DNA of 64,000 bases from Alcanivorax borkumensis SK2 (GTDB lineage: Bacteria; Pseudomonadota; Gammaproteobacteria; Pseudomonadales; Alcanivoracaceae). A model generated the notes under the pieces. That model searched no databases. It was not told the origin of the DNA and worked only from the letters and a program-made list of their open reading frames with translations. Within the stretch, counting starts at the first letter, position 1; every line of letters begins with the position of its first letter. The position numbers and the translations under genes are program-made. Of the stretch, positions 1 through 64,000 are shown one piece after another. The stretch lies in contig NC_008260.1 of NCBI RefSeq assembly GCF_000009365.1, positions 2,637,001 to 2,701,000 of the forward strand. The letters run 5' to 3'.

Positions 1-139
1 TCAGGCACATTTAAGTCTCAACCTGAACCAACGATCAACGACTTAGCGAGTTTTAAGCTCTCGCCTACACGCATTTGCGCCCCGTTCTGTTGAGCACGGG
101 TTCCCATAGCCCCAGCCTGCTATGGGGAAGGAAAACGCT
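1..139. other. Non-coding left edge, possible attI side of a decayed integron
   Basis: No convincing gene is seen. The stretch lies directly upstream of the integrase remnant, where an integron recombination site (attI) would normally sit, with cassettes extending leftward out of the window. On the minus strand there are closely spaced GTTG-type words (around 15-45) and one GTTGAGC-like word on the plus strand near 89-95, which fits the GTTRRRY core pattern. This is weak support, and no paired attC inverted core could be delimited. A GGAAGG ribosome-binding-like sequence at about 125-130 precedes the integrase start. Confidence 0.2.
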
Positions 140-470
140 ATGAGCAATAAAACCACAGATATTCCAGTTTCCATTCCTGCTAAGCCCGTAAGGCTTCTTG
201 ATCAGTTCCGTGCTTAGCTGCGCACTAATCACTATCGTTACCAGACTGAACGAACCCGGAGATACAGTCCTTTCTGGGATTCTTGTATCGGGGTATTTTC
301 TTCCTCTGGTTAAGAGAAGGTGTCCACTAAAGCCGGGGAACCACACAACCCGGTGGGGCTACTTGTTAAACTTTCACACCTCAACGGTATATCCCAGCGC
401 CAGCTCGTCACCCGGCAAACCGCGAATCCCCCAGTCCTCGTGGAACTTAACCGGTATTAGGAATACGGCT
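140..470 (+). pseudogene. intI: Decayed integron integrase (IntI-type tyrosine recombinase), N-terminal remnant
   Basis: An ATG at 140 with a good upstream GGAAGG opens a frame reading MSNKTTDIPVS and then VRLLDQFRA, followed by an in-frame TAG at 215-217. Reading through the stop gives LRTNHYRYQTERT. The string LLDQFR...HYRYQTERT matches the conserved start of integron integrases (VRLLDQxR...HYSYRTExxY). After about 277 the similarity continues only if the frame is shifted: WIL...KRRCPLKPG corresponds to the WI..R...GKRHPxEMG block, and around 395-440 a third frame resembles TQNQALNALVFLY. The catalytic C-terminal half (R...HxxR...Y) is absent. The gene therefore carries a premature stop, at least two frameshifts and a 3' deletion. 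It lies next to ilvD, the position known for Xanthomonas chromosomal integrons. Assignment is by motif memory, not by a search. Confidence 0.72.
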
Positions 471-786
471 CGAAAATCCAATGACCGTGCCGGCTTCATA
501 TCGCCGTTATTAACTTTGTATAACGAAGGAGAAAACCCCATTTCTCAGCTCTTCGTGCTTAACGGAAAAATTCACTCTATCTCAGCAATTTATAAAAATA
601 TGTAAGCCATATCCTACATTTCCAACTGGCGTGCGAGTGAAGGGCAGCTCTGGTTCTATGCAGGTTAGCTTCTGCATTACCGGAGCGCCTGAGCCCTTTC
701 GCCGTGCGAGCAAGGCTCCAACAGTGTGGGTCTGTGGGTTACAATGCCGTCCCTATGTCCCGCTATTGACCATTAACGAGGTTCCC
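471..786. other. Intergenic region between integrase remnant and ilvD
   Basis: No gene is supported here. An open frame runs through 198-605, but it is only the shifted reading of the integrase wreck. Two small hairpins are visible: CGTTAT (505-510) paired with ATAACG (520-525), and GAGAAA with TTTCTC between about 529 and 546. The ilvD promoter must lie in this stretch, but no clear -35/-10 pair could be singled out. A frame continuous with ilvD opens upstream at 631, but it lacks family similarity. Confidence 0.4.
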
Positions 787-2634
787 ATGCCGCAGTATCG
801 CTCCCGCACCACCACCCATGGCCGCAATATGGCTGGCGCCCGTGCCCTGTGGCGCGCCACGGGCATGAAGGACGGGGACTTCGGTAAACCGATTATTGCC
901 ATCGCCAACTCCTTTACCCAGTTCGTACCGGGGCATGTGCACCTGAAGGACATGGGCCAGCTGGTGGCCGGTGAAGTCGAGAAGGCCGGCGGCATCGCCA
1001 AGGAATTCAATACCATTGCGGTGGATGACGGCATCGCCATGGGCCACGACGGCATGCTCTATTCTTTGCCCAGCCGCGACATCATTGCGGATTCCGTGGA
1101 GTACATGGTTAACGCCCACTGCGCCGACGCCCTTGTCTGCATCTCTAACTGCGACAAGATCACTCCTGGCATGCTGATGGCATCCATGCGCCTGAATATT
1201 CCGGTGATCTTCGTGTCCGGTGGCCCCATGGAAGCGGGCAAAACCAAGCTGGCCGAGGGCAAGCTGGACCTGGTAGACGCCATGGTGATGGCCGCCGATG
1301 ACAGCGTGGACGAAGAAACCCTGAACGAAGTGGAGCGTTCCGCCTGCCCCACCTGCGGCTCGTGCTCCGGCATGTTCACCGCCAATTCCATGAACTGCCT
1401 AACCGAGGCACTGGGCCTGTCGTTGCCCGGTAACGGCTCACTGCTGGCTACCCACGCGGACCGCCGCGAACTGTTCCTGGAAGCGGGCCGGCGCATCGTG
1501 GACGTTACCCGACGCTACTACGAGCAGGACGAAGAGGCCTTGCTGCCGCGCAATATCGCTTCAGTGAAAGCGTTCGAAAACGCCATGAGCTTGGACATCG
1601 CCATGGGCGGCTCCACTAACACCGTGCTGCACTTGCTAGCCGCAGCACTGGAAGGCGAAGTGGACTTCACCATGGAAGACATCGACCGCCTAAGCCGTAA
1701 GGTGCCGTGCTTGTCGAAAGTGGCCCCCGCCACCCAGAAATACCATATGGAAGATGTGCACCGTGCCGGTGGTGTGATGGGCATTCTCGGCGAACTGGAC
1801 CGGGCTGGCCTGCTCAACCGCGACATTCCCATGGTGCACTCGGCCTCTGTGGCCGAAGCCCTGGAGCATTACGACATCATGCGCACCCAGGATGAAGGCG
1901 TGAAAAAGATGTTCACCGCCGGCCCGGCAGGCATCCCCACCCAGACGGCCTTTAGCCAGGAAACGCGCTGGGAAAGCCTGGATGACGACCGCGAAAACGG
2001 CTGTATCCGCAATTACGAAAATGCCTACAGTAAGGACGGCGGCCTAGCCGTGTTGTACGGCAACATCGCCGAGCGCGGTTGCATCGTGAAAACCGCCGGG
2101 GTGGATGATTCCATTCTCACCTTCACCGGCCGCGCCCGAGTATTCGAATCCCAGGATTCAGCGGTTCGCGCCATCCTCGGTGATCAGATCGTTGCCGGCG
2201 ATGTGGTGGTAATTCGCTACGAAGGCCCCAAAGGCGGCCCGGGCATGCAGGAAATGCTCTACCCCACCAGCTACTTGAAATCCAAAGGGCTGGGCAAGGA
2301 ATGTGCGCTGCTCACCGATGGCCGTTTCTCCGGCGGCACCTCCGGCCTGTCCATTGGCCACGCGTCCCCGGAAGCCGCAGAGGGCGGCGCCATTGCCCTG
2401 GTGAATGAAGGCGACACTATCAATATCGATATTCCCAACCGCACCATCCATCTGGATATCAGCGATGAAGAGCTGGCGCACCGCCGCACTCACATGGAAA
2501 ACCGAGGCAAGCTGGCCTACAAGCCCAAGGAAATTCGCCCACGCCGTGTTTCCACCGCCCTGAAAGCCTACGCCGCACTCACCACCAGTGCAGACCGCGG
2601 CGCAGTGCGTGACTTGAGCCAAATCGGCGAATAA
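787..2634 (+). CDS. ilvD: Dihydroxy-acid dehydratase
   Basis: This enzyme dehydrates 2,3-dihydroxy-isovalerate and its methylvalerate homologue to the 2-oxo acids in valine, isoleucine and CoA synthesis, using an iron-sulfur cluster. The 615-residue product has the usual family length. The opening [18 protein letters not shown] is almost the enterobacterial start, which fixes the ATG at 787 behind a GAGG sequence, although the open frame extends further upstream. Cluster and active-site motifs are present: [12 protein letters not shown] near residue 120, [19 protein letters not shown] near 190-210, and a C-terminal [10 protein letters not shown]. It is a single gene followed by a strong hairpin terminator. 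Only the integrase remnant upstream is unusual. Confidence 0.97.
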
Positions 2635-2645
2635 GCTAAATCATC

Positions 2646-2671
2646 AAGGCGACCATCAGGTCGCCTTTTTT
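2646..2671 (+). terminator. Rho-independent terminator of ilvD
   Basis: AAGGCGACC and GGTCGCCTT form a nine-base-pair stem around an ATCA loop, followed by a run of T. It begins 11 bases after the ilvD stop. Confidence 0.9.
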
Positions 2672-2796
2672 AGGCCTCTTCGTCACGGCCCTACACAATA
2701 AGACAAACGGGTTACATCCCTCTTTGAGGGCCTGCTGTAGAAGTGTAGCCTAGCGGAGTCTCGACGCCCTCTCGGCTAAAAGGAGCAGCCTAGCCC

Positions 2797-4113
2797 ATGA
2801 GCATCAAACACAAGCTGATGCCCCACTTTGCCCGCCTGATTACCAGCGAAGGGCTACAGCAATGGCGCCGTCGTCTGCTGGAGTGGCGCCGAAAACTGAA
2901 ACGCCAACCGCACCAGGCCACCTTCTATTTCCGCATTGATGACCCCTATTCCGTGCTAATGGCCCAGGTACTTCCACGCTTTTCTCAGCACTTCGGCATT
3001 ACCGTTACCCCTCGAGTAATGCTGTATTTAGACCAGCAGATGTACCCAGCCGCAGACATGCTCGCAGAGCTTGCCCCTCGCGATGCGGTTCAGCTGGCCG
3101 AGCTGCACGGCCTGGATTTCCCTAAAGACTGGCGATTGCCTGCCCGAGAAGTCAGCCTGGCAGCAACTCGCTGCCTACTCAAACATGAGGGCGACGAGCG
3201 TTTTTGGAGCCTGGCCGCCGCACTGGCCGATGCCCTGTGGCGTAACGACCACGACACACTGGAAGCCCTGCTCAGTGAATATGGCCAGCAAGCGGCCGAT
3301 CGAGCACAGCTCTCTCTGGAAGCGCGCCGCGACCAGTTTCTTAACGACGGCCACTACCTCACCGGCACCCTACATTACGCCGGTGAATGGTATTGGAGCG
3401 TGGAACGGCTGGACCACCTTGGCCACCGCCTTAACGCGCTGGGACTGGGCAGTGCAGACTGGCCGCTGCCCTACGGCCGCGCCAAGCGGGCACGCTTGAA
3501 AGATACCCCGGAAAGCCTGAAAGGCGCCCCGCTAACGCTGTACTTTTCTTTCCGCAGCCCTTATTCCTATCTCGCCCTCTCGCGGACCTATGCACTGGCC
3601 GATCATTACGGGTTGGCGCTGAAAATTCGCCCGGTGTTGCCCATGGTGATGCGTGGGCTCACCGTCCCCAAAGCCAAGCGTTTCTATATTCTCAAAGATG
3701 CCGCCCGCGAAGCTCGCTTACACGGCGTGCCCTTTGGCAAGGTCTGCGACCCGGTGGGTGCTGGGGTGGAACGCTGCATGGCCATTTGGCCCTTCGCCGA
3801 GAAAGAAGGGCGCTTGCGCGAATGGCTGCGCGCCGCCGCCGTAGGCATCTGGAGCCAGGGCATTAATGCCGCCAGCGATAATGGGCTGAAATTTCTGGTG
3901 GAAAACGCAGGCCTAGACTGGAACCGTGCCCGCCGCTGGCTGGATGACGATAGCTGGCGCGACCTCGCCGAGGACAACCGCAACGCCATGATGGAAGCGG
4001 GTAGCTGGGGCGTGCCCAGCTTTATGACTCAAGATGACATGGTATGGGGGCAAGATCGTTTTGCGATCATTGAGCACAGCCTGCTAGCCTCACAGGCCGA
4101 TGACAGAAACTGA
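2797..4113 (+). CDS. Tandem DsbA-family / 2-hydroxychromene-2-carboxylate isomerase-like protein
   Basis: The 438-residue protein holds two thioredoxin-fold modules of the DsbA/HCCA-isomerase (GST kappa-like) family. The first starts near residue 40 with FYFRIDDPYSVL and the second near residue 245 with LYFSFRSPYSYLAL, the hallmark N-terminal strand and SPYSYL glutathione-site motif. The C-terminal part contains GVPSFM, the cis-proline loop of the fold. No CxxC redox pair is present, so isomerase- or GST-like chemistry is likelier than disulfide exchange. Typical members are about 200 residues, so this is a duplicated or fused version in which the first copy looks more diverged. There is no signal peptide, so it is probably cytoplasmic. 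It stands alone between ilvD and the MAPEG gene. The substrate is unknown. Confidence 0.75.
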   Translation: MSIKHKLMPHFARLITSEGLQQWRRRLLEWRRKLKRQPHQATFYFRIDDPYSVLMAQVLPRFSQHFGITVTPRVMLYLDQQMYPAADMLAELAPRDAVQLAELHGLDFPKDWRLPAREVSLAATRCLLKHEGDERFWSLAAALADALWRNDHDTLEALLSEYGQQAADRAQLSLEARRDQFLNDGHYLTGTLHYAGEWYWSVERLDHLGHRLNALGLGSADWPLPYGRAKRARLKDTPESLKGAPLTLYFSFRSPYSYLALSRTYALADHYGLALKIRPVLPMVMRGLTVPKAKRFYILKDAAREARLHGVPFGKVCDPVGAGVERCMAIWPFAEKEGRLREWLRAAAVGIWSQGINAASDNGLKFLVENAGLDWNRARRWLDDDSWRDLAEDNRNAMMEAGSWGVPSFMTQDDMVWGQDRFAIIEHSLLASQADDRN

Positions 4114-4335
4114 GCTAAGCTGCTCTCTGCTTTAGTAAGAGCGCATGCTTATCACCTGAACGCGGTGCCGGCGAACTCAAGAGTGAAGGGTTTGCCGGCT
4201 CAGCACAAAATGCAGCCAGGGCCTTGTTCCGGTTCCAGCTTAAGCCTTGTCGCTTGCTTTGCACTGCAATCGTCATGTAAGCATAGCCCCTTAATTACAT
4301 TAAAAATTACATTAAAAAACCTTGGAGATATCATT

Positions 4336-4722
4336 ATGACCCTTGCCTATTGGTGTGTGCTTGCCGCCATCGTTTTGCCTTACCTGTCCACTTCACTGGC
4401 CAAGTTTCAAGGTGGTTTCGGCCCCAAACAGAACCATAACCCCCGCGAATTTCTAGAAACATTACAGGGCAGCCGCAAGCGCGCGCACTGGGCCCAACAA
4501 AACGGCTTTGAAGTCACCCCGGCTTTTGCCGCTGCGGTAATCATTGCCCACCTGGCGGCCACATCACCGCAGGGCACCATTGATGGCATCGCGCTGGCCT
4601 TTGTCGTCAGCCGCATCCTGTTCACGCTTTGCTACGTGGCAGACTGGGCCAGTGCGCGCACCTTGGTTTGGGCCTTCGGCATGGGTTGTATCGTTGCGCT
4701 GTTTGTTGGCGTTGGCGGCTAA
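4336..4722 (+). CDS. MAPEG family membrane protein
   Basis: A 128-residue integral membrane protein with the MAPEG (membrane-associated eicosanoid and glutathione metabolism) pattern. A first helix (residues 1-20) is followed by a polar loop with NPREFLETLQGSRKRAHWAQQNGFE, then a helix containing FAAAVIIAHLAA and two C-terminal helices with RILFTLCYVADW and RTLVWAFGMGC. The ATG at 4336 follows TTGGAGAT and is preferred to the longer frame from 4165, whose extra residues do not look like protein. Bacterial members are mostly uncharacterised; glutathione-dependent transferase or peroxidase activity is known for some relatives. The next gene, a ferredoxin-fused reductase, lies 91 bases downstream. 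Confidence 0.85.
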   Translation: MTLAYWCVLAAIVLPYLSTSLAKFQGGFGPKQNHNPREFLETLQGSRKRAHWAQQNGFEVTPAFAAAVIIAHLAATSPQGTIDGIALAFVVSRILFTLCYVADWASARTLVWAFGMGCIVALFVGVGG

Positions 4723-4813
4723 GAGAAAAGCAATGGATAACGAACGCTGCCTCCAGCCTGCGCTGGGGGTAGCGTCAAGACTATCGAACTCTCCAATATC
4801 CATTCCCTCACCC

Positions 4814-5809
4814 ATGACCCAGACCTTCACCATTACCGTCAACGGCAAGGGCGCCTTCCCCTGCCGCGCAGACCAGAGCATTGTCGAGGCCGGGCAGCAG
4901 GCGGGCTTCGGCTTTCCCGTCGCCTGCCGTAATGGCGTGTGCGAGCGCTGCATGGGCCAACTCCGCCATGGGCAAGTGCAGCAAAAAAAACGCACTATTC
5001 ACGCAGGCGAAGACGACCCCTCCGGGGTGCTATACTGCGTTGCCCAGCCACTCAGCGATTGTGAGATTGATGTGCCCGAGGTAACTGCGCCCGGCGAATT
5101 GCCGGTCCACCAGATCCATTGCCAAATTCAGCAAATCGACGCCCTCAACCACGACGTGAGTCGTGTCTGGCTGCGCCTGCCAGCAGGCAAGAAAATCCAG
5201 TGGCATGCGGGCCAGTACCTAATGCTGAATCTGCACGGTGAGAGCTACCCCTTTTCTATTGCTAACCATTGCCATGGGCGCAATATCGAACTGCACATTC
5301 GCCACGGGGATGACAACAGCGCCACCCAAGACATCATGGCCAGCCTGCAATCCGAGCACACCGTCAGCACCACCCTGCCCGCCGGCCTGCGCTTTATCGA
5401 CAGCGCCCCGGAACATCCGGTGTGGTTTATTTGCGGCTCCACCGGCTTTGCGCCAGTGAAAGCCATGATCGAGCGTCTGATCGCGCTGAATTTCTCTTTG
5501 CCGGTACGGCTGTTCTGGGGTGCCCGCACCGATGCAGACCTGTATCTGCCGCATTTGCCCGCCCAATGGCAGGAAGCCCTAGCCGATTTTGACTTCGTTA
5601 CCTCCTTGTCCGACATACGCCACCCGGACCATGCCGAAGGGCTGGTGCACGAAGCCGCATTGGAAGCGCTCGGAGAACCCGACCTGCCGTTATTCTTTCT
5701 GGGTGGCTCGCCACCCATGGGCTGGGCCGTGTTCGACGCACTGGTCGCCGAAGGCGTTCCCGCCGGGAATATTCATTGCGACGTTTTTGATTACGCGCCA
5801 CGAGACTAG
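4814..5809 (+). CDS. Ferredoxin-fused NAD(P)H flavin reductase (CDP-6-deoxyglucoseen reductase-like)
   Basis: The 331-residue protein has an N-terminal plant-type [2Fe-2S] ferredoxin domain (residues 1-95), with cysteines in CRNGVCERC and a fourth cysteine at LYC, followed by an FAD-binding barrel (about 100-200, with YPFSIAN for flavin binding) and an NAD(P)-binding domain (about 205-331, with FICGSTGFAPVKAMIE and FFLGGSPPMG). Such proteins move electrons from NAD(P)H through FAD and an iron-sulfur centre to a partner oxygenase or reductase; the partner is not evident here. The ATG at 4814 fits the ferredoxin start, while an in-frame ATG at 4733 would add 27 unsupported residues. No recognisable operon partner exists except the MAPEG gene upstream. 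Confidence 0.85.
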   Translation: MTQTFTITVNGKGAFPCRADQSIVEAGQQAGFGFPVACRNGVCERCMGQLRHGQVQQKKRTIHAGEDDPSGVLYCVAQPLSDCEIDVPEVTAPGELPVHQIHCQIQQIDALNHDVSRVWLRLPAGKKIQWHAGQYLMLNLHGESYPFSIANHCHGRNIELHIRHGDDNSATQDIMASLQSEHTVSTTLPAGLRFIDSAPEHPVWFICGSTGFAPVKAMIERLIALNFSLPVRLFWGARTDADLYLPHLPAQWQEALADFDFVTSLSDIRHPDHAEGLVHEAALEALGEPDLPLFFLGGSPPMGWAVFDALVAEGVPAGNIHCDVFDYAPRD

Positions 5810-5933
5810 CAGCAGAGCTCAAGCTACAAACGGCATCACGCATTAGGCCCACGCTTCCCGGGCTGGCAACAACCGGGCTCGCGTTGTAGCTTGTACCTTG
5901 CGGTTTGTTGCTCCATTTTAGGGAAACAATACG

Positions 5934-7223
5934 ATGGCGGACTCCCCCTCCTCGGCTCATGGTGATCAGGCTTTATTGTTGCCCTGCCACGAATGCGATC
6001 TGATTTGCGAGGTGACGATTCGCCACGACGGCCAATGGCGATACTGCCCTCGCTGCCAGCACCCGCTGATGCGCCCGGCGCAAGATGATCAACTCACCCC
6101 CGCACTGGCATTCACGGCTTTATTGTTACTCACCCTGTCACTTCTTTTCCCCTACTTGGGCTTTGAAAAGAGCGGCATTGAAAGAGCTATTTCCATCACG
6201 GACGCAGCACAGGAGCTGGCCGTTTATCACCACCCTGCGCTTGCGGTCATTGTTCTGGCTACCATCGTAGTAATCCCGGCCTTGTACCTGCTCTCGGTCT
6301 GCTGGATTCATATGAGCCTGGCTAGCCCCAGGCCGCTGCCCGGCAGCCTGTTCCTGGCTCGTTGGCTGCCGCGCATGCAGCCCTGGATGATGGCCGATGT
6401 TTTTGCCATCGCCGCCTTGGTAAGCCTGATTAAAATCATCGCCATGGCCCATATCCAGTTACTCTCCGCCTTCTGGACCTTTTCCGGCTTCGCCCTGATC
6501 CTGCTGATTACCGTTACTCGCATGAATACCATCGGCTTATGGCAGCGGTTACTCGGCGACCTGCAACAACCGCCGCAGGCCCGCGCGGGTAAAACCGCCC
6601 AGGCTTTGGGGCTGATTGGCTGCGAATGGTGCGGACAGCTTCAGCCCCTAGGGCAATCCCATCATTGCCATCATTGCCACAGCCCTTTGCATGAACGGCA
6701 TCCTTTTAGCCTGCAACGGGTTTGGGCCCTACTGATCACCGCTATCTTATGCTGTATTCCCGCGCACCTGTTTCCCATCATGATCACCACCAGCCTGGGA
6801 AAGACCGAGCCGTCCACCATCATCGCCGGGGTGATGCTGTTTATTCGGCATGGTGACTGGCCCATCGCAGTGATTATTTTCACTGCCAGCGTGCTAGTGC
6901 CCTTCGGCAAGATCCTCGCTCTGAGCTGGTTATGTGTTGCCTCCCGACAACAACAAGCATTGGATATGAACAGCCAGATGAAACTGTATCGCCTCACCGA
7001 GTGGATTGGGCGCTGGTCGATGATTGATGTCTTTGTGGTGGCCATCATTGTCGCCCTGTTTCAGATGGGCAATATTCTTACCGTGATGCCTGGCATGGGA
7101 GGGGTCGCCTTCTCCGCCGTGGTCATTTTCACCATGCTTGCCGCCCACCAGTTCGACCCTCGGCTGATCTGGGATCAGCAACAACAGCTGCCCCCCACTC
7201 TTGAACCGGAGCATCAACCTTGA
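5934..7223 (+). CDS. pqiA: Paraquat-inducible protein A
   Basis: A 429-residue inner-membrane protein made of two homologous halves. Each half begins with a cysteine-rich zinc-ribbon-like segment (CHECD...CPRC near residues 18-42; CEWC...CHHCH near 226-246), followed by four membrane helices. PqiA is the membrane partner of the MCE protein PqiB in a bridge thought to move lipids between inner and outer membranes; expression in relatives responds to redox cyclers. The start follows TTAGGGAAACAATACG. The stop overlaps the pqiB start. Confidence 0.93.
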   Translation: MADSPSSAHGDQALLLPCHECDLICEVTIRHDGQWRYCPRCQHPLMRPAQDDQLTPALAFTALLLLTLSLLFPYLGFEKSGIERAISITDAAQELAVYHHPALAVIVLATIVVIPALYLLSVCWIHMSLASPRPLPGSLFLARWLPRMQPWMMADVFAIAALVSLIKIIAMAHIQLLSAFWTFSGFALILLITVTRMNTIGLWQRLLGDLQQPPQARAGKTAQALGLIGCEWCGQLQPLGQSHHCHHCHSPLHERHPFSLQRVWALLITAILCCIPAHLFPIMITTSLGKTEPSTIIAGVMLFIRHGDWPIAVIIFTASVLVPFGKILALSWLCVASRQQQALDMNSQMKLYRLTEWIGRWSMIDVFVVAIIVALFQMGNILTVMPGMGGVAFSAVVIFTMLAAHQFDPRLIWDQQQQLPPTLEPEHQP

Positions 7224-8833
7224 ACCAACCTGACACGCCCACGTCACGCCGCCGGCTATCTGCGGTCTGGCTGATTCCTCTGATGGCCGCATTCATTGGG
7301 CTATGGCTGGTGTTCAGCTACCTTTCCAGCCAGGGGCCGATTATTACGTTGAAGCTGGAAGATGCAGAAGGCATTAATGCCGGCAAAACGGCGATAAAGA
7401 TGCGTAATGTTCAAATAGGCGTAGTAGAAAGTGTCAGCCTCTCAGAAGACCTGAGCCATACTCTGCTCAGCGTGCAGATGCAGGCCGACACCGACCGCAT
7501 GCTCTTTAGTGACGCCCAGTTCTGGGTAGTAAAACCCCGGGTAGGGCGTGAGGGCATCAGCGGCTTAAGTACCGTGCTGTCCGGGGCCTATATCGAATTA
7601 CTGCCCGGCAGTAACGGCAAAAAAACCAAAACCTTTACCGTAAAAAACAGCCCGCCGCCGGAGAAAACGGGCGACGGCCTATTCCTGAAACTGGTCAGCG
7701 AGCCAGGCACCAACATCAACAACGGCGACCCGGTCAGCTTCCGCAGCCTGAAAGTAGGCCGCGTGGTCGAAACCCAATTTGATCGCCAAGCCAAACTATT
7801 CCGCCACCGTCTCTTTATCGAAAAGCCCTACGATGTATTGGTCAGCGAGAGCAGCCGTTTCTGGAAAGTCTCTGGCATCGGCTTCCAGCTGGATGCCAGG
7901 GGCTTTCAAGCCCAGCTCAGCTCGCTAGAAGCGCTGCTTGGTGGAGGCATTTCTTTTTCTGTGCCCGATTCCAGCATGGCCACCGGTGCACCGGTGGAAG
8001 ATGGCCACCAGTTCGAATTGCATAACAGCCAGGAGAGCGCCCGAAGAGCACTTTATACCCAGACCTTAGACTACGTATTGCTGGTTGAACGCAGTGTGCG
8101 CGGGCTCAAAGCAGGCGCCCCCGTGGAATACCGTGGCATCCGCGTTGGCACCGTGGAACAGGTCCCCTGGGCTTTTGCCGAGCAAGGCCCCAACGCCATG
8201 ACCGACAGCCCGATCCCAGTGCTAATCCGCCTGGAACCGCAACGGGTCAATCAACAATCCAACATCGCGTTAACTACCTGGAAAGAAGAAATCAGCCATA
8301 TGGTTAACAATGGCCTTCGCGCCAGCCTCAAAGCCGGCAACCTGCTGACGGGCTCTTTATTTGTGGACCTAGCGTTCCACCAAAACGCCCCCACTACGGA
8401 TACCTCTGCAACCTATAACTCCGTGCCAGTCATGCCATCCGTTGCCGGCGGCGGCTTGAGTAAGTTAGAAGACCAGCTCCATGCGTTGCTAAAAACGCTG
8501 AATGAACTGCCCATGAAGAATATGGCAGACAACCTCAATAACAATCTTAAACACTTGTCCGGCGTAACTGGGCGCATTGAATCCTTGCTGAATGACCCTG
8601 CGCTCAACACGTTGCCCCAACAAATTTCCAGCAACCTGGATGCACTGGACGCGACTCTACAAGGCTGGCAATCCGGCGGCGATGGCTACCAGGAGTTGCA
8701 AGGGACGCTGCAGAAACTGAACCGCTTGCTCGACAGCGCCGAGCCCCTGCTCGACACCTTGAATGAACAGCCCAATGCGCTGATCTTCCAGCGCCACCCA
8801 ACCACCGACCCCCAACCCCGAGGCGCACAATGA
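7220..8833 (+). CDS. pqiB: Intermembrane transport protein PqiB (MCE domains)
   Basis: The 537-residue product has one N-terminal membrane anchor (residues 14-36, AVWLIPLMAAFIGLWLVF) and three MCE/MlaD repeats, seen as ITLKLEDAEGINAGKTAIK (about 42), GTNINNGDPVSFRSLKVGRV (about 160) and GLKAGAPVEYRGIRVGTVE (about 297). A C-terminal helical region from about 410 to 510 corresponds to the needle-forming coiled part. It begins with TTG at 7220 in a four-base overlap with the pqiA stop, a sign of translational coupling. PqiB forms a periplasm-spanning tube in characterised systems. Confidence 0.94.
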   Translation: MNQPDTPTSRRRLSAVWLIPLMAAFIGLWLVFSYLSSQGPIITLKLEDAEGINAGKTAIKMRNVQIGVVESVSLSEDLSHTLLSVQMQADTDRMLFSDAQFWVVKPRVGREGISGLSTVLSGAYIELLPGSNGKKTKTFTVKNSPPPEKTGDGLFLKLVSEPGTNINNGDPVSFRSLKVGRVVETQFDRQAKLFRHRLFIEKPYDVLVSESSRFWKVSGIGFQLDARGFQAQLSSLEALLGGGISFSVPDSSMATGAPVEDGHQFELHNSQESARRALYTQTLDYVLLVERSVRGLKAGAPVEYRGIRVGTVEQVPWAFAEQGPNAMTDSPIPVLIRLEPQRVNQQSNIALTTWKEEISHMVNNGLRASLKAGNLLTGSLFVDLAFHQNAPTTDTSATYNSVPVMPSVAGGGLSKLEDQLHALLKTLNELPMKNMADNLNNNLKHLSGVTGRIESLLNDPALNTLPQQISSNLDALDATLQGWQSGGDGYQELQGTLQKLNRLLDSAEPLLDTLNEQPNALIFQRHPTTDPQPRGAQ

Positions 8834-9339
8834 TCCGTCTGCTCGCCATCGCCGCTATTCTCTGCACACTGTGGAGCTGCAGCCACGCCCCACAACCATC
8901 GCCGCCGGGCTATGTGTTGCCTTCTGCCACGCTATCCGCGCATTCACCACTAACCATTAAGGTGGCGCTGGCTAACTACCTGAACCGGGGTGGAATTGTG
9001 ATGCAACTCAGCGACAGCGAAATACAGGTGGCCCGCCACCATCGCTGGGCCGAGCCCTTGGCCACGCAGTTACACCGCGCTCTGGAAGCCCACATGACCA
9101 CCGGTCATGAGCAAACTCTCACCGTGGAACTGACTCGTTTTCAAGGACTGCAAGGCGAAGACAGGGATGCCGCAGTTATTAGCGGGCGATGGACTCTGGC
9201 AGGAGACAACGGAGAAGTAGCAAAGGGCCGCATTCAATGGGAAGCCGCCCTGGAGAACGGGGGCTATGCCAACCTGATAAGAACGTTGGATCGGGGCTGG
9301 CAGGCCGTGGCGGCAGAGATTGCCACCACCATTCATTGA
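8830..9339 (+). CDS. pqiC: PqiC-like outer-membrane lipoprotein
   Basis: This 169-residue protein has a lipoprotein signal ending in LWSC (cysteine at about residue 17) and matches the ABC-type transport auxiliary / PqiC domain, including the LANYLNRGGIVMQLSDSEI region and a WAEPL motif. PqiC anchors the PqiB tube at the outer membrane. The ATG lies in a four-base ATGA overlap with the pqiB stop, completing a pqiABC operon with a standard gene order. Confidence 0.9.
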   Translation: MIRLLAIAAILCTLWSCSHAPQPSPPGYVLPSATLSAHSPLTIKVALANYLNRGGIVMQLSDSEIQVARHHRWAEPLATQLHRALEAHMTTGHEQTLTVELTRFQGLQGEDRDAAVISGRWTLAGDNGEVAKGRIQWEAALENGGYANLIRTLDRGWQAVAAEIATTIH

Positions 9340-9348
9340 AGGGGGGCT

Positions 9349-9437
9349 TGTCGGATTACGGCCTTCGCCTAATACGACCTACAAGGTGCTGCGGTTTTTG
9401 TAGGTCGTGTTAGCTGCGTAGCGGCGTAACCCGACAA
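9349..9437. repeat. Large imperfect inverted repeat (REP/BIME-like)
   Basis: Two arms of about 35 bases face each other. The left arm (9349-9383) starts TTGTCGGATTACGGCCTTCG and ends GACCTACAA; the right arm (about 9399-9437) starts TTGTAGGTCGTGTTAGC and ends GTAACCCGACAA. A spacer of about 16 bases separates them. The arms resemble the TCGGATTACG...CCGACCTAC palindromic elements scattered between genes in many gammaproteobacteria. It sits between convergent pqiC and hemY, so it may also act as a bidirectional transcription stop. Confidence 0.75.
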
Positions 9438-9452
9438 AACGACATCAGAACA

Positions 9453-10685
9453 CTACTGCACGCTTTTATCAGGCTGCGGCAGGGCTGGAAGATCCCCTTC
9501 AAGCTGAGCCAAACGTCGGTCGAAGACAGACATGGCCTTGCTGGTATCCCCCAGTGCCCGGTACAACCGCGCTAACTCAGCCAATGCCGTGGCACTCTGA
9601 CTAGAGTTCGCCGCAGCCTCAAAGAAACCTTGAGCCTTACCCCACAGGCGCGCCTTCAACGCAACACGGCCAGCGGTGATCAAAACCGCCGCATTGCCGG
9701 GTCGTTCTACCAGCCACTTTTCTAGCACCTGCAACAGGTCATCGGGGGAAATATCGTCGATGGCTTCCAGCACCGGCGGCAAGCGATCATCCCATTGGCT
9801 ATCCAGTTGCTCGCGGACCAAATTCAGGGCACCACGGCCACCACCCAGCTGGGCCAAAAAACCCGCGTAACGGGCCACCATGGCCGGGTCGTTTTTCAGA
9901 CGAACCGGCACGTCTTTCCACAGTTTGCGCAGCTCTTCGCGGCGGCTATCGGCATCGTTAAACCCCGGTTTACGGGCGGTTTCTTGCAACCAGGCCAACC
10001 ACGCTTTGCGCTCACGGCGGGCTTGATCGTTTTCACCAAAGGCGCGTTTCAAACGTGGCATCAGGCCGCACAGTGTTTGCCAGTCTTTCTGGCGTTCCAA
10101 CACTTCGGCGTAGGTATTGAGAATGCGTTTGTTGCGCGGCGCCATGTCCGCCAGCACCTTCAATTCACTACGGGCCTGTTCCGGATGACCATCATCCAGT
10201 GCAAAGCGGGCTTTCATCAGGCCCGCCACCAGCCTTCCTCGGCGGTCGGCGCTAGCCTGCTCAAGGTACTGCTGCGAAACATCTACCTTGTCCTGCTCTT
10301 GGGCCGCTTCCGCCGCTAACAACCAGGCAACCAATGGCCAGTCGCCTTCTTCACCGGCCGCCGCCAGCAAGCGCTCAGCTTTTTCGAGCTCGCCATCCAC
10401 CAACTGCAGAAAACCACTGCGCAAGCGGCGTTCAGCCACCTTTCTTTTCCAGCGACGGGTAGCGCGGACTGGCTCCATAAGGTTCCAGGCCGTATTACCC
10501 AGCAAAGTCAGCACCACCAGTGCCACCGCACCCAGCAAGGCCATTAGAACCACGAAGCCCAGCGTGGTATCCACTGACATGGTGTCGCGGATAATCAGCA
10601 CATAACCGGAATCCGCTGCCATCCAACGCCCCAGCGCCAACGCGGCGACCAACGCAATAATAATCAGCAGGACGAGTTTCTTCAT
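9453..10685 (-). CDS. hemY: HemY, inner-membrane TPR protein of the hem operon
   Basis: The 410-residue product carries two N-terminal membrane helices (residues 3-20 and 43-65) and the HemY N-terminal domain with NTAWNLMEPVRATRRWKRK, followed by tetratricopeptide-like helices through to the C-terminus (for example ALAELARLYRALGDTSKAM). It is associated with protohaem synthesis by gene position, but its biochemical role is not settled; it is not the HemY oxidase of Gram-positives. It overlaps hemX by four bases and is last in hemC-hemD-hemX-hemY. Confidence 0.92.
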   Translation of the reverse strand: MKKLVLLIIIALVAALALGRWMAADSGYVLIIRDTMSVDTTLGFVVLMALLGAVALVVLTLLGNTAWNLMEPVRATRRWKRKVAERRLRSGFLQLVDGELEKAERLLAAAGEEGDWPLVAWLLAAEAAQEQDKVDVSQQYLEQASADRRGRLVAGLMKARFALDDGHPEQARSELKVLADMAPRNKRILNTYAEVLERQKDWQTLCGLMPRLKRAFGENDQARRERKAWLAWLQETARKPGFNDADSRREELRKLWKDVPVRLKNDPAMVARYAGFLAQLGGGRGALNLVREQLDSQWDDRLPPVLEAIDDISPDDLLQVLEKWLVERPGNAAVLITAGRVALKARLWGKAQGFFEAAANSSQSATALAELARLYRALGDTSKAMSVFDRRLAQLEGDLPALPQPDKSVQ

Positions 10686-11647
10686 GCCTCGCCCTCCTTG
10701 CGCTTGAGAGCTTCAATTGCCGCCAAGCCATTACCGATCTGCGGCAACGCTTGGGCCACTTGGGCGCCGCTCATTTCCTTCAGGGTGGTCTGCATTTGTG
10801 CGGCACGGGGATCGTCACCACGGAACCATTGCTTGAGTGTCGACTCGGCACTTTCAACCGCCTGACGGTAGGCGTCAGCACGCCCCTGCATCAGTGCAAG
10901 CTGCGCCTGCTGCAGGCTGCCATCCAAAGTCAGACGCACCAGTGCGGCCTGCTCCCCCGACAATGGCAGAGGTACCGCACTGTCATGGCGGCGCACGGTT
11001 ATCGGCATCCGGTCGATCACACTCTGCCACCAACCCTGATCCACTCCCGGCTGGTCACGTTCCGATGGCAATGCTTCTGCCGGTACAGCCAGTTCGACTA
11101 CCAGCTCTCGCAACGCGCCCAAACGCAACACCATGCCCTGCACATCCACCTGGCTGGCGCCACTGAGAATTTCCATATCCATGGCCAGTGCTTTGCGGGC
11201 CGGCAACACGGCTGGATCACCTAGGCGAGCCAAGACCTCATCTGCGGCCTTTAACAAACGGCGTGCTGCCAACGTATCTTGGGTAAGCAACAGTCTCTGG
11301 CTGGCCAGACTCGCCAGTGCCCGGGCCTCATTGATCAACCACAGTCGCTGCCCACCGCTTTTTATATCGGTCAAGGCTGCGCGGTCGTTGGTCATCTGCG
11401 CAGCTAGCTTGGCCTGCCGTTTTTCTAAGTCAGATAATGCGGCCTGTACTTGGCGATGCTGACTGGTCAGCTCACTTTTCACTGTCGCCACCTGATCAGC
11501 AAGGCCGCTCTTTTCGTTCTTCAGCCGGGTAAACTCCTGCCACCCCCACCAGCCAGCAGCGCCAAGTGCAACCAGCACCACCAATACAAGCAGCACAGCC
11601 AGAAGGCTTACCCCGGTTTGGCGGAAAAAAGGACGATCCTGCGTCAT
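10682..11647 (-). CDS. hemX: HemX family protein (uroporphyrinogen-III methyltransferase-like)
   Basis: A 321-residue protein with a short cytoplasmic tail, one membrane helix (residues 13-32, LLAVLLVLVVLVALGAAGWW) and a predicted coiled coil (about 36-95, rich in K/Q/L heptads), then a helical periplasmic domain with RLWLINEARALASLASQRLLL. The family name is historical: the methyltransferase fold is not visible here. It follows hemD after an unusual 182-base gap and overlaps hemY. Confidence 0.88.
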   Translation of the reverse strand: MTQDRPFFRQTGVSLLAVLLVLVVLVALGAAGWWGWQEFTRLKNEKSGLADQVATVKSELTSQHRQVQAALSDLEKRQAKLAAQMTNDRAALTDIKSGGQRLWLINEARALASLASQRLLLTQDTLAARRLLKAADEVLARLGDPAVLPARKALAMDMEILSGASQVDVQGMVLRLGALRELVVELAVPAEALPSERDQPGVDQGWWQSVIDRMPITVRRHDSAVPLPLSGEQAALVRLTLDGSLQQAQLALMQGRADAYRQAVESAESTLKQWFRGDDPRAAQMQTTLKEMSGAQVAQALPQIGNGLAAIEALKRKEGEA

Positions 11648-11829
11648 ATCAGCTCCGTTGTTGTCGTAAGCGAGGCCAGCGCAACACTCAATTGCGCAGC
11701 GGCGATACCCGATCTCATTGCAAAAACCTTAAAGTGACCGCCCATTGCTGTCCAATCATTACCGTTACCGGCAAGGAAAAAAAGGCCTGCACACTATTTT
11801 ACCTTTTGGTAAATGTTTATATCTTCTTC

Positions 11830-12561
11830 TTAATCTTTCGTGGCGACCGCAACAAGGGCAGACAACATGTCTTCATCGTGGGCGCTAGCGGCTACAGACA
11901 CATCCCCGGAATGCTCAGCGCGCACCACGTCAGCCACTCGCTCCCCCGCAGCCACCACGCCACAGCACGGCGGCACCGAGCCGCCGATTGCTTGCCACCC
12001 CTGTACGCTGGTAATCATAACCCAGTCGGTCTCTGCCGGGATTAGAACTGGGCTTGCGGCCTTTCGGCGATAAAAAGCCAACGCATCCACTCTCGCCCCT
12101 CGGGACTGCAGCGTTTGCGCCAACAGTTCCCGGCCGCTGTCACCCCGGCAAATCAGAATCTGTTTTTCAACCAGCTGCTGCAGGCAAGGCAACGCCAGCA
12201 CCGCTTCGGTATTAAACCCTTGCTGCGGCACGGTGGCAGGCAAGTGCCAGCTTTCCAGCTCTGCTGCAGTAGCACGACCCACCGCTAGCCAGTGCACCCC
12301 AACGGGCCACTGGGGCCACAGGTCAGCCATGGCCGACAGGGCCAGGCGGGCAGCATTTACACTGGCGAAAAACACCGCATGATAACCATCCAGCTCCATC
12401 AGGGTACGCTGCATGGTGTCATCCACCGTTATCGGTTCGATAACCAGTGCCGGCTGGTGAAGCGGCTGATACCCTGCCTCAACCAACAGGCCCATCAGCC
12501 GCTGCTGCTGACCTTCAGGGCGGGTGACGACAACCCGTTGCTGTCGGCCTTGATCGTTCAT
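11830..12561 (-). CDS. hemD: Uroporphyrinogen-III synthase
   Basis: The 243-residue enzyme cyclises and inverts ring D of hydroxymethylbilane to give uroporphyrinogen III, the common precursor of haem, sirohaem and B12. The family is weakly conserved, but [10 protein letters not shown] at the start, [12 protein letters not shown] near 85 and the [15 protein letters not shown] region near 145 are typical. It overlaps the hemC stop by four bases. A 182-base gap, holding only a weak TTTACC/GGTAAA hairpin near 11799-11815, separates it from hemX. Confidence 0.92.
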
Positions 12562-13490
12562 TGGCGAGCGTACAAGGCCTTCAAAATTTCATCCGCGCCC
12601 TGGGCCAATAACTGCTCAGCAATATCGATACCCAGTTCCGCGCCTTGGCCGCGGGGAGCGGTTCCTTCTGCGCGCAATACCCGGCTACCATCTTCTTCTG
12701 CCACCAAGCCACGTAGCCACAACTGGCCATCTTCAAGCAGAGCAAAACCCGCGATCGGCACCTGACACCCCCCTTCGAGGCGCCGGTTCATGGCCCGTTC
12801 GGCCACCACCCGATCCCAAGTATCCACGTCACTCAGCGGTGACAGCAACTCAATGGTGCTCTCATCACCCTCACGACACTCGATACCCACGGCGCCTTGC
12901 CCCACTGCGGGGAGCGATTCTTCCGGAGGCATTTCGTAACGAATGCGATCGTGCATTTCCAGGCGCTTAAGGCCCGCGGCGGCAAGGATAATGGCATCGA
13001 AGTTACCCGCATCCAGCTTGCCCAGCCGGGTCTGCACATTACCGCGGAGACTGTTGACGACCAAATCCGGGCGATTGGCTTTTACCTGAGCCTGGCGACG
13101 CAGGCTGGAGGTCCCCACGCAGGCACCATGGGGCAGCGAAGATAGGCCGTCGAACGTGTTGGAGACAAAGGCATCCCGGGGATCTTCACGCTCACAAATC
13201 ACTGGCAACGCAAAACCCGGTGGCAATTCCATTGGCACATCTTTCATGGAATGCACGGCAATATCCGCGCGCCCATCCATCATCGCCTCTTCCAGCTCTT
13301 TGACGAATAATCCTTTGCCACCAATCTTTGCCAGCGGGGTATCGAGAATCTTGTCGCCCTGAGTCTTAATCCGCACCAGCTCCACGCGCAATCCCTCATG
13401 CAGGCTTTCCAGGCGCTGCTGAACATACTCGGCCTGCCAAATAGCCAACGGGCTGGAACGGGTAGCGATACGCAAGATTTCGCGGGACAT
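12558..13490 (-). CDS. hemC: Hydroxymethylbilane synthase (porphobilinogen deaminase)
   Basis: A 310-residue enzyme that links four porphobilinogens into hydroxymethylbilane on a dipyrromethane cofactor. Family signatures are clear: [14 protein letters not shown] at the start, [14 protein letters not shown] near 80, [10 protein letters not shown] near 125, [10 protein letters not shown] near 150 and the cofactor-attachment cysteine in [13 protein letters not shown] near 240. It is the first gene of the leftward hemCDXY operon, with algR upstream, the gene order known from Pseudomonas. Confidence 0.97.
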
Positions 13491-13853
13491 GGGGCACTCT
13501 AAGGGTTGTGAATTTAGATCGACAGTCTATCAGTTTAACAAGCTTCAAGCCTCAAGCCACAGCGGCATAGAAAAGCGGATGCCATTTAAATGCGCGGCGC
13601 CAAGCCCTCCCTAGGCTCGACCCCATGCCTGCAAAAACAAAGTTTAAAACCACGCCGTCACTTACAGCTTAGCGGCTACCTGTTGCCATAGACGGCAACG
13701 GCAGACTCCGCCAACTCTAAAAGAAATCCTGGGATTAATAATCGACTCAGCGCCCCCTCCATTACGGGGACACTCATGCGCGCGTTCACATTGCCATACA
13801 GAAAACCAGCAACCAACGGAGCGGAAGCCTGTTGGCTCCGTCATTAAAGCCCG
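13491..13853. other. Intergenic region between hemC and algR
   Basis: About 360 bases contain no supported gene. A 60-codon open frame on the minus strand (13662-13844) has no ribosome-binding site and an unusual cysteine- and arginine-rich composition, so it was not called. The segment near 13540-13560 carries CAAGCTTCAAGCCTCAAGCC, an example of the CAAGC-type heptad tracts seen in other gaps of this window. The hemC promoter is presumably here. Confidence 0.4.
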
Positions 13854-14594
13854 TTAAAGATTCTGCAACACTCGGCGCAACCCAGCCACATGGCGCCGGC
13901 TCACAGTCAATCGCTCATCCACCCCGCGCAGGCGAACCTGATGGTGGCCTGCGGTGGCCATTTCCATACCTTCAATAAAGTTCAGAGCCACTAGTGCATT
14001 GCGGTGAATACGTACGAACTGATCACCGAATTCGGCTTCCAATTCTTTGAGGGTTTCATCAATCAGCACTTCGCCTTCGCTAAAGCACACCGTCACGTAT
14101 TTCTGATCTGCCAGGAAATAACGCACGCAGTTCACCGGCACCAGCTCCAGCCCCCGATGGGTGCGAGCGCTGATATGGCCTCGACGACGCGGCTTGTCCT
14201 CACTCACTTCGCCACTAATTTCTGCCAGCTGAATCCTATTGAGCGTTTTCGCCTTGTTAAGCGCGGCAGTCAAATCCGCGGCATTAACGGGCTTGAGCAG
14301 GTAATCCACCGCATGCACACGGAACGCTTGCAGGGCATGCTCGTCATAGGCCGTACAGAAAATCAGTGCCGGCGGGTTATCCATCTTGCTCAGATGCTCC
14401 GCCGCTTCCATTCCATCCATTTCCGGCATGCGGATATCCATTAACACCACATCCGGTTTACAGGACTGAGCCTCAATAATGGCTTCACGGCCATTGCCCG
14501 CCTCAGCCACCACCTCGGCGTTTTCGATCTTGTCGACCAGTCGTTTCAGCCGGTCGCGAGCCAGTTGCTCGTCGTCGCAGACAAGTACCCGCAT
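13854..14594 (-). CDS. algR: LytTR response regulator AlgR
   Basis: The 246-residue protein has a receiver domain (residues 1-120), with the acidic pair DDE at 7-9, the phospho-acceptor aspartate in VVLMDIRMPEMDG near 54, and YLLKPV near 103. A C-terminal LytTR DNA-binding domain follows (about 140-245), with SARTHRGLELVPV, VRIHRNALVA and LTVSRRHVAGLRR. It closely tracks Pseudomonas AlgR, which controls type IV pili, alginate and virulence genes. The start chosen gives MRVLVCDDE. It lies 13 bases after algZ. Confidence 0.95.
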   Translation of the reverse strand: MRVLVCDDEQLARDRLKRLVDKIENAEVVAEAGNGREAIIEAQSCKPDVVLMDIRMPEMDGMEAAEHLSKMDNPPALIFCTAYDEHALQAFRVHAVDYLLKPVNAADLTAALNKAKTLNRIQLAEISGEVSEDKPRRRGHISARTHRGLELVPVNCVRYFLADQKYVTVCFSEGEVLIDETLKELEAEFGDQFVRIHRNALVALNFIEGMEMATAGHHQVRLRGVDERLTVSRRHVAGLRRVLQNL

Positions 14595-14607
14595 AAGTCT
14601 CATCCTT

Positions 14608-15642
14608 TTATTGCAGCGGATATTGGATTTCGATCTCATATTCTTTTTTTTGCGGGCGGGATTCCACCGCCACATGATCACCGTATAGAGCTTCCAGCCG
14701 ATGACGTATATTTTCCAATGCCATGCGATTGCCTTTGTGATGCCCATCGCCTTCCGGCTTGGGATTGCTCACCGACAGCACCAGATTACCATTGTGAGCG
14801 AGGGCACGGATCGTCACCATGCCCCCCGCAGATAATGGCTGTATGCCATGATAAATGGCATTTTCAAGCAAAGGTTGCAAGGTTAATAACGGAATCTTCA
14901 AGGATTTTGCATCCACCTGAATGTCCCATTCCACCTGCAAACGCTCCCCCATCCGCAGCTGCTCGATGTGGATATAACGCCGACACAACTCAAATTCTTC
15001 TTCCAAAGAAGCCTCGTTACCACTGTTTTTAAGGCTTGCTCGGAACAGTACCGATAGATCTTCCACTACCTGCTCTGCCGCATCCGGGTCCACCGCGATA
15101 AGGCTGGCAATAATATTCATGGAGTTAAACAAAAAGTGCGGGCGAATCCGTGATTGCAGCGCTTGGATGCGCGCCTGCAATTCCGCCTGGTCCTTCTGAC
15201 GCAACTGCTCCTGCACATAGAAATAGCGCATAACCAAACCCGCGATAATCGCTGCGATTAAGCCGTTAACCAAGGTTTCAGTCGACCACAACCCTATATC
15301 CAGCCCTTCTCCACTGGCCCAGCCCATCACCAGCCGAGCTAAGAAACTGAACAGCAAGGTATCGATAACCACCAGCAACACCACCACAGTGGAGGTCCAG
15401 GCAGGCGGCAAGCGGTTAAGCCTGCCTCGCAGCTGACAGATCAGCGCGGCAGAACTCAGCCCCACCCATTGCACAAACAAGGAGGTAACCGCCAGCCGCC
15501 CAACGCTAAAATCGTCGTAGTAAGTGGCCACCAACGTCACCACCAACGCCATTAACTCGGCCACCACCACCACCACCAACACGGCACGGGTACTGCACAA
15601 GTCAGGCAGAAAACTGTTATTCGCCGGGACATCCATTGCCAC
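14608..15642 (-). CDS. algZ: Sensor histidine kinase AlgZ/FimS (LytS family)
   Basis: A 344-residue inner-membrane kinase with four membrane helices in the first 145 residues, a linker coiled coil (about 148-170), and the LytS-type histidine kinase core: RPHFLFNSMNIIASL near 172 with the phospho-acceptor histidine, and an N-box LLENAIYHGIQPL near 270. It pairs with AlgR immediately downstream. It is divergent from argH, with a 130-base shared promoter region. A start six bases further in (MDVPANN) is equally possible. Confidence 0.93.
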   Translation of the reverse strand: MAMDVPANNSFLPDLCSTRAVLVVVVVAELMALVVTLVATYYDDFSVGRLAVTSLFVQWVGLSSAALICQLRGRLNRLPPAWTSTVVVLLVVIDTLLFSFLARLVMGWASGEGLDIGLWSTETLVNGLIAAIIAGLVMRYFYVQEQLRQKDQAELQARIQALQSRIRPHFLFNSMNIIASLIAVDPDAAEQVVEDLSVLFRASLKNSGNEASLEEEFELCRRYIHIEQLRMGERLQVEWDIQVDAKSLKIPLLTLQPLLENAIYHGIQPLSAGGMVTIRALAHNGNLVLSVSNPKPEGDGHHKGNRMALENIRHRLEALYGDHVAVESRPQKKEYEIEIQYPLQ

Positions 15643-15772
15643 CTGCGCACTCCTTTAATACGGAAAAAGGCCTAATTATGAATATGTTATACCTGAATGA
15701 ACCGCCACTCCCAAGAAATACTCTCCCCCTGCTATACTTGCGCCCCCGCAAACCAAGCGTTGAGCAAGTACG

Positions 15773-17167
15773 ATGACTGACAAGCAGCAGAACAAACTCT
15801 GGGGCGGCCGCTTCAGCGAGTCCACCGACCAGTTCGTGCAAGAATTCACTGCCAGTGTGAACTTCGACCGGCGCATGTACCGTCAGGACATCTACGGCTC
15901 TCAGGCTCATGCAACCATGCTTGCGGAAGTGGGCGTGCTCACCGATGAAGAGCGCGACGCCATTATTGTGGGCCTGCGTGAAATCCAGCTGGAAATCGAA
16001 AACGGCGAGTTCCAGTGGTCCGTAGCACTGGAAGATGTGCACATGAACATCGAAGCCCGGCTCACCGACAAGATCGGCATCACCGGCAAGAAGCTGCACA
16101 CCGGTCGTTCGCGTAACGACCAAGTGGCCACCGACATTCGCCTGTGGCTACGTGACGAATTGCTGATTCTGGAAGAACAGTTCCTGCACCTCATGCAAGG
16201 CCTGCTTAACCTGGCCGAGCGCGAAGCCGCCACCATCATGCCTGGCTTCACCCACCTGCAGACAGCCCAGCCGGTGACCTTCGGGCATCACCTGCTAGCG
16301 TGGTTCGAAATGCTCAAACGCGACCGGGAACGTCTGCTGGACTGCAAGAAGCGGGTTAACCGTATGCCGCTGGGGGCCGCCGCCTTGGCCGGCACCACCT
16401 ACCCGATTAACCGGGAGCGCACCTGCGAGCTTCTCGGTTTTGACGGCGTCTGCGAAAACTCCCTGGATGCAGTGAGCGACCGGGATTTCGCCATTGAATT
16501 CTGCGCGATGGCGGCACTGACCATGACTCACTTGTCACGGATCAGCGAAGAGCTTGTGCTGTGGACCAGCGCCCAGTTCAACTTTATCAACCTGCCCGAC
16601 CGCTTCTGCACCGGCAGCTCCATCATGCCGCAGAAGAAAAACCCGGACGTGCCTGAACTAGTGCGAGGCAAGACCGGCCGCGTTAATGGCCACCTGATCA
16701 GCCTGCTAACCCTGATGAAGAGCCAGCCGCTGGCCTACAACAAGGACAACCAGGAAGACAAAGAGCCGCTGTACGATGCCGTGGATACTCTCAAAGGCAG
16801 CCTGCGCGCCTTCGGTGACATGATCCCTGCGTTGGAACCCAACCGTGAAGTGATGCGCGAAGCGGCCCGTCGCGGTTTCGCCACGGCCACCGATCTGGCG
16901 GATTACTTGGTACGCAAAGGCATCGCCTTCCGCGACTCCCACGAGATCGTCGGCAAGGCGGTGGCTTATGGCGTAGAGAAAAAGAAGGATTTGGGCGACA
17001 TGTCCTTGTCGGAACTGAAGCAATTCAGCGACCAAATCGAAGACAACGTGTTCGAAGTATTGACTCTGGAAGGCTCCGTGAGCGCCCGTAACCACATCGG
17101 CGGCACCGCCCCCGACCAGGTCCGCGCCGCTGTGGCCCGTGCCCGCGAGGCGCTGGACAACACCTAA
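15773..17167 (+). CDS. argH: Argininosuccinate lyase
   Basis: The 464-residue enzyme splits argininosuccinate to arginine and fumarate, the last step of arginine synthesis. Fumarase-superfamily signatures are present: KLWGGRFSE at the start, [17 protein letters not shown] near 110, [13 protein letters not shown] near 160, and the [15 protein letters not shown] loop near 280 with the catalytic serine. Its position divergent to algZ-algR is the pseudomonad arrangement. A 12-base-pair stem follows the stop. Confidence 0.98.
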
Positions 17168-17175
17168 GCCGGGCA

Positions 17176-17213
17176 ACAGCAAGGCGGGAGCTTCAGTCTT
17201 TCCGCCTTGCTGT
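17176..17213. terminator. Hairpin between convergent argH and rnk
   Basis: ACAGCAAGGCGG (17176-17187) pairs perfectly with CCGCCTTGCTGT (17202-17213) over a 14-base loop. There is no T run on either side, so it may be a processing or Rho-assisted stop shared by argH and rnk. Confidence 0.6.
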
Positions 17214-17235
17214 TGAGCTGGTGGCTAGGGCCGAG

Positions 17236-17637
17236 TTATTCGCCGCCCAGGTCCTCACCATTGGCTTCTGGCTGATACTCCACCGCAAGAATCTCCAGCT
17301 TCAAAACCTTGCCGTTGGGCGCCGGCCAATCAATGCTTTGGCCCACCGACAACCCCAACAACGCTGCACCCACCGGCGCCAGGATCGACACCCGCTGCGG
17401 CCCAGTATCGTGCGGATATACCAGCGTCAGGCACATTTCCCGGCCACGGCCCTGCTCCCGGCAACGAATCCGCGAATTCATGGTGACCACATCCGCTGGC
17501 ATATCCTTTGGCTCAACCACCGTGGCGCGCAACAACTCCTCCTCTAGGCCATCAGCCACTTCGCCATCCACATCGGACAGCAGCGCCTCCAAACGGGCAA
17601 CATCCAGACGAGACACGGTAATGACGGGAAGCGCCAT
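17236..17637 (-). CDS. rnk: Regulator of nucleoside diphosphate kinase (GreA/GreB-like C domain)
   Basis: A 133-residue protein of the Rnk family: a short N-terminal coiled segment (LDVARLEALLSD) and a GreA-like FKBP-fold domain with GPQRVSILAPVGAALLGLSVGQSIDW. Rnk binds RNA polymerase and affects nucleoside diphosphate kinase levels and, in Pseudomonas, alginate output. The ATG at 17637 follows TTAAGGAGAA and is clearly better than the longer frame to 17715. It stands alone and convergent with argH. Confidence 0.9.
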   Translation of the reverse strand: MALPVITVSRLDVARLEALLSDVDGEVADGLEEELLRATVVEPKDMPADVVTMNSRIRCREQGRGREMCLTLVYPHDTGPQRVSILAPVGAALLGLSVGQSIDWPAPNGKVLKLEILAVEYQPEANGEDLGGE

Positions 17638-17883
17638 GATTTTCTCCTTAACGTAAAACGCCCCACACGAGCACGGGTCCGTAATGCCGAAATCATTCAG
17701 GCACAGATTGGACACTCATGCGGAAGGGGCGAAAAGATCAACAGAAATGGGTCCACATTACGCAGACTATGAACCGATAGTAGACCTGATCTGTTTTTTC
17801 TCAAGCGGCGTTATCGGACACCCCCCTGCATTACCTCTAGAGTCGCTAACCGTTATACTTCTCCCCAGCAAACGGAGACCCCC

Positions 17884-18066
17884 ATGCGCACATTCAGCCT
17901 GTTACTGTTCCTGCTGTTGGCCGGTTGCGGCCAAAAAGGTCCGCTGTATTTTGACCAACAGCGCAACGCGTCAACGCCGGCCAGCAACGCCGAGCCGTCG
18001 CAAACCAACGCAGACAGTGACGACACACAAGACAAAGAGGACGCTGACGCGTCAGCACAGGACTAA
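17884..18066 (+). CDS. lptM: Small lipoprotein LptM (YifL/LppL)
   Basis: A 60-residue lipoprotein with signal LLLFLLLAGC (cysteine at 15) followed directly by GQKGPLYF, the invariant motif of the LptM/YifL family. The rest is low-complexity and acidic. LptM assists maturation of the LptD/LptE lipopolysaccharide translocon in enterobacteria. It starts after AACGGAGACCCCC and is two bases ahead of lysA, the usual lptM-lysA arrangement. Confidence 0.93.
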   Translation: MRTFSLLLFLLLAGCGQKGPLYFDQQRNASTPASNAEPSQTNADSDDTQDKEDADASAQD

Positions 18067-18068
18067 TC

Positions 18069-19310
18069 ATGGATCATTTTCAGTACCGCGACGGAGAATT
18101 GTTTGCCGAAGAGCTGCCGGTAGAGCAACTGGCGGACCGCTTCGGCACGCCGCTCTATCTGTATTCCCGGGCGGCGTTGGAACGTCACTACTTGGCGTTC
18201 GACGAAGCGTTCGGTGATCATCCTCATCAGGTGTGCTATGCGGTAAAAGCCAACTCCAATCTGGCCGTGCTGAATGTACTAGCCCGGGTCGGCGCGGGTT
18301 TCGACATTGTTTCCGGTGGCGAACTGGAACGCGTGCTGCGTGCCGGCGGCGACCCAGACAAAATTGTTTTCTCCGGAGTCGGCAAAACCGCCAACGAAAT
18401 GGCCGCCGCCCTGAAAGCCAACATCCACTGTTTCAACGTGGAATCCGCCGCGGAACTGGAATTGCTGAACCTGGTGGCCGGCGAGCTGGACCGGGAGGCG
18501 CCGATCGCCATCCGCGTGAACCCGGATGTGGACGCCCAGACCCACCCCTATATTTCCACCGGTTTGAAAGACAACAAGTTCGGCGTGGACATCACTAAAG
18601 CCCCCGCCTTGTATCAACGAGCCGCTGAGTTACCGCACATCAAGATACTGGGCATCGATTGCCATATCGGCAGCCAGCTCACCAAACTCGATCCATTCGA
18701 AGCGGCCTTGGAGCGGGTATTGAAACTGCTGGCCCAACTGCAAGAGCACGGCATCGAGATTCATCATTTGGATTTGGGTGGCGGCCTAGGCGTGACCTAC
18801 GACGACGAAACGCCCCCGGATCGCTCGGACTATGTGCAGGCCTTGCTCAAGCACATTCCCGGCGAGCTTCCCGTGCACATCGAACCAGGGCGCTCCATTG
18901 CTGCCAATGCCGGAATTTTTGTTACTCAAGTGCTGTTTCTGAAGCCCACCGAGCACAAAAATTTCGCCATCGTCGACGGCGCCATGAACGATCTGATTCG
19001 CCCCAGCCTCTACTCCGCCTGGCAGAACATTGTGCCGGTAAAACCCCACGAGGCGGACTGCCGCAACTGGGATATTGTCGGGCCAGTGTGCGAAACCGGC
19101 GACTTCCTGGGCAAGGACCGGGCCCTGGCACTGGAGACCGGCGACCTGCTGGCCGTGCGCAGTGCCGGCGCCTACGGCTTCGCCATGGCCAGCAACTACA
19201 ACAGCCGCAACCGCCCCGCCGAAGTCATGGTGGATGGCGACCAGGCCTTTGTCGTGCGGCAAAGGGAAACCTATGACGAGCAATTGAAACTGGAATCGTT
19301 ACTGCCATAG
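18069..19310 (+). CDS. lysA: Diaminopimelate decarboxylase
   Basis: A 413-residue PLP enzyme converting meso-diaminopimelate to lysine. It has the alanine-racemase-like barrel with the PLP lysine in CYAVKANSNLAVL near 60, HIGSQLT near 198, the GGGLGVTY phosphate loop near 237, EPGRSI near 275 and CETGDFLG near 342. In pseudomonads lysA is followed by dapF; here a leftward three-gene segment separates them. A bidirectional terminator follows the stop. Confidence 0.97.
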   Translation: MDHFQYRDGELFAEELPVEQLADRFGTPLYLYSRAALERHYLAFDEAFGDHPHQVCYAVKANSNLAVLNVLARVGAGFDIVSGGELERVLRAGGDPDKIVFSGVGKTANEMAAALKANIHCFNVESAAELELLNLVAGELDREAPIAIRVNPDVDAQTHPYISTGLKDNKFGVDITKAPALYQRAAELPHIKILGIDCHIGSQLTKLDPFEAALERVLKLLAQLQEHGIEIHHLDLGGGLGVTYDDETPPDRSDYVQALLKHIPGELPVHIEPGRSIAANAGIFVTQVLFLKPTEHKNFAIVDGAMNDLIRPSLYSAWQNIVPVKPHEADCRNWDIVGPVCETGDFLGKDRALALETGDLLAVRSAGAYGFAMASNYNSRNRPAEVMVDGDQAFVVRQRETYDEQLKLESLLP

Positions 19311-19346
19311 CAGTAAACGCAGCACGTTTCATGCGCAAAGGGTTTA

Positions 19347-19379
19347 AAAGAAAAGGCGGCCAGGCCGCCTTTTCTTTTT
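19347..19379. terminator. Bidirectional terminator between lysA and nhaC-like gene
   Basis: AAAGAAAAGGCGGC and GCCGCCTTTTCTTT form a long stem with A-rich and T-rich flanks, so the hairpin can stop transcripts from both sides. Confidence 0.92.
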
Positions 19380-19381
19380 GT

Positions 19382-20857
19382 TCATAGTGATCCGGTTTTA
19401 TACACCTCTTGAGGGGGCGCTAACCGCAGCACCTTGACCCCCAGCCAGGCATAAACCAACGCCAACACCGGGTTGATCAGATTAAAGAACGCGTAGAAAA
19501 GATAATCGGTCACCGGCACCAGCAATACCGATTGCATGTAGGCACCGCAGGTGTTCCAAGGGATAAGCGGGCTGGTGATAGTGCCACCATCTTCTAGCGC
19601 ACGGGACAGATTCACTGGCGCCAGGCCCTGTTTTGCATAGGCTTCACGGAACATCCGGCCAGGCATAATGATAGAAATGTACTGGTCAGCAGTAAGAATA
19701 TTGCTGCCAAAACAGGTGGCCAATGTGGCGGCGATCAACCCCGCTGCGCCCTTAACCGCCCCCAGCAGCCCTTCGATTAAGCGAGCAAGAAACCCTGCGT
19801 GCTCCATCACCGCACCAAAGGTCATCGCACAGATAATCAGCCACACGGTATTGAGCATGGACGCCATGCCGCCGCCAGACAGCAGGTTATTCAACGTCGC
19901 ATCGCCGGTTTCCACGGTGATGCCCTGGTAAAAGGTCTGCCAAACCACTTTCAAAGACGCCACCCAGCCGGGTGCCGGCTCGCCAGCTTGCACCGCAATC
20001 GCCTGCGGCTGAAACATCAGAGCCCAGATCCCACCCAATAACGCGCCCAGAAAAATCGCCGGTAAGGCCGGCATCCGCTTGAGCGCCAGCACCAACAACA
20101 CCAGCAATGGAATCAGGTGCAGCAAGGAAATATCAAACTGGCTTTCCAGCCCCTGTAGCAGCGGGGTAATTCGGTCCACTGTGTCGCCGGCAACGTCCGT
20201 ATTCAGCCCCATCACCAAAAAAATCAGCAAGGCGATGACAATGGAGGGCACCGTGGTCCACAACATCAGGCGAATATGCTCAAACAGTTCCGAACCCGCC
20301 ACCGCCGGAGCTAGGTTAGTGGTCTCAGACAACGGAGAAATCTTGTCACCAAAGTAGGCACCGGAGACCACCGCACCGGCCGCCACCGGCAACGACAACC
20401 CCAGCCCGCTGGCCACCCCGATCAACGCCACCCCCACGGTGGCCGCCACAGTCCAACTGGAGCCGATACTCAGGGCGATAATCGCGCAGATCAAACAGGC
20501 GGCCGCATAAAACAGGGCCGGATTCATCAACTCAAGACCAAAATAAATGAGCGAAGGCACGATGCCTGCCAACCGCCAGGTACCGATCAGGGCCCCCACA
20601 CTGAGTAGAATCAGCACCGCACCCAACGCCACCGAAATACCCTTAATCATGGCGGTTTCGATTTCCCGCCAAGTCAGGCCATTTTTAAATGCGATTAATG
20701 AGGCAAGGCCGGCACAGATCAGCAAGGCAATCTGGTTGGGACCGGAGGAGGCACTATCGCCGTACAAATAAACCGCCGACGCCAGTAACACCACCAGTAC
20801 TACGATCGGCAGCAGAGCATCCAGCAAGGAGGGGCGGCGGTATCGGGATTCGGTCAT
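19382..20857 (-). CDS. nhaC: Na+/H+ antiporter, NhaC family
   Basis: A 491-residue polytopic membrane protein with about 11-12 hydrophobic segments. NhaC-family features are LSIGSSWTVAATVGVALIG near 150, GAVVSGAYFGDKISPLSETTNLAP near 185, and a repeated half with CFGSNILTADQYISIIMPGRMF near 395 and EDGGTITSPLIPWNTCGAYM near 430. Family members exchange Na+ for H+, or malate/lactate pairs; the exact substrate cannot be read. It is transcribed against lysA and lies head-on between lysA and dapF. Confidence 0.92.
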   Translation of the reverse strand: MTESRYRRPSLLDALLPIVVLVVLLASAVYLYGDSASSGPNQIALLICAGLASLIAFKNGLTWREIETAMIKGISVALGAVLILLSVGALIGTWRLAGIVPSLIYFGLELMNPALFYAAACLICAIIALSIGSSWTVAATVGVALIGVASGLGLSLPVAAGAVVSGAYFGDKISPLSETTNLAPAVAGSELFEHIRLMLWTTVPSIVIALLIFLVMGLNTDVAGDTVDRITPLLQGLESQFDISLLHLIPLLVLLVLALKRMPALPAIFLGALLGGIWALMFQPQAIAVQAGEPAPGWVASLKVVWQTFYQGITVETGDATLNNLLSGGGMASMLNTVWLIICAMTFGAVMEHAGFLARLIEGLLGAVKGAAGLIAATLATCFGSNILTADQYISIIMPGRMFREAYAKQGLAPVNLSRALEDGGTITSPLIPWNTCGAYMQSVLLVPVTDYLFYAFFNLINPVLALVYAWLGVKVLRLAPPQEVYKTGSL

Positions 20858-20939
20858 AGCGGCAACATTCAGCGGCTGAGCTTTCCGTTATACCCGACAG
20901 GCCACCAGTAAGCACATATCATCGAGGCAGAAAGCGGCG

Positions 20940-21425
20940 CTAGCCGGCGATGCTGGCCAGCGCTTTCAGCGCTTCACCGTCCAACCGGTAGCGAACCCAT
21001 TCTGCTTGAGGTTGCGCCCCTAGGCTTTGATAGAACTCCATGGCCGGGGTATTCCAGTCCAGCACGCTCCATTCGAAGCGGCCGCAGTCACTGTCCACGG
21101 CAAGGGCCGCCAGTTTCGCCAACAGAGCCTTACCAACCCCTGCCCCGCGCGCTTGCGGTTCCACGAACAGGTCTTCCAAGTACAGGCCATTGCGGCCCTG
21201 CCACGTGGAGTAGTTAAAGAAATAGATGGCTAGCCCGACAATACGGCCGCCCTGTTCCGCGACCATGGCATGGGCCGTGGCGTCATCACTAAACAGAGTG
21301 GCAGCCAGCTGTGCTTCGTCAGTGGTCACCTGCTCTTCGGCTTGCTCATAACGCGCTAAATCGCGAATCAGGCGCAGCAGATCTCCCACGTCCTCACGGC
21401 CGGCCTGGCGCAGGGTGACGGTCAT
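20940..21425 (-). CDS. GNAT family N-acetyltransferase
   Basis: A 161-residue GNAT protein with the N-terminal TLRQAGREDVGDLLRLIRDLARYE, the acetyl-CoA pyrophosphate loop VEPQARGAGVGKALLAKLA near 95-110, and the family C-terminal DWNTPAMEFYQSLGA. Closest in style to diamine acetyltransferase-like (SAT/ThiALP) GNATs, which acetylate polyamines or thialysine. That substrate is inference. The ATG at 21425 sits in a four-base overlap with the stop of rlmJ, so the two are probably co-translated. Confidence 0.88.
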   Translation of the reverse strand: MTVTLRQAGREDVGDLLRLIRDLARYEQAEEQVTTDEAQLAATLFSDDATAHAMVAEQGGRIVGLAIYFFNYSTWQGRNGLYLEDLFVEPQARGAGVGKALLAKLAALAVDSDCGRFEWSVLDWNTPAMEFYQSLGAQPQAEWVRYRLDGEALKALASIAG

Positions 21426-22270
21426 TGCGGGTTTTCGCCGGTCAGCATTTTCACCGTGGTATGGCCATTGGCATCGCACAGCGCCTCTTTCAACAGCGGC
21501 ATAGCCTGTGCCATGTGCTGGGCCAACGTGTACGGCGGGTTAATGATCAGCATGCCGGTGCCGGTCATGCCACGGCCAGAGGCATCCGGGCGCACACAAC
21601 ATTCCACTCGTAGCAGGTTGGGAATTCCCGCCTTTACGAAACGGCGGATAAAGCTCTCGGTGCGGTTGCGATCCAACACCGGATACCAGATGGCATAGGT
21701 CGCCGTAGCAAACCGCTCCATGGCCATTTGCACGGCAGGCAATACACCGTTGTAATCCGCCTCCATTTCATAGGAAGGATCAATCAACACCAACCCTCGT
21801 CGATGACGCGGCGGCAACAGGGCTTTAAGCCCGTGCCAGGCATCATCCTTGAGGACTTGCACGCGCTTATCGTCAGCAAACTCGCGCTTGAGCAGCGTAA
21901 AATCGGTGCTATGCAGCTCAGTACATTGCAGCACGTCCTGCTCACGCAGCAGGCTAGCACTGATTTGCGGCGAGCCGGGATAATCCATCAGCCGTCCCAC
22001 CGGATTCAGCTTTTCCACCAGTGACACATATTGATCAATCACACCCACTCCGGTGCGCTTACCAAATAGCTTGGCAATGCCATCCTGGTACTCACCGGTC
22101 TTTTGCATGTGCTCGCTGGCAATGGCATAGCTGCCCGCCCCCGCGTGAGTATCGTGGACAGTGAAGGGCTTATCCTTCTTTTTCAGGTATTCAATGATGG
22201 CCACCTGCACAATGTGCTTGAGCACATCCGCAAAATTCCCGGCGTGGTAACTGTGACGATAGGAAAGCAT
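21422..22270 (-). CDS. rlmJ: 23S rRNA (adenine-2030-N6)-methyltransferase
   Basis: The 282-residue product starts MLSYRHSYHAGNFADVLKH, almost identical to the RlmJ start, which sets the ATG at 22270 inside a longer frame. Other family features are DTHAGAGSY near 40, YPGSP near 93, LIDPSYE near 165 and MLIINPPYT near 245, a (D/N)PPY-type methyltransferase motif. RlmJ modifies A2030 of 23S rRNA. Length matches the 280-residue E. coli enzyme. It is divergent from dapF. Confidence 0.94.
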   Translation of the reverse strand: MLSYRHSYHAGNFADVLKHIVQVAIIEYLKKKDKPFTVHDTHAGAGSYAIASEHMQKTGEYQDGIAKLFGKRTGVGVIDQYVSLVEKLNPVGRLMDYPGSPQISASLLREQDVLQCTELHSTDFTLLKREFADDKRVQVLKDDAWHGLKALLPPRHRRGLVLIDPSYEMEADYNGVLPAVQMAMERFATATYAIWYPVLDRNRTESFIRRFVKAGIPNLLRVECCVRPDASGRGMTGTGMLIINPPYTLAQHMAQAMPLLKEALCDANGHTTVKMLTGENPQ

Positions 22271-22466
22271 GTTTGCTGCCTGCAAGAGTGTGAGGCCGCA
22301 TTGTACACCTGACGAGCGGGCTCGCGCATAGCCAAGGCGCCCCATCGAGAATGATAGAGTGGAAAGTTGAAACACCGCTAATCGCGCAGGCTCTCCGCCA
22401 CCCAACCCCTGACGCCACCGCCACGGCAGAGTACAATGGCCTTTTACCCTGTAGCGGACACTTGCG

Positions 22467-23312
22467 ATGAACCTGCGCTTTACCAAAATGCACGGCCTGG
22501 GCAACGATTTCATGGTCATCGACGGCATTCGACAGTCATTGCCAGAAACCGGCCTGCCTTTGCCTGCGGATGAAATACGCCGGCTGGCCGACCGCAAGTT
22601 TGGCGTGGGTTTTGACCAGATGCTAATCGTGCAGCCCGCCCAGGGCGATGCGGACTTCCGCTACCGGATCCTGAATGCCGATGGCTCCGAAGTGAGCCAA
22701 TGCGGTAATGGTGCCCGCTGCTTCGCCCGTTTTGTGCGCGAACAGGGACTCACCGACAAAAAATCTATTCGCGTGGAAACCGCTGCAGGGCAAATGACCC
22801 TGTCTGTGACCGACGATGATCAGATCACCGTAGACATGGGCGCCCCTCGCTGGGCGCCAGACGCCATCCCCATGACCGCCAAAGCCGAAGCAGACAACTA
22901 TTTTCTGGTGTCCGGCACCCAGGCCTGGGACGTAGGCGCCGTCGGCCTGGGCAACCCACACTGCACCCTGCTGGTGGAAAATGTGGATACTGCCCCGGTG
23001 GATACCGTCGGCCCGCTACTGGAAAGCCACGAACAATTTCCGGAACGGGCGAACGTGGGCTTTATGCAGATCGTCAGCCGCAACGAAATCCGCCTGCGCG
23101 TCTATGAACGTGGCGCAGGGGAAACCCTGGCTTGCGGCTCCGGTGCCTGTGCCGCAGTGGTGATCGGCCAACGCCGGGACTGGCTGGATGACACCGTCAC
23201 CGTGCACCTACCCGGCGGCACCCTGCACGTCTGCTACGATGGGCAAGGCGGCATCCAGATGACAGGCCCCGCCAGCCATGTCTATGATGGCGCTATTGAG
23301 ATCGCGCTTTAG
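22467..23312 (+). CDS. dapF: Diaminopimelate epimerase
   Basis: A 281-residue enzyme interconverting LL- and meso-diaminopimelate. Both catalytic cysteines are seen in [13 protein letters not shown] (about residue 75) and [13 protein letters not shown] (about 222), and it begins [16 protein letters not shown]. It heads a rightward operon dapF-DUF484-xerC with small gaps, as in enterobacteria and pseudomonads. Confidence 0.97.
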
Positions 23313-23378
23313 CAAACGATTGAAAGCTCGGTGATGTCAGTGCCCACTGACCGGAACGAAAAACAAAGGACAGGATTG

Positions 23379-24104
23379 ATGACGGATCAAACTCCAGCCA
23401 GCGCCGACCAGGTTGCCACCTATCTGCGTGACCATGCCGATTTCTTTCAGCATCGCCCGGAGCTACTGGAATTGTTACGTCTCCCAGACCCCAAAGGCGA
23501 GGCGGTTTCCCTACTGGAACGTCAGGCCGCCATTCTACGTGAGCGCAACACCGAGCTGCGCGATCGACTCAATGGCCTGCTGGATGTGGCCCGGGAAAAC
23601 GATCACCTGTTCGACAAGACCCGCCGCCTGACACTGGCCCTGCTGGAAGCCCGCGGCCCCGAGAAGCTGTTTCGCAATTTGCTCACCAGCCTGAGCAGCG
23701 ACTTCCATTGTGACCAGGTAGCCCTAATGCTGTACGACCGGGAAGTGCCCATTCTCGGCGACCTGCGCAACCAGATCCGCTGCGTGGACAGCGATGCCCT
23801 GCCCAGCGCCCTGAACCACCTGCTGCGCAGCGGCAAAGCCGTGTGCGGCGCCATGCGCACAGAAGAAATGGACGCCCTGTTCCAAGATAACGCCACCGAT
23901 ATCCGCTCCGCCGCCATGGTGCCACTGGAATACCAAGGCCGCTTGGGCCTGCTGGCCATTGGCAGTAAAAGTGCCATGCACTTCCGTAGCTCCTTAGGCA
24001 CCTTATTCATTAGCCATATCGGCCAGGTACTCAGCCGCAGACTCCACGAAGTGGTGCGCCAATACCCCCACCAAGCAGCCAAAAAAACCAGCGACATTAG
24101 CTGA
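23379..24104 (+). CDS. DUF484 (YigA) family protein
   Basis: A 241-residue cytoplasmic protein with an N-terminal ADQVATYLRDHADFFQHRPELLELLRLP segment, the DUF484 signature, then a coiled helix (LLERQAAILRERNTEL) and a GAF-like domain (about 95-225). The ATG at 23379 behind AAAGGACAGG is preferred to the GTG at 23331. Function unknown; the gene always travels between dapF and xerC in this group. Confidence 0.9.
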   Translation: MTDQTPASADQVATYLRDHADFFQHRPELLELLRLPDPKGEAVSLLERQAAILRERNTELRDRLNGLLDVARENDHLFDKTRRLTLALLEARGPEKLFRNLLTSLSSDFHCDQVALMLYDREVPILGDLRNQIRCVDSDALPSALNHLLRSGKAVCGAMRTEEMDALFQDNATDIRSAAMVPLEYQGRLGLLAIGSKSAMHFRSSLGTLFISHIGQVLSRRLHEVVRQYPHQAAKKTSDIS

Positions 24105-24120
24105 TAAAGGACCGTTAACC

Positions 24121-25044
24121 GTGGATAGCGATAGCCATAACACACTGCAAACGGTTAACACCTTCCTAACCCACTTGGCCAGCGAGCGTCGCCTCTCACC
24201 GCACACCGTAAACGGCTATCAACGGGACCTGATCGAAGCCCGAACATTACTCGGCAGCCAACCCTGGGACACCCTCACCGTCCACGACATGCGCAGCCTC
24301 GCCGCCTCGCTACACCGCCAAGGGAAAAGCGGCAAAACTATTCAGCGCATGCTTTCCACCCTGCGTACGTTTTTCCGTTACCTGATGCGTGAAGGGCTTG
24401 CCCGCGACAACCCGGCCATAGACATTCGCGCCCCGAAAAGCGGTAAACGCCTGCCCAAAGCACTGGATGTAGATCAAGTCAGCCATTTGCTGGATGCCGG
24501 CACCAGCAACAGCGAACCCCTAGCCCTGCGCGATCAAGCCATAATGGAACTGCTCTATGCCTGCGGCCTGCGTTTGGCCGAACTGCTTAGCCTAAACCTA
24601 GACAGCATTGATCTGCATGAAAGCCAACTGTTGGTCACCGGTAAAGGCAACAAGACCCGGCAACTACCAGTGGGAAAACCCGCCCTCACCGCCGTGCGCC
24701 GCTGGTTGCAAGTGCGTCCCATGCTGATCAAAAGCAGCGACCAGAACGCTCTTTTTATCAGCAAAAACGGCCGGCGGCTGTCTCCTTCCAGCGTACAACA
24801 GCGGCTTAAACGCCATGCTCTGGAGCGGGGGCTCGATGCCCATCTACATCCGCACAAATTACGCCACTCCTTCGCCACACACCTGCTGGAATCCTCCGGC
24901 GACTTGCGGGCAGTGCAGGAACTGCTCGGCCACGCAGACTTGGCCACCACCCAGGTTTACACTCACCTGGATTTCCAACACTTAGCTCAGGTCTACGACG
25001 GAGCACACCCAAGAGCCCAGCGCCGCAAGGACGATGACGAATAA
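24121..25044 (+). CDS. xerC: Tyrosine recombinase XerC
   Basis: A 307-residue site-specific recombinase that, with XerD, resolves chromosome dimers at dif. The N-terminal SAM-like domain (residues 8-95, LTHLASERRLSPHTVNGYQRDL) is followed by the catalytic domain with LLYACGLRLAEL (Arg), LHPHKLRHSFATHLLE (HxxR), LLGHADLATTQVYTHLD (His and nucleophile Tyr). It starts with GTG at 24121, 16 bases after the DUF484 stop, behind AAAGGA. Confidence 0.96.
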   Translation: MDSDSHNTLQTVNTFLTHLASERRLSPHTVNGYQRDLIEARTLLGSQPWDTLTVHDMRSLAASLHRQGKSGKTIQRMLSTLRTFFRYLMREGLARDNPAIDIRAPKSGKRLPKALDVDQVSHLLDAGTSNSEPLALRDQAIMELLYACGLRLAELLSLNLDSIDLHESQLLVTGKGNKTRQLPVGKPALTAVRRWLQVRPMLIKSSDQNALFISKNGRRLSPSSVQQRLKRHALERGLDAHLHPHKLRHSFATHLLESSGDLRAVQELLGHADLATTQVYTHLDFQHLAQVYDGAHPRAQRRKDDDE

Positions 25045-25131
25045 GCCTTGGCGCCTAACGCTGGGCACACAATGCTTGGCGCCAGTGAACCTGTATGCTG
25101 CCATTAAGCGTTTTACGGTAAACTACCCACC

Positions 25132-25839
25132 ATGAGCATGCTCAAGCTGATCACTTTTGATCTAGATAATACTTTGTGGCCCGTGGATGAAGTGATTCGT
25201 CACGCTGAAAAAACCTGCAGTGACTGGATCGCCGCCAACCACCCGGATGCCGCCGCTGCGCTGAGTGCCGAACGGGTACGTGCGGTGCGCACGGCACTGC
25301 TTAAGGAAAAACCCGAGTATCTGGATAACCTAACCGCCCTGCGCCAAGACGCCATGAGTCGCGCCTTCACCGAGCACGGTTTCCAGCAAAAACAAGCCCG
25401 CCGCATCGCCATGGATGCCTTCAAGGTATTCCATGAAGCGCGCAACCAAGTGAGCTTCTTTCCCGGTGCCCGTGAGGTATTAGAGCAGCTCGCCGACAGC
25501 TACACCCTAGGTGCACTCACCAACGGCAATGCCGACCTGAAGATGATTGGTATTGCCGACCTGTTCGCTTTTCATCATTCAGCAGAGACCATAGGCAAGC
25601 GCAAGCCGGCGCCGGACATGTTCGCCGCCGCCCTGAGTTCCGCCGGGGTTCACGCACACCAAGCTGTACATGTTGGCGACCACCCCTTGGAAGATGTGCA
25701 CGCGGCCCGTGAGCACGGCATGCATTCGGTCTGGGCCAACCTAATCAACCTGCCCTGGCCGGTTGAACTAGACCAGCCCCGTCACCATATTCATAACCTG
25801 CATGAGCTGCCAGATCTGGTGCCGCTCTTTGATGACTGA
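25132..25839 (+). CDS. yigB: HAD-family phosphatase YigB-like
   Basis: A 235-residue HAD hydrolase with motif I FDLDNTLWP (residues 9-17), motif II LTNGN near 126, motif III lysine in GKRKPAPDMF near 155, and motif IV VHVGDHPLEDVHAA near 180. E. coli YigB, in the same place after xerC, dephosphorylates FMN to riboflavin among other substrates. That activity is likely but not shown by sequence alone. Confidence 0.9.
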   Translation: MSMLKLITFDLDNTLWPVDEVIRHAEKTCSDWIAANHPDAAAALSAERVRAVRTALLKEKPEYLDNLTALRQDAMSRAFTEHGFQQKQARRIAMDAFKVFHEARNQVSFFPGAREVLEQLADSYTLGALTNGNADLKMIGIADLFAFHHSAETIGKRKPAPDMFAAALSSAGVHAHQAVHVGDHPLEDVHAAREHGMHSVWANLINLPWPVELDQPRHHIHNLHELPDLVPLFDD

Positions 25840-25853
25840 CTGCGGAAACCCCA

Positions 25854-26168
25854 ATGCCCCAACGCCAACAACTCGTTGCCCTGCTTGATGACCTGCAAGT
25901 AGAACTGGATCAGCAAGGCCTGTGGGCCGCACAGCCACCGGCACCGTCGGCCTTCAACAGCAGCACACCGTTTTTTGCCGACACCATGAATTTCAGCGAA
26001 TGGCTGCAATGGGTTTTTGTGCCGCGCTTCCGAGCGATTCTAGAAGGAGACCACCCCTTGCCTGGGCAATGCGACATCGCCCCCATGGCAGAGGAAGCCC
26101 TGAAAGGCCTGGAGCAGGACGTAACGGAGGTCATCAGCCTGCTCAAACGTTTCGACGACCATTTCTGA
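25854..26168 (+). CDS. yqcC: YqcC family (DUF446) protein
   Basis: A 104-residue protein with the family core FNSSTPFFADTMNFSEWLQWVFVPR followed by PLPGQCDIAPMAEEAL. The function of YqcC is not known; in several genomes it is found near the tRNA pseudouridine synthase truC. It starts 14 bases after the yigB stop and is probably the last gene of this operon. An AGCCCGGACGGGCT hairpin follows near 26201-26215. Confidence 0.88.
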   Translation: MPQRQQLVALLDDLQVELDQQGLWAAQPPAPSAFNSSTPFFADTMNFSEWLQWVFVPRFRAILEGDHPLPGQCDIAPMAEEALKGLEQDVTEVISLLKRFDDHF

Positions 26169-26463
26169 AAATGTCACTGGCAGCCCGCATCATAAAATAG
26201 CCCGGACGGGCTCAGCCCCAGCAACGCTTCAACCGACACCGTCAATTATAGTCGTCGCTTTCAGAGTGCCAGTTGAGCATTTCGATGCGACCACACAGAG
26301 AAAATCATTCGTTCCGCTCGCCAATCAGCCGCACGGGACCGCGCCCGTTACCCCGCCTCGCTACGCGCCTATAGGGGCCCCGTAGAAAGCGCTGAAACCA
26401 AGGGACTATCGCGTCTTTCCAATCCCTCAATCCCTCAATCCCTCAATCCAGTTGAGCGTGGCA
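26169..26463. other. Intergenic region with octamer tandem repeat
   Basis: No gene is called in about 295 bases. On the minus strand a short frame ends in RIEMLNWHSESDDYN and is cut upstream by stops; it may be the tail of a decayed gene, but I could not identify it. The repeat described separately lies at the right end, just before the HemS-like stop codon. Confidence 0.35.
26420..26450. repeat. Tandem octamer repeat CAATCCCT
   Basis: Three perfect copies of CAATCCCT plus a partial fourth (CAATCCA) run head to tail from 26420. It is non-coding, 14 bases beyond the 3' end of the HemS-like gene. Such short arrays can slip in copy number. Confidence 0.85.
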
Positions 26464-27447
26464 TTAACGAATAACGCTGTCTTTCAATAAAGCGCGCCAG
26501 CCGCTTTCGTTACTATCGCCGGCGGACAAGGTCCACAACCATTCGCCGCGGGAATCCAGCGCTTCCAGCGCCGTCACTACCTGCCCATCCCCGGGTCTAC
26601 GCAGCCGCCATAAGCTATCCATTTTCGCCATATCCAGCGACACCAGCGCGCCGTTATGGGCTAAATGACAATGACTACCTTGCCAACGCGGCGACGACCA
26701 AGGGGCGGTCATGCACAATCGCACGCCCTGATTACCCACACAAAGAGTGGTTGCCGCATCCCTGCTAGCCGCTTCTGCCAACACTGCCGGCAATGTTTCT
26801 GGTCGTACCTGGCAAGCAAAACTGTCGCGCACCGATCGGTACAACACTGCGCGCTGCTGCTGACACCGCTGCAGCAACCCGGCAAAATCATCGTCGTCAG
26901 CACTGCGTGCCCAATCACTTTCCAGCTGACTCAACGAGCCCAGATCACGGTTAGCCATGCGCGGTAGCAATGTCGGCAAACTCAGGGTCTGCTGATCGGG
27001 ATGAAGCATGGCGCACACTAGCTCTTCGAAAGCCAACCCACCGCTGGCCGGCGCCACCGCTATCTGCTGTAACGGCTGACCGTTACGATCAAAGAACACC
27101 AAGCTGCGAGCTGGGAGTGCACCGGTAGGTTCCAACACCGCCAGCACCGAATGCCACTGGCCAACCTGCAAACTCTGCCGTAAACGACAGCGCTCACCCA
27201 CGGATTCCAGCCACCATTCACCAGCAACGTCCGATTGCCCATCCTTGAGTGCGGGATAGTGCATGCTCTGGGAAATTCTCGAGCCACTGGAGAAGGTGGT
27301 CACCACCAATGAACCCAACCGATACAACGCCTTGAGAATGGCCAGGGGTTCATCTTGTAAGCGCAAAACTCGATCACCGAGGGCCGCACCGCACTGGCGT
27401 AGTAGTGGCGATGTCGCTGGAGCCGAGGGCCACGTCATAACAGACAT
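26464..27447 (-). CDS. HemS/ChuS-like hemin-degrading or trafficking protein
   Basis: The 327-residue protein shows the two-repeat plan of the HemS/HmuS/ChuS family. The first half has a ALGDRVLRLQDEPLAILKAL segment and SLVFFDRNGQPLQQI; the second half has CVGNQGVRLCM, DMAKMDSLWRLRRPG and VVTALEALDSRGEWL, corresponding to the family's FVGNxGCIQIH, SVWVVRKPT and SLELFDAxGE blocks. Members bind haem and open it or hand it on in the cytoplasm. The family is strongly diverged here, and the usual haem-ligand histidines cannot be placed with certainty. The ATG at 27447 follows TTTGGAGGCAAT. It lies 400 bases after hemP on the same strand. No haem receptor or ABC importer is nearby. Confidence 0.75.
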   Translation of the reverse strand: MSVMTWPSAPATSPLLRQCGAALGDRVLRLQDEPLAILKALYRLGSLVVTTFSSGSRISQSMHYPALKDGQSDVAGEWWLESVGERCRLRQSLQVGQWHSVLAVLEPTGALPARSLVFFDRNGQPLQQIAVAPASGGLAFEELVCAMLHPDQQTLSLPTLLPRMANRDLGSLSQLESDWARSADDDDFAGLLQRCQQQRAVLYRSVRDSFACQVRPETLPAVLAEAASRDAATTLCVGNQGVRLCMTAPWSSPRWQGSHCHLAHNGALVSLDMAKMDSLWRLRRPGDGQVVTALEALDSRGEWLWTLSAGDSNESGWRALLKDSVIR

Positions 27448-27846
27448 ATTGCCTCCAAAAAATATCGCAGCAAACAACACGCTTTACGCCATAACGCGCC
27501 AACAGGATTCAGGTGATTGATTGCCTTTTGGCCGCACCGAACGGTTTGGGTCGACTGCAGCCATGACACTCACACAGATCCTGTGCGCGTTGTGGTCAGC
27601 GGCATGTTGCCGTGCCGAAGAACCTTAAATTAGGTGTGGAACGCTGGCTGCGGCTGGCTGATCCACGTCAGGGAGAACGATAAACAAACGCAACATGCGA
27701 CACACTTTACGCAACACCCAAAAGAAAGCGTTTCCCCCGTGCTAAGCCCAGCTCACACGCTGAAAGGAACTGGCGCGAGAGCAAAGCGTTAAAACGGATA
27801 ACGCAGCCGCCGTATTATTGGCCTGTTATTGATGTCGCGTGGCGCA
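27448..27846. other. Intergenic region between hemP and HemS-like gene
   Basis: About 400 bases with no supported gene on either strand and no Fur-box-like sequence. The upstream leader of the HemS-like gene lies at the left end. Whether the hemP transcript reads through cannot be told. Confidence 0.35.
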
Positions 27847-28023
27847 TCACTTTGTCAAAATCAGTTTATTGTTGGACGTACGACGCAACTGGTAACGCTC
27901 ACCGGCATGTTCAATCCACAATTTGCCTTGATGGTTGAGCAACAGACTGCTTGCCACCGCACTTTCAGCATTAATGGCGACCTGTCGTGTAGTAGTGGTA
28001 ACGTTCTTTTTTAGCTGAGACAT
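27847..28023 (-). CDS. hemP: Hemin uptake protein HemP/HmuP
   Basis: A 58-residue protein ending in the HemP signature: LLNHQGKLWIEHAGERYQLR followed by NNKLILTK at the extreme C-terminus. HemP/HmuP proteins are small regulators or facilitators of haem uptake gene expression in proteobacteria. The start at 28023 follows AATGGAGGTCAGT, a strong ribosome-binding site; an upstream start at 28059 would run into the operator. Two Fur-box-like sequences lie just upstream, so iron control is likely. Confidence 0.92.
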   Translation of the reverse strand: MSQLKKNVTTTTRQVAINAESAVASSLLLNHQGKLWIEHAGERYQLRRTSNNKLILTK

Positions 28024-28043
28024 ACTGACCTCCATTTCGTATA

Positions 28044-28064
28044 TGAGAATCATTGTCATTATTG
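28044..28064 (-). promoter_or_regulatory. Fur box of hemP
   Basis: On the minus strand the sequence reads ATAATGACAATGATTCTCA, close to the consensus GATAATGATAATCATTATC. It lies about 20 bases upstream of the hemP start codon. Confidence 0.82.
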
Positions 28065-28084
28065 ATTAGGTGTTCGTCAACGCC

Positions 28085-28101
28085 TGATTCTCATTTTCTG
28101 A
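28085..28101 (-). promoter_or_regulatory. Second Fur-box-like site upstream of hemP
   Basis: On the minus strand TCAGAAAATGAGAATCA again resembles the Fur consensus hexamer repeats (GAxAATGAxAATCA). Tandem sites are usual in tightly iron-controlled promoters. Confidence 0.6.
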
Positions 28102-28279
28102 TCAAGACCTCATTTCAATGACCAGCAGTGGCATTGCCCCGCCCCACTCCCCGTCTCACCCCTGAGAAACCACAATTCAAAAGACCGTCGGAGCATTCAT
28201 TGCTGCATTACATCAAAAACCACAAATCGCTACTCAACCCTCTATCGAAAGCCACCGGCAATGGCGTTAAACTGAAGCC

Positions 28280-28798
28280 ATGAATATTGCGACGACACAC
28301 TCCATGACCGAATCTCCGCAGGAACGCTTGGCCGCTATTCTCGATAGCCACCAGCCCTCCTCCATTTTGACTGTCAGCCTCAATCCCATTCCTGTCGTTG
28401 CCCAGTGGTGCGCCGATCACAACTGCACTCTGGTGGAAATTCAGGAACAGAACCCCTTCCCCGCGTTGGGTGACATTGACCGGGTGGATATCGCCATTGT
28501 TGCAGACCAGCTGGAATACATGCCCCACCATGACGGCGAAGCACTAATGGGCTTGTTGCGTAACCTGCATACCGATTCCATGGTGGCGGTATACCAACCC
28601 ACCTTGGCCCCACAAAAACTACGTTGGCCAACCAACGGATTTCTGGCACTAGGCTGCCGGGAGCAGGGGCACTTCGCCGAAGACGGTCGCGAACTGAATA
28701 TCTACAGCTACGACCTGGACAACTACAATTTCGAGCGCAAGTGGAACAACCCCCGCTTCTGGGCCAATCCGGAAAATTGGGGAAAATACTGGTGGTAA
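28280..28798 (+). CDS. Conserved hypothetical protein, probably DUF6231 family
   Basis: A 172-residue soluble protein. Its middle resembles a truncated methyltransferase-like Rossmann arrangement: a strand ILTVSLNP, then DIAIVADQLEYMPHHDGEALMGLLRNL, then MVAVYQP. The C-terminus is distinctive and aromatic: RFWANPENWGKYWW. I recall this tail from pseudomonad proteins labelled DUF6231, but could not check. It has no glycine-rich SAM loop, so enzymatic function is doubtful. An alternative start at 28304 (MTESPQE) is possible. It is divergent from hemP. Confidence 0.65.
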   Translation: MNIATTHSMTESPQERLAAILDSHQPSSILTVSLNPIPVVAQWCADHNCTLVEIQEQNPFPALGDIDRVDIAIVADQLEYMPHHDGEALMGLLRNLHTDSMVAVYQPTLAPQKLRWPTNGFLALGCREQGHFAEDGRELNIYSYDLDNYNFERKWNNPRFWANPENWGKYWW

Positions 28799-28877
28799 CC
28801 TTTAGGCCGCGCTGCAGTGTGGAAATGGGCGCGGCGCTGTCGTATGGTTGCGCCGTCGACTGAATTGATGGCTCACC

Positions 28878-29570
28878 ATGATTGGACACCGTTTTCGCGA
28901 AATTCTTATTTTCTGGTGGCGGCACCTTGGCCCGCTGTTTCTGGTCACCGCGCCCTTCGCCCTGATTACTGAAGCCACACAGTGGATCTTCGGCCCCTCG
29001 TTCGTATTGCCGGACACCGAAGGAGCCGCCCTGCAATTCAGCGGCATCAGCTTGGCGATCATTTTGTTGGTGAGGCCTTTAGCGGAAGGGGCGCTTTATG
29101 TGCAGCTCTCTGCTACCAGCAACAGCAAACCCCGTGGGCTGCTAGCCTGTATCGCACCCGCACTGCTGGTTTACCCGCCCCTGCTGCTCACCTACGCACT
29201 TCTGGCCATTGGCGTATCGCTGGGCTGGATGGCACTATTTTTTCCAGCGGTGTGGGTATATACCCGCCTGTGCTATGCACCTCTACTCGTGATCTTGAAA
29301 CAACAAAGCCCGATCGAAGCATTGCGCCAGTCATTCCAAATGACACAGTCCCAGCAATGGCCGTTGCTGTTAACTCTGGTTCTAGTGTTCTTGACCTATC
29401 TGGTAATGAGTAGCGTGGTCGCCAGCGCCATTCTGGGTGTCGTTAGCCATACCACCGCCGCGTCACTACTGGCTGCACTGCCCATTTCGCTGATGAGCGC
29501 ACTGGTCAATATTGCCGTGTTCCGTTATTGGTCACTGAGCCAACAGAGCGGCCCGAGCCAAGCCGACTAA
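28878..29570 (+). CDS. YciC-like multipass membrane protein
   Basis: A 230-residue inner-membrane protein with about six hydrophobic segments (near residues 15-32, 55-72, 90-125, 130-140, 165-190 and 195-215). The block APLLVILKQQSPIEALRQSFQMTQSQQWPLL is the pattern seen in UPF0259/YciC and in glycerophosphodiesterase membrane-domain proteins, where a conserved amphipathic helix precedes the last helices. No function is established. It follows the previous gene by 79 bases. Confidence 0.65.
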   Translation: MIGHRFREILIFWWRHLGPLFLVTAPFALITEATQWIFGPSFVLPDTEGAALQFSGISLAIILLVRPLAEGALYVQLSATSNSKPRGLLACIAPALLVYPPLLLTYALLAIGVSLGWMALFFPAVWVYTRLCYAPLLVILKQQSPIEALRQSFQMTQSQQWPLLLTLVLVFLTYLVMSSVVASAILGVVSHTTAASLLAALPISLMSALVNIAVFRYWSLSQQSGPSQAD

Positions 29571-29708
29571 CCGCTTTCGCGACGGCAGGCTTCGCCAGAG
29601 GCAAAGACATCCGCCCCGAGTCATCATGGCAAGCGCCTATTTTGATGGCATACTCTTCTAGCAGGTGTGCAAAAATCCTGCTAACGAGGCACTAACCGGG
29701 GATATTCT

Positions 29709-30131
29709 GTGCAACAACACACCATGCACCTCAGCTGGACCGCCCACGGCAACCAAGAACATTACCTCTGGCACCTTGCAGACGGCAATGAGGTGCGCGT
29801 GGTCGATGGCCACCATGGCCATCAGGAATTCATGGAACCGGAAGAAGCTTTTCTCGCCGCATTGGCCAGCTGTCACCTGCTATCGTTTCTCACTGAAGCC
29901 GCCCGTGAAGGGCTGGCGGTGACAAGCTATGATGACGATCCACAGGGCATCCTGGGGCAGAACGATCAGGCAAAAATTTATATGCAGACCATGGTACTGC
30001 AACCGCTGGTCACGTTTAGTGGCGAACAACCTAGCATCGCTACGATCCAGGCTTTACACCAGCGCGCCCATGAAAAGTGTTTTATTGCCCAATCGGTGAG
30101 AAGCGAAGTACGAATAGAACCGCGAAAATAA
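29709..30131 (+). CDS. OsmC family peroxiredoxin-like protein
   Basis: A 140-residue protein of the OsmC/Ohr fold. The first half gives the swapped beta-sheet (MHLSWTAHGNQEHYLWHLADG), and the helix PEEAFLAALASCHLLSFLTEAA carries the first catalytic cysteine (about residue 58). The second cysteine is in ALHQRAHEKCFIAQSV (about 122). Two cysteines suggest thiol-dependent reduction of organic hydroperoxides. It starts with GTG at 29709 or ATG at 29724. It is followed by an unusual perfect palindrome. Confidence 0.87.
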   Translation: MQQHTMHLSWTAHGNQEHYLWHLADGNEVRVVDGHHGHQEFMEPEEAFLAALASCHLLSFLTEAAREGLAVTSYDDDPQGILGQNDQAKIYMQTMVLQPLVTFSGEQPSIATIQALHQRAHEKCFIAQSVRSEVRIEPRK

Positions 30132-30218
30132 CGCTAAGCGGCAACGCGAGCTGGCCCAAACGCCACACGATCATCAATGTGTCCGCAGAGGCTTGCGCTG
30201 AAAATAGACAAGGCTGAA

Positions 30219-30240
30219 AGCAAAAGGGCGCCCTTTTGCT
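30219..30240. repeat. Perfect 22-base palindrome
   Basis: AGCAAAAGGGC is followed directly by its exact complement GCCCTTTTGCT with no spacer. It lies between the OsmC gene and folA, which converge. It could be a protein-binding site or an imperfect transcription stop; the lack of a loop argues against an efficient terminator. Confidence 0.8.
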
Positions 30241-30372
30241 GAAACCAGTAGCGACAGGGCTTTCGAGTTTTGAATCATCTAAACAAAGAGGTCACGTCCA
30301 GGCTCAGTGCGTAGCCTCTATCGGTTAGGGTAAGGGTCCCCCCCAACCTTTGGACGCGTGTAAACTTTCAAC

Positions 30373-30882
30373 TCATTTGCGTTCGTATACCACAAAGGAA
30401 TAATCGTAGGGGTTGGGCCCTTCAGCGGGGAAATCTTCACGAGCAATTTCTTCCCATTCGCCCTTGTCGTACTCCGGAAAAAAAGTATCCCCATCGACCT
30501 CAGCATGTACCTCAGTGAGGTAGAGCCGCTGGGTCTGCGCCAGCGCCAGCGCGTAGATTTCCGCACCGCCCATGATCACCGCTTCTTCCTGGCCTTCAAT
30601 GAAGGCCACGTTCTCTGCCATGGTAATGGCGTCATCCACTGTGGCCACCACCTTGGCGCCCTCAGCTTGATACGCTGGCTGGCGGGTAATCACGATATTT
30701 GTGCGACCCGGCAGGGGGCCTTTCAGTGATTCCCAAGTCTTGCGGCCCATGATCACCGGCTTGCCGAAGGTTACCTGCTTGAAGTACTTCAAGTCGTTGG
30801 GCAAATACCAGGGCAACTTATTATTCCGCCCGATCACATTATTAGTGGCCTTGGCGACCATCATGGAAAGTCGAATGGACAT
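30373..30882 (-). CDS. folA: Dihydrofolate reductase
   Basis: A roughly 169-residue enzyme reducing dihydrofolate with NADPH to regenerate tetrahydrofolate after thymidylate synthesis. Family motifs are NNVIGRNNKLPWYLPNDLKYFK near residues 15-34, GKPVIMGRKTWESL near 40, NIVITR near 64, MGGAEIYALAL near 101 and the C-terminal YSFVVYERK. The start is taken at MSIRLSMMVAK; in-frame ATGs at 30888 and 30906 would add two to eight residues. It follows thyA by 82 bases. Confidence 0.95.
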   Translation of the reverse strand: MSIRLSMMVAKATNNVIGRNNKLPWYLPNDLKYFKQVTFGKPVIMGRKTWESLKGPLPGRTNIVITRQPAYQAEGAKVVATVDDAITMAENVAFIEGQEEAVIMGGAEIYALALAQTQRLYLTEVHAEVDGDTFFPEYDKGEWEEIAREDFPAEGPNPYDYSFVVYERK

Positions 30883-30964
30883 GAACATACCTACGCTTGA
30901 ACCCACCCCCTAACGCCGGACAAAAGCTCTGTTGCATCGAGCATCCGGCTTCAGGGAGGAGTCG

Positions 30965-31798
30965 TTAGATTGCCACCGGCGCTTTGATGTGCGCGTCGGG
31001 GTTGTAGTTGCTGACGGTGAAATCGTCAAAGGTGAAGGCAAACAGATCCTTCACCGCCGGGTTCAACGTCATTGTCGGCAACGGGCCAGGCGTACGCGCC
31101 AGTTGAGTATCCGCCTGCTCCAGATGGTTGGAGTAGAGATGCGCATCGCCCAAGGTATGCACAAAATCACCCGGCTGCAGATCACACACCTGCGCCATCA
31201 TCAGCGTCAGCAAGGCATAGGACGCAATATTGAATGGCACGCCAAGAAAAATATCGCCACTGCGTTGATATAGCTGGCAACTAAGTTTGCCGTCCGCCAC
31301 ATAGAACTGGAACAAGCAGTGGCAGGGTGGCAACGCTTGCTTGCCTGCTGCTGCATTGGCATCCGGTGAAATGGACGGATCCGGCAGCACCGCGGGGTTC
31401 CAAGCGCTGACCACCAGGCGCCGGGAGTCCGGATTGCGCTTGATCTCTTTCAGCACCTCGGTGATCTGATCAATCACCCCGCCATCCGCCGTTTTCCAAC
31501 TGCGCCACTGCTCACCATAGACAGGCCCCAGCTCACCCTCCGGTGTCGCCCAGCCATCCCAGATGGACACGCCGTTTTCCTTTAGATAACGGATATTGGT
31601 GTCACCAGACAGGAACCACAGTAACTCGTGAATAATCGAGCGCAGATGCAGCTTCTTGGTGGTGAGCATAGGGAAGCCCTGGCTCAGGTCATAGCGCATC
31701 TGGTAACCAAACACCGCATAGGTGCCGGTGCCAGTGCGGTCTTCCTTATACGTTCCGTGCTCGCGGACGTGGCGAAGCAGATCAAGGTATTGCTTCAT
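30965..31798 (-). CDS. thyA: Thymidylate synthase
   Basis: A 277-residue enzyme making dTMP from dUMP with methylenetetrahydrofolate. It begins [15 protein letters not shown] and has [18 protein letters not shown] near 21, [15 protein letters not shown] near 56, the active-site [12 protein letters not shown] near 155-165 and [19 protein letters not shown] near 177. An insertion-bearing loop (INDEL around [23 protein letters not shown]) makes it slightly longer than the 264-residue E. coli enzyme. It overlaps lgt by four bases. Confidence 0.96.
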
Positions 31799-32592
31799 GC
31801 CTTCACTCCTCGCTCATCGTTTCGATATGCCCACACCAACACAGCGATACCGAGCACAACCATCGGGATGCTCAACAGCATGCCCATGGTCAACCAGCCG
31901 CCGGTGAGATAACCAATATGGGCATCCGGCTCACGGAAGAACTCCACAAAGGTCCGCGCGCAGCCATAACCGATGCTAAACAAGGCCGTCACCGCGCCCG
32001 CCGGTCGCGGCTTGACCGAGTACACCCATAGCACCAGAAACAGCACCACACCTTCCAACACCATCTCATAAAGCTGGGAGGGATGACGCGCAATCTGCAA
32101 TGGGTCGGTGGGAAACACCATGGCCCAAGACACGTCACTGGCACGGCCCCACAACTCCGCATTCATGAAATTACCAAAGCGCCCGGTCGCCAAGCCAATC
32201 GGCACCATAGGCACCATAAAATCTGCTACCCGTAAGTAGCGCTTGCCTGTTTTACGAGCAAACAGCCAGAAAGCCACTAACACGCCAATCGCGCCGCCGT
32301 GGAAACTCATGCCCCCGGTCCACACCTGGAACAGCCACAGCGGATCTTGCAGGAATTTATCAAAGTTGTAGAAGAACACGTAACCCAAACGGCCACCAAT
32401 GATGACACCCAGGGCCCCATAAAACACCAAATCGCCCACCTGGTCTTTGGTCCAGCCAGAGCCAGGCTGTTTGGCCCGGTACACACCCAACAGCCAGGCA
32501 GCGGCAAAGCCAAACATATACATCAGGCCATACCAGTGCACTTTCAGGGGGCCAATGGCGAACGCCACCGGATCGATATGCGGGAATTCCAT
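31795..32592 (-). CDS. lgt: Prolipoprotein diacylglyceryl transferase
   Basis: A 265-residue inner-membrane enzyme that transfers diacylglycerol to the lipobox cysteine of prolipoproteins, the first step in making the several lipoproteins of this window. Seven hydrophobic segments and the Lgt signature [14 protein letters not shown] (about 145) are present, together with HGGAIGVL near 103 and [13 protein letters not shown] near 180. It is placed between a TSUP transporter gene and thyA, overlapping thyA. Confidence 0.97.
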
Positions 32593-32598
32593 AGGTTG

Positions 32599-33408
32599 TT
32601 ATCCAAAAGCCAGTTTGAGGCCAAGCACAAAAAGCACCAGAGCGAAAACCTTCTTCAAGGTAGCGGACGGCAGCCGATGGCTGAGCCGCGCACTCAGGCG
32701 CGCAAACGGGAAACTGGTGAGCACTATACCGACTGAGGCAGGCAAAAACACATAGCCTAAGGCCCCCTCTGGCAAATGCTGCTCATTCCAGCCGGCCACC
32801 GCAAACCCCAGCGTGCCGGCAACGGCAATGGGCAGGCCACAGGCGGAGGAAATCGCTACCGCTTCCTGCATTTTCAACCGACACCAACTCAAGAACGGCA
32901 CCGTCAACGAACCACCGCCGATACCAAAAATCGACGACCCTGTGCCGATGAGCACTCCCGCCAGTGCCAACCCAGGGGTACCAGGCACCCGTTGCGGCAA
33001 GCTTTCATCTAGCGCCTTGCGGCCCACCAGCAACATCTGCACAGCAATCAACATGGCAAACAGACCAAACAAACGGGTCAACAGTTCCCCTTTCATCGCA
33101 TCGGCGATGAACGCCCCAGCAAAAGCACCCAACACAATGCCCACCCCCAAGCGCACCGCCACAGGCCAGCGCACAAACCCGGCCTTGTGATGGGCGCGTA
33201 CCGCACTGATGGAGGTAACGATGATGGTACTGAGGGATGTGGCCACCGCCATCTTGGCAACCAGATCATCAGGAAAGCCCAGGCCACGAAACAGAAAAAT
33301 TAGCGCAGGCACGATAACCACACCACCCCCCAAGCCTAGCGCTCCAGCCAACAGGCCTGCGCCCACACCCACGCCCAAACAAATCAAAAACAGTTCCAGC
33401 ACAGCCAC
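32599..33408 (-). CDS. TSUP family transporter (TauE/SafE)
   Basis: A 269-residue membrane protein with eight or nine hydrophobic segments and the twin TSUP motifs: LAGALGLGGGVVIVPAL near 20 and IGTGSSIFGIGGGSLTVPFLSW near 155. Family members move sulfite, sulfoacetate or other small organosulfur anions; the substrate is not deducible here. It ends six bases before lgt and probably leads a TSUP-lgt-thyA operon. Confidence 0.9.
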   Translation of the reverse strand: MAVLELFLICLGVGVGAGLLAGALGLGGGVVIVPALIFLFRGLGFPDDLVAKMAVATSLSTIIVTSISAVRAHHKAGFVRWPVAVRLGVGIVLGAFAGAFIADAMKGELLTRLFGLFAMLIAVQMLLVGRKALDESLPQRVPGTPGLALAGVLIGTGSSIFGIGGGSLTVPFLSWCRLKMQEAVAISSACGLPIAVAGTLGFAVAGWNEQHLPEGALGYVFLPASVGIVLTSFPFARLSARLSHRLPSATLKKVFALVLFVLGLKLAFG

Positions 33409-33567
33409 TCCAACACAACTCGGGGTAAGGCAGGTATGCTAGCACGGCTCAACACCTTGCGCCGGGGCTCATTGACGGACACTGAAAGCCCCTGGGCCTC
33501 AGCGCTGGAGCGGTTTTATAGCGGCGAGGATAACGGCAGGTGAGCGAAACAAAGAAAGGAAAAATCA

Positions 33568-34341
33568 ATGTGCATTGTACTGTTTGACTGGCAACCAGGC
33601 TCTGCCACGCCCCTTAGAGTGGCGGCGAATCGGGATGAGTTTCACGCGCGACCCGCAGAACCGGCCCGCTGGCGTGACGGTATTTTTTGTGGCCTAGACC
33701 TAACTGCCGGGGGCACGTGGCTGGGGATTCACCGTAACGGCCGCTTCGCGGGGGTTACCAACTATCGCGAACCCATCACCGACCGCCAACCCGGCGAACG
33801 GTCCCGCGGGCTATTACCCTTCGCGTTCCTAAAAGGGGAACAGACGCCAGAACAGTTCAGCCATCACCTCGCCAAGGAACAACATCACTACGGTGCCTTC
33901 AATCTTTTGGTGGGCACAGTTAACGCGGACCCTGAACAGGATAGCCTCTGGTATTTAGGCAACCGAGGCGCAACACCAAGGGCGGTCCGCCCCGGCATTC
34001 ATGGCCTCAGCAACGGCCTGCTGGACGACCCCTGGCCCAAAGTAGAGCGAGCCAAACAGAATCTGGCCGCCGCCGTTACTGCCGGTGGGAACCTACAACA
34101 GCTCCTGCAGGTGGTTGACGACCGCTATCAACCCAACGACAGCGAGCTGCCAGACACCGGTGTCGGCATCGACCTTGAAAGGCTGATCGCCCCCATTTTT
34201 ATCCAGTCAGAAACCTACGGCACCCGCGCCAGTAGCGCCGTGATTTTGGACCGAAAACAAGGGCCGCAAATGCTGGAACAGCGGTGGCAACCGGACGGTA
34301 ACGCGGCCGGCAATCCAAGCCAGAGTTTCACCAAGCGATAG
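33568..34341 (+). CDS. NRDE family (TANGO2-like) protein
   Basis: A 257-residue member of the NRDE/TANGO2 family. Cysteine 2 follows the initiator methionine and is a candidate N-terminal nucleophile; then come VAANRDEFHARPAEP near 18 (the NRDE motif), GGTWLGIHRNGRFAGVTNYR near 47 and GIHGLSNGLLDDPWPKVE near 147. Relatives in animals affect haem and lipid handling; bacterial function is not settled. It lies alone, divergent from the TSUP gene. Confidence 0.9.
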   Translation: MCIVLFDWQPGSATPLRVAANRDEFHARPAEPARWRDGIFCGLDLTAGGTWLGIHRNGRFAGVTNYREPITDRQPGERSRGLLPFAFLKGEQTPEQFSHHLAKEQHHYGAFNLLVGTVNADPEQDSLWYLGNRGATPRAVRPGIHGLSNGLLDDPWPKVERAKQNLAAAVTAGGNLQQLLQVVDDRYQPNDSELPDTGVGIDLERLIAPIFIQSETYGTRASSAVILDRKQGPQMLEQRWQPDGNAAGNPSQSFTKR

Positions 34342-34523
34342 CACGCTCTCAAGACGCTCCTTGCACGATCAACCTTTGCGGATGGTTCGTAATCAACCCA
34401 TTCGAGGCACAACGCGATGTTAAAGGAGCGTGCCCATCTATCGATAAAGCGCAACGAGAGGTGCCGGTCATGACGCTCTCTCGATTAGTTTTATTTAATT
34501 GGTCGATATGCATAGCGTTCGCA

Positions 34524-36797
34524 TCAGGCCAGCACCTTTCGATTTCGCAACAGCTCGCCAAGACCAGCCTTGGTGAGCTGTAGATCCACGTAAGAACCGA
34601 TTACTTCACCGTTATCCATGGCCAGCACTTCATTGAGAAGGCGGCGAACAAAGCTGATATCCACTTGCCGAATAGCGGCTTTTACCTTCAACAGGTTGGA
34701 CGCATTCATGGACAGCACATCCACCCCCATGGCCATTAACAGCAGGGCGGCGCTAGGCTCCCCTGCCATCTCACCACAAACTGACACGGGAGTGTGTTCT
34801 TCTCGAGCCTGCTCTACCACATGCATCAATGCATGCAGGACCGCCGGGTGATAGGAATTATAGAGTGATGCCACCTGCCGGTTGTTGCGGTCCACCGCCA
34901 ACAGGTATTGGGTCAGGTCATTGGTGCCAACGGACAAAAAATCCACCCGTTGGGCCAGCGCCCGAGCCTGGTACACCGAGGCCGGCACTTCGATCATCAC
35001 ACCCACCGGCGGCATGGATACATCCAACCCCTCGTCACGAACCTCAAGCCAAGCACGATGGATCAGGTGTTGCGCTTCTTCCGCTTCAATCACGCTGGTA
35101 ATCATGGGCAGCATAATGCGCAGATTGTCCAGGCCTTCACTGGCTTTGATCATGGCACGCACCTGCACCATGAAAATTTCCGGATGATCTAGGGTGACAC
35201 GGATGCCGCGCCAGCCCAGAAAAGGGTTTTCATCCTCTATAGGGAAATAACTCAGCGACTTATCGCCCCCGATATCCAGGGTGCGCATGGTCACCGAGTG
35301 CGGAGCAAATGCCGCCAGCTGCTCGCGATAAATCACTCGTTGCTCTTCTTCCGACGGAAACCGGTCACGAACCATAAATGGAATTTCCGTCCGGTACAGG
35401 CCCACCCCTTCCGCGCCCCGTTCCAGTGACCGGTTGATATCGGTCATCAACCCAGTATTCACTTGCAACGTGATGCGCGTACCGTCCAAGGTTTGCGCTG
35501 GCTCGTCACGCAGCTTTTCTAAACCCGCCTGGAGGCTCTCTTCCTCTGCGATAATTTCCTGGAACTGCTGTTTAAGCTCCGCCGAGGCATTGGCCACCAC
35601 CCGCCCTCGAAAACCATCAACGATGATTTCCTTATCATCCATTTTTTTCAGCGGCAAATTCTGCGCACCCACCACCGTGGGAATGCCCATAGCTCTCGCA
35701 ACAATGGCCATATGCGAATTGCGCGAGCCACGGGTAGTAACAATCCCGCGCACCCGTTCACGGGGCACTTCCATCAACATGGGAGCGGAAATATCTTCAC
35801 CGAGCAGAATGCATTCATCTGGAAAAATAATATGGCGGCGAGTTTGGCTTTGCAGCTGAGCCAGCACTCGGCGGCCCAAATCACGCACGTCTGCAGCTCG
35901 CTCACGCAGGTACGGATCGTCCATCATTTCGAAATTATGCACGTGGACATCGATCACTGTACGTAACGCACCCTGGGCCCACTGCCCTTCACGAATGGCC
36001 GCAATAACTTCCGCGGGCAAAGCATGACGGTCCAGCATGCGCAGGTACACATCAAACAGCGCCTGCTCTTCAGCCCCCAGAGATCGGGAAGCCCGCTCGG
36101 CCAAATCACGAATTTCCTGACGCACCCGTACCAGGGCATCGTCCAAGCGGGAAATTTCTTCGCTCACATCCTCAACGTCTCGGTCCGGCACCGACGCCAA
36201 ATCCGCCTCGGGAAACAACAGAACGCCGTAACCAATAGCCGCGCCAGGGCACCCCGGCAGCCCGTCGTAAAAACTAGGAAGATCCGCGCCGCCACCCAGC
36301 TGGTCAAATAGCACACCCGAGGCATGGGCATGAGCAATCACCGCTGATAATTGGGCAGAAATAGTCACCAGGAAGGCTTCTTCACTCTGGTCAAAGCGGC
36401 GCACATCGCGCTGCTGAACCACCATGATCCCCAGCACCTTGCCATGGTGCATCACCGGCACGCCCAGGAAAGCGTGGAACGCATCTTCCCCGGTTCCCGC
36501 CAGGTAATGAAATTTGGGGTGGGTAAAGGCATCTTCCAGGTTGATGGGCTCTTCACGCAAACCAACCTGCCCCACTAGGCCCTCCGACAAGCCCAAGCTC
36601 ACCTTACCCACTGCCTCGCGCTTCAACCCTTCCGAGGCCATCAGCATATAGCGCTGCTCTTCCTCATCACGCAGGTAGATTGAACACACTTCTGTACCCA
36701 TGGCATCGCGTACCCGCTTGGCCATCAAGTCCAGCGCGCTGGGGATATCCGCCGCGTTGTTCACTTCCTGAACAATACGTCGAAGAGTATCAAGCAT
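34524..36797 (-). CDS. ptsP: Phosphoenolpyruvate-protein phosphotransferase PtsP (EI-Ntr)
   Basis: A 757-residue first enzyme of the nitrogen-type phosphotransferase chain. It has an N-terminal GAF domain (residues 1-160), the EI N-terminal helical domain, the swivelling phosphohistidine domain with [20 protein letters not shown] near 360, and a PEP-binding barrel with [15 protein letters not shown] near 465 and [16 protein letters not shown] near 680 carrying the catalytic cysteine. It passes phosphate from PEP through NPr to PtsN, linking nitrogen state to potassium and stress control. It overlaps rppH by eight bases. Confidence 0.96.
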
Positions 36798-37332
36798 CGG
36801 GTGAGTCTCCAGGCACAGTCTGATTAGTATGAGGAGTACGCTTTCCTTTCTTCAGAGCCGGCGCTAATTCCCGCAACGCTCGGGCATAGACCCCACGTTT
36901 GAAATGCACCACCTTCTGTATCGGGTACCAGTAGTTTACCCAGCGCCAGTCCTTAAACTCCGGACTATTACTGGTAAACAGGTCAATCGCTTCTTCTCCC
37001 GCTGTCAGCTGCAGTAAAAACCATTTCTGGCGTTGACCGATGCAATGGGGGCGGTTACGAGGCCGGCGCAAAAAGCGACGTGGCAACCGGTAGGTCAGCC
37101 AACCTTCGGTACTGGCGACGATATGCACATGCTCAGGAAGCAGACCCACCTCTTCTTCCAGTTCACGAAACAGTGTTTCTTCCGGGGTTTCCCCCGGCAT
37201 CATGCCGCCTTGCGGAAATTGCCAGGCATCGCGGTTGCCAACCCGGCGACCCCAGAACACCCGACCATCTTGGCCAGCAATAATAATTCCGACATTCAGC
37301 CGAAATCCTTTGTCATCAATAATGCCTGTCAT
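36790..37332 (-). CDS. rppH: RNA 5' pyrophosphohydrolase
   Basis: A 180-residue Nudix hydrolase that removes pyrophosphate from RNA 5' ends to start decay. It opens [20 protein letters not shown], followed by [28 protein letters not shown] (the Nudix box, residues about 36-63), and ends with the usual [12 protein letters not shown]. The ATG at 37332 is fixed by family alignment within a longer frame. The C-terminal tail (about 160-180) is basic and variable. rppH-ptsP is a conserved pair. Confidence 0.95.
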
Positions 37333-37523
37333 CTTGTCCCTTCGAGCCTCGCGCAATCGTGGACTCTGGCTCCTTATCAGCCCATTAAACCTTGCCGGGC
37401 AACCTGCGATCAATGCACAACCCTGCAACAAACACACCAAACCAAATGTAGAGCGTGATGAATCCACCGGTATGACTTGTCATCTGCTTCGCATAAAATG
37501 AGCTCTTCACGTAAGGAGAGGCC

Positions 37524-38177
37524 ATGACACTCGCGATTTTCGACCTGGACAACACCCTGATTGGCTGCGATTCCGACCACCTGTGGGGAGACTGGCTGGT
37601 AGAGAAAGGCATTGTTGACGCCCAGCTTTATAAAGAAACCAACGACCAATTTTACGTGGACTACCAGCATGGCCGCTTGGACATCATGGCCTACCTGCGT
37701 TTTTCTCTGAACGTGCTGGCCGATAACGATATGGCCCAACTGCATTTCTGGCGTGAACAGTTTTTGGCAGAAAAGCTGGACAGCATGTGGCTGCCCAAGG
37801 CCGAAACCCTGCTGCAGAAACACCGCGACCAAGGCCATACCCTAATGATCATCACCGCTACCAACGACTTCGTCACGGCCCCACTGGCAGAGCGCCTTGG
37901 CGTAGACCACTTGATTGCCACCGTGGCAGAGTGTCGCCGCGAGCGCTATACCGGAAGCGTAGCCGGCACTCCCAGCTACCGCGAAGGTAAAGTTGAGCGG
38001 CTCGCCGAGTGGCTAAAAGCCAACGATGAAACGCTGGAAGATAGCTGGTTCTACAGCGATTCCCACAACGACCTGCCACTGCTACGTAAAGTAGACAACC
38101 CGGTAGCCGTGGACCCAGACAGCACTCTTGAGCGTGAGGCTCGGGAACAGGGCTGGCCCATTATCAGCCTGCGTTAA
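37524..38177 (+). CDS. HAD-IB family phosphatase (SerB-like)
   Basis: A 217-residue HAD-IB hydrolase with motif I FDLDNTLI (residues 5-12), a four-helix cap, motif II ITATNDF near 112, a motif III lysine near 155 and motif IV WFYSDSHNDLPLLRKV near 175. The family dephosphorylates phosphoserine, phosphohomoserine, histidinol phosphate or lysophosphatidic acid. Pseudomonads carry it divergent to rppH, as here. The substrate is unknown. It starts behind GTAAGGAGAGGCC. Confidence 0.9.
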   Translation: MTLAIFDLDNTLIGCDSDHLWGDWLVEKGIVDAQLYKETNDQFYVDYQHGRLDIMAYLRFSLNVLADNDMAQLHFWREQFLAEKLDSMWLPKAETLLQKHRDQGHTLMIITATNDFVTAPLAERLGVDHLIATVAECRRERYTGSVAGTPSYREGKVERLAEWLKANDETLEDSWFYSDSHNDLPLLRKVDNPVAVDPDSTLEREAREQGWPIISLR

Positions 38178-38189
38178 TCCGGATTGCTT

Positions 38190-39161
38190 ATGCGTTTTCT
38201 ATTGATGGCTTTGCTAACCAGCCTGCTATTGGCCTGTGACAGCAGTATCGATGAACACGCTGACACAACACCCGGGCCGACCAGCGCCACCGACCTAGTA
38301 GAGATTCCTGCCGCACAGTGGCAACAAAGGGCCGATGAACGCTTTACTACCGCCGCCACAGAATGGCAGCAGGCGTTGGCTCAGTTTGAGCGAATCCCTG
38401 ATCAACAACACCTGGCCGCTCTGCGCCAAGCGCTGTCCCATTGGTATCAGCGCTTTACCAGCCAATACTTATTACTAGCCAGCCGCGCCTGCCAACAAGA
38501 CGGACGTGCCCGTCACCAAGTCAACCTCACTCAGCTGGACAGCTGGCCACTGTACCCTGGCTACTTGGACGTCTTACCTCAATGGCCGGAGTCTGGCTTA
38601 ATCAGCGACCCAAGCCTAGAGCTGACCCGCCAGAGCCTGCGGCGCCAGCACGGCGCCACCGATCCAGCGGAAGCCAGCCTCGGTTTTGCCGCCATGGCAG
38701 TGGTACTCAACGGCACTGCCGAGGCTCCCAAAGCGCTGGATTCCTTCATCGGCCAAAAGGGCGCGCCGGCTCGGCGCCGCCAATATCTGAAGCTCGCCGG
38801 TGAGCAATTGGTGGCCGACCACCAGCAGCTATCGTTGAATCGGCCGCTGAATCAGCTAGCGCTGCAATGCGGCCTGACAGGAGTCCTGGCTCACTGGCAG
38901 CCATTGAGCAACTCAACCGATGAACAAGAAAGCGGGCTACTAATTCCCGAACTTAGCGCTGCCCTCAATAGCACCAACCTGCTTGCGGGCGTGCAGACCA
39001 TGGACCCCGACACATTGGCCCGCTGGGATCAGATCAACCCGGGCATTGCCGATGCTATCAAGCACAGCGAAGAAAAGGGCTGGGCTCCGATCCAAGCCTG
39101 GCTCAGCACAGTGAGTTTCACCCGCCCGCTACCTGACACAAGCAAAAGTAGGTCGAGTTAA
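38190..39161 (+). CDS. Imelysin-like lipoprotein
   Basis: A 323-residue protein with a lipoprotein signal ending LLLAC (cysteine about 17). The mature part is helical and contains a WPLYPGYLDVLPQWPESGLISD block near 115-137 and ATDPAEASLGFAAMAVVLNG near 160-178, which match the YPGYLDxxxGYPxSG and DPxExxLGYHAxEFxLWG blocks of imelysin peptidase-like (IrpA/ICMP) proteins. The catalytic-type GxHxxE signature is degraded here (the GFAAMA string lacks the His-Glu), so metal-dependent proteolysis is doubtful. These proteins are usually linked to iron or copper uptake. It starts 12 bases after the phosphatase gene. Confidence 0.65.
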   Translation: MRFLLMALLTSLLLACDSSIDEHADTTPGPTSATDLVEIPAAQWQQRADERFTTAATEWQQALAQFERIPDQQHLAALRQALSHWYQRFTSQYLLLASRACQQDGRARHQVNLTQLDSWPLYPGYLDVLPQWPESGLISDPSLELTRQSLRRQHGATDPAEASLGFAAMAVVLNGTAEAPKALDSFIGQKGAPARRRQYLKLAGEQLVADHQQLSLNRPLNQLALQCGLTGVLAHWQPLSNSTDEQESGLLIPELSAALNSTNLLAGVQTMDPDTLARWDQINPGIADAIKHSEEKGWAPIQAWLSTVSFTRPLPDTSKSRSS

Positions 39162-39359
39162 TCTCAAAGGAATAATGCGACGTCCAGCACCAAGATAGCC
39201 CCCGGCTTACGGCCTTAGACGCCAGTGCCTTCGGCTAAAATCGGCCCACGAAACTGAAAGCCCGCAAACCACAAAAGAAGAGGGGCGCGCGGGCACAACG
39301 CCAAATCAAGCCAAGGCGTTTATCCGTGCTGTAGCTTGCAACTTGTCGCTAATCCACCA

Positions 39360-39402
39360 CAAAAAAGCCCCACCGACGTCTCACGCGGCGGGGCTTTTTG
39401 CA
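39360..39402. terminator. Bidirectional terminator
   Basis: AAAAAAGCCCCACCG pairs with CGGCGGGGCTTTTT across a short loop, with A run on the left and T run on the right. It lies just after the 3' end of the leftward outer-membrane barrel gene and can also stop rightward transcripts from the imelysin-like gene. Confidence 0.92.
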
Positions 39403-39422
39403 TCCAAGCCAAACAATCGACC

Positions 39423-40022
39423 TTAAAAGTTATAGCGACCGAAGACGCCGTAGGTATCACGATCACCACCAACAATGACTCGTGCACCCAAATCCACCGC
39501 CTGGCTCACCTTGAACAGACCCTGGCCATAAACACCCAAGTCATCATCATAGAGGTCCTGATAGGCCAAACCCGCGGACAACTCCAACTTCTCGGTAGTG
39601 GCATGACGCACACCACCACGCAGCTCGAAACCTATTTCGTCATCGGAGCGGCCCGGATCATAATCACGGTCATCGTAAATAATATCGGCGCTACCAACGA
39701 AATCCAGACCACGCTGCAGCGGTGTATGGAAACCGACACCACCGGACAAACGGGTACCGTCGAGATCGCCATTGTGGCCGTAATCACCATCGAAGAAGCC
39801 TAAAGCACCACGCAGAAACAGATGCTCATCCAACGCAAAAGAACCTTCAGCACTCAGTGCATCCACGTCCACATCGTTATCCAGGTCCCAACGGTCATAA
39901 GCCAATTGCCCGTAGCTGTAGGAGAAACCGTTATCGCGAACAGCGGTAGTTTGTTGCGCAGCCATGACGGGGCCAGAAACGGCAAGAGCAAGACCTGACA
40001 TAAGCAGTGTTTTCTTAAACAT
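39423..40022 (-). CDS. Small outer-membrane beta-barrel protein (Ax21/OmpA-barrel-like)
   Basis: A 199-residue protein with a Sec signal cleaved after VMAA (about residue 22) and a mature part made of alternating amphipathic strands ending in the aromatic C-terminal motif GVFGRYNF, typical of outer-membrane insertion. Strand order and the aspartate-rich turns (DLDNDVDVD, DDRDYDPGRSDDE) suggest an eight-stranded barrel like the OmpA N-domain or Xanthomonas Ax21. No function is established. It has its own promoter region facing the copper operon. Confidence 0.75.
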   Translation of the reverse strand: MFKKTLLMSGLALAVSGPVMAAQQTTAVRDNGFSYSYGQLAYDRWDLDNDVDVDALSAEGSFALDEHLFLRGALGFFDGDYGHNGDLDGTRLSGGVGFHTPLQRGLDFVGSADIIYDDRDYDPGRSDDEIGFELRGGVRHATTEKLELSAGLAYQDLYDDDLGVYGQGLFKVSQAVDLGARVIVGGDRDTYGVFGRYNF

Positions 40023-40169
40023 AAATCGTCCTCACTGATATCAAAAAGTTCAGCATCACAAGATGGAGCACACTATGTGCTCTTATTGAGCGATCTGCAT
40101 GGTTATGGTTCCACTTTTATGACGTTTTTATAAAAATTTTCAATGCAACCAGCAATTTGTAGCATGCGG

Positions 40170-40201
40170 TTGACCTTGGGGTTACCCACAGGTGTCACAA
40201 T
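40170..40201 (+). promoter_or_regulatory. CueR/MerR-type promoter of the copper operon
   Basis: A TTGACC -35 element (40170-40175) is followed by the interrupted dyad ACCTTGGG-GTTAC-CCACAGGT (40173-40193) and a CACAAT -10-like element at about 40196-40201. The 19-20-base spacer and central dyad are the hallmark of promoters activated by MerR-family copper sensors such as CueR (consensus ACCTTCC...GGAAGGT). No cueR gene is in the window. Confidence 0.75.
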
Positions 40202-40250
40202 AATAACCTGACACGACACCCAGGGATTCAACCGCTTCACAGGAGCCTCC

Positions 40251-42761
40251 ATGTCGACGCAAGCGCGCACCCAAACTCTGCCCATTCGCGGCGCGACCTG
40301 CAAAGGATGCAGCCGCACCATCACCGCTGCACTGGAAGCACTCACCGGCGTGGAGCGTGTGACGGTGGATTTGGAGTCCCAGCAGGTGTCCGTCACCGGC
40401 ACCGCCTCGCACAGTGCGCTTCAAGAGGCGCTGGTACAAGCCGGCTACGGCGTAAACCCGGATGATGCTCACCATGAACACAATAATCCCGCCGACCATG
40501 ACAACACCGCCAGTAAGCCGATCGCCCAGGAGCCGCAATCAATACAGCTAAATATCAGCGGCGCCACTTGCGCGTCCTGCGTGCGCACCATCGAAAGCGC
40601 CCTGCGTGACACACCCGGGGTCGACAGTGCGGATATGAATTTTGCCGACCGCACCGCTCAGGTGAGCGGCTCCGCCAGCACCGCCTCCCTCATTAAAGCG
40701 GTAGAAGACGCGGGTTATGGTGCCAGCGAAGCCCGCGAGGAGGATAACGGAGAGCAGGAAGCCAAGGAGCGGGCACATTACCACCAGTTGCTGCGGCACA
40801 TGGGGCTAGGGCTTGGGCTGGGCGTGCCACTAATGGCCTGGGGCCTGCTCGGTGGTGACATGATGGTTCGCCCCGGTGAAACCAGCCAATGGGTATGGCT
40901 GGGTATCGGCGTTGCCACCCTCGCGGTGCTGGCCACCGCCGGCCGACACTTTTTCGTCGGCGCCTGGAAAGCCTTTCGCAACCATAACGCCAACATGGAC
41001 ACCCTGATCGCACTGGGCACCGGTGCCGCCTGGCTGTATTCCATGGTGGTGGTATTACTGCCCGGCGCCCTGCCGGAAGCCGCCCGCCATGTGTATTTTG
41101 AGGCCAGCGCCATGATTATCGGCCTCATCAATCTTGGCCAGGCACTGGAAGTTCGCGCCCGCGGCAAGACCAGCGCCGCGGTAAAACGGTTGCTGGATTT
41201 GGGCGCCAAAACTGCACGGGTCATCCGCGATGGCGAGGAACAGGATATCCCGGTGGAGCAAGTTCAGGCCGGCGATCAATTGCGGGTTCGCCCTGGCGAA
41301 AAAATTGCTGTGGACGGCACCGTGGAAGAAGGCGAAAGCCGCATTGATGAATCCATGCTCACCGGTGAACCCATGCCGGTGAATAAAGCCCCTGGCGATA
41401 AGGTCAGCGCCGGCACACTCAACGAAGCCGGCACGCTACTTTATACCGCCACCGCCGTCGGCAAAGACACCGCCCTTTCACACATCGTCGCACTGGTAAA
41501 AAAAGCCCAAGGCAGCAAGCCACCCATCGGGCGACTTGCCGATCAGGTGTCGGCCATTTTTGTCCCGACCATTATGCTGATTGCCATCGCGGCGGCACTG
41601 GTGTGGTTCAACGTGGGCCCGGAACCGCGGCTAACCCATATGCTGATCAGCGCCACCACTGTATTGATTATCGCCTGCCCCTGCGCACTGGGCCTGGCCA
41701 CGCCCATGTCGGTGATGGTGGGCGTCGGCAAGGCCGCCGAATACGGCATTCTGATTCGCCAGGGCGAAGCGCTACAAACTAGCAGCCAGCTGGACACCAT
41801 TGTCCTCGACAAAACCGGCACCATCACCGAAGGCAAACCTGCCGTCACTGATATCGTCTGCAATGAGGGCCAGCAAGAAGACACCGTGCTAACCCTTGCC
41901 GCCAGCGTGGAAAGCGGGTCGGAGCACCCGCTGGCCACGGCGATTCTCAACGAGAGCAAGCAGCGAGAGCTATCACTGGATAGCGCCAGTGAATTCCAGG
42001 CTTTAAACGGCAAGGGGGTTACCGCCACCATCCAGGGCAAAACCTATCGACTAGGAAACCGCCGCTGGCTAGAAAGCGAAGGGGTAAACATCAACCTCGA
42101 TAGCACCTCTCTCACCGACAAGGGCGTCACGCCGCTGTTTTTGTCTGAAGCGAACACCCTGCTCGGCATCATCGGCGTCGCGGATCGTATCAAGGACGAT
42201 TCCAAAGCCGCCATCGCCCGCCTGAAAGATCAGGGATTAAAGGTCATCATGATTACCGGCGACATTGCCGCCAGCGCCAACGCCATTGCCGAACAAGCCG
42301 GGGTGGATGAAGTGATGGCTGAAGTGCTACCGGAAGACAAGGCGAAAAAAATCCAGGCATTGCAGAGTGAAGGGCGCACCGTGGCCATGGTCGGTGATGG
42401 CATCAACGACGCCCCCGCTCTCGCCCAGGCCGATGTGGGCTTTGCTATTGGCACCGGCACCGACGTAGCCATCGAATCCGCGGCCATCACCTTGATGGGA
42501 GGCTCGCTACACGGCGTTCCCGATGCCATGGCGATTTCTTCTGCCACAGTCCGCAACATTAAACAAAATCTGTTTGGTGCCTTTGTGTATAACAGCCTGG
42601 GCGTACCAGTGGCCGCCGGCATCCTCTATCCACTCACGGGCAATCTGCTTAGCCCTGTGATCGCCGGGGCCGCGATGTCGCTCAGCTCGGTTACCGTCGT
42701 CACCAACGCCAACCGATTGCGGTTTTTCAAACCCAAACACCATCAGGGAACAAGCGCATGA
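40251..42761 (+). CDS. copA: Copper-exporting P1B-type ATPase
   Basis: An 836-residue ATPase that pumps Cu+ from the cytoplasm. Two N-terminal heavy-metal domains carry GATCKGC (residues 14-20) and GATCASC (about 104-110). Then come eight membrane segments, the CPC metal site ([11 protein letters not shown], about 476-478), LTGEPMPV in the actuator domain, the phosphorylated aspartate in DKTGT (520), SEHPLA near 562 and [19 protein letters not shown] near 715. A histidine-rich linker ([15 protein letters not shown]) separates the two metal domains. It leads the copper operon and overlaps the methyltransferase gene by four bases. Confidence 0.97.
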
Positions 42762-43411
42762 GCCCGGAGCAACTTGCCGCACAACTGCGCCACCCTAACG
42801 GTGAAGATGGCAACAAAGTCGCAGACAATATGGACGTGCGAAACCGCCCTGTGATTCTCGCCGCCTACCAGGCGTTGGCCCCTGCTAACGGCGACCGGAT
42901 TCTGGAAGTCGGGCCGGGAAGCGCAGGCCATCTCCCTCGCTTATTAGCGCAGGCTAACAACCTGCACTACACCGGATTAGATGCCTCTCGGGATATGGTC
43001 TTGCGTGCCCGCGAACGTTACCTAGGCGAAACTCGCGCTGCCTTCATCCACGGCGAACTGACGCAAGCACCACTTGCTCCTGCCAGTATGGACCGCATCG
43101 TTGCCATAAATGTGGTCTATTTCTGGCAGCCACTGCTCCCTGCTCTGCAAGTGCTGAATTTGTTATTACGCCCCGGCGGCACTCTGGTGCTGGGCTTTCG
43201 CGATCACAACAGTATGGCCAGCTTGGCGGTGTTCAAACACGGTTTTTCCACCTATCACGGCCCCGAGTTACAGCAGGCCCTAGAACAAGCCCACTTTACC
43301 AACACCCCGCTGCACACCTTCGCCGAAGACAGCGTCGATGTGCTCGGCGAGACCATGCACAAACAGTCGGTAATACTCACCGCTCGCAAACCCCAGGAGG
43401 CGACACCATGA
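42758..43411 (+). CDS. Class I SAM-dependent methyltransferase in the copper operon
   Basis: A 217-residue methyltransferase of the Methyltransf_11/25 type. Motif I is [16 protein letters not shown] (about 48-63), motif II the [14 protein letters not shown] acidic loop (about 73), and motif [18 protein letters not shown] (about 109). The N-terminus ([17 protein letters not shown]) resembles small UbiE-like enzymes. It overlaps both the copA stop and the next gene by four bases, so it is translated with them. The substrate is not evident, and I know of no standard role for a methyltransferase in copper export. Confidence 0.85.
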
Positions 43412-43767
43412 GTCTTCTCGTCAATCTTGTCGGCCTGATTTTGATGGCCCTGGTGGTCTGGTGGTTCTGGCTATCGCACCGTAAAAACTCCGCGCAAGCC
43501 ACCACGCAAGAAGCCACCATTATCGTCGAAGACGGAGTCTACACCCCAGCATCCATTCGCGCTAAAAGCGGGCAGTCTCTGACACTGCATTTCGATCGGC
43601 GCGACCCCTCTCCCTGTGCCGAACAGGTGATCTTTCAGGGGCTCGATACCAGTGCATTTCTGGAAACCGGAAAAACCACCACCCTAACGCTGGATAACGT
43701 GCCCGCCGGGGAGCACCGCTTCACCTGCCAAATGCAGATGTATCAGGGCACACTGATCGTCGAATAA
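43408..43767 (+). CDS. Membrane-anchored cupredoxin-like protein
   Basis: A 119-residue protein with one N-terminal membrane helix (residues 5-22, VNLVGLILMALVVWWFWL) and a periplasmic cupredoxin domain. Likely copper ligands are the cysteines in SPCAEQV (about 72) and FTCQMQMYQG (about 110) with the nearby methionines. The fold resembles the EfeO N-terminal or CusF-like cupredoxin_1 domain (IIVEDGVYTPASIRAKSGQSLTL). It probably buffers or carries periplasmic copper beside CopA. It overlaps the methyltransferase stop. Confidence 0.82.
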   Translation: MSLLVNLVGLILMALVVWWFWLSHRKNSAQATTQEATIIVEDGVYTPASIRAKSGQSLTLHFDRRDPSPCAEQVIFQGLDTSAFLETGKTTTLTLDNVPAGEHRFTCQMQMYQGTLIVE

Positions 43768-43817
43768 TCGCGGCCCAATCCCCCCAACTGGGGGGTGCAT
43801 TAACAACGAAGGAAACG

Positions 43818-44312
43818 ATGATGAAATACTTGCTCACACTCTTCACCGCTCTATTGCTGGCCGCCTGCGGCGATAACACCCCACCCAAGCCCGACGTGGC
43901 ACAGGAACAAACGCCCGCCACCGCAGCCAATGCCACCAAAACATTGGAAGTGTATAAGTCCCCCACCTGCGGCTGCTGCGGTGCCTGGGTAGAACACATG
44001 GAAGCGAACGGTTACACGGTGAATGTCCACGAGCAGCAAAACCTGCAATCCATAAAAGAAAAAGCGGGCATCCTGCCCGGCACCGGCTCCTGCCATACGG
44101 CTTTTATCGACGGCTACGCCATTGAAGGGCATGTGCCCGCCAGCGACGTGGATCGCTTGCTGAAAGAGCGCCCCGAAGGCAAAGGCCTCACCGTGCCCGG
44201 CATGCCCGTAGGCTCACCCGGAATGGAAATGGGCGACCGCAAAGACGCCTATGATGTGCTGCTGTTCGATGAAAACGGCGCCCAGGTGTTTAGCCACCAC
44301 CCGGGGAATTGA
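43818..44312 (+). CDS. DUF411 (CopG-like) metal-binding lipoprotein
   Basis: A 164-residue protein with lipoprotein signal LLLAAC (cysteine about 17) and the DUF411 domain: LEVYKSPTCGCCGAWVEHMEANG near 45-65 with a CxCC cluster, TGSCHTAFIDGYAIEGHVPASDV near 92-114, then GLTVPGMPVGSPGMEMG near 133-149. DUF411/CopG proteins are periplasmic copper-binding factors found in copper-resistance clusters. It is 50 bases after the cupredoxin gene. Confidence 0.92.
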   Translation: MMKYLLTLFTALLLAACGDNTPPKPDVAQEQTPATAANATKTLEVYKSPTCGCCGAWVEHMEANGYTVNVHEQQNLQSIKEKAGILPGTGSCHTAFIDGYAIEGHVPASDVDRLLKERPEGKGLTVPGMPVGSPGMEMGDRKDAYDVLLFDENGAQVFSHHPGN

Positions 44313-44461
44313 GCAAAACCGCCAAGCTGCAAGCGACAATATGGGCACGGCAACATCCTCACTAGCCAACGCCTCGCGTGCCTTTTCGCTTGCAGTCTGT
44401 AACCCTTCAACCTGTCATAGCAACACGTTACAGTGCCCGCTTTCCCCTAACGAGATTCTCC

Positions 44462-45124
44462 ATGCTCTCTTTGCACGACTGGCTGCTGCTGGCTAGCGTT
44501 TGCGCCCTTGGCGCCATAACCCCGGGCATTAGCCTGGCCGTGATCACTCGCCACACCCTGCTGGGCGGCCATAAAGCGGGGGTCACTGCAGCCATTGCCC
44601 ACGCCATTGGCGTGGGTTTCTGGGCCACCGCCACCGTCACCGGCTTAGCCGTGCTGTTTCACCGTTACCCCAAACTAGAATTGCTGTTCAGCCTCACCGG
44701 CGCGCTGTTTCTGCTGTGGATGGCATGGAAAAGCTGGCAAGCGGGCCGCGCTCCCCTTAATAGCACTCCCTTAGATACCAACGTGGAGGCCCACCATGGC
44801 GCCGCCCGCGATGGTTTTCTTGTGGCCTTCCTTAACCCCAAAGTCGCGTTGTTTTTTCTCGCGCTGTTCAGCCAGTTTCTGCAAGCCGACATGGGCCAAC
44901 TGGCCCGCGCACAGATGGTGCTTACTGCCATCTTCATCGATGGTGGCTGGTATGTGCTGGTGGCTATCCTGCTGGGACGCAGCCGTCTTTTGCCCTGGTT
45001 ACGAGCGCATCACCACTGGGTGGAACGCGCCACCGCAATACTGCTGGTGATCATTGCCGCCAGTGTGGTCGTCAACAGCCTGCTTGACCTTGGGGTGGCC
45101 CCAAGGTTAATAATGCCGGCATGA
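44462..45124 (+). CDS. LysE family transporter
   Basis: A 220-residue membrane protein with six hydrophobic segments and the LysE/RhtB pattern: LLASVCALGAITPGISLAVITRHTLLGGHKAG at the start, GALFLLWMAWKSWQAG near 80 and GFLVAFLNPKVALFFLALFSQF near 118. Such proteins export amino acids or related metabolites. Its place between DUF411 and CopL-like genes is unusual; it may export a copper-complexing amino acid or be a passenger. It overlaps the next gene by four bases. The start at 44462 is preferred over the longer frame. Confidence 0.87.
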   Translation: MLSLHDWLLLASVCALGAITPGISLAVITRHTLLGGHKAGVTAAIAHAIGVGFWATATVTGLAVLFHRYPKLELLFSLTGALFLLWMAWKSWQAGRAPLNSTPLDTNVEAHHGAARDGFLVAFLNPKVALFFLALFSQFLQADMGQLARAQMVLTAIFIDGGWYVLVAILLGRSRLLPWLRAHHHWVERATAILLVIIAASVVVNSLLDLGVAPRLIMPA

Positions 45125-45504
45125 CCAGTGTGCGCCAACAACAACGTCGGGCAGCCATTGCCTCCTTGCTCGCCATCATTCTGATGGCCGTGAGCACCTT
45201 GTTGTCCGCCAACACCATGACCATGCCGCTGGGCACGGACAGCGCCATGACGTCTACCGCCACAACACCTTGCCACCAGGGGGCCGAACCCCAGGAAAGC
45301 GAACACCACATGGCGCCGATGCAAGACTGCGCAGGCGGCGATAGCTGCCAGTGCATTACCCTCTGCCAAATCACCGCCGCTAGCGATACGCTGTTTCATA
45401 GCGACACCTTTCTCTCTACACCCCCGGCCACAGCAACGCTGATCAGTGCGATTCACGCGGGCATCCACCGGTTGCCGTTACGCCCACCCTCCCTGTTCAT
45501 TTGA
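45121..45504 (+). CDS. CopL-like small Cys/His/Met-rich protein
   Basis: A 127-residue protein with an N-terminal hydrophobic signal or anchor (residues 12-30) and a metal-ligand-rich middle: CHQGAEPQESEHHMAPMQDC and CAGGDSCQCITLC. Placement directly before the multicopper oxidase gene and this CH...H..M...CxCxxxC pattern recall CopL, which in Xanthomonas is required for copper-inducible copAB expression. Similarity is compositional and positional, so the name is tentative. A short helix or signal function for a DUF2946-type protein is an alternative. Confidence 0.6.
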   Translation: MTSVRQQQRRAAIASLLAIILMAVSTLLSANTMTMPLGTDSAMTSTATTPCHQGAEPQESEHHMAPMQDCAGGDSCQCITLCQITAASDTLFHSDTFLSTPPATATLISAIHAGIHRLPLRPPSLFI

Positions 45505-45539
45505 GCTGACCTCTTTCTCAAACGAACAGGATTACGGAA

Positions 45540-47462
45540 ATGAAAACACCATCGCAGATTTCTCTGCCACGGCGCCGTTTCGTGCAGGGCCTAGCACTGG
45601 GTGCCGCTGGCCTCGGCGTAGGTCTTAACGCCCGTCAGCTACTGGCCAGCCAGGGCCACACCGGTGCACCGGTTCTTACCGGCAACACCTTCCACCTCAC
45701 GCTTGGCGGCGCCGATGTCAATATCACCGGCAAGGCTCGCCCGGCCACCACCATCAATGGCAGCATTCCCGGCCCTACCCTGCGCTGGAAAGAAGGCGAC
45801 ACCGTCACGATCAAAGTGACCAACCTGTTACCGGAAACCAGCTCCATTCACTGGCATGGCCTGCTACTTCCCTTCGAAATGGACGGCGTGCCGGGATTGT
45901 CTTTCGACGGTATCGCCCCCGGTGAAACCTTCACCTATTGCTTTCCGGTGAAGCAAAGTGGCACCTACTGGTATCACAGCCATTCCGGCTTTCAGGAGCA
46001 AACGGGAATTTATGGTTCCATCATTATTGATCCGCGCGAACCGGATCGGCACACGGTTGACCGAGACGAGGTGATTCTACTCTCCGATTGGAGCGATGAA
46101 GATCCTCACCATGTGTATGCCACGCTGAAAAAGCTCAGCCACTACTACAATTTCAATGAACGCACCGTGTTCGACACCCTGCGCGACTTTCGCAAAAAAG
46201 GTGTTATCGACACACTCAAAGACCGCCACATGTGGAACACCATGCGCATGAGCCAAAGCGACCTGGCGGATGTGACGGGTTATACCTACACCTACTTGAT
46301 GAATGGCCAAAGCCCTGCCGACAACTGGACCTGCCAGTTCAAGCCCGGCGAACGTATCCGCCTGCGCTTTATCAACGCCAGTGCCATGACCTTCTTTGAT
46401 ATTCGCATCCCGGGCCTGGACATGACCGTGGTCGCCATGGACGGCCAACCGGTAAAACCGGTGGACTTCCATGAAGTCAGGCTAGGGGTAGCGGAAACCT
46501 TAGACGTAATCGTGGCGCCCCGAGCAGACCGGGCGTACACCCTATTCGCACAGAGCATCGACCGGAGTGGCTTCAGCCGCGGCACTTTGACCCCGGACCC
46601 CGCCATGACTGCCGCGGTCCCGAACATGGATGCACCGCCACCGTTAGGCCATACCGAAATGGGCATGGGCGCCATGGGTTCGCCGTCAATGAATGCAAAG
46701 GGAAGAGCCCACGGTGATATGCACCATGGCGATATGACCCACGCCGACATGAAGATGGACAGCATGGATCACCACACCATGGGCCACAGCGACACCAAGC
46801 CCGTGCCCTTTGCCGTTAACGACAACAACCCGGATTTACCGCCGCGCAACAGCGCCATCGAACATGCAGCCAGCGAATTCGGCCCCGGTGTCGACATGCG
46901 CGCCATGGCGCCGGGGGCGATGCTTAACGACCCAGGCATTGGCTTGCGCAACCGGGACTGGAAAGTGCTCACCTATGCAGATCTAGAAACCCTGAGCGAC
47001 ACGCCCAACAACACCCCTATCGACAGTCTTCATCCGGACCGGGAAATTGTATTGCACCTGACCGGTAACATGGACCGTTACATGTGGAGCTTTAACGGCA
47101 TTAAATTTGCCGACTCCGTGCCCTTGACGCTGTTCCACCACGAGCGGGTGCGCATCACCCTGGTGAACGACACCATGATGACCCACCCCATCCACCTACA
47201 CGGACTATGGAGTGACCTGGAACTGGGGGAAGGCAAACTGCTGCGCAAGCACACCATTACCGTCAAACCGGGCGAAAAACTCAGCTACCTAGTACGCGCT
47301 GATGCGCTCGGGCGTTGGGCCTATCATTGCCACCTTCTCTACCACATGGAGGCCGGCATGTTCCGCGAGGTTCGTGTGGTTGAAAACGCCCACCCGCCAG
47401 CGCCCAACGGCGACCACGCAATGCATGGGGCCCACCGCATGAACGGAGTGAAGCAACCATGA
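45540..47462 (+). CDS. pcoA: Copper-resistance multicopper oxidase CopA/PcoA
   Basis: A 640-residue periplasmic oxidase that oxidises Cu+ and sequesters copper. The twin-arginine signal is RRRFVQGLALGAAG (residues 11-24). Copper sites are SSIHWHGLLLPFEMDGVPG (about 100), YWYHSHSGFQEQ (about 142), HPIHLHG (about 548) and YHCHLLYHMEAGMFREV (about 595). A methionine/histidine-rich insert at about 370-418 has repeated MxxMGxM and HGDMHHGDMTHADM units, as in PcoA. To avoid confusion with the ATPase, the pco name is used. It overlaps copB by four bases. Confidence 0.96.
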   Translation: MKTPSQISLPRRRFVQGLALGAAGLGVGLNARQLLASQGHTGAPVLTGNTFHLTLGGADVNITGKARPATTINGSIPGPTLRWKEGDTVTIKVTNLLPETSSIHWHGLLLPFEMDGVPGLSFDGIAPGETFTYCFPVKQSGTYWYHSHSGFQEQTGIYGSIIIDPREPDRHTVDRDEVILLSDWSDEDPHHVYATLKKLSHYYNFNERTVFDTLRDFRKKGVIDTLKDRHMWNTMRMSQSDLADVTGYTYTYLMNGQSPADNWTCQFKPGERIRLRFINASAMTFFDIRIPGLDMTVVAMDGQPVKPVDFHEVRLGVAETLDVIVAPRADRAYTLFAQSIDRSGFSRGTLTPDPAMTAAVPNMDAPPPLGHTEMGMGAMGSPSMNAKGRAHGDMHHGDMTHADMKMDSMDHHTMGHSDTKPVPFAVNDNNPDLPPRNSAIEHAASEFGPGVDMRAMAPGAMLNDPGIGLRNRDWKVLTYADLETLSDTPNNTPIDSLHPDREIVLHLTGNMDRYMWSFNGIKFADSVPLTLFHHERVRITLVNDTMMTHPIHLHGLWSDLELGEGKLLRKHTITVKPGEKLSYLVRADALGRWAYHCHLLYHMEAGMFREVRVVENAHPPAPNGDHAMHGAHRMNGVKQP

Positions 47463-48193
47463 AAAAATCGCTCACTTTTCTTGCCAGTATCGTCATCCTT
47501 GCCACCGCCTCACCGGCCACGGCTATGAATAAAAAGGAACCACGCTTCACCCGCATAATCGTCGACCAGCTGGAAGCCCGCGATAGCGACGACGGCACCG
47601 TGATGGCCTGGGAAGCCAGCGCCTGGCATGGCGGCGACATCAACAAGCTATTCTTCTCCACAGAAGGAGAGCGATTGATGGTGCCGGAGCACGATGACGA
47701 AGACCCCAGCACCGAAAGCGCAGAGACCCGCCTGGCCTGGAACCACGCCTTCGCCCCCTTCTGGGACGGGCAATTAGGGGTACGCCGGGACTGGCAGCCG
47801 AACGACCCCAGTCGCGACTGGGTCAGCGTAGGAGTACAAGGCATTGCGCCGTATTGGTTCGAGGTCGATGCCAACCTGTTTGTAGGCGAAGACGGCCTAA
47901 CCAACCTGCGCATAGAAGCGGAATACGAGCTGATGCTTACCCAGAGGCTGGTCCTGGTTCCCAACCTAGAGACCAACCTCTACGGCAAGGACGACGACAA
48001 ACGGGGTATCGGTAACGGCCTGACGGATATCGAAGCAGGCCTGCGATTACGCTACGAAATTCGCCGAGAAATCGCACCGTATATCGGTGTGCATTGGGAA
48101 AAGTTATACGGCGACACCGCCGACATAGCGCAGGCCAATGGCGAGAAAACCGAACAGGGCATCATCGTCGCCGGGCTGCGCATCTGGTTCTGA
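47459..48193 (+). CDS. copB: Copper-resistance outer-membrane protein CopB/PcoB
   Basis: A 244-residue protein with a Sec signal cut after PATA (about residue 21) and a barrel ending in the aromatic IVAGLRIWF. PcoB-domain blocks are FTRIIVDQLEARDSDDGTVMAWEASAWHGGDINKLFF near 32-68, QLGVRRDWQPNDPSRDWVSVGVQGIAPYWFEVDANLFVG near 104-142 and PYIGVHWEKLYGDTADIA near 207. The usual methionine-rich N-terminal region is missing, so this is a short form. It is the last gene of the copper cluster. Confidence 0.94.
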   Translation: MKKSLTFLASIVILATASPATAMNKKEPRFTRIIVDQLEARDSDDGTVMAWEASAWHGGDINKLFFSTEGERLMVPEHDDEDPSTESAETRLAWNHAFAPFWDGQLGVRRDWQPNDPSRDWVSVGVQGIAPYWFEVDANLFVGEDGLTNLRIEAEYELMLTQRLVLVPNLETNLYGKDDDKRGIGNGLTDIEAGLRLRYEIRREIAPYIGVHWEKLYGDTADIAQANGEKTEQGIIVAGLRIWF

Positions 48194-48384
48194 TATCGAC
48201 AAGCTTACCGGCAAGCGAGCCTCGCAGAGCAAGCGACCGAAGGGGCAAATTTCAATCCTGGAATTTGCCCCTCTAACGTTTCGGGCAACCGCGACATCCT
48301 CCCTCTGGAAGGCAACGGCGACAGGTGCTCGGTAAAAAAACAGACGGGGAAACGTTCCAGTTTCCTATCGAGCTGTTTGTAGCT

Positions 48385-49029
48385 TTAGCCTGAACAGCTA
48401 TCGTATTCTTCAGTTTCCAGAGTGCGCAGCTCGCTGTTGTCCTGAATCTGAATATCCAGATCCCGCAGATGGCCATCACCGATACCGTAAATCCAGCCGT
48501 GAATGGTCAACGCCTGATCACGGCGCCAAGCTTCCTGCACCACCGTGGTATTCGACACATTGATTACCTGCCGAGCAACGTTCAATTCGCACATCTTGTC
48601 CAAGCGTGCCTGGTCATCGAGCCCGGCCAGGTTCTTGCGATTACGCAAGTACAGTTCACGCACTTGGCGCAGCCAATTATCGATCAAGCCATGGGGCTCA
48701 TCCTCCATGGAGGCCTTCACCCCACCACATCCATAATGGCCCACCACCATGATGTGTTTCACCTTTAAAACATCCACGGCGAACTGCAACACCGATAGCA
48801 GATTCAAATCCGTATGGTTAACCAGGTTAGCCACATTGCGATGAACGAATAGCTCACCGGGCATCATGCCCACCACTTCATTGGCAGGCACCCGGGAGTC
48901 CGCACAACCGATCCACAAATATTCAGGGTTCTGTTGCGCCCCCAGGGCTTTGAAAAACCCGGGGTGGCGCTCTTCGATTTCGTGGCGCCATTTTTCGTTG
49001 TTGGAAAACAAATCAGGTAGGGATTTCAT
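48385..49029 (-). CDS. can: Beta-class carbonic anhydrase
   Basis: A 214-residue zinc enzyme hydrating CO2 to bicarbonate. The zinc ligands are in CADSRVPA (Cys and Asp, about 42-44) and HYGCGGVKA (His and Cys, about 98-101), with the usual NWLRQVRELYLRN near 118-130 and WIYGIGDGHLRDL near 180. It is convergent with copB and stands alone. Confidence 0.96.
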   Translation of the reverse strand: MKSLPDLFSNNEKWRHEIEERHPGFFKALGAQQNPEYLWIGCADSRVPANEVVGMMPGELFVHRNVANLVNHTDLNLLSVLQFAVDVLKVKHIMVVGHYGCGGVKASMEDEPHGLIDNWLRQVRELYLRNRKNLAGLDDQARLDKMCELNVARQVINVSNTTVVQEAWRRDQALTIHGWIYGIGDGHLRDLDIQIQDNSELRTLETEEYDSCSG

Positions 49030-49085
49030 CGTTCCTCGCTTTTTTGCGCATTCACTCTACAGGCAGCCCGCAACCTATCGGCGCG

Positions 49086-50099
49086 CTAGCCCCCTGTCAT
49101 ATTCATAAACCGTACCAACTGCTCACCCGGCTCCAGGCTGAAGTCGTGGCGCTCGGGCTTGATGGCCATGGCATCCACAATGGCTTCGCGAAGAGGAGTA
49201 TCGTCATCCGGATAGGCGCGCAGCACCGCGCGTAAATCCACACTGTGCTCATGGCCTAGGCACAAAAGCATACGCCCCTCGGCCGTAATCCGCACTCGAT
49301 TACACAAATGGCAAAAGTTTTGTGAGTGGGGTGAAATAAAGCCGATGCGACTGTTACTCCCGGGCGCTTGCCAGTAGCGTGACGGCCCTCCCGTTTTTTC
49401 TGCCAGCGGCACCAATTCAAGCCGTGCAGACAGCTGTTCACGCAGCTCCGCCGAGGACACAAAGGCCAGTTCCCGGTCGTGTTCGGTGATCTGCCCGAGA
49501 GGCATCTCCTCAATAAAGGAAATATCCAAGCCCCGCGCTAGAGCGAAATCTACCAGCGCCGGCACCTCGTCGTGATTACGGCCTCGCATGATCACGCTGT
49601 TGAGTTTGATGCGTTCAAAACCGGCGGCCCTGGCCGCATCGATTCCTGCCAGCACTTGAACCAAATTCCCGGTACGGGTAAGCGCCTTGAATCGCTCCGG
49701 ATCCAGCGAATCCAGGCTGATATTCAGCCGATTGAGCCCGGCAGCCTTCAGGGCCACCGCGTGCCGAGTCAGCCCAGCCCCATTGGTGGTCATATTCAGT
49801 TCACGCAGGCCCTCGATGGCACCAATATCGCGCACCAAATGCGCCACATCACGGCGCACTAACGGCTCGCCGCCAGTTAACCGAATACGCTTGACCCCCA
49901 ACCGCACTAGCACCCGGGCCAACCGACTCATCTCCTCCAGAGTCAGCACCTGATCGCGGGGCACAAAGGTCATATCCTCCGCCATACAGTACACACAGCG
50001 AAAATCACAGCGGTCCGTCACCGACAGCCGCACATAATCAATGGCGCGCCCGAAGCGGTCCTGCAGGACTGGATTGTCGGTGGAAACATCAGCATTCAT
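49086..50099 (-). CDS. moaA: GTP 3',8-cyclase MoaA
   Basis: A 337-residue radical-SAM enzyme that begins molybdopterin synthesis. The N-terminal cluster motif is CDFRCVYC (about 32-39), followed by [10 protein letters not shown] near 77 and a C-terminal cluster [18 protein letters not shown] near 262-279. The protein ends with ...RFMNMTGG, matching the Gly-Gly tail of MoaA. No other molybdopterin genes are in the window. Confidence 0.96.
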
Positions 50100-50302
50100 G
50101 CCGCTACTGTAGCAAATGCGGGGCCAACCTGGGCAAGCGACTCCTCCTAACGCCCGTCGGGCCAGGCTAGCTCCAGTTGGTCAGGCCCTTGCCGGTCTTG
50201 TTAGAATGTCCGCCGACCTGAATACAGAACGCGGTCAGGCCACTCAAGCGTCATGACCGACACGTTCCTTATTCCGAATTCATCTACCCCTAAAGGGTTT
50301 CC

Positions 50303-50791
50303 ATGCAAATTTCTGAAAATGCCGTAGTGTCCATCCACTACACCCTGACCAACAACGCCGGTGAAACCATCGATTCTTCCATTGAGCGTGGCGAGCCCTT
50401 GGCGTACCTGCACGGCGCCGGCAACATCATTCCGGGCCTGGAAAATGCCCTGCTAGGCAAAGTCTCTGGCGACAAGCTGGATGTCACGGTTACTCCGGAA
50501 GAAGGCTACGGCGAGCGTCACGAGCAGCTGATTCAGCAGGTGCCGAAGACTGCCTTTGAAGGCAACGAAGACAACCTGCAGCCAGGTATGCAGTTCCAGG
50601 CGCAAACCGAAGCGGGCGATCGCGTTTTCACCATCACCGCCATTGATGGCGATGAAGTGACCGTCGATGGTAACCACCCACTGGCAGGTGAAACGCTGAA
50701 CTTCGCCGTGGAAGTGACTGACGTACGCGAAGCGTCCGACGAAGAAAAAGAGCACGGCCACGTACACGGCCCGGAAGGTCACGATCACTGA
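50303..50791 (+). CDS. slyD: FKBP-type peptidyl-prolyl isomerase SlyD
   Basis: A 162-residue isomerase and chaperone of the SlyD class. The FKBP core starts VSIHYTLTNNAGETIDSS and is split by the IF flap (VTPEEGYGERHEQLIQQVPKTAF). The short tail GHVHGPEGHDH holds several histidines, a reduced version of the long metal-binding tail of E. coli SlyD that serves nickel delivery. A terminator follows. Confidence 0.95.
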   Translation: MQISENAVVSIHYTLTNNAGETIDSSIERGEPLAYLHGAGNIIPGLENALLGKVSGDKLDVTVTPEEGYGERHEQLIQQVPKTAFEGNEDNLQPGMQFQAQTEAGDRVFTITAIDGDEVTVDGNHPLAGETLNFAVEVTDVREASDEEKEHGHVHGPEGHDH

Positions 50792-50811
50792 TCGCTGACG
50801 GCTCGCAGAAA

Positions 50812-50838
50812 AGAGGCTCCTACGGGAGCCTTTTTTTA
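50812..50838 (+). terminator. Rho-independent terminator of slyD
   Basis: AGGCTCC and GGGAGCCT form a tight stem over TAC and are followed by seven T bases. Confidence 0.92.
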
Positions 50839-50932
50839 CCGCTCTACGGCGGCAACAGGTTGGCACTGCAGGCCTCCTACATCGTCCCGTCTTGGTATAT
50901 CCTTGGCTCTTCGCTCCCACCCGAATATCCGT

Positions 50933-51724
50933 ATGACCCACCCCGGCCCCATTGGCGTCTTCGACTCTGGCATCGGCGGCTTGTCCATCGCCCGCCGCAT
51001 TCGCGAACTGCTGCCCCACGAAAACCTGCTCTATGTGGCGGACTCTGTTCATGCGCCCTACGGAGAAAAGGCCGAGCATTACATTCAGCAACGGGCAGAT
51101 ACGATTACCCGGTTTCTCATAGACAATAACGCGAAAGCCATCGTGGTGGCCTGCAATACCGCCACCGTCTCGGCTATTCGGCAGCTGCGTGCCGATTACA
51201 CCCTGCCCATCATCGGCGTGGAACCAGGCATTAAACCCGCCGCCCTGAAAAGCAAAAGTGGCGTTATCGGGGTACTGGCCACCAGTCAGACCCTAAAAAG
51301 CGAGTCCTTCAACAATTTGAGCCGGCTATTCTCAGAAAGTGTATGTGTGGAAATCCAGCCCTGCCCCGGGCTGGTTGAACAAATTGAAGTGCTCGATTTG
51401 GACAGTGAAAAAACACAAGCACTGGTGGCCCGCTATGTGGCCCCACTGATTGAAAAAGGCGCAGATCATATTGTCCTGGGCTGTACGCATTATGCGTTTT
51501 TGGCACCGGTGATTCGTCGCATTGCTGGGGCGGGAATCCAGGTCGTTAACACCGACATAGCCGTGGCCCGAGAGACCCTTCGGCGCCTGCAAAACGCTAA
51601 CCGCCTTTCTACCAGCGTGGCCCCCGGGCAAATGGCATTCTGGAGCAGTGCGGCCAACGAACTGGCGGATCAACAAATTAAACGCTTGTGGGACGGCAGC
51701 GTAACGATAAACACGATGCGCTAA
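50933..51724 (+). CDS. murI: Glutamate racemase
   Basis: A 263-residue enzyme making D-glutamate for peptidoglycan. It begins GPIGVFDSGIGGLSIARRI, has VVACNTATVSAIRQLR (first catalytic cysteine, about 74) and IVLGCTHYAFLAPVI (second cysteine, about 184). The ATG at 50933 is chosen over the upstream TTG at 50903. Its position next to slyD and in front of a B12 gene has no clear functional link. Confidence 0.95.
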   Translation: MTHPGPIGVFDSGIGGLSIARRIRELLPHENLLYVADSVHAPYGEKAEHYIQQRADTITRFLIDNNAKAIVVACNTATVSAIRQLRADYTLPIIGVEPGIKPAALKSKSGVIGVLATSQTLKSESFNNLSRLFSESVCVEIQPCPGLVEQIEVLDLDSEKTQALVARYVAPLIEKGADHIVLGCTHYAFLAPVIRRIAGAGIQVVNTDIAVARETLRRLQNANRLSTSVAPGQMAFWSSAANELADQQIKRLWDGSVTINTMR

Positions 51725-51821
51725 TCGGTGTATTGCTCGAATCTTTAGGCAACGAAACGTTACTGAAAAAATACAGGGCGCCCGGTTTGGCGCTGAGAAA
51801 AAGTCAGGCACGCTATTCGAG

Positions 51822-53267
51822 CTAGCTCCCCATGCATTGCTTTAACCGCGTCATATCCAAGTGTTCCTCCAGCATATCGGCCAGGCGATCCAGCTGTTGC
51901 TCTCGATGGACCGCATAATCCACACTGCGCTGGCTTTTCAGGCCCGCCCATTCGAGTATGGTATTGCAACTGTCGGGAACATCAAACAGGCCATGCAGGT
52001 AACACCCCATCACCCGCCCATCCTCGCTCATGGCGCCATCATCCCTACCCTCCAGAACCAGCATAGGATGCTTTAATGCTTCGCCCTGAGTAAGGCCATT
52101 GTGGATTTCATACCCGCGAATCAGGGTGTCAGCGGCAACAAAACGGCCTTCGACATTTCGTAGCTGTTTACCGGAAATCAATCGAGTGGTCATGGATAAC
52201 CAGCCAAGCCCGGCACTACTTCCCGCATCACTTTCTAACCCCTCCGGGTCGTCGATGCGCTCTCCCAACATTTGAAAGCCACCACAAATGCCTAGCACTT
52301 TGCCGCCGTAACGCAGGTGCTTTTCGATCTGCTTGTCCCAGCCCTGCTGGCGCAGGAAAGCCAAATCCGCACGGGTAGCCTTGCTGCCCGGCAGAATGAT
52401 CAGGTCTGCCGACGGCCAAGCCTCCCCCATCTTTACGAATTGCAAATTCACCTGCGGATGTAATCGCAGAGGGTCAAAGTCGTTGTGGTTACTCATACGC
52501 GGCAACAGAGGCACCACCACATTGAAAGCACCCACGTCATGCGCGCCCTGTTCATCCACCGCATCTTCCGCATCCAGAGTCAGGCCATGCAAATAAGGCA
52601 ACACCCCAAACACTGGCTTGCCAGTACGCTCCTCCAACCAATCCAGCCCACCCTGCAATAAAGACAGGTCGCCACGAAAACGATTAATCACAAACCCCAG
52701 GGTTCGTTTTTGTTCACTTTCAGACAGTAAATCCAGGGTACCGGTAAGATGCGCAAAGACACCGCCGCGATCAATATCCGCCACCACAATCACCGGGCAG
52801 TCCACCCTTTCGGCAAACCCCATGTTAGCGATGTCGTTATCTCGCAGATTAATCTCCGCCGGGCTGCCAGCGCCTTCAGCGATGATCACATCAAACCGGG
52901 AAGACAAGTCCTGCCAGGCCGCCAGCACCGCCTCACTGGCGGTGTTCTTGTAGGCGTGATAATCCAGTGCCTGCATATTGCCCAACACCTTGCCGCGAAT
53001 AATAACCTGGGCGCCCATATCCGTTTGTGGCTTGAGCAATACAGGGTTCATGTCACTGTGCGGCGCGACCCCGCAAGCCAACGCCTGCAACGCGGTAGAA
53101 CGACCAATCTCACCCCCATCCACGGTCACAGCACTGTTCAGTGCCATGTTCTGCGGTTTAAACGGCGCCACCGAATATCCACGCCGGGCAAACCAGCGGC
53201 ACAACGCCGCGACCACCGTGCTCTTTCCCGCATCCGATGTGCAGCCTTGCACCATCAGAGTCGCCAC
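51822..53267 (-). CDS. cobQ: Cobyric acid synthase
   Basis: A 481-residue glutamine-dependent amidotransferase that amidates four side chains of adenosylcobyrinic a,c-diamide. The synthetase domain opens [22 protein letters not shown] and includes [23 protein letters not shown]. The glutaminase domain (about 250-440) has [14 protein letters not shown] and the nucleophile cysteine in [12 protein letters not shown] (about 333). It is the last gene of the leftward riboswitch-controlled cluster, 121 bases after cobO. Confidence 0.96.
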
Positions 53268-53388
53268 GGAGAAAACCTTACCTTGAACGTTACAATCTCA
53301 AACTTGAAGCGCAACCCAGCACCTACAGTGACCTTGCCGGCCCACTCGCCCCGTATTTTTTCCGAACATTTGAACGTCAAAAGGCCCT

Positions 53389-54000
53389 TCACAGCTCGAC
53401 GCCCTTCTGCGCTCGAACTCCTAAATCCTTAAACGCATGCTTCACCACTTTCATTTCCGTAACGGTATCGGCGAGTTCGATTAATTGTTTGGGAGCATAG
53501 CGACCGGTGACAATGGCGTGCTGCATGGCCGGGCGGTTTTGCAGGTCGTCCAGCACCCGGTCTAAATCCAGGTATTCGTAACGAAGAGCAATATTGAGCT
53601 CATCGAGCAACACCATGTGATAGCTGTCGTCGCGCAGCATGGCACGGGCAATCTCCCACGCAGCACCGGCTGCCGCCACGTCCCGCTCGCGGTCCTGGGT
53701 ATCCCAGGTATAGCCTTCCCCCATCACGTGGTAATCCACGTTCGGCTGATCACGGAAAAAGGCGTCTTCTCCGGTACTGAACGCCCCTTTAATAAACTGC
53801 ACCACGCCCACTTTCATGCCATGGCCCAATGCTCTGGCCAGCATGCCAAAACCGGAACTGCTTTTTCCTTTGCCCGGCCCGGTGAGCACCAGAAGAATGC
53901 CCTGATCCTTATCCGCGCGAGCAATCCGTTGCTGCATGATTTCCTGTTTCTTTGCCATGCGGTAAGCATGGCGCTCTGGGGTTTTCGCATCATCACGCAT
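53389..54000 (-). CDS. cobO: Corrinoid adenosyltransferase
   Basis: A 203-residue CobA/CobO-type ATP:co(I)rrinoid adenosyltransferase. The P-loop is LTGPGKGKSSSGFGMLARALGHG (about 38-58), followed by VVQFIKGAF, VLLDELNIALRYEYLD near 126 and ITGRYAPKQLIELADTVTEM near 163. It adenosylates corrinoids during synthesis and salvage. The ATG at 54000 overlaps the cobB end by eight bases; an in-frame ATG at 54027 would add nine residues. Confidence 0.95.
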   Translation of the reverse strand: MRDDAKTPERHAYRMAKKQEIMQQRIARADKDQGILLVLTGPGKGKSSSGFGMLARALGHGMKVGVVQFIKGAFSTGEDAFFRDQPNVDYHVMGEGYTWDTQDRERDVAAAGAAWEIARAMLRDDSYHMVLLDELNIALRYEYLDLDRVLDDLQNRPAMQHAIVTGRYAPKQLIELADTVTEMKVVKHAFKDLGVRAQKGVEL

Positions 54001-55369
54001 GGTCGTGTCCTGTTCGAGAAGGGGCATTGTGATCAGGGGAAAGTGTGTCGGTGCGGAATTGTCCGCTAAAAATATCCGCCACAATCTGCGGAGCCGAAGG
54101 GAAATAGCCATGAAAGAAACTCGCCACCAGGCCCTTGTCCTGATAAACCGCTTCGCCTTCTGTACCTGTTTGCTTGCGGCTAAAAATGGCCGGCGTCAGT
54201 GGCGTGGACAAACTGCCGTGGTGGAAAGTATGCCCGCGAAGTTCACCTCGCGGCGTTACCAGCGCCTGCATTCCCAGCCCGTGCCGTTTCTTGGTCAAAA
54301 ACGCTTCACCCGGCAACAGCCCGAAACCGGCATGGCGCTTTTCATCACCGTCTACCAACGTTGCCATACAACTCATTAACCCACCGCACTCCGCCAGAAT
54401 CGGTTTGCCCGCATGGTGATGATCTCGAATGGCCTCACCCATGGCCGTATTCATGGCCAGCGTTTCACCGTGCAGTTCCGGGTAACCGCCCGGTAGCCAT
54501 AGCGCGTCCACCTCGGGCAATGTCGTGTCTTGCAACGGGGAAAAGAACGTCAGCGCGGCTCCCAGCTCACGAAGCAAATCAAGATTGGCAGGGTAAATAA
54601 ACGCGAAAGCCGCATCCCGAGCGATACCAATGCGACACCCCTTCAGCAAAGCAGGCAATGGCGCAGGCGCGGCGGCGGAAAAACTCACCGCGTGTGGAAG
54701 TCGATCCAAGCCCGCGTCTTGCAACACCGCCGCCGCCTCATCCAAAAGCGTATCCAGATCCGCCAACTCATTCGCTTGCACCAGCCCAAGGTGCCGTTCG
54801 GGTAATGTCATGGCCGCGTGCCGTGGCACCGAGCCCAGCAAGGTCATGCCCGCAGGCATCCCTTCACGTACCAAGTCACCATGACGCTGGCTCGCCACCC
54901 GGTTGGCAATAACCTCATTCACCACCAGGTCATCGCGGTAACTGGCCAGCCCCAAAGCGATCGCACCGAAGGTTTGCGCCATGCCCCAGGAATCAATCAC
55001 TGGCAACGCCGGGATACCTGCCAACACCGCCAGATCAGCACTGGAGGGAGTGCCATCAAATAGCCCCATGGCGCCTTCTACCAGAATCAAATCCGCCTCT
55101 TCTGCAGCCTGGGCCAGGCGCCAACGGCACTCCTCCTCACCGGTCATCCACGGTTGTAGCTGGTAAACCGGCGCACCGCTGGCCTGTTCCAGAATCATGG
55201 GATCCAGATAGTCCGGCCCGAACTTAAACACACGAACCCGACGCCCCGCATTGCGGTGCAACCTGGCCAGTGCGGCGGTAATCAGTGATTTTCCCTGACC
55301 GGACCCCGGCGCGCTAATCAGCGCTGCCGGCACCGAGGCATTAAATAAGGTTGTCATCGGGTGGCTCAT
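53993..55369 (-). CDS. cobB: Cobyrinic acid a,c-diamide synthase
   Basis: A 458-residue enzyme adding two amide groups to the corrin ring. The ATPase half begins AALISAPGSGQGKSLITAALARLH and has EGAMGLFDG near 95; the glutaminase half (about 245-440) has ILAECGGLMSCMATL (catalytic cysteine about 331) and FFHGYFPS near 432. The full name is hydrogenobyrinic or cobyrinic acid a,c-diamide synthase, and which substrate is used depends on the aerobic or anaerobic route, which the window does not decide. Confidence 0.95.
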   Translation of the reverse strand: MSHPMTTLFNASVPAALISAPGSGQGKSLITAALARLHRNAGRRVRVFKFGPDYLDPMILEQASGAPVYQLQPWMTGEEECRWRLAQAAEEADLILVEGAMGLFDGTPSSADLAVLAGIPALPVIDSWGMAQTFGAIALGLASYRDDLVVNEVIANRVASQRHGDLVREGMPAGMTLLGSVPRHAAMTLPERHLGLVQANELADLDTLLDEAAAVLQDAGLDRLPHAVSFSAAAPAPLPALLKGCRIGIARDAAFAFIYPANLDLLRELGAALTFFSPLQDTTLPEVDALWLPGGYPELHGETLAMNTAMGEAIRDHHHAGKPILAECGGLMSCMATLVDGDEKRHAGFGLLPGEAFLTKKRHGLGMQALVTPRGELRGHTFHHGSLSTPLTPAIFSRKQTGTEGEAVYQDKGLVASFFHGYFPSAPQIVADIFSGQFRTDTLSPDHNAPSRTGHDHA

Positions 55370-55413
55370 TCTCGTTTATTTTCCTCGCTCGTAAAGCGTT
55401 ATCCAGAGGCGGC

Positions 55414-56178
55414 CTAACCCGGCACAAAGACCGGCGCACCGTTCACGTGAGCCACCACCAGTTTCTGGTCGTAAAGACGCTCCAGAGCCTCCGGCACCAG
55501 CATCGCTTCCGCCGGGCCAGAACAGCACTCACCGTCCGGATAGAGCAGCAGTAAATGATCACACCAACGGGCCGCAAGGTTCAGATCGTGCAGGCACATA
55601 AACACCGCAGCACCGTTATCTGCCTGTTGATTGAGCAACGCCATGACGGCCACTTGATGATGCAAGTCCAGATGATTCGTTGGTTCATCCGCCAGCCAAA
55701 TCGTCGGCTGTTGGGTGAGCGCCGTGGCAATGGAAACCCGCTGACGCTCGCCGCCGGATAAGGTGCTCACCAGCCGATCCTCGAGTAGCGTCAACGACAC
55801 CGCCGACAAGGCCTCATGGGCCAGGTGGATATCCTCGGCGCTCTCCCGCTGCCAGGCAGACAGAAAAGGGTGGCGGCCAATCAATACCGTTTCCATCACC
55901 GTGGCGGGAAAGCTGTCTTGACGCTCTTGGAACACGACAGCCAGCTGCCGAGCTACCTCCCGGCGCGACAGATGAGTTAACGGTGTGCCATTGAGTACCA
56001 CCCGGCCGCGTCGGGGGGCGCGCAACCCGGCCAGGGTATGCAGCAGTGTCGTTTTACCCGCTCCGTTCGGCCCCAGCACCCCCCAACGCTGGCCGGATTT
56101 CACCTGCAGACTAAGCGGATCACCATCCCCGCGACCGGGGATGTCGATAACCAGATGTTCAATGTCCAGCACCGCCAT
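55414..56178 (-). CDS. btuD: Cobalamin ABC importer ATP-binding protein
   Basis: A 254-residue ABC ATPase with Walker A GPNGAGKTT (about 36), the Q-loop VVFQERQDSFP near 90, the signature LSGGERQRVSIATAL near 138, Walker B WLADEPTNHLDL near 160 and a H-loop CLHDLN near 190. It belongs to the FecE/BtuD group. The ATG at 56178 is chosen by family alignment inside a longer frame. Context with btuC and btuF assigns the substrate. Confidence 0.93.
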   Translation of the reverse strand: MAVLDIEHLVIDIPGRGDGDPLSLQVKSGQRWGVLGPNGAGKTTLLHTLAGLRAPRRGRVVLNGTPLTHLSRREVARQLAVVFQERQDSFPATVMETVLIGRHPFLSAWQRESAEDIHLAHEALSAVSLTLLEDRLVSTLSGGERQRVSIATALTQQPTIWLADEPTNHLDLHHQVAVMALLNQQADNGAAVFMCLHDLNLAARWCDHLLLLYPDGECCSGPAEAMLVPEALERLYDQKLVVAHVNGAPVFVPG

Positions 56179-56230
56179 GGCGCTCTCCGTTTCGGTGACA
56201 CAGGTTCCGGGCGATGCCGTCCCCAATCAA

Positions 56231-57211
56231 TCAGCGATTGCGATGCAACAAGAACAGGAAAGTGGGCACCCCCAATAGGGCCGTAATTACCCCCACAGGC
56301 AGCTGCTCAGGAGCCATCACCGTACGCGCCAGAGTATCGGCCACGGTCAGCAAGGTACCCCCCGCCAAAACACTGGCGGGCAAGATAATGCGCTGATCAT
56401 TACCCAACTGTAGCCGCAGCATATGCGGCACAATCAGGCCGACAAACCCCACACTCCCGGCCGTGGTCACCGCCACCGCCGTCAACAGACTGGCCAAGAC
56501 ATACACCAGCCACTCCAACGGCTTCACCGCAATACCCAAGGCCGCGGCCTGTAACGGCCCCCTCGCCAACACATTCAGGCTACGCCCCAGTGGCAGGGTC
56601 AGCAGCACCGCGATAATCATCACTAACCAGGCTGCGTAAGGAGCGCGGGCGTAGCTCAAGTCTCCCATTAACCAATACAGCATGCCCGGCAACCGATCCG
56701 CAGGGCTCATGGTCAACATAAAGGTAATTACCGCGCCCCAACCGGCGGCCACCACAACGCCCGTCAGCAACAGTCTGGTCGGGGTCCAGCCGCCCCCGCC
56801 TTGCGCCAAACCAAACACCAACAAGGTAGATAGCAAAGCACCGGCAAACGCCGAGCCGGACACTAACGCCAAGCCGCCACCAATCAACATGGCACCCAGC
56901 GCGCCCACCGCAGCCCCCCCGGAAATACCCAGCACATAGGGGTCCGCCAGCGGATTACGCAACAACACCTGCATCAGCGCCCCGGCCAGGGCTAGCAGCC
57001 CCCCCGTGGAGAACGCCGCCAGCGCACGGGGCGCGCGCAACGACATAATCAGTTCCCGATGCAGGTCACTACCGCCACCGCTCGCCACAGCCCACAGATC
57101 CTGCAGTGAAATCGATACACTGCCCACCGCCACCGACAGTAATAACGCCAACAGCCCCAGGGCCGTCAGCGCGAATAAGGTAGCAAGCGTCGGCGACTTA
57201 ATGGCGAGCAC
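56231..57211 (-). CDS. btuC: Cobalamin ABC importer permease
   Basis: A roughly 326-residue FecCD-family permease with about ten membrane segments. Typical strings are LRAPRALAAFSTGGLLALAGALMQVLLRNPLADPYVLGISGG (residues about 56-97), YWLMGDLSYA near 180 and GFVGLIVPHMLRL near 258. The start is uncertain: GTG at 57211 follows GGAAAG and gives the E. coli-like length, whereas GTG at 57217 and 57247 are also open. It overlaps the btuF end by about 14 bases. Confidence 0.92.
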   Translation of the reverse strand: MLAIKSPTLATLFALTALGLLALLLSVAVGSVSISLQDLWAVASGGGSDLHRELIMSLRAPRALAAFSTGGLLALAGALMQVLLRNPLADPYVLGISGGAAVGALGAMLIGGGLALVSGSAFAGALLSTLLVFGLAQGGGGWTPTRLLLTGVVVAAGWGAVITFMLTMSPADRLPGMLYWLMGDLSYARAPYAAWLVMIIAVLLTLPLGRSLNVLARGPLQAAALGIAVKPLEWLVYVLASLLTAVAVTTAGSVGFVGLIVPHMLRLQLGNDQRIILPASVLAGGTLLTVADTLARTVMAPEQLPVGVITALLGVPTFLFLLHRNR

Positions 57212-58079
57212 GGGCACTTTCCAAATGCCGACACAGGGCGCGGGCACCGATCAGCATTTGCGGGGTAGGCCGCTGCAATGTGGACGGCGCAACAAAAAAC
57301 AAATTATCGTTTTTTACCGCCCGTAAGCTGGCAAACTGCCGCCACGGCGCCAGCCAGCCCGGATCATCTTCACCCATCCCCCCCGCAACAATGGCCTGTG
57401 GATTTTTCTCCAACACGGACTCCTGACTGATTCGCGGAGTCAGCGTGGGAAGATCAGCGAAGACATTTTCCCCACCACACAGCTGAATCGCTTCACTGAT
57501 CAGGTGCTTGCCATTTACCGTCATTAGCGGCTCTTTCCATACCTGATAAAACACACTGACTTTCGCTGCATCGGCATAACGTTCACGCAGGGCATCGATG
57601 CCCGATCGAAAAGCCTCCGCCGCACCCAGCCCTACCGACTGAGTGCCGGCCAGCCTGGCAAAACGCTCCAGCGAAGTGCTCACATCCTCAAACCGGCGCG
57701 GCTCGCTGTAATACACCGGCAGCCCCAAGGCTTGCAGGCGTTCCACCTGAGGTAACGGGTTGCCACTATGCCACGCGACAATCAGGTCCGGTTTTAGCGA
57801 CAAAACGGCCTCTAAATCCAGACGTTTATAACTGCCCACCCGCGGTAATTTTTTCGCCGCAGGCGGGTAATCACTGAAGCTCACCGCGCCGACCATCTGC
57901 CCACCGGCCCCTGCCGCAAACAGCAATTCGGTGGCGCCGGGAGAGAGGGCAATAATGCGGCTGGCCGGTTTTTCCAAACACACCTCACGCTGGATATCGT
58001 CGGTGACACACACCGCCGCCATGGCCGTATCAAACATGGCCAACAACGTCAGCAACAACCCCCAGCGTAAAACGCGCAT
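57198..58079 (-). CDS. btuF: Cobalamin-binding periplasmic protein
   Basis: A 293-residue class III solute-binding protein with a Sec signal cut after AMAA (about 21). Family strings are RIIALSPGATELLFAAGAGGQMVGAV near 42-67, VGSYKRLDLEAVLSLKPDLIVAW near 80-102 and VFYQVWKEPLMTVNGKHLI near 180. Only the B12 context distinguishes it from haem or siderophore carriers. It precedes btuC in the leftward operon. Confidence 0.92.
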   Translation of the reverse strand: MRVLRWGLLLTLLAMFDTAMAAVCVTDDIQREVCLEKPASRIIALSPGATELLFAAGAGGQMVGAVSFSDYPPAAKKLPRVGSYKRLDLEAVLSLKPDLIVAWHSGNPLPQVERLQALGLPVYYSEPRRFEDVSTSLERFARLAGTQSVGLGAAEAFRSGIDALRERYADAAKVSVFYQVWKEPLMTVNGKHLISEAIQLCGGENVFADLPTLTPRISQESVLEKNPQAIVAGGMGEDDPGWLAPWRQFASLRAVKNDNLFFVAPSTLQRPTPQMLIGARALCRHLESARARH

Positions 58080-58117
58080 TCACTCACTCCATCTCATCTC
58101 GCAGCGCTATTCTTGCT

Positions 58118-59968
58118 CTACCTATCGTAGCGCAGGCTCAACATTACCGAACGCCCTGCGTTCATATAGTTCCAACCAGCAAAGTTCTGCGCCGTGGCGT
58201 ACTCCTTGTCGAGCACGTTTTTCACCGCCAGGCGTGTGGACCAGTTCCGTGCGAAATTCCAGCCGACGCGCAAATCCAGCAAACCGAACCCAGACAGCCG
58301 CACGTCGTTTTGCGCATCGTTATAACGGTGCCCTTGCAAAACCACACTGCCTCCTAGGGAAACGTTCCCCATGGCTCGGTCCAGATCAAAACGGAAGCTA
58401 CGCTTTGACTGACGCTGAAGCACCAACCCCGTATCCCGATCTTCTGGATCCTGAGCCGTAAAGGCCGCACCAGCGCGCCACTGGTTTATCTCAACACCGG
58501 TAGCCAGTTCGACACCCCGAATGCGCGCCCGGTTCACATTGAACGGCGCATAACGCCCACCCTGCAAGGCATAGGCAATCAGGTCATCCACATCGGTCTG
58601 GTAGGCGGCAATATCCCAGTACCAACGCTGATACTGGCCCCTCACCCCGAGCTCGGTGCTGGCGGAACTTTCCGGGTCCAGCTGGTCATTACCAAAGCCG
58701 GGGAAGTACAAATCATTAAAGGTCGGCGCACGGAAAGCGGTGCCATAGCTGGCCCGTAACCGGTGATGGTTATCGAGCTTGTAGCCCAACGCCAGTCCGC
58801 CAGTGGTTTCACTGCCATAGGCTTCGTTGTCGTCGTAACGGCCACTGGCCTGCACATCGAAGGCACCAAAGTTTAATAACAGCTGGGCAAAACCGGCGCT
58901 ATTGTCACGCTCGTCTTCCAAATACAGCGTGGTGCTGTCCACTAGGTCTTGCAGGTAATCGGCACCCACCACTAGCTGGTGATCCCCCAAAGCAAACACA
59001 TTCTGCCAGTTAGCCGCACGGCTACGGGTGTTAAAAATGCTGTCTCGGTTGCCGTCGGTGAAGTTCTCGTTCTCGTCGCGGGAATCGCTAAGAATAAGTT
59101 TGCTCAACCAACGTTCCGTCACCCACAACTGCCCTTTCACACCCGCAGTCTGCATGGCGTAGTCGGTCACTTTTTTCTGCGAAGGCGAGCTGCCTTCAAA
59201 CTCGGTGCTGCCGGCTGCCCGAAAACCGAACACGCCGATTTCCGCATCGTTATCGAAGCGATGCGTTACCCGAGCCACCGCCGATGTGTTGTCGTAGCCA
59301 CGATCATCACTGCCTTCACGAATTTCTGTGCCATCGGTATCAAAGCGGTCCACCGCCAAGTTATAGCGCGTACCGTCCTGCTCCCCCTGCGCGCCCGCTG
59401 CCACCCGGCGGCTATTAAACGAACCCGCTCCCAGCTCCACCCAGCCGGTTTGTTCATTGCTGAGATCCCGAGCCCCAGGTGTAAAAACCTGCACCACGCC
59501 ACCCACAGCATCCGCGCCATACAAACTGCCACGGGGGCCACGCACAATTTCAATACGGTCAATCAAGGTGGGAGGCAGGAACTGCCAAGACGGGCTGCCG
59601 CCGGTTGCCGAACGCAGGCGCACACCATCAACCATTAACAACGTTGAGCTACTGCCCGTACCCCGCAAATAAACACTGGTGGCCTTACCGAAGGCACCAT
59701 TACCGGTGATATCCACGCCGGGCTGGCCTCTTAGCATCTCGGTAATATCCTGGGGCTGACGCTCGCGTAATTGCTTCTCATCGAGCACCGTTACCGAGGC
59801 CAATGACGCCTCTGTAGTACGGCTGGCCAGCGTAGGCGTGACGACCACGGGATCGAGCATAGAAACGCGCAGAACAGCAGCATCAAGCGGTGAAGATTCC
59901 GCGTAGGCAAGCAAGGGCCACGCACACAAAGACATCGCAGCACACGCTGCAATGGGACGAAATACCAT
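58118..59968 (-). CDS. btuB: TonB-dependent cobalamin receptor
   Basis: A 616-residue outer-membrane receptor. It has a signal peptide cut after LLAYA (about 24), a TonB-box-like DPVVVTPTL (about 39), a plug domain with MLRGQPGVDITGNGAFGKATSVYLRGTGSSSTLLMVDG (about 78-115) and IEIVRGPRGSLYGADAVGGVVQVFT (about 140), and a 22-strand barrel ending MLSLRYDR. The aspartate-rich plug and loops are typical of BtuB calcium sites. The ATG at 59968 follows GGGGGATC. It is the first gene behind the riboswitch. Confidence 0.95.
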   Translation of the reverse strand: MVFRPIAACAAMSLCAWPLLAYAESSPLDAAVLRVSMLDPVVVTPTLASRTTEASLASVTVLDEKQLRERQPQDITEMLRGQPGVDITGNGAFGKATSVYLRGTGSSSTLLMVDGVRLRSATGGSPSWQFLPPTLIDRIEIVRGPRGSLYGADAVGGVVQVFTPGARDLSNEQTGWVELGAGSFNSRRVAAGAQGEQDGTRYNLAVDRFDTDGTEIREGSDDRGYDNTSAVARVTHRFDNDAEIGVFGFRAAGSTEFEGSSPSQKKVTDYAMQTAGVKGQLWVTERWLSKLILSDSRDENENFTDGNRDSIFNTRSRAANWQNVFALGDHQLVVGADYLQDLVDSTTLYLEDERDNSAGFAQLLLNFGAFDVQASGRYDDNEAYGSETTGGLALGYKLDNHHRLRASYGTAFRAPTFNDLYFPGFGNDQLDPESSASTELGVRGQYQRWYWDIAAYQTDVDDLIAYALQGGRYAPFNVNRARIRGVELATGVEINQWRAGAAFTAQDPEDRDTGLVLQRQSKRSFRFDLDRAMGNVSLGGSVVLQGHRYNDAQNDVRLSGFGLLDLRVGWNFARNWSTRLAVKNVLDKEYATAQNFAGWNYMNAGRSVMLSLRYDR

Positions 59969-60116
59969 CGAGAGATCCCCCTCTGCCGTGCCCACCCGCA
60001 CGGCCTGAATTTAGCCGCAGCAGAACAAGCACAGGGAGACAGGCGCAATCGCGCCAACACACCCCACCATCGCCCACCGCAACGCCTGGTTGAAAGCCCT
60101 AAGAAGCTTCCTTACC

Positions 60117-60300
60117 TTTTGGCCGGTCTCCGGGCTAATGAGCGAGGCTTAGCCTCTCGACAGTCGCCTTCCCATGCAAAAGCACAGTGGCATTTCGACT
60201 ATCGTTTACTCAATCACCGTTGCGGGGGCAGCGCCGGATTAGAGCCAAGGCTCTCACCGGCTTCCCGTTTAACCCGCCCTGTGTTCAGGGTGGGCACCGA
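60117..60300 (-). promoter_or_regulatory. Cobalamin riboswitch
   Basis: Read leftward, the conserved parts appear in order: GGTGCCCACCCTG at the 5' end, AACGGGAAGCCGGTGAGAG, CCGGCGCTGCCCCCGCAACG, the GCCACTG...GGGAAGG segment (GCCACTGTGCTTTTGCATGG), and the B12 box AGCCCGGAGACCGGCC at 60121-60136 (consensus AGYCAGRAGACCTGCC). It lies 150 bases upstream of btuB and should turn the operon down when adenosylcobalamin is plentiful. Confidence 0.95.
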
Positions 60301-60341
60301 AAGGTGGCGCGAAATTACCAATGGCAGCAGGCTTTAGCAAA

Positions 60342-60363
60342 TAAATTCACCTCCTTATGAATT
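60342..60363. promoter_or_regulatory. Inverted repeat in the divergent btuB/mbnP region
   Basis: AAATTCA and TGAATTT form an inverted pair around CCTCCTTA. It lies between the riboswitch 5' end and the mbnP gene and could be an operator for either direction. No regulator is assigned. Confidence 0.4.
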
Positions 60364-60525
60364 TTACTCAAGGCAAGTTGAGCACAGCTCTCGCTGAGTC
60401 AACCAGCGCTAATACTCAAGTCTGTGGCGATATGCCACATTCCAGCCAGCCGGCGATCTAAAGATAATCCCCCACCTACAGCGCAGACCTTGTCGCGTGC
60501 TTTGTTCAAAAAATCGGGGATTATC

Positions 60526-61446
60526 ATGCGAATTCTGACTCTGGCCACCGCATCCTTAGCCACCATTCTGACAGGTTGCGGAGGCTCAAGTTCATCGGGC
60601 GACCGTGCTTGGGAGAGCAGCAGATCCAGCACCGCTCGCACCATCGAAATTCCAGTAAAGGCCGTGGCAGGGACGACTGACATCAGCTGCGATGCAACCT
60701 TGCAGTCCCTCGGTACCGCAGGCACGGAAGTCAGCCTGGTGGATTTCCGCTTCTTCGTTCACGATCTGGCGGTGGTTACCGATGAAGGCCAGGTTATTCC
60801 CGTAGCACTGGACGCAGACGCCGAATCGCAAAACGCCGACGTAGCCCTGCTCGATTTCCGCGACAAAGATGAGAACTGTGCCGGCGAAGGAGCCAACACG
60901 AATTTCAACGACACCATTACCATCAAAGTGGATGTGGACAGTGAGCTCGTTATTAGCGACCTGCAGTTCACTCTGGGCGTGCCGTTCGAACTCAATCATT
61001 TGGATCAGTCACTGGCGGAAGAACCGCTGCGCAACCCAGGGAAAGCTAGCGGCATGGCCTGGAGCTGGCGGGGAGGTTACAAATTTACCGGCCTGGATGT
61101 GAAACCGGTAAGCGACGACATCTCTAAAAACTGGCATATCCATATCGGTAGCACCGGCTGTACCGCTGACCCCGCTGAAGGTGAAGAACCCGTACCCTGC
61201 CCCAATCCAAACCGCGCAACGATTAAGCTGCCCTTAGAAGGAGCAAATTTAGAAGACATCGCCATTCAACTGGACTACGCCAAACTGGTGGAAGGAAGCA
61301 ATCTATCCCAAGATGAAGGCGGTGCCAGTGGTTGTATGTCAGGATTCAGCGACCCGGAATGTCCCGCAATTTTCAAGCGCCTGGGCCTGCCATGGGGTGA
61401 CACCGAAGCAGTCGAGCAAAGTGTCTTTTCTATCGTACCGAAATGA
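60526..61446 (+). CDS. mbnP: MbnP family copper-binding lipoprotein
   Basis: A 306-residue lipoprotein (signal ending ILTGC, cysteine 18) of the family once named metallo-mystery pair four-Cys protein. Family features are VDFRFFVHDLAVVTDEGQVIPV near 70-92, a SGMAWSWRGGYKF block with Trp179 and Trp181, HIHIGSTGC near 206, and four cysteines in TGC, VPC, SGC and PEC contexts. In the characterised member a partner dihaem enzyme (MbnH) oxidises a tryptophan to kynurenine and the product binds copper. Which tryptophan would be changed here is not proven. It overlaps mbnH by four bases. The start at 60526 follows the terminating hairpin of an upstream leader and is set by the lipobox. Confidence 0.88.
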   Translation: MRILTLATASLATILTGCGGSSSSGDRAWESSRSSTARTIEIPVKAVAGTTDISCDATLQSLGTAGTEVSLVDFRFFVHDLAVVTDEGQVIPVALDADAESQNADVALLDFRDKDENCAGEGANTNFNDTITIKVDVDSELVISDLQFTLGVPFELNHLDQSLAEEPLRNPGKASGMAWSWRGGYKFTGLDVKPVSDDISKNWHIHIGSTGCTADPAEGEEPVPCPNPNRATIKLPLEGANLEDIAIQLDYAKLVEGSNLSQDEGGASGCMSGFSDPECPAIFKRLGLPWGDTEAVEQSVFSIVPK

Positions 61447-62651
61447 TGAAGAAGCCATTTCTCCTGTTGGCCGGGCAATCGCCCGGCCTTTTCCTTGTGC
61501 TCGGCACGCTGCTCCTAAGCGGCTGCCCAGAGCAGAGCGAAACCCGGGTAGATGATCAAGGCGCGTCCTACTCCGCCTATGACTGGCAACTCCCGGAAAA
61601 CATTCCGCTGCCCCGCGAACCGGCGGACAACCCGATGACGGAAGAAAAGTTTCAACTCGGCCGGCATCTATTCTATGACAAGCGACTCTCCGTCAATGGC
61701 ACCATCAGCTGCTCCAGCTGCCACCACCAGGACAAAGCCTTTAGTGATGGCGTTGACCGCCCCGCTGGCGCCACCGGCACACTTCACCCGCGTAACAGCC
61801 AAGCGTTGGTGAATGTGGCCTGGTACAACACCCTCACCTGGGGCAACCCAGTGCTCAGCACCATTGAACAGCAAATTATGCTGCCCCTGTTTGGTGATGA
61901 CCCTATCGAACATGGCATCAATGGCGCTAACTCGGAACAGATTCTCATGAATCTGCAATCCGACCCTGTCTATGCGCCGTTGTTTGCAGCGGCCTTTCCT
62001 GAGCAGGATGAGCCGTTATTTGGCGACACTGCCTATAGCAACATCGTCAAATCATTGGCTTCCTTTGTGCGGGGTTTGGCGTCGTTCAATAGCCCGTTTG
62101 ATCGCAATGAGCTATCCGCCTCAGCCAAGCGCGGTTCCGCCCTGTTCAACAGTGAAAAGCTGGAATGTTTTCATTGTCATGGAACCTACAATTTCAGCGA
62201 TGCCACAGTGGACCGTCGCACCAGTTATATCGAAGCACAATTCCACAACAATGGTCTGTACAACATCGATGGCCTTGGAGGCTACCCCGAACCCAATACC
62301 GGTCGCTACGAACTGACCGGCAAAGCCCATCACATGGGTCAGTTCAGGGCTCCCTCGTTAAGAAACGTAGCCCTCAGCGCCCCCTATAACCACGACGGTT
62401 CCGTGGAAACGCTGGAACAGGTGATACGCAACTACGCGGCAGGTGGGCGCAACATTACCAGCGGCCCTAATACAGGCGACGGGCGCATGAGCCCATACAA
62501 AGATAGCTTTATCGTTTCTTTCTCTATTTCCGATTCTGAAATAGCCGATGTGGTGGCTTTCCTGGAATCGCTCACCGACGAAGAATTCATTAATAACCCG
62601 CGTTTTTCCAACCCCTGGACCGAGAGCAGCCCGCAGGACACCACCCCATGA
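61443..62651 (+). CDS. mbnH: MbnH family dihaem cytochrome c peroxidase-like enzyme
   Basis: A 402-residue lipoprotein-type protein (signal LLLSGC, cysteine 28) of the bacterial cytochrome c peroxidase/MauG superfamily. Two haem c sites are CSSCH (90-94) and CFHCH (242-246). Other family features are FQLGRHLFYDKRLSVNGTISC before the first haem, RNSQALVNVAWYNTLTWGNP near 118, and a C-terminal MGQFRAPSLRNVALSAPYNHDGSVETLEQVI near 299-329. It is predicted to oxidise a tryptophan of the adjacent MbnP to kynurenine. It overlaps mbnP and the next gene by four bases each. Confidence 0.9.
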   Translation: MMKKPFLLLAGQSPGLFLVLGTLLLSGCPEQSETRVDDQGASYSAYDWQLPENIPLPREPADNPMTEEKFQLGRHLFYDKRLSVNGTISCSSCHHQDKAFSDGVDRPAGATGTLHPRNSQALVNVAWYNTLTWGNPVLSTIEQQIMLPLFGDDPIEHGINGANSEQILMNLQSDPVYAPLFAAAFPEQDEPLFGDTAYSNIVKSLASFVRGLASFNSPFDRNELSASAKRGSALFNSEKLECFHCHGTYNFSDATVDRRTSYIEAQFHNNGLYNIDGLGGYPEPNTGRYELTGKAHHMGQFRAPSLRNVALSAPYNHDGSVETLEQVIRNYAAGGRNITSGPNTGDGRMSPYKDSFIVSFSISDSEIADVVAFLESLTDEEFINNPRFSNPWTESSPQDTTP

Positions 62652-63895
62652 AATTCCGTTTTTTAGCTCCACTGATGGCTGCCAGCTCCCTGAGCCTGGC
62701 ACACAGTGTGCCCAGCCAAAATAACCCCACCACCGTAGAAGCCAGTCTCGCCGCCACATGGCGGTCCGCTAACGTGATTGGCGATTACGATTACTGGCAA
62801 ATCCCTGGCACCATGATGGGAGGCGAAGCTTGGCCGGCGGAAAAAGGGGCGCAGATTGATGAACTGAACCTGGGGGTCGCTCACCGTATTGATGAGAATT
62901 TCTACGGGGTCATCAAATTCAACCACCACGCCGGCGGTGATGATGATCACGGCGGTGCCGAGCTAGAGCATGCGTATGTCGGCTGGGTCTGTTGTGACGA
63001 TACCGGACCCTGGCTGGTGGAGGCAGGCAGGATGTCTGCCCAATTCTCCCCTGGGCTGGCTCAGCATTCCGTAGACCGGCTCGCCAGCGAAAGTCCGCTA
63101 GCGCTGGATGTGCTGTTCGGGCGCGATTTCCATGATGATGGCTTACGCTTCTGGTGGCATCAAATGGCAGGCTTTTCCCTTGGCGCTGAGGTCTGGAAAG
63201 GCAAAGCCTTCCCCGCTACCGACACAGAGAATGGCGGCGCCTGGGATGTATTTGGCCAATACCAGTGGCAAGGCGAACGGTTGGCGCTAACGCTGGGCGG
63301 GTGGTTCTACAGCGCAGAAGCGGAGTCACGTAGCGACCATCGCTACGGAGGCGGCCATCAACATGTACCGGTAGCACCTCCAGGCGAAATCGCCACCCTC
63401 TTTCCGGACACACGCTACACCGGCGAAACAGAAATCGCCGGCGCTCACTTCAAGCTGGGATATAAACTCAATCCGGATTGGGCATTAGCCCTCGACGGTG
63501 AGTGGATGCAGGCAAAACCCGATGGCGTAGTGCATGACGGCATCGGCCGTGAAGCAAACTTCACCGCCACCCAGCAAGGCGGCTGGCTACAGCCCTCCAT
63601 TACTTGGCGAGCGCATACCTTTGGGCTGCGTGCAGAACAACTGAACACCGACAACAAGCTCACCGGTGCCGCAGCGCCACAATTAGCGCAGGACAGCGGG
63701 TTAGCCAATCCTCTTGAGCATGATCCGCAGCGCCTCACCGCCATCTGGCGGTGGCAATGGCGGAAAAATATCGCCATCCGCGCGGAAGCCGTTCAGGACG
63801 AGTCCCTGCCCGAAAAAGAGCATCGCTGGAACCTGGGAATTGTCTGGAAAGAAACCTTATGGTCTAGCAAAACGGGGCTGCGCGGTCATCATTAA
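62648..63895 (+). CDS. Outer-membrane beta-barrel protein of the MbnP-MbnH operon
   Basis: A 415-residue protein with a signal peptide (cut near LAHS) and a mature part of alternating strands consistent with a 14-18-strand barrel: EASLAATWRSANV, QIDELNLGVAHRIDENFYGVIKFNHHAGGDDDHGG, FGQYQWQGERLALTLGGWFY, EIAGAHFKLGYKL and a C-terminal RWNLGIVWKETLW. Two His-rich segments (NHHAGGDDDHGG near 96-107 and HRYGGGHQHVP near 231-241) and a CC pair in WVCCDD (about 117) could bind metal. No Pfam name is recalled. The four-base overlap with mbnH shows that it belongs to the same operon. Confidence 0.75.
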   Translation: MKFRFLAPLMAASSLSLAHSVPSQNNPTTVEASLAATWRSANVIGDYDYWQIPGTMMGGEAWPAEKGAQIDELNLGVAHRIDENFYGVIKFNHHAGGDDDHGGAELEHAYVGWVCCDDTGPWLVEAGRMSAQFSPGLAQHSVDRLASESPLALDVLFGRDFHDDGLRFWWHQMAGFSLGAEVWKGKAFPATDTENGGAWDVFGQYQWQGERLALTLGGWFYSAEAESRSDHRYGGGHQHVPVAPPGEIATLFPDTRYTGETEIAGAHFKLGYKLNPDWALALDGEWMQAKPDGVVHDGIGREANFTATQQGGWLQPSITWRAHTFGLRAEQLNTDNKLTGAAAPQLAQDSGLANPLEHDPQRLTAIWRWQWRKNIAIRAEAVQDESLPEKEHRWNLGIVWKETLWSSKTGLRGHH

Positions 63896-64000
63896 AGCGC
63901 CGCGGCCAATTGCGTCCATCCCCGATCGTGCCCAGGCAAACCAAAACGCAATGCGGGCACATCGGGGAAAAGCCGAACCAACACGCCCTGCCGGGCCAGT
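63892..64000 (-). CDS. cobC: Threonine-phosphate decarboxylase CobC, C-terminal end (partial)
   Basis: Only the last 35 codons are in the window, reading RQGVLVRLFPDVPALRFGLPG then HDRGWTQLAAAL to a TAA at 63892-63894. This matches the C-terminal tail of L-threonine-O-3-phosphate decarboxylase/CobC (RLFxxxPxLRFGLPG...W..L..AL), which supplies the aminopropanol linker of B12. The stop overlaps the outer-membrane gene stop by two bases, so the genes are convergent. The rest lies outside. Confidence 0.85.
   Translation of the reverse strand, partial: LARQGVLVRLFPDVPALRFGLPGHDRGWTQLAAAL

What the first reader, a model, noticed from the sequence alone, without database searches (positions are those of the whole stretch)
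60526..63895. Overlapping three-gene MbnP-MbnH-outer-membrane-barrel operon, without methanobactin
Sequence shows three genes in 4-base overlaps: a lipoprotein with the MbnP pattern (Trp179, Trp181 and a four-cysteine pattern), a dihaem peroxidase-like lipoprotein (CSSCH, CFHCH) and a beta-barrel protein. Known biology: MbnH converts a tryptophan of MbnP to kynurenine, giving a copper site. What is unusual is the third, tightly coupled outer-membrane protein with His-rich segments, no methanobactin synthesis genes, and insertion between cobC and the btuB operon. Inference: a complete copper-acquisition or copper-sequestration line from the outer membrane to a kynurenine site. This is my best candidate for an undescribed system.
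Basis: partly seen in the sequence, partly recalled or inferred. Interest (0 to 1): 0.85.

Follow-up and report, generated by a model that had tools for sequence, protein, structure and literature searches.

The report
Copper-site gene pair with partner porin
A marine bacterium carries a conserved three-gene unit that joins a known pair of genes, thought to build an unusual copper-binding site, to a histidine-marked outer-membrane channel whose cousins sit beside zinc-type importers, suggesting a little-known route for bringing copper into the cell.

Summary
Three overlapping genes (60526-63895, +) encode an MbnP lipoprotein (TIGR04052, 271 bits, cut-off 140), an MbnH di-haem lipoprotein (TIGR04039, 516 bits, cut-off 363) and a predicted 16-stranded outer-membrane barrel with no Pfam or NCBIfam family over cut-off. 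The third gene is a real partner: all 19 loci found in named genomes that encode relatives of it have mbnP-mbnH directly upstream. New here: the barrel belongs to a wide porin-like superfamily. All 20 of the non-MbnPH relatives examined (of 100) lie beside a ZnuA-like binding protein and a permease. A His-x-His in loop 5 is present in 24 of 24 barrels with a seen MbnPH context and 18 of 20 ABC-linked ones. The predicted mature barrel starts with His in 47 of 48 homologues. Best reading: a TonB-independent, histidine-marked metal porin, probably for copper, that feeds an MbnP kynurenine site matured by MbnH. Not shown: copper binding, kynurenine, transport. MbnPH without methanobactin is already known; the porin and its zinc-importer kinship were not found in print in the library searched. 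New variant of a known kind.

The parts
60526..61446 (+). mbnP: outer-membrane-type lipoprotein (lipobox LTGC, Cys18), predicted kynurenine/copper-site protein
   Evidence: TIGR04052 271 bits (cut-off 140), PF20243 111 bits; PDB 7l6g E 6e-36
61060..61068 (+). WxW motif (Trp179, Trp181), candidate Trp-to-Kyn residue(s)
   Evidence: each conserved in 94% of 48 aligned MbnPs
60997..60999 (+). MbnP His158, candidate metal ligand
   Evidence: conserved in 98% of 48; ligand role inferred
61141..61143 (+). MbnP His206, candidate metal ligand
   Evidence: conserved in 96% of 48; ligand role inferred
61443..62651 (+). mbnH: di-haem MauG-like lipoprotein (lipobox LSGC, Cys28), predicted tryptophan-modifying enzyme
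   Evidence: TIGR04039 516 bits (cut-off 363); PDB 6e1c 'Di-heme enzyme' E 5e-119
61710..61724 (+). MbnH haem site 1, CSSCH (residues 90-94)
   Evidence: C90, C93, H94 in 100% of 45
62166..62180 (+). MbnH haem site 2, CFHCH (residues 242-246)
   Evidence: C242, H244, C245, H246 in 100% of 45
62648..63895 (+). HxH porin: predicted 16-stranded outer-membrane barrel, no Pfam or NCBIfam family over cut-off
   Evidence: profile of ABC-linked barrels matches it at E 9e-29
62702..62704 (+). His19, predicted first residue of the mature barrel
   Evidence: His in 47 of 48 homologues, preceded by Ala or Gly; cleavage site judged by the -1 residue, no signal-peptide program run
63065..63067 (+). His140 in the loop 3 region
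   Evidence: 48 of 48 homologues; 22 of 24 barrels with MbnPH context and 20 of 20 ABC-linked
63356..63364 (+). His237-x-His239 in loop 5
   Evidence: 48 of 48 homologues; 24 of 24 with MbnPH context, 18 of 20 ABC-linked by exact pattern

Best explanation
The operon is a copper-acquisition module of the cell envelope. The barrel is a TonB-independent, substrate-specific 16-stranded porin in which histidines of loop 3 (His140) and loop 5 (His237-x-His239) select a transition-metal ion at the entrance or constriction. The ion passes to the periplasmic mouth, where the mature N-terminal histidine should lie, and is taken up by MbnP, a lipoprotein held at the inner face of the outer membrane, whose site was matured by MbnH through oxidation of a WxW tryptophan to kynurenine. 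MbnP then holds or passes on the copper. Shown here: gene order, family membership of MbnP and MbnH, linkage of the barrel, its predicted porin fold, its kinship with ABC-linked barrels and the conserved histidines. Inferred: metal selectivity, copper as the substrate, direction, hand-over, cell location. The kynurenine chemistry is recalled from work on MbnP/MbnH that I did not read here.
For: All 19 barrel loci found in named genomes have mbnP-mbnH directly upstream, in Alcanivorax, Alloalcanivorax, Marinobacter, Oleispira, Bacterioplanes, Thalassolituus, Oleibacter and MAGs, with several different flanks; 8 of 8 barrel-bearing family genomes, at least one of them also among the 19, agree. 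The barrel's superfamily reaches 102 of 369 class genomes; 20 of 20 non-MbnPH members examined are followed by a ZnuA-like binding protein and a permease (PF01297 and PF00950 over cut-off in the two sets scanned, L146 and L050). A profile made from ABC-linked barrels alone finds the window barrel (E 9e-29) and none of 15 reversed controls; profile-profile probability 99.9%. The 24 barrels with seen MbnPH context form one clade (support 1.0), all with HxH. Both paralogues lie in one run of genes in Marinobacter sp. F3R08 (L050). Copper genes lie beside MbnPH in L084, L036 and L087. Fold: OprP/OprO rank first; loop 3 is the usual constriction loop of porins (PMC4849052, passages).
Against: No direct evidence for copper; the nearest kin are zinc-type, so zinc or another metal is possible. 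Loop 5 around the HxH is low-confidence in the model (mean pLDDT 58 for residues 231-240), and I had no coordinates to measure a site. Of the 27 MbnPH genomes reviewed only 7 carry this barrel, so MbnPH does not need it. The barrel has no match in 16 of 16 other genomes of the genus, so it is dispensable there. Conservation of His is no higher than that of Arg in the same alignment (9 of 19 against 10 of 19). General porins are held to be the main Cu(II) route except under limitation (PMC12914433, passage).
Confidence: 0.55

Rival explanations
1. Copper sequestration or detoxification: the barrel and MbnP-MbnH bind excess copper at the outer membrane, so that the module protects rather than feeds the cell.
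For: MbnP and MbnH both carry lipoboxes; a DUF2282/bufferin-like gene follows the barrel in L036, and the own genome has a bufferin-like operon elsewhere.
Against: The barrel's superfamily sits with importer genes, and an open porin would let copper in. I did not search the neighbourhoods for efflux pumps or multicopper oxidases, so their absence is not claimed.
Confidence: 0.2
2. The barrel carries zinc or another divalent metal, or a metal chelate; MbnPH uses or guards that metal, or merely shares regulation.
For: The nearest kin are ZnuA-linked, one named 'Zinc-re...' in UniRef; a ZrgA zinc-uptake gene lies near the operon in L054 and a ZnuA-type set in L050.
Against: The 24 barrels with MbnPH context form one clade (support 1.0) with their own changes: N-terminal His, Glu108 to His in 20 of 24 and Trp323 to His in 19 of 24. 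PCu(A)C genes flank the operon in L084.
Confidence: 0.15
3. The barrel is a structural or export partner, for instance displaying MbnP at the cell surface as CorA is displayed, without transporting metal.
For: CorA, a functional analogue, is surface-associated (PMC3912023, abstract and passages); tight operon.
Against: The homologues are linked to metal ABC-importer genes without MbnP; porin-like fold.
Confidence: 0.07
4. An ordinary non-specific porin that happens to be in the operon.
Against: Linkage in all 19 loci found, with changing flanks, and the kept HxH.
Confidence: 0.03

Closest known systems
MbnP-MbnH pair of methanobactin operons and beyond (TIGR04052/TIGR04039; PDB 7l6g, 6e1c)
   Same: Both proteins are family members over the curated cut-offs, with WxW and both haem sites.
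   Different: No methanobactin genes found; the outer-membrane partner is a porin-like barrel instead of the TonB-dependent MbnT reported near Mbn-type pairs (PMC3621798, passages).
ZnuA/ABC-3-linked HxH barrels (unnamed superfamily; one member 'Zinc-re...' in UniRef)
   Same: Homologous barrel, HxH in loop 5 and His in loop 3, same strand order in a weaker model.
   Different: The window's operon has MbnP-MbnH instead of binding protein and permease; mature N-terminal His; His for Glu108 and Trp323.
OprP/OprO (Porin_O_P)
   Different: Window protein below the PF07396 cut-off (13.9 bits), 12% identity to OprP/OprO; an arginine ladder was not looked for.
RopAe of Rhizobium etli (Porin_2), with MnoP as a manganese precedent
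   Same: Porin-like route proposed for copper, induced under copper limitation (PMC6011978, passages).
   Different: Described there as Porin_2 (PF02530), a family not hit by the window barrel; no MbnPH mentioned in the passages seen.
OprC/NosA and CrtA copper TonB-dependent transporters
   Same: Outer-membrane copper import (PMC8610252, PMC12914433, PMC7558416, passages).
   Different: 22-stranded barrel with plug; the window barrel has no plug-domain hit.
CorA-CorB and MopE-SACCP
   Same: Kynurenine copper-site protein with a di-haem peroxidase-like partner (PMC3912023, passages).
   Different: MbnP is said not to be markedly similar to MopE/CorA (PMC3621798, passage); not compared here.

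Membership tests
MbnP (TIGR04052) | score over the curated cut-off | tested here: met
   271 vs 140 bits
MbnP (TIGR04052) | WxW and conserved Cys pattern | tested here: met
   W179, W181 and six Cys conserved
MbnP (TIGR04052) | kynurenine formed and copper bound | not testable with these tools
   needs mass spectrometry and metal analysis
MbnH (TIGR04039) | score over the cut-off and two c-type haem motifs | tested here: met
   516 vs 363 bits; CSSCH, CFHCH
MbnH (TIGR04039) | encoded next to mbnP | tested here: met
   4-base overlap
MauG (TIGR03791) | score over the cut-off | tested here: not met
   145.8 vs 443.85 bits
Methanobactin operon | MbnB present | tested here: not met
   best 27 vs 325 bits, overlapping the PF05114 protein at G000 1733382-1734197
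Methanobactin operon | MbnC present | tested here: inconclusive
   no match, but no control genome rang
Porin_O_P (PF07396) | score over the gathering cut-off | tested here: not met
   13.9 vs 20.9 bits
Porin_O_P (PF07396) | OprP-like 16-stranded fold | tested here: met
TonB-dependent copper receptor (TIGR01778) | plug domain and TonB-receptor barrel | tested here: not met
   no plug or TonB_dep_Rec hit at E up to 1, no NCBIfam hit
HxH metal-porin superfamily (defined here) | profile match, HxH in loop 5 | tested here: met
   ABC-only profile E 9e-29; His237, His239
HxH metal-porin superfamily, ABC-linked branch | binding protein and permease directly downstream | tested here: not met
   no match to either profile in L031

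The most novel reading that the evidence does not exclude
A widespread but undescribed superfamily of TonB-independent, histidine-marked metal porins supplies periplasmic acceptors. One branch feeds ZnuA-type ABC importers; another has switched to copper and feeds an enzyme-made kynurenine site in MbnP. This would be a dedicated copper porin with a built-in acceptor, unlike the copper-specific outer-membrane transporters named so far, which a 2026 paper places in the TonB-dependent superfamily.
Probability: 0.4. Interest if true: 0.8.

Novelty: new variant of a known kind. Interest (0 to 1): 0.62.

Why it matters
[quoted passage not shown] The MbnPH pair is conserved far beyond methanobactin producers (PMC3621798, passage). 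The operon gives that pair an outer-membrane partner with a testable motif (His1, HxH), and ties it to a large barrel superfamily beside zinc-type importer genes. That makes the question of how metal ions cross the outer membrane without TonB directly testable in a marine oil degrader.

Tried and rejected
Cobalamin link: rejected. The window's eight cobalamin proteins, searched in the loci of the 19 named relatives, gave one hit at E up to 1e-15, a general ABC ATPase in L054 at 32% identity. GC of the operon (56.2%) does not stand out from the window (57.1%).

Leader hairpin 60463-60525 (10-bp perfect arms before the start codon; fold z -2.05, 6 of 200 shuffles fold as well): of 25 loci scanned with a simple script only the window has this repeat; 10 others gave unrelated inverted repeats and 14 gave none (start codons not curated). 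Not pursued as a conserved switch.

CxxC-start barrels beside other MbnPH pairs (L033, L039, L041, L042, L043): profile comparison with this barrel gave probability 3.3%, so I do not treat them as homologues; distant kinship is not excluded.

L091 was at first missed as a barrel homologue, and the ABC-only profile also misses it. With a leave-one-out profile of the other barrels it matches at E 4e-12, and it is counted.

My first joint alignment held 15 rows of the MbnPH branch, of which only 10 have a context I saw; P0042, P0044, P0046, P0047 and P0050 are homologues of unseen context. I therefore repeated it with 24 barrels of seen context and quote those counts. L057 (split frame) and L099 (same organism) were left out there; of the ABC-linked set, L153 was left out of the motif counts (unclear ORF) and L050's own ABC-linked barrel was added, giving 20.

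Methanobactin: no MbnB over cut-off. The PF05114 enzyme lies in a bufferin-like operon. OprC-type receptor: no match over cut-off in the genome.

Literature: nothing on this barrel or the three-gene operon (9 of 10 allowed; listings only, with passages read in seven papers). The library lacks most subscription papers. Work on MbnH (JBC 2019) and on kynurenine in MbnP (PNAS 2021) is recalled, did not appear in these searches and was not read; it may list neighbours.

Second structure model (ABC-linked P0053) has mean pLDDT 70 only; used for strand order, not searched for fold matches.
Full report
WHAT IS THERE. The window is G000:C1:2637001-2701000 of a single-contig genome of 3,120,143 bases; that size is the one I recall for Alcanivorax borkumensis SK2, so the name is an inference. 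At 60526-63895 (+) lie three genes with two 4-base overlaps. The first is MbnP: TIGR04052 271 bits against a cut-off of 140, PF20243 111 bits, and a phmmer match to 7l6g at E 6e-36. The second is MbnH: TIGR04039 516 bits against 363, with a match to 6e1c at E 5e-119; it falls far below the MauG cut-off (145.8 against 443.85 bits). The third has no family over cut-off in Pfam or NCBIfam. Both MbnP and MbnH carry lipoboxes (LTGC, LSGC) whose +2 residues are Gly and Pro, so by the Lol rule (recalled) they should sit in the outer membrane.

RESIDUES. In alignments of 48 MbnPs and 45 MbnHs taken from the loci fetched up to then, with duplicates L031 and L099 dropped, His158 (98%), Trp179 and Trp181 (94% each), His206 (96%) and six cysteines besides the lipobox one are conserved in MbnP. 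Both haem motifs' Cys and His, Trp133 and His317 are in all 45 MbnHs.

LINKAGE. A scan of the named genome collection with the barrel alignment found 19 loci. All 19 have MbnH directly upstream on the same strand and MbnP before it; L046's MbnP runs to a contig end, and L057 (Alloalcanivorax gelatiniphagus) has its barrel split between two frames. The sources are Alcanivorax, Alloalcanivorax, Marinobacter, Oleispira, Bacterioplanes, Thalassolituus, Oleibacter and MAGs of Oceanospirillaceae, Alcanivoracaceae, Moraxellaceae and an unplaced gammaproteobacterium. By eye the flanking genes agree within small groups of close relatives and differ between them. The barrel has no match in 16 of 16 other genomes of the window's genus. 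The unit is therefore patchy and was probably passed between lineages. The cobalamin neighbours here (BtuB-like receptor with riboswitch; CobD/CobC-type decarboxylase and CbiB) are local.

THE CONVERSE. How often does an MbnPH pair have this barrel? The class search gave 13 of 369 genomes with MbnH over cut-off (214 with any match, as the haem family is wide); the phylum search gave 16 of 398 with MbnP over cut-off (20 with any match). Two are shared, so these are 27 distinct genomes with the pair; in L033 another ORF lies between mbnP and mbnH. Seven have an HxH barrel after mbnH (G000, G074, G547, G435, G717, G369, G544). Five have a different outer-membrane-like protein that starts with CxxC, plus a lipoprotein (G284, G145, G025, G137, G154). 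Seven have a divergently transcribed secreted protein of 901-951 aa, all homologous to one another (44-47% identity to that of G697; G348, G617, G669, G685, G697, G478, G566; the one scanned, of G697, is choice-of-anchor B TIGR04312, 455 bits). Eight have other neighbours, two of them with TonB-dependent receptors (L086, L087). Three further genomes have an MbnP below cut-off and no MbnH in the stretch fetched (L097, L098, L100), and one (G667) was not fetched. So the barrel is one of several partners, not a constant one.

A LARGER FAMILY. A profile of 15 divergent barrels of this branch (A3) matches 102 of 369 class genomes at E up to 0.001. The two best are the MbnPH-linked G000 and G074. 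I fetched 20 of the other 100, the 18 next best and two lower ones. All 20 have a ZnuA-like substrate-binding protein and a permease downstream of the barrel on the same strand. The two profiles used for that count were built from 10 loci each, so those match by construction. Pfam independently calls ZnuA (PF01297) and ABC-3 (PF00950) over cut-off in L146 and L050. The remaining 80 were not examined. A profile built from 20 ABC-linked barrels alone finds 14 of the 15 barrels of A3 (E 1e-33 to 2e-9), L091 being missed, and none of 15 reversed sequences; profile-profile probability is 99.9%. In a FastTree of 44 sequences the 24 barrels whose MbnPH context I saw fall together with support 1.0, apart from 20 ABC-linked ones; the tree is unrooted and rests on a sample.

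MOTIF. In that alignment the loop-5 HxH is in 24 of 24 MbnPH-linked and 18 of 20 ABC-linked barrels by exact pattern; L146 reads HxxH and L162 lacks it. His140 is kept in 22 of 24 and 20 of 20. Position 108 is His in 20 of 24 against Glu in 19 of 20; position 323 is His in 19 of 24 against Trp in 20 of 20. The N-terminal His column is His in 22 of 24 MbnPH-linked barrels (L084 is misaligned there and has His after Ala-Ala-Ala by eye; L091 has none) and is a gap or another residue in the ABC-linked ones listed. In Marinobacter sp. F3R08 (L050) an ABC-type set (barrel, ZnuA-like, permease) runs straight into mbnP-mbnH-barrel on the same strand. A second model, of ABC-linked P0053, has the same strand order with its histidines in the loops between strands 5/6 and 9/10, at mean pLDDT 70 only.

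COPPER. Direct evidence is absent. Indirect evidence: MbnP family knowledge (recalled; the 2013 paper itself said that no data then linked MbnP homologues to copper, PMC3621798, passages); PCu(A)C genes on both sides of the operon in L084, CopD near the pair in L087, and a DUF2282/bufferin-like gene after the barrel in L036 (DUF2282 over cut-off, BufA2 below it: 24 against 60 bits). Against: zinc kinship, ZrgA near the operon in L054 and a ZnuA-type set beside it in L050.

MECHANISM. Metal enters the barrel at the loop histidines, leaves near the N-terminal histidine on the periplasmic side, and is bound by MbnP at a site that MbnH makes by oxidising a tryptophan. Order, families, linkage and motifs are shown; selectivity, direction, hand-over and chemistry are inferred. 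The parallel with the ABC branch (same kind of porin, then a periplasmic metal-binding protein) is the strongest argument.

NOVELTY. The pair and its life outside methanobactin are known. A porin-like copper route has a precedent in RopAe (PMC6011978, passages). I found no paper on this barrel, its HxH motif or the three-gene operon in nine searches, within a library that lacks most subscription papers. I rate it a new variant of a known kind.

On review I replaced the 15-row counts by those, corrected the account, and dropped a remark on efflux genes that no call had tested.

Noticed in passing
L163 (G000:C1:1730000-1737500), 2556-4552 (-): Bufferin-like operon in the same genome: a Cys-rich EGKCG-repeat peptide (no Pfam hit), a PF05114 enzyme and a DUF2063 partner; it explains the weak MbnB hit.
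   Followed up: partly
L033, L039, L041, L042, L043: Other MbnPH pairs sit with a different ~300 aa outer-membrane-like protein whose predicted mature start is CxxC..GDPT, plus a ~250-265 aa lipoprotein; no Pfam or NCBIfam family over cut-off in the three of five sets scanned.
   Followed up: partly
L040, L090, L092-L096: In seven genomes a homologous 901-951 aa secreted protein is transcribed divergently from mbnP; all seven carry an H-x-[ED]-H-D-[KR]-A-R-F stretch at the likely mature start, another possible N-terminal histidine metal site.
   Followed up: partly
L143-L162: ABC-linked HxH barrels are often preceded by a small His/Cys-rich protein (about 90-115 aa); the one scanned had no Pfam hit.
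   Followed up: no
window 60463-60525: Perfect 10-bp inverted repeat abutting the mbnP start codon (GATAATCCCC/GGGGATTATC) that could fold over the ribosome-binding site; not found in 24 other loci by a simple scan.
   Followed up: partly
L057 6968-8238 and L099: In Alloalcanivorax gelatiniphagus the barrel is split between two overlapping frames: a frameshift or a sequencing error.
   Followed up: no
L044, L048, L031: MbnP of Alcanivorax sp. 24 is only 33% identical to the window's while its barrel is 62%; Marinobacter sp. F3R11 shows 46% and 56%: the partners seem to evolve at different rates or by exchange.
   Followed up: no
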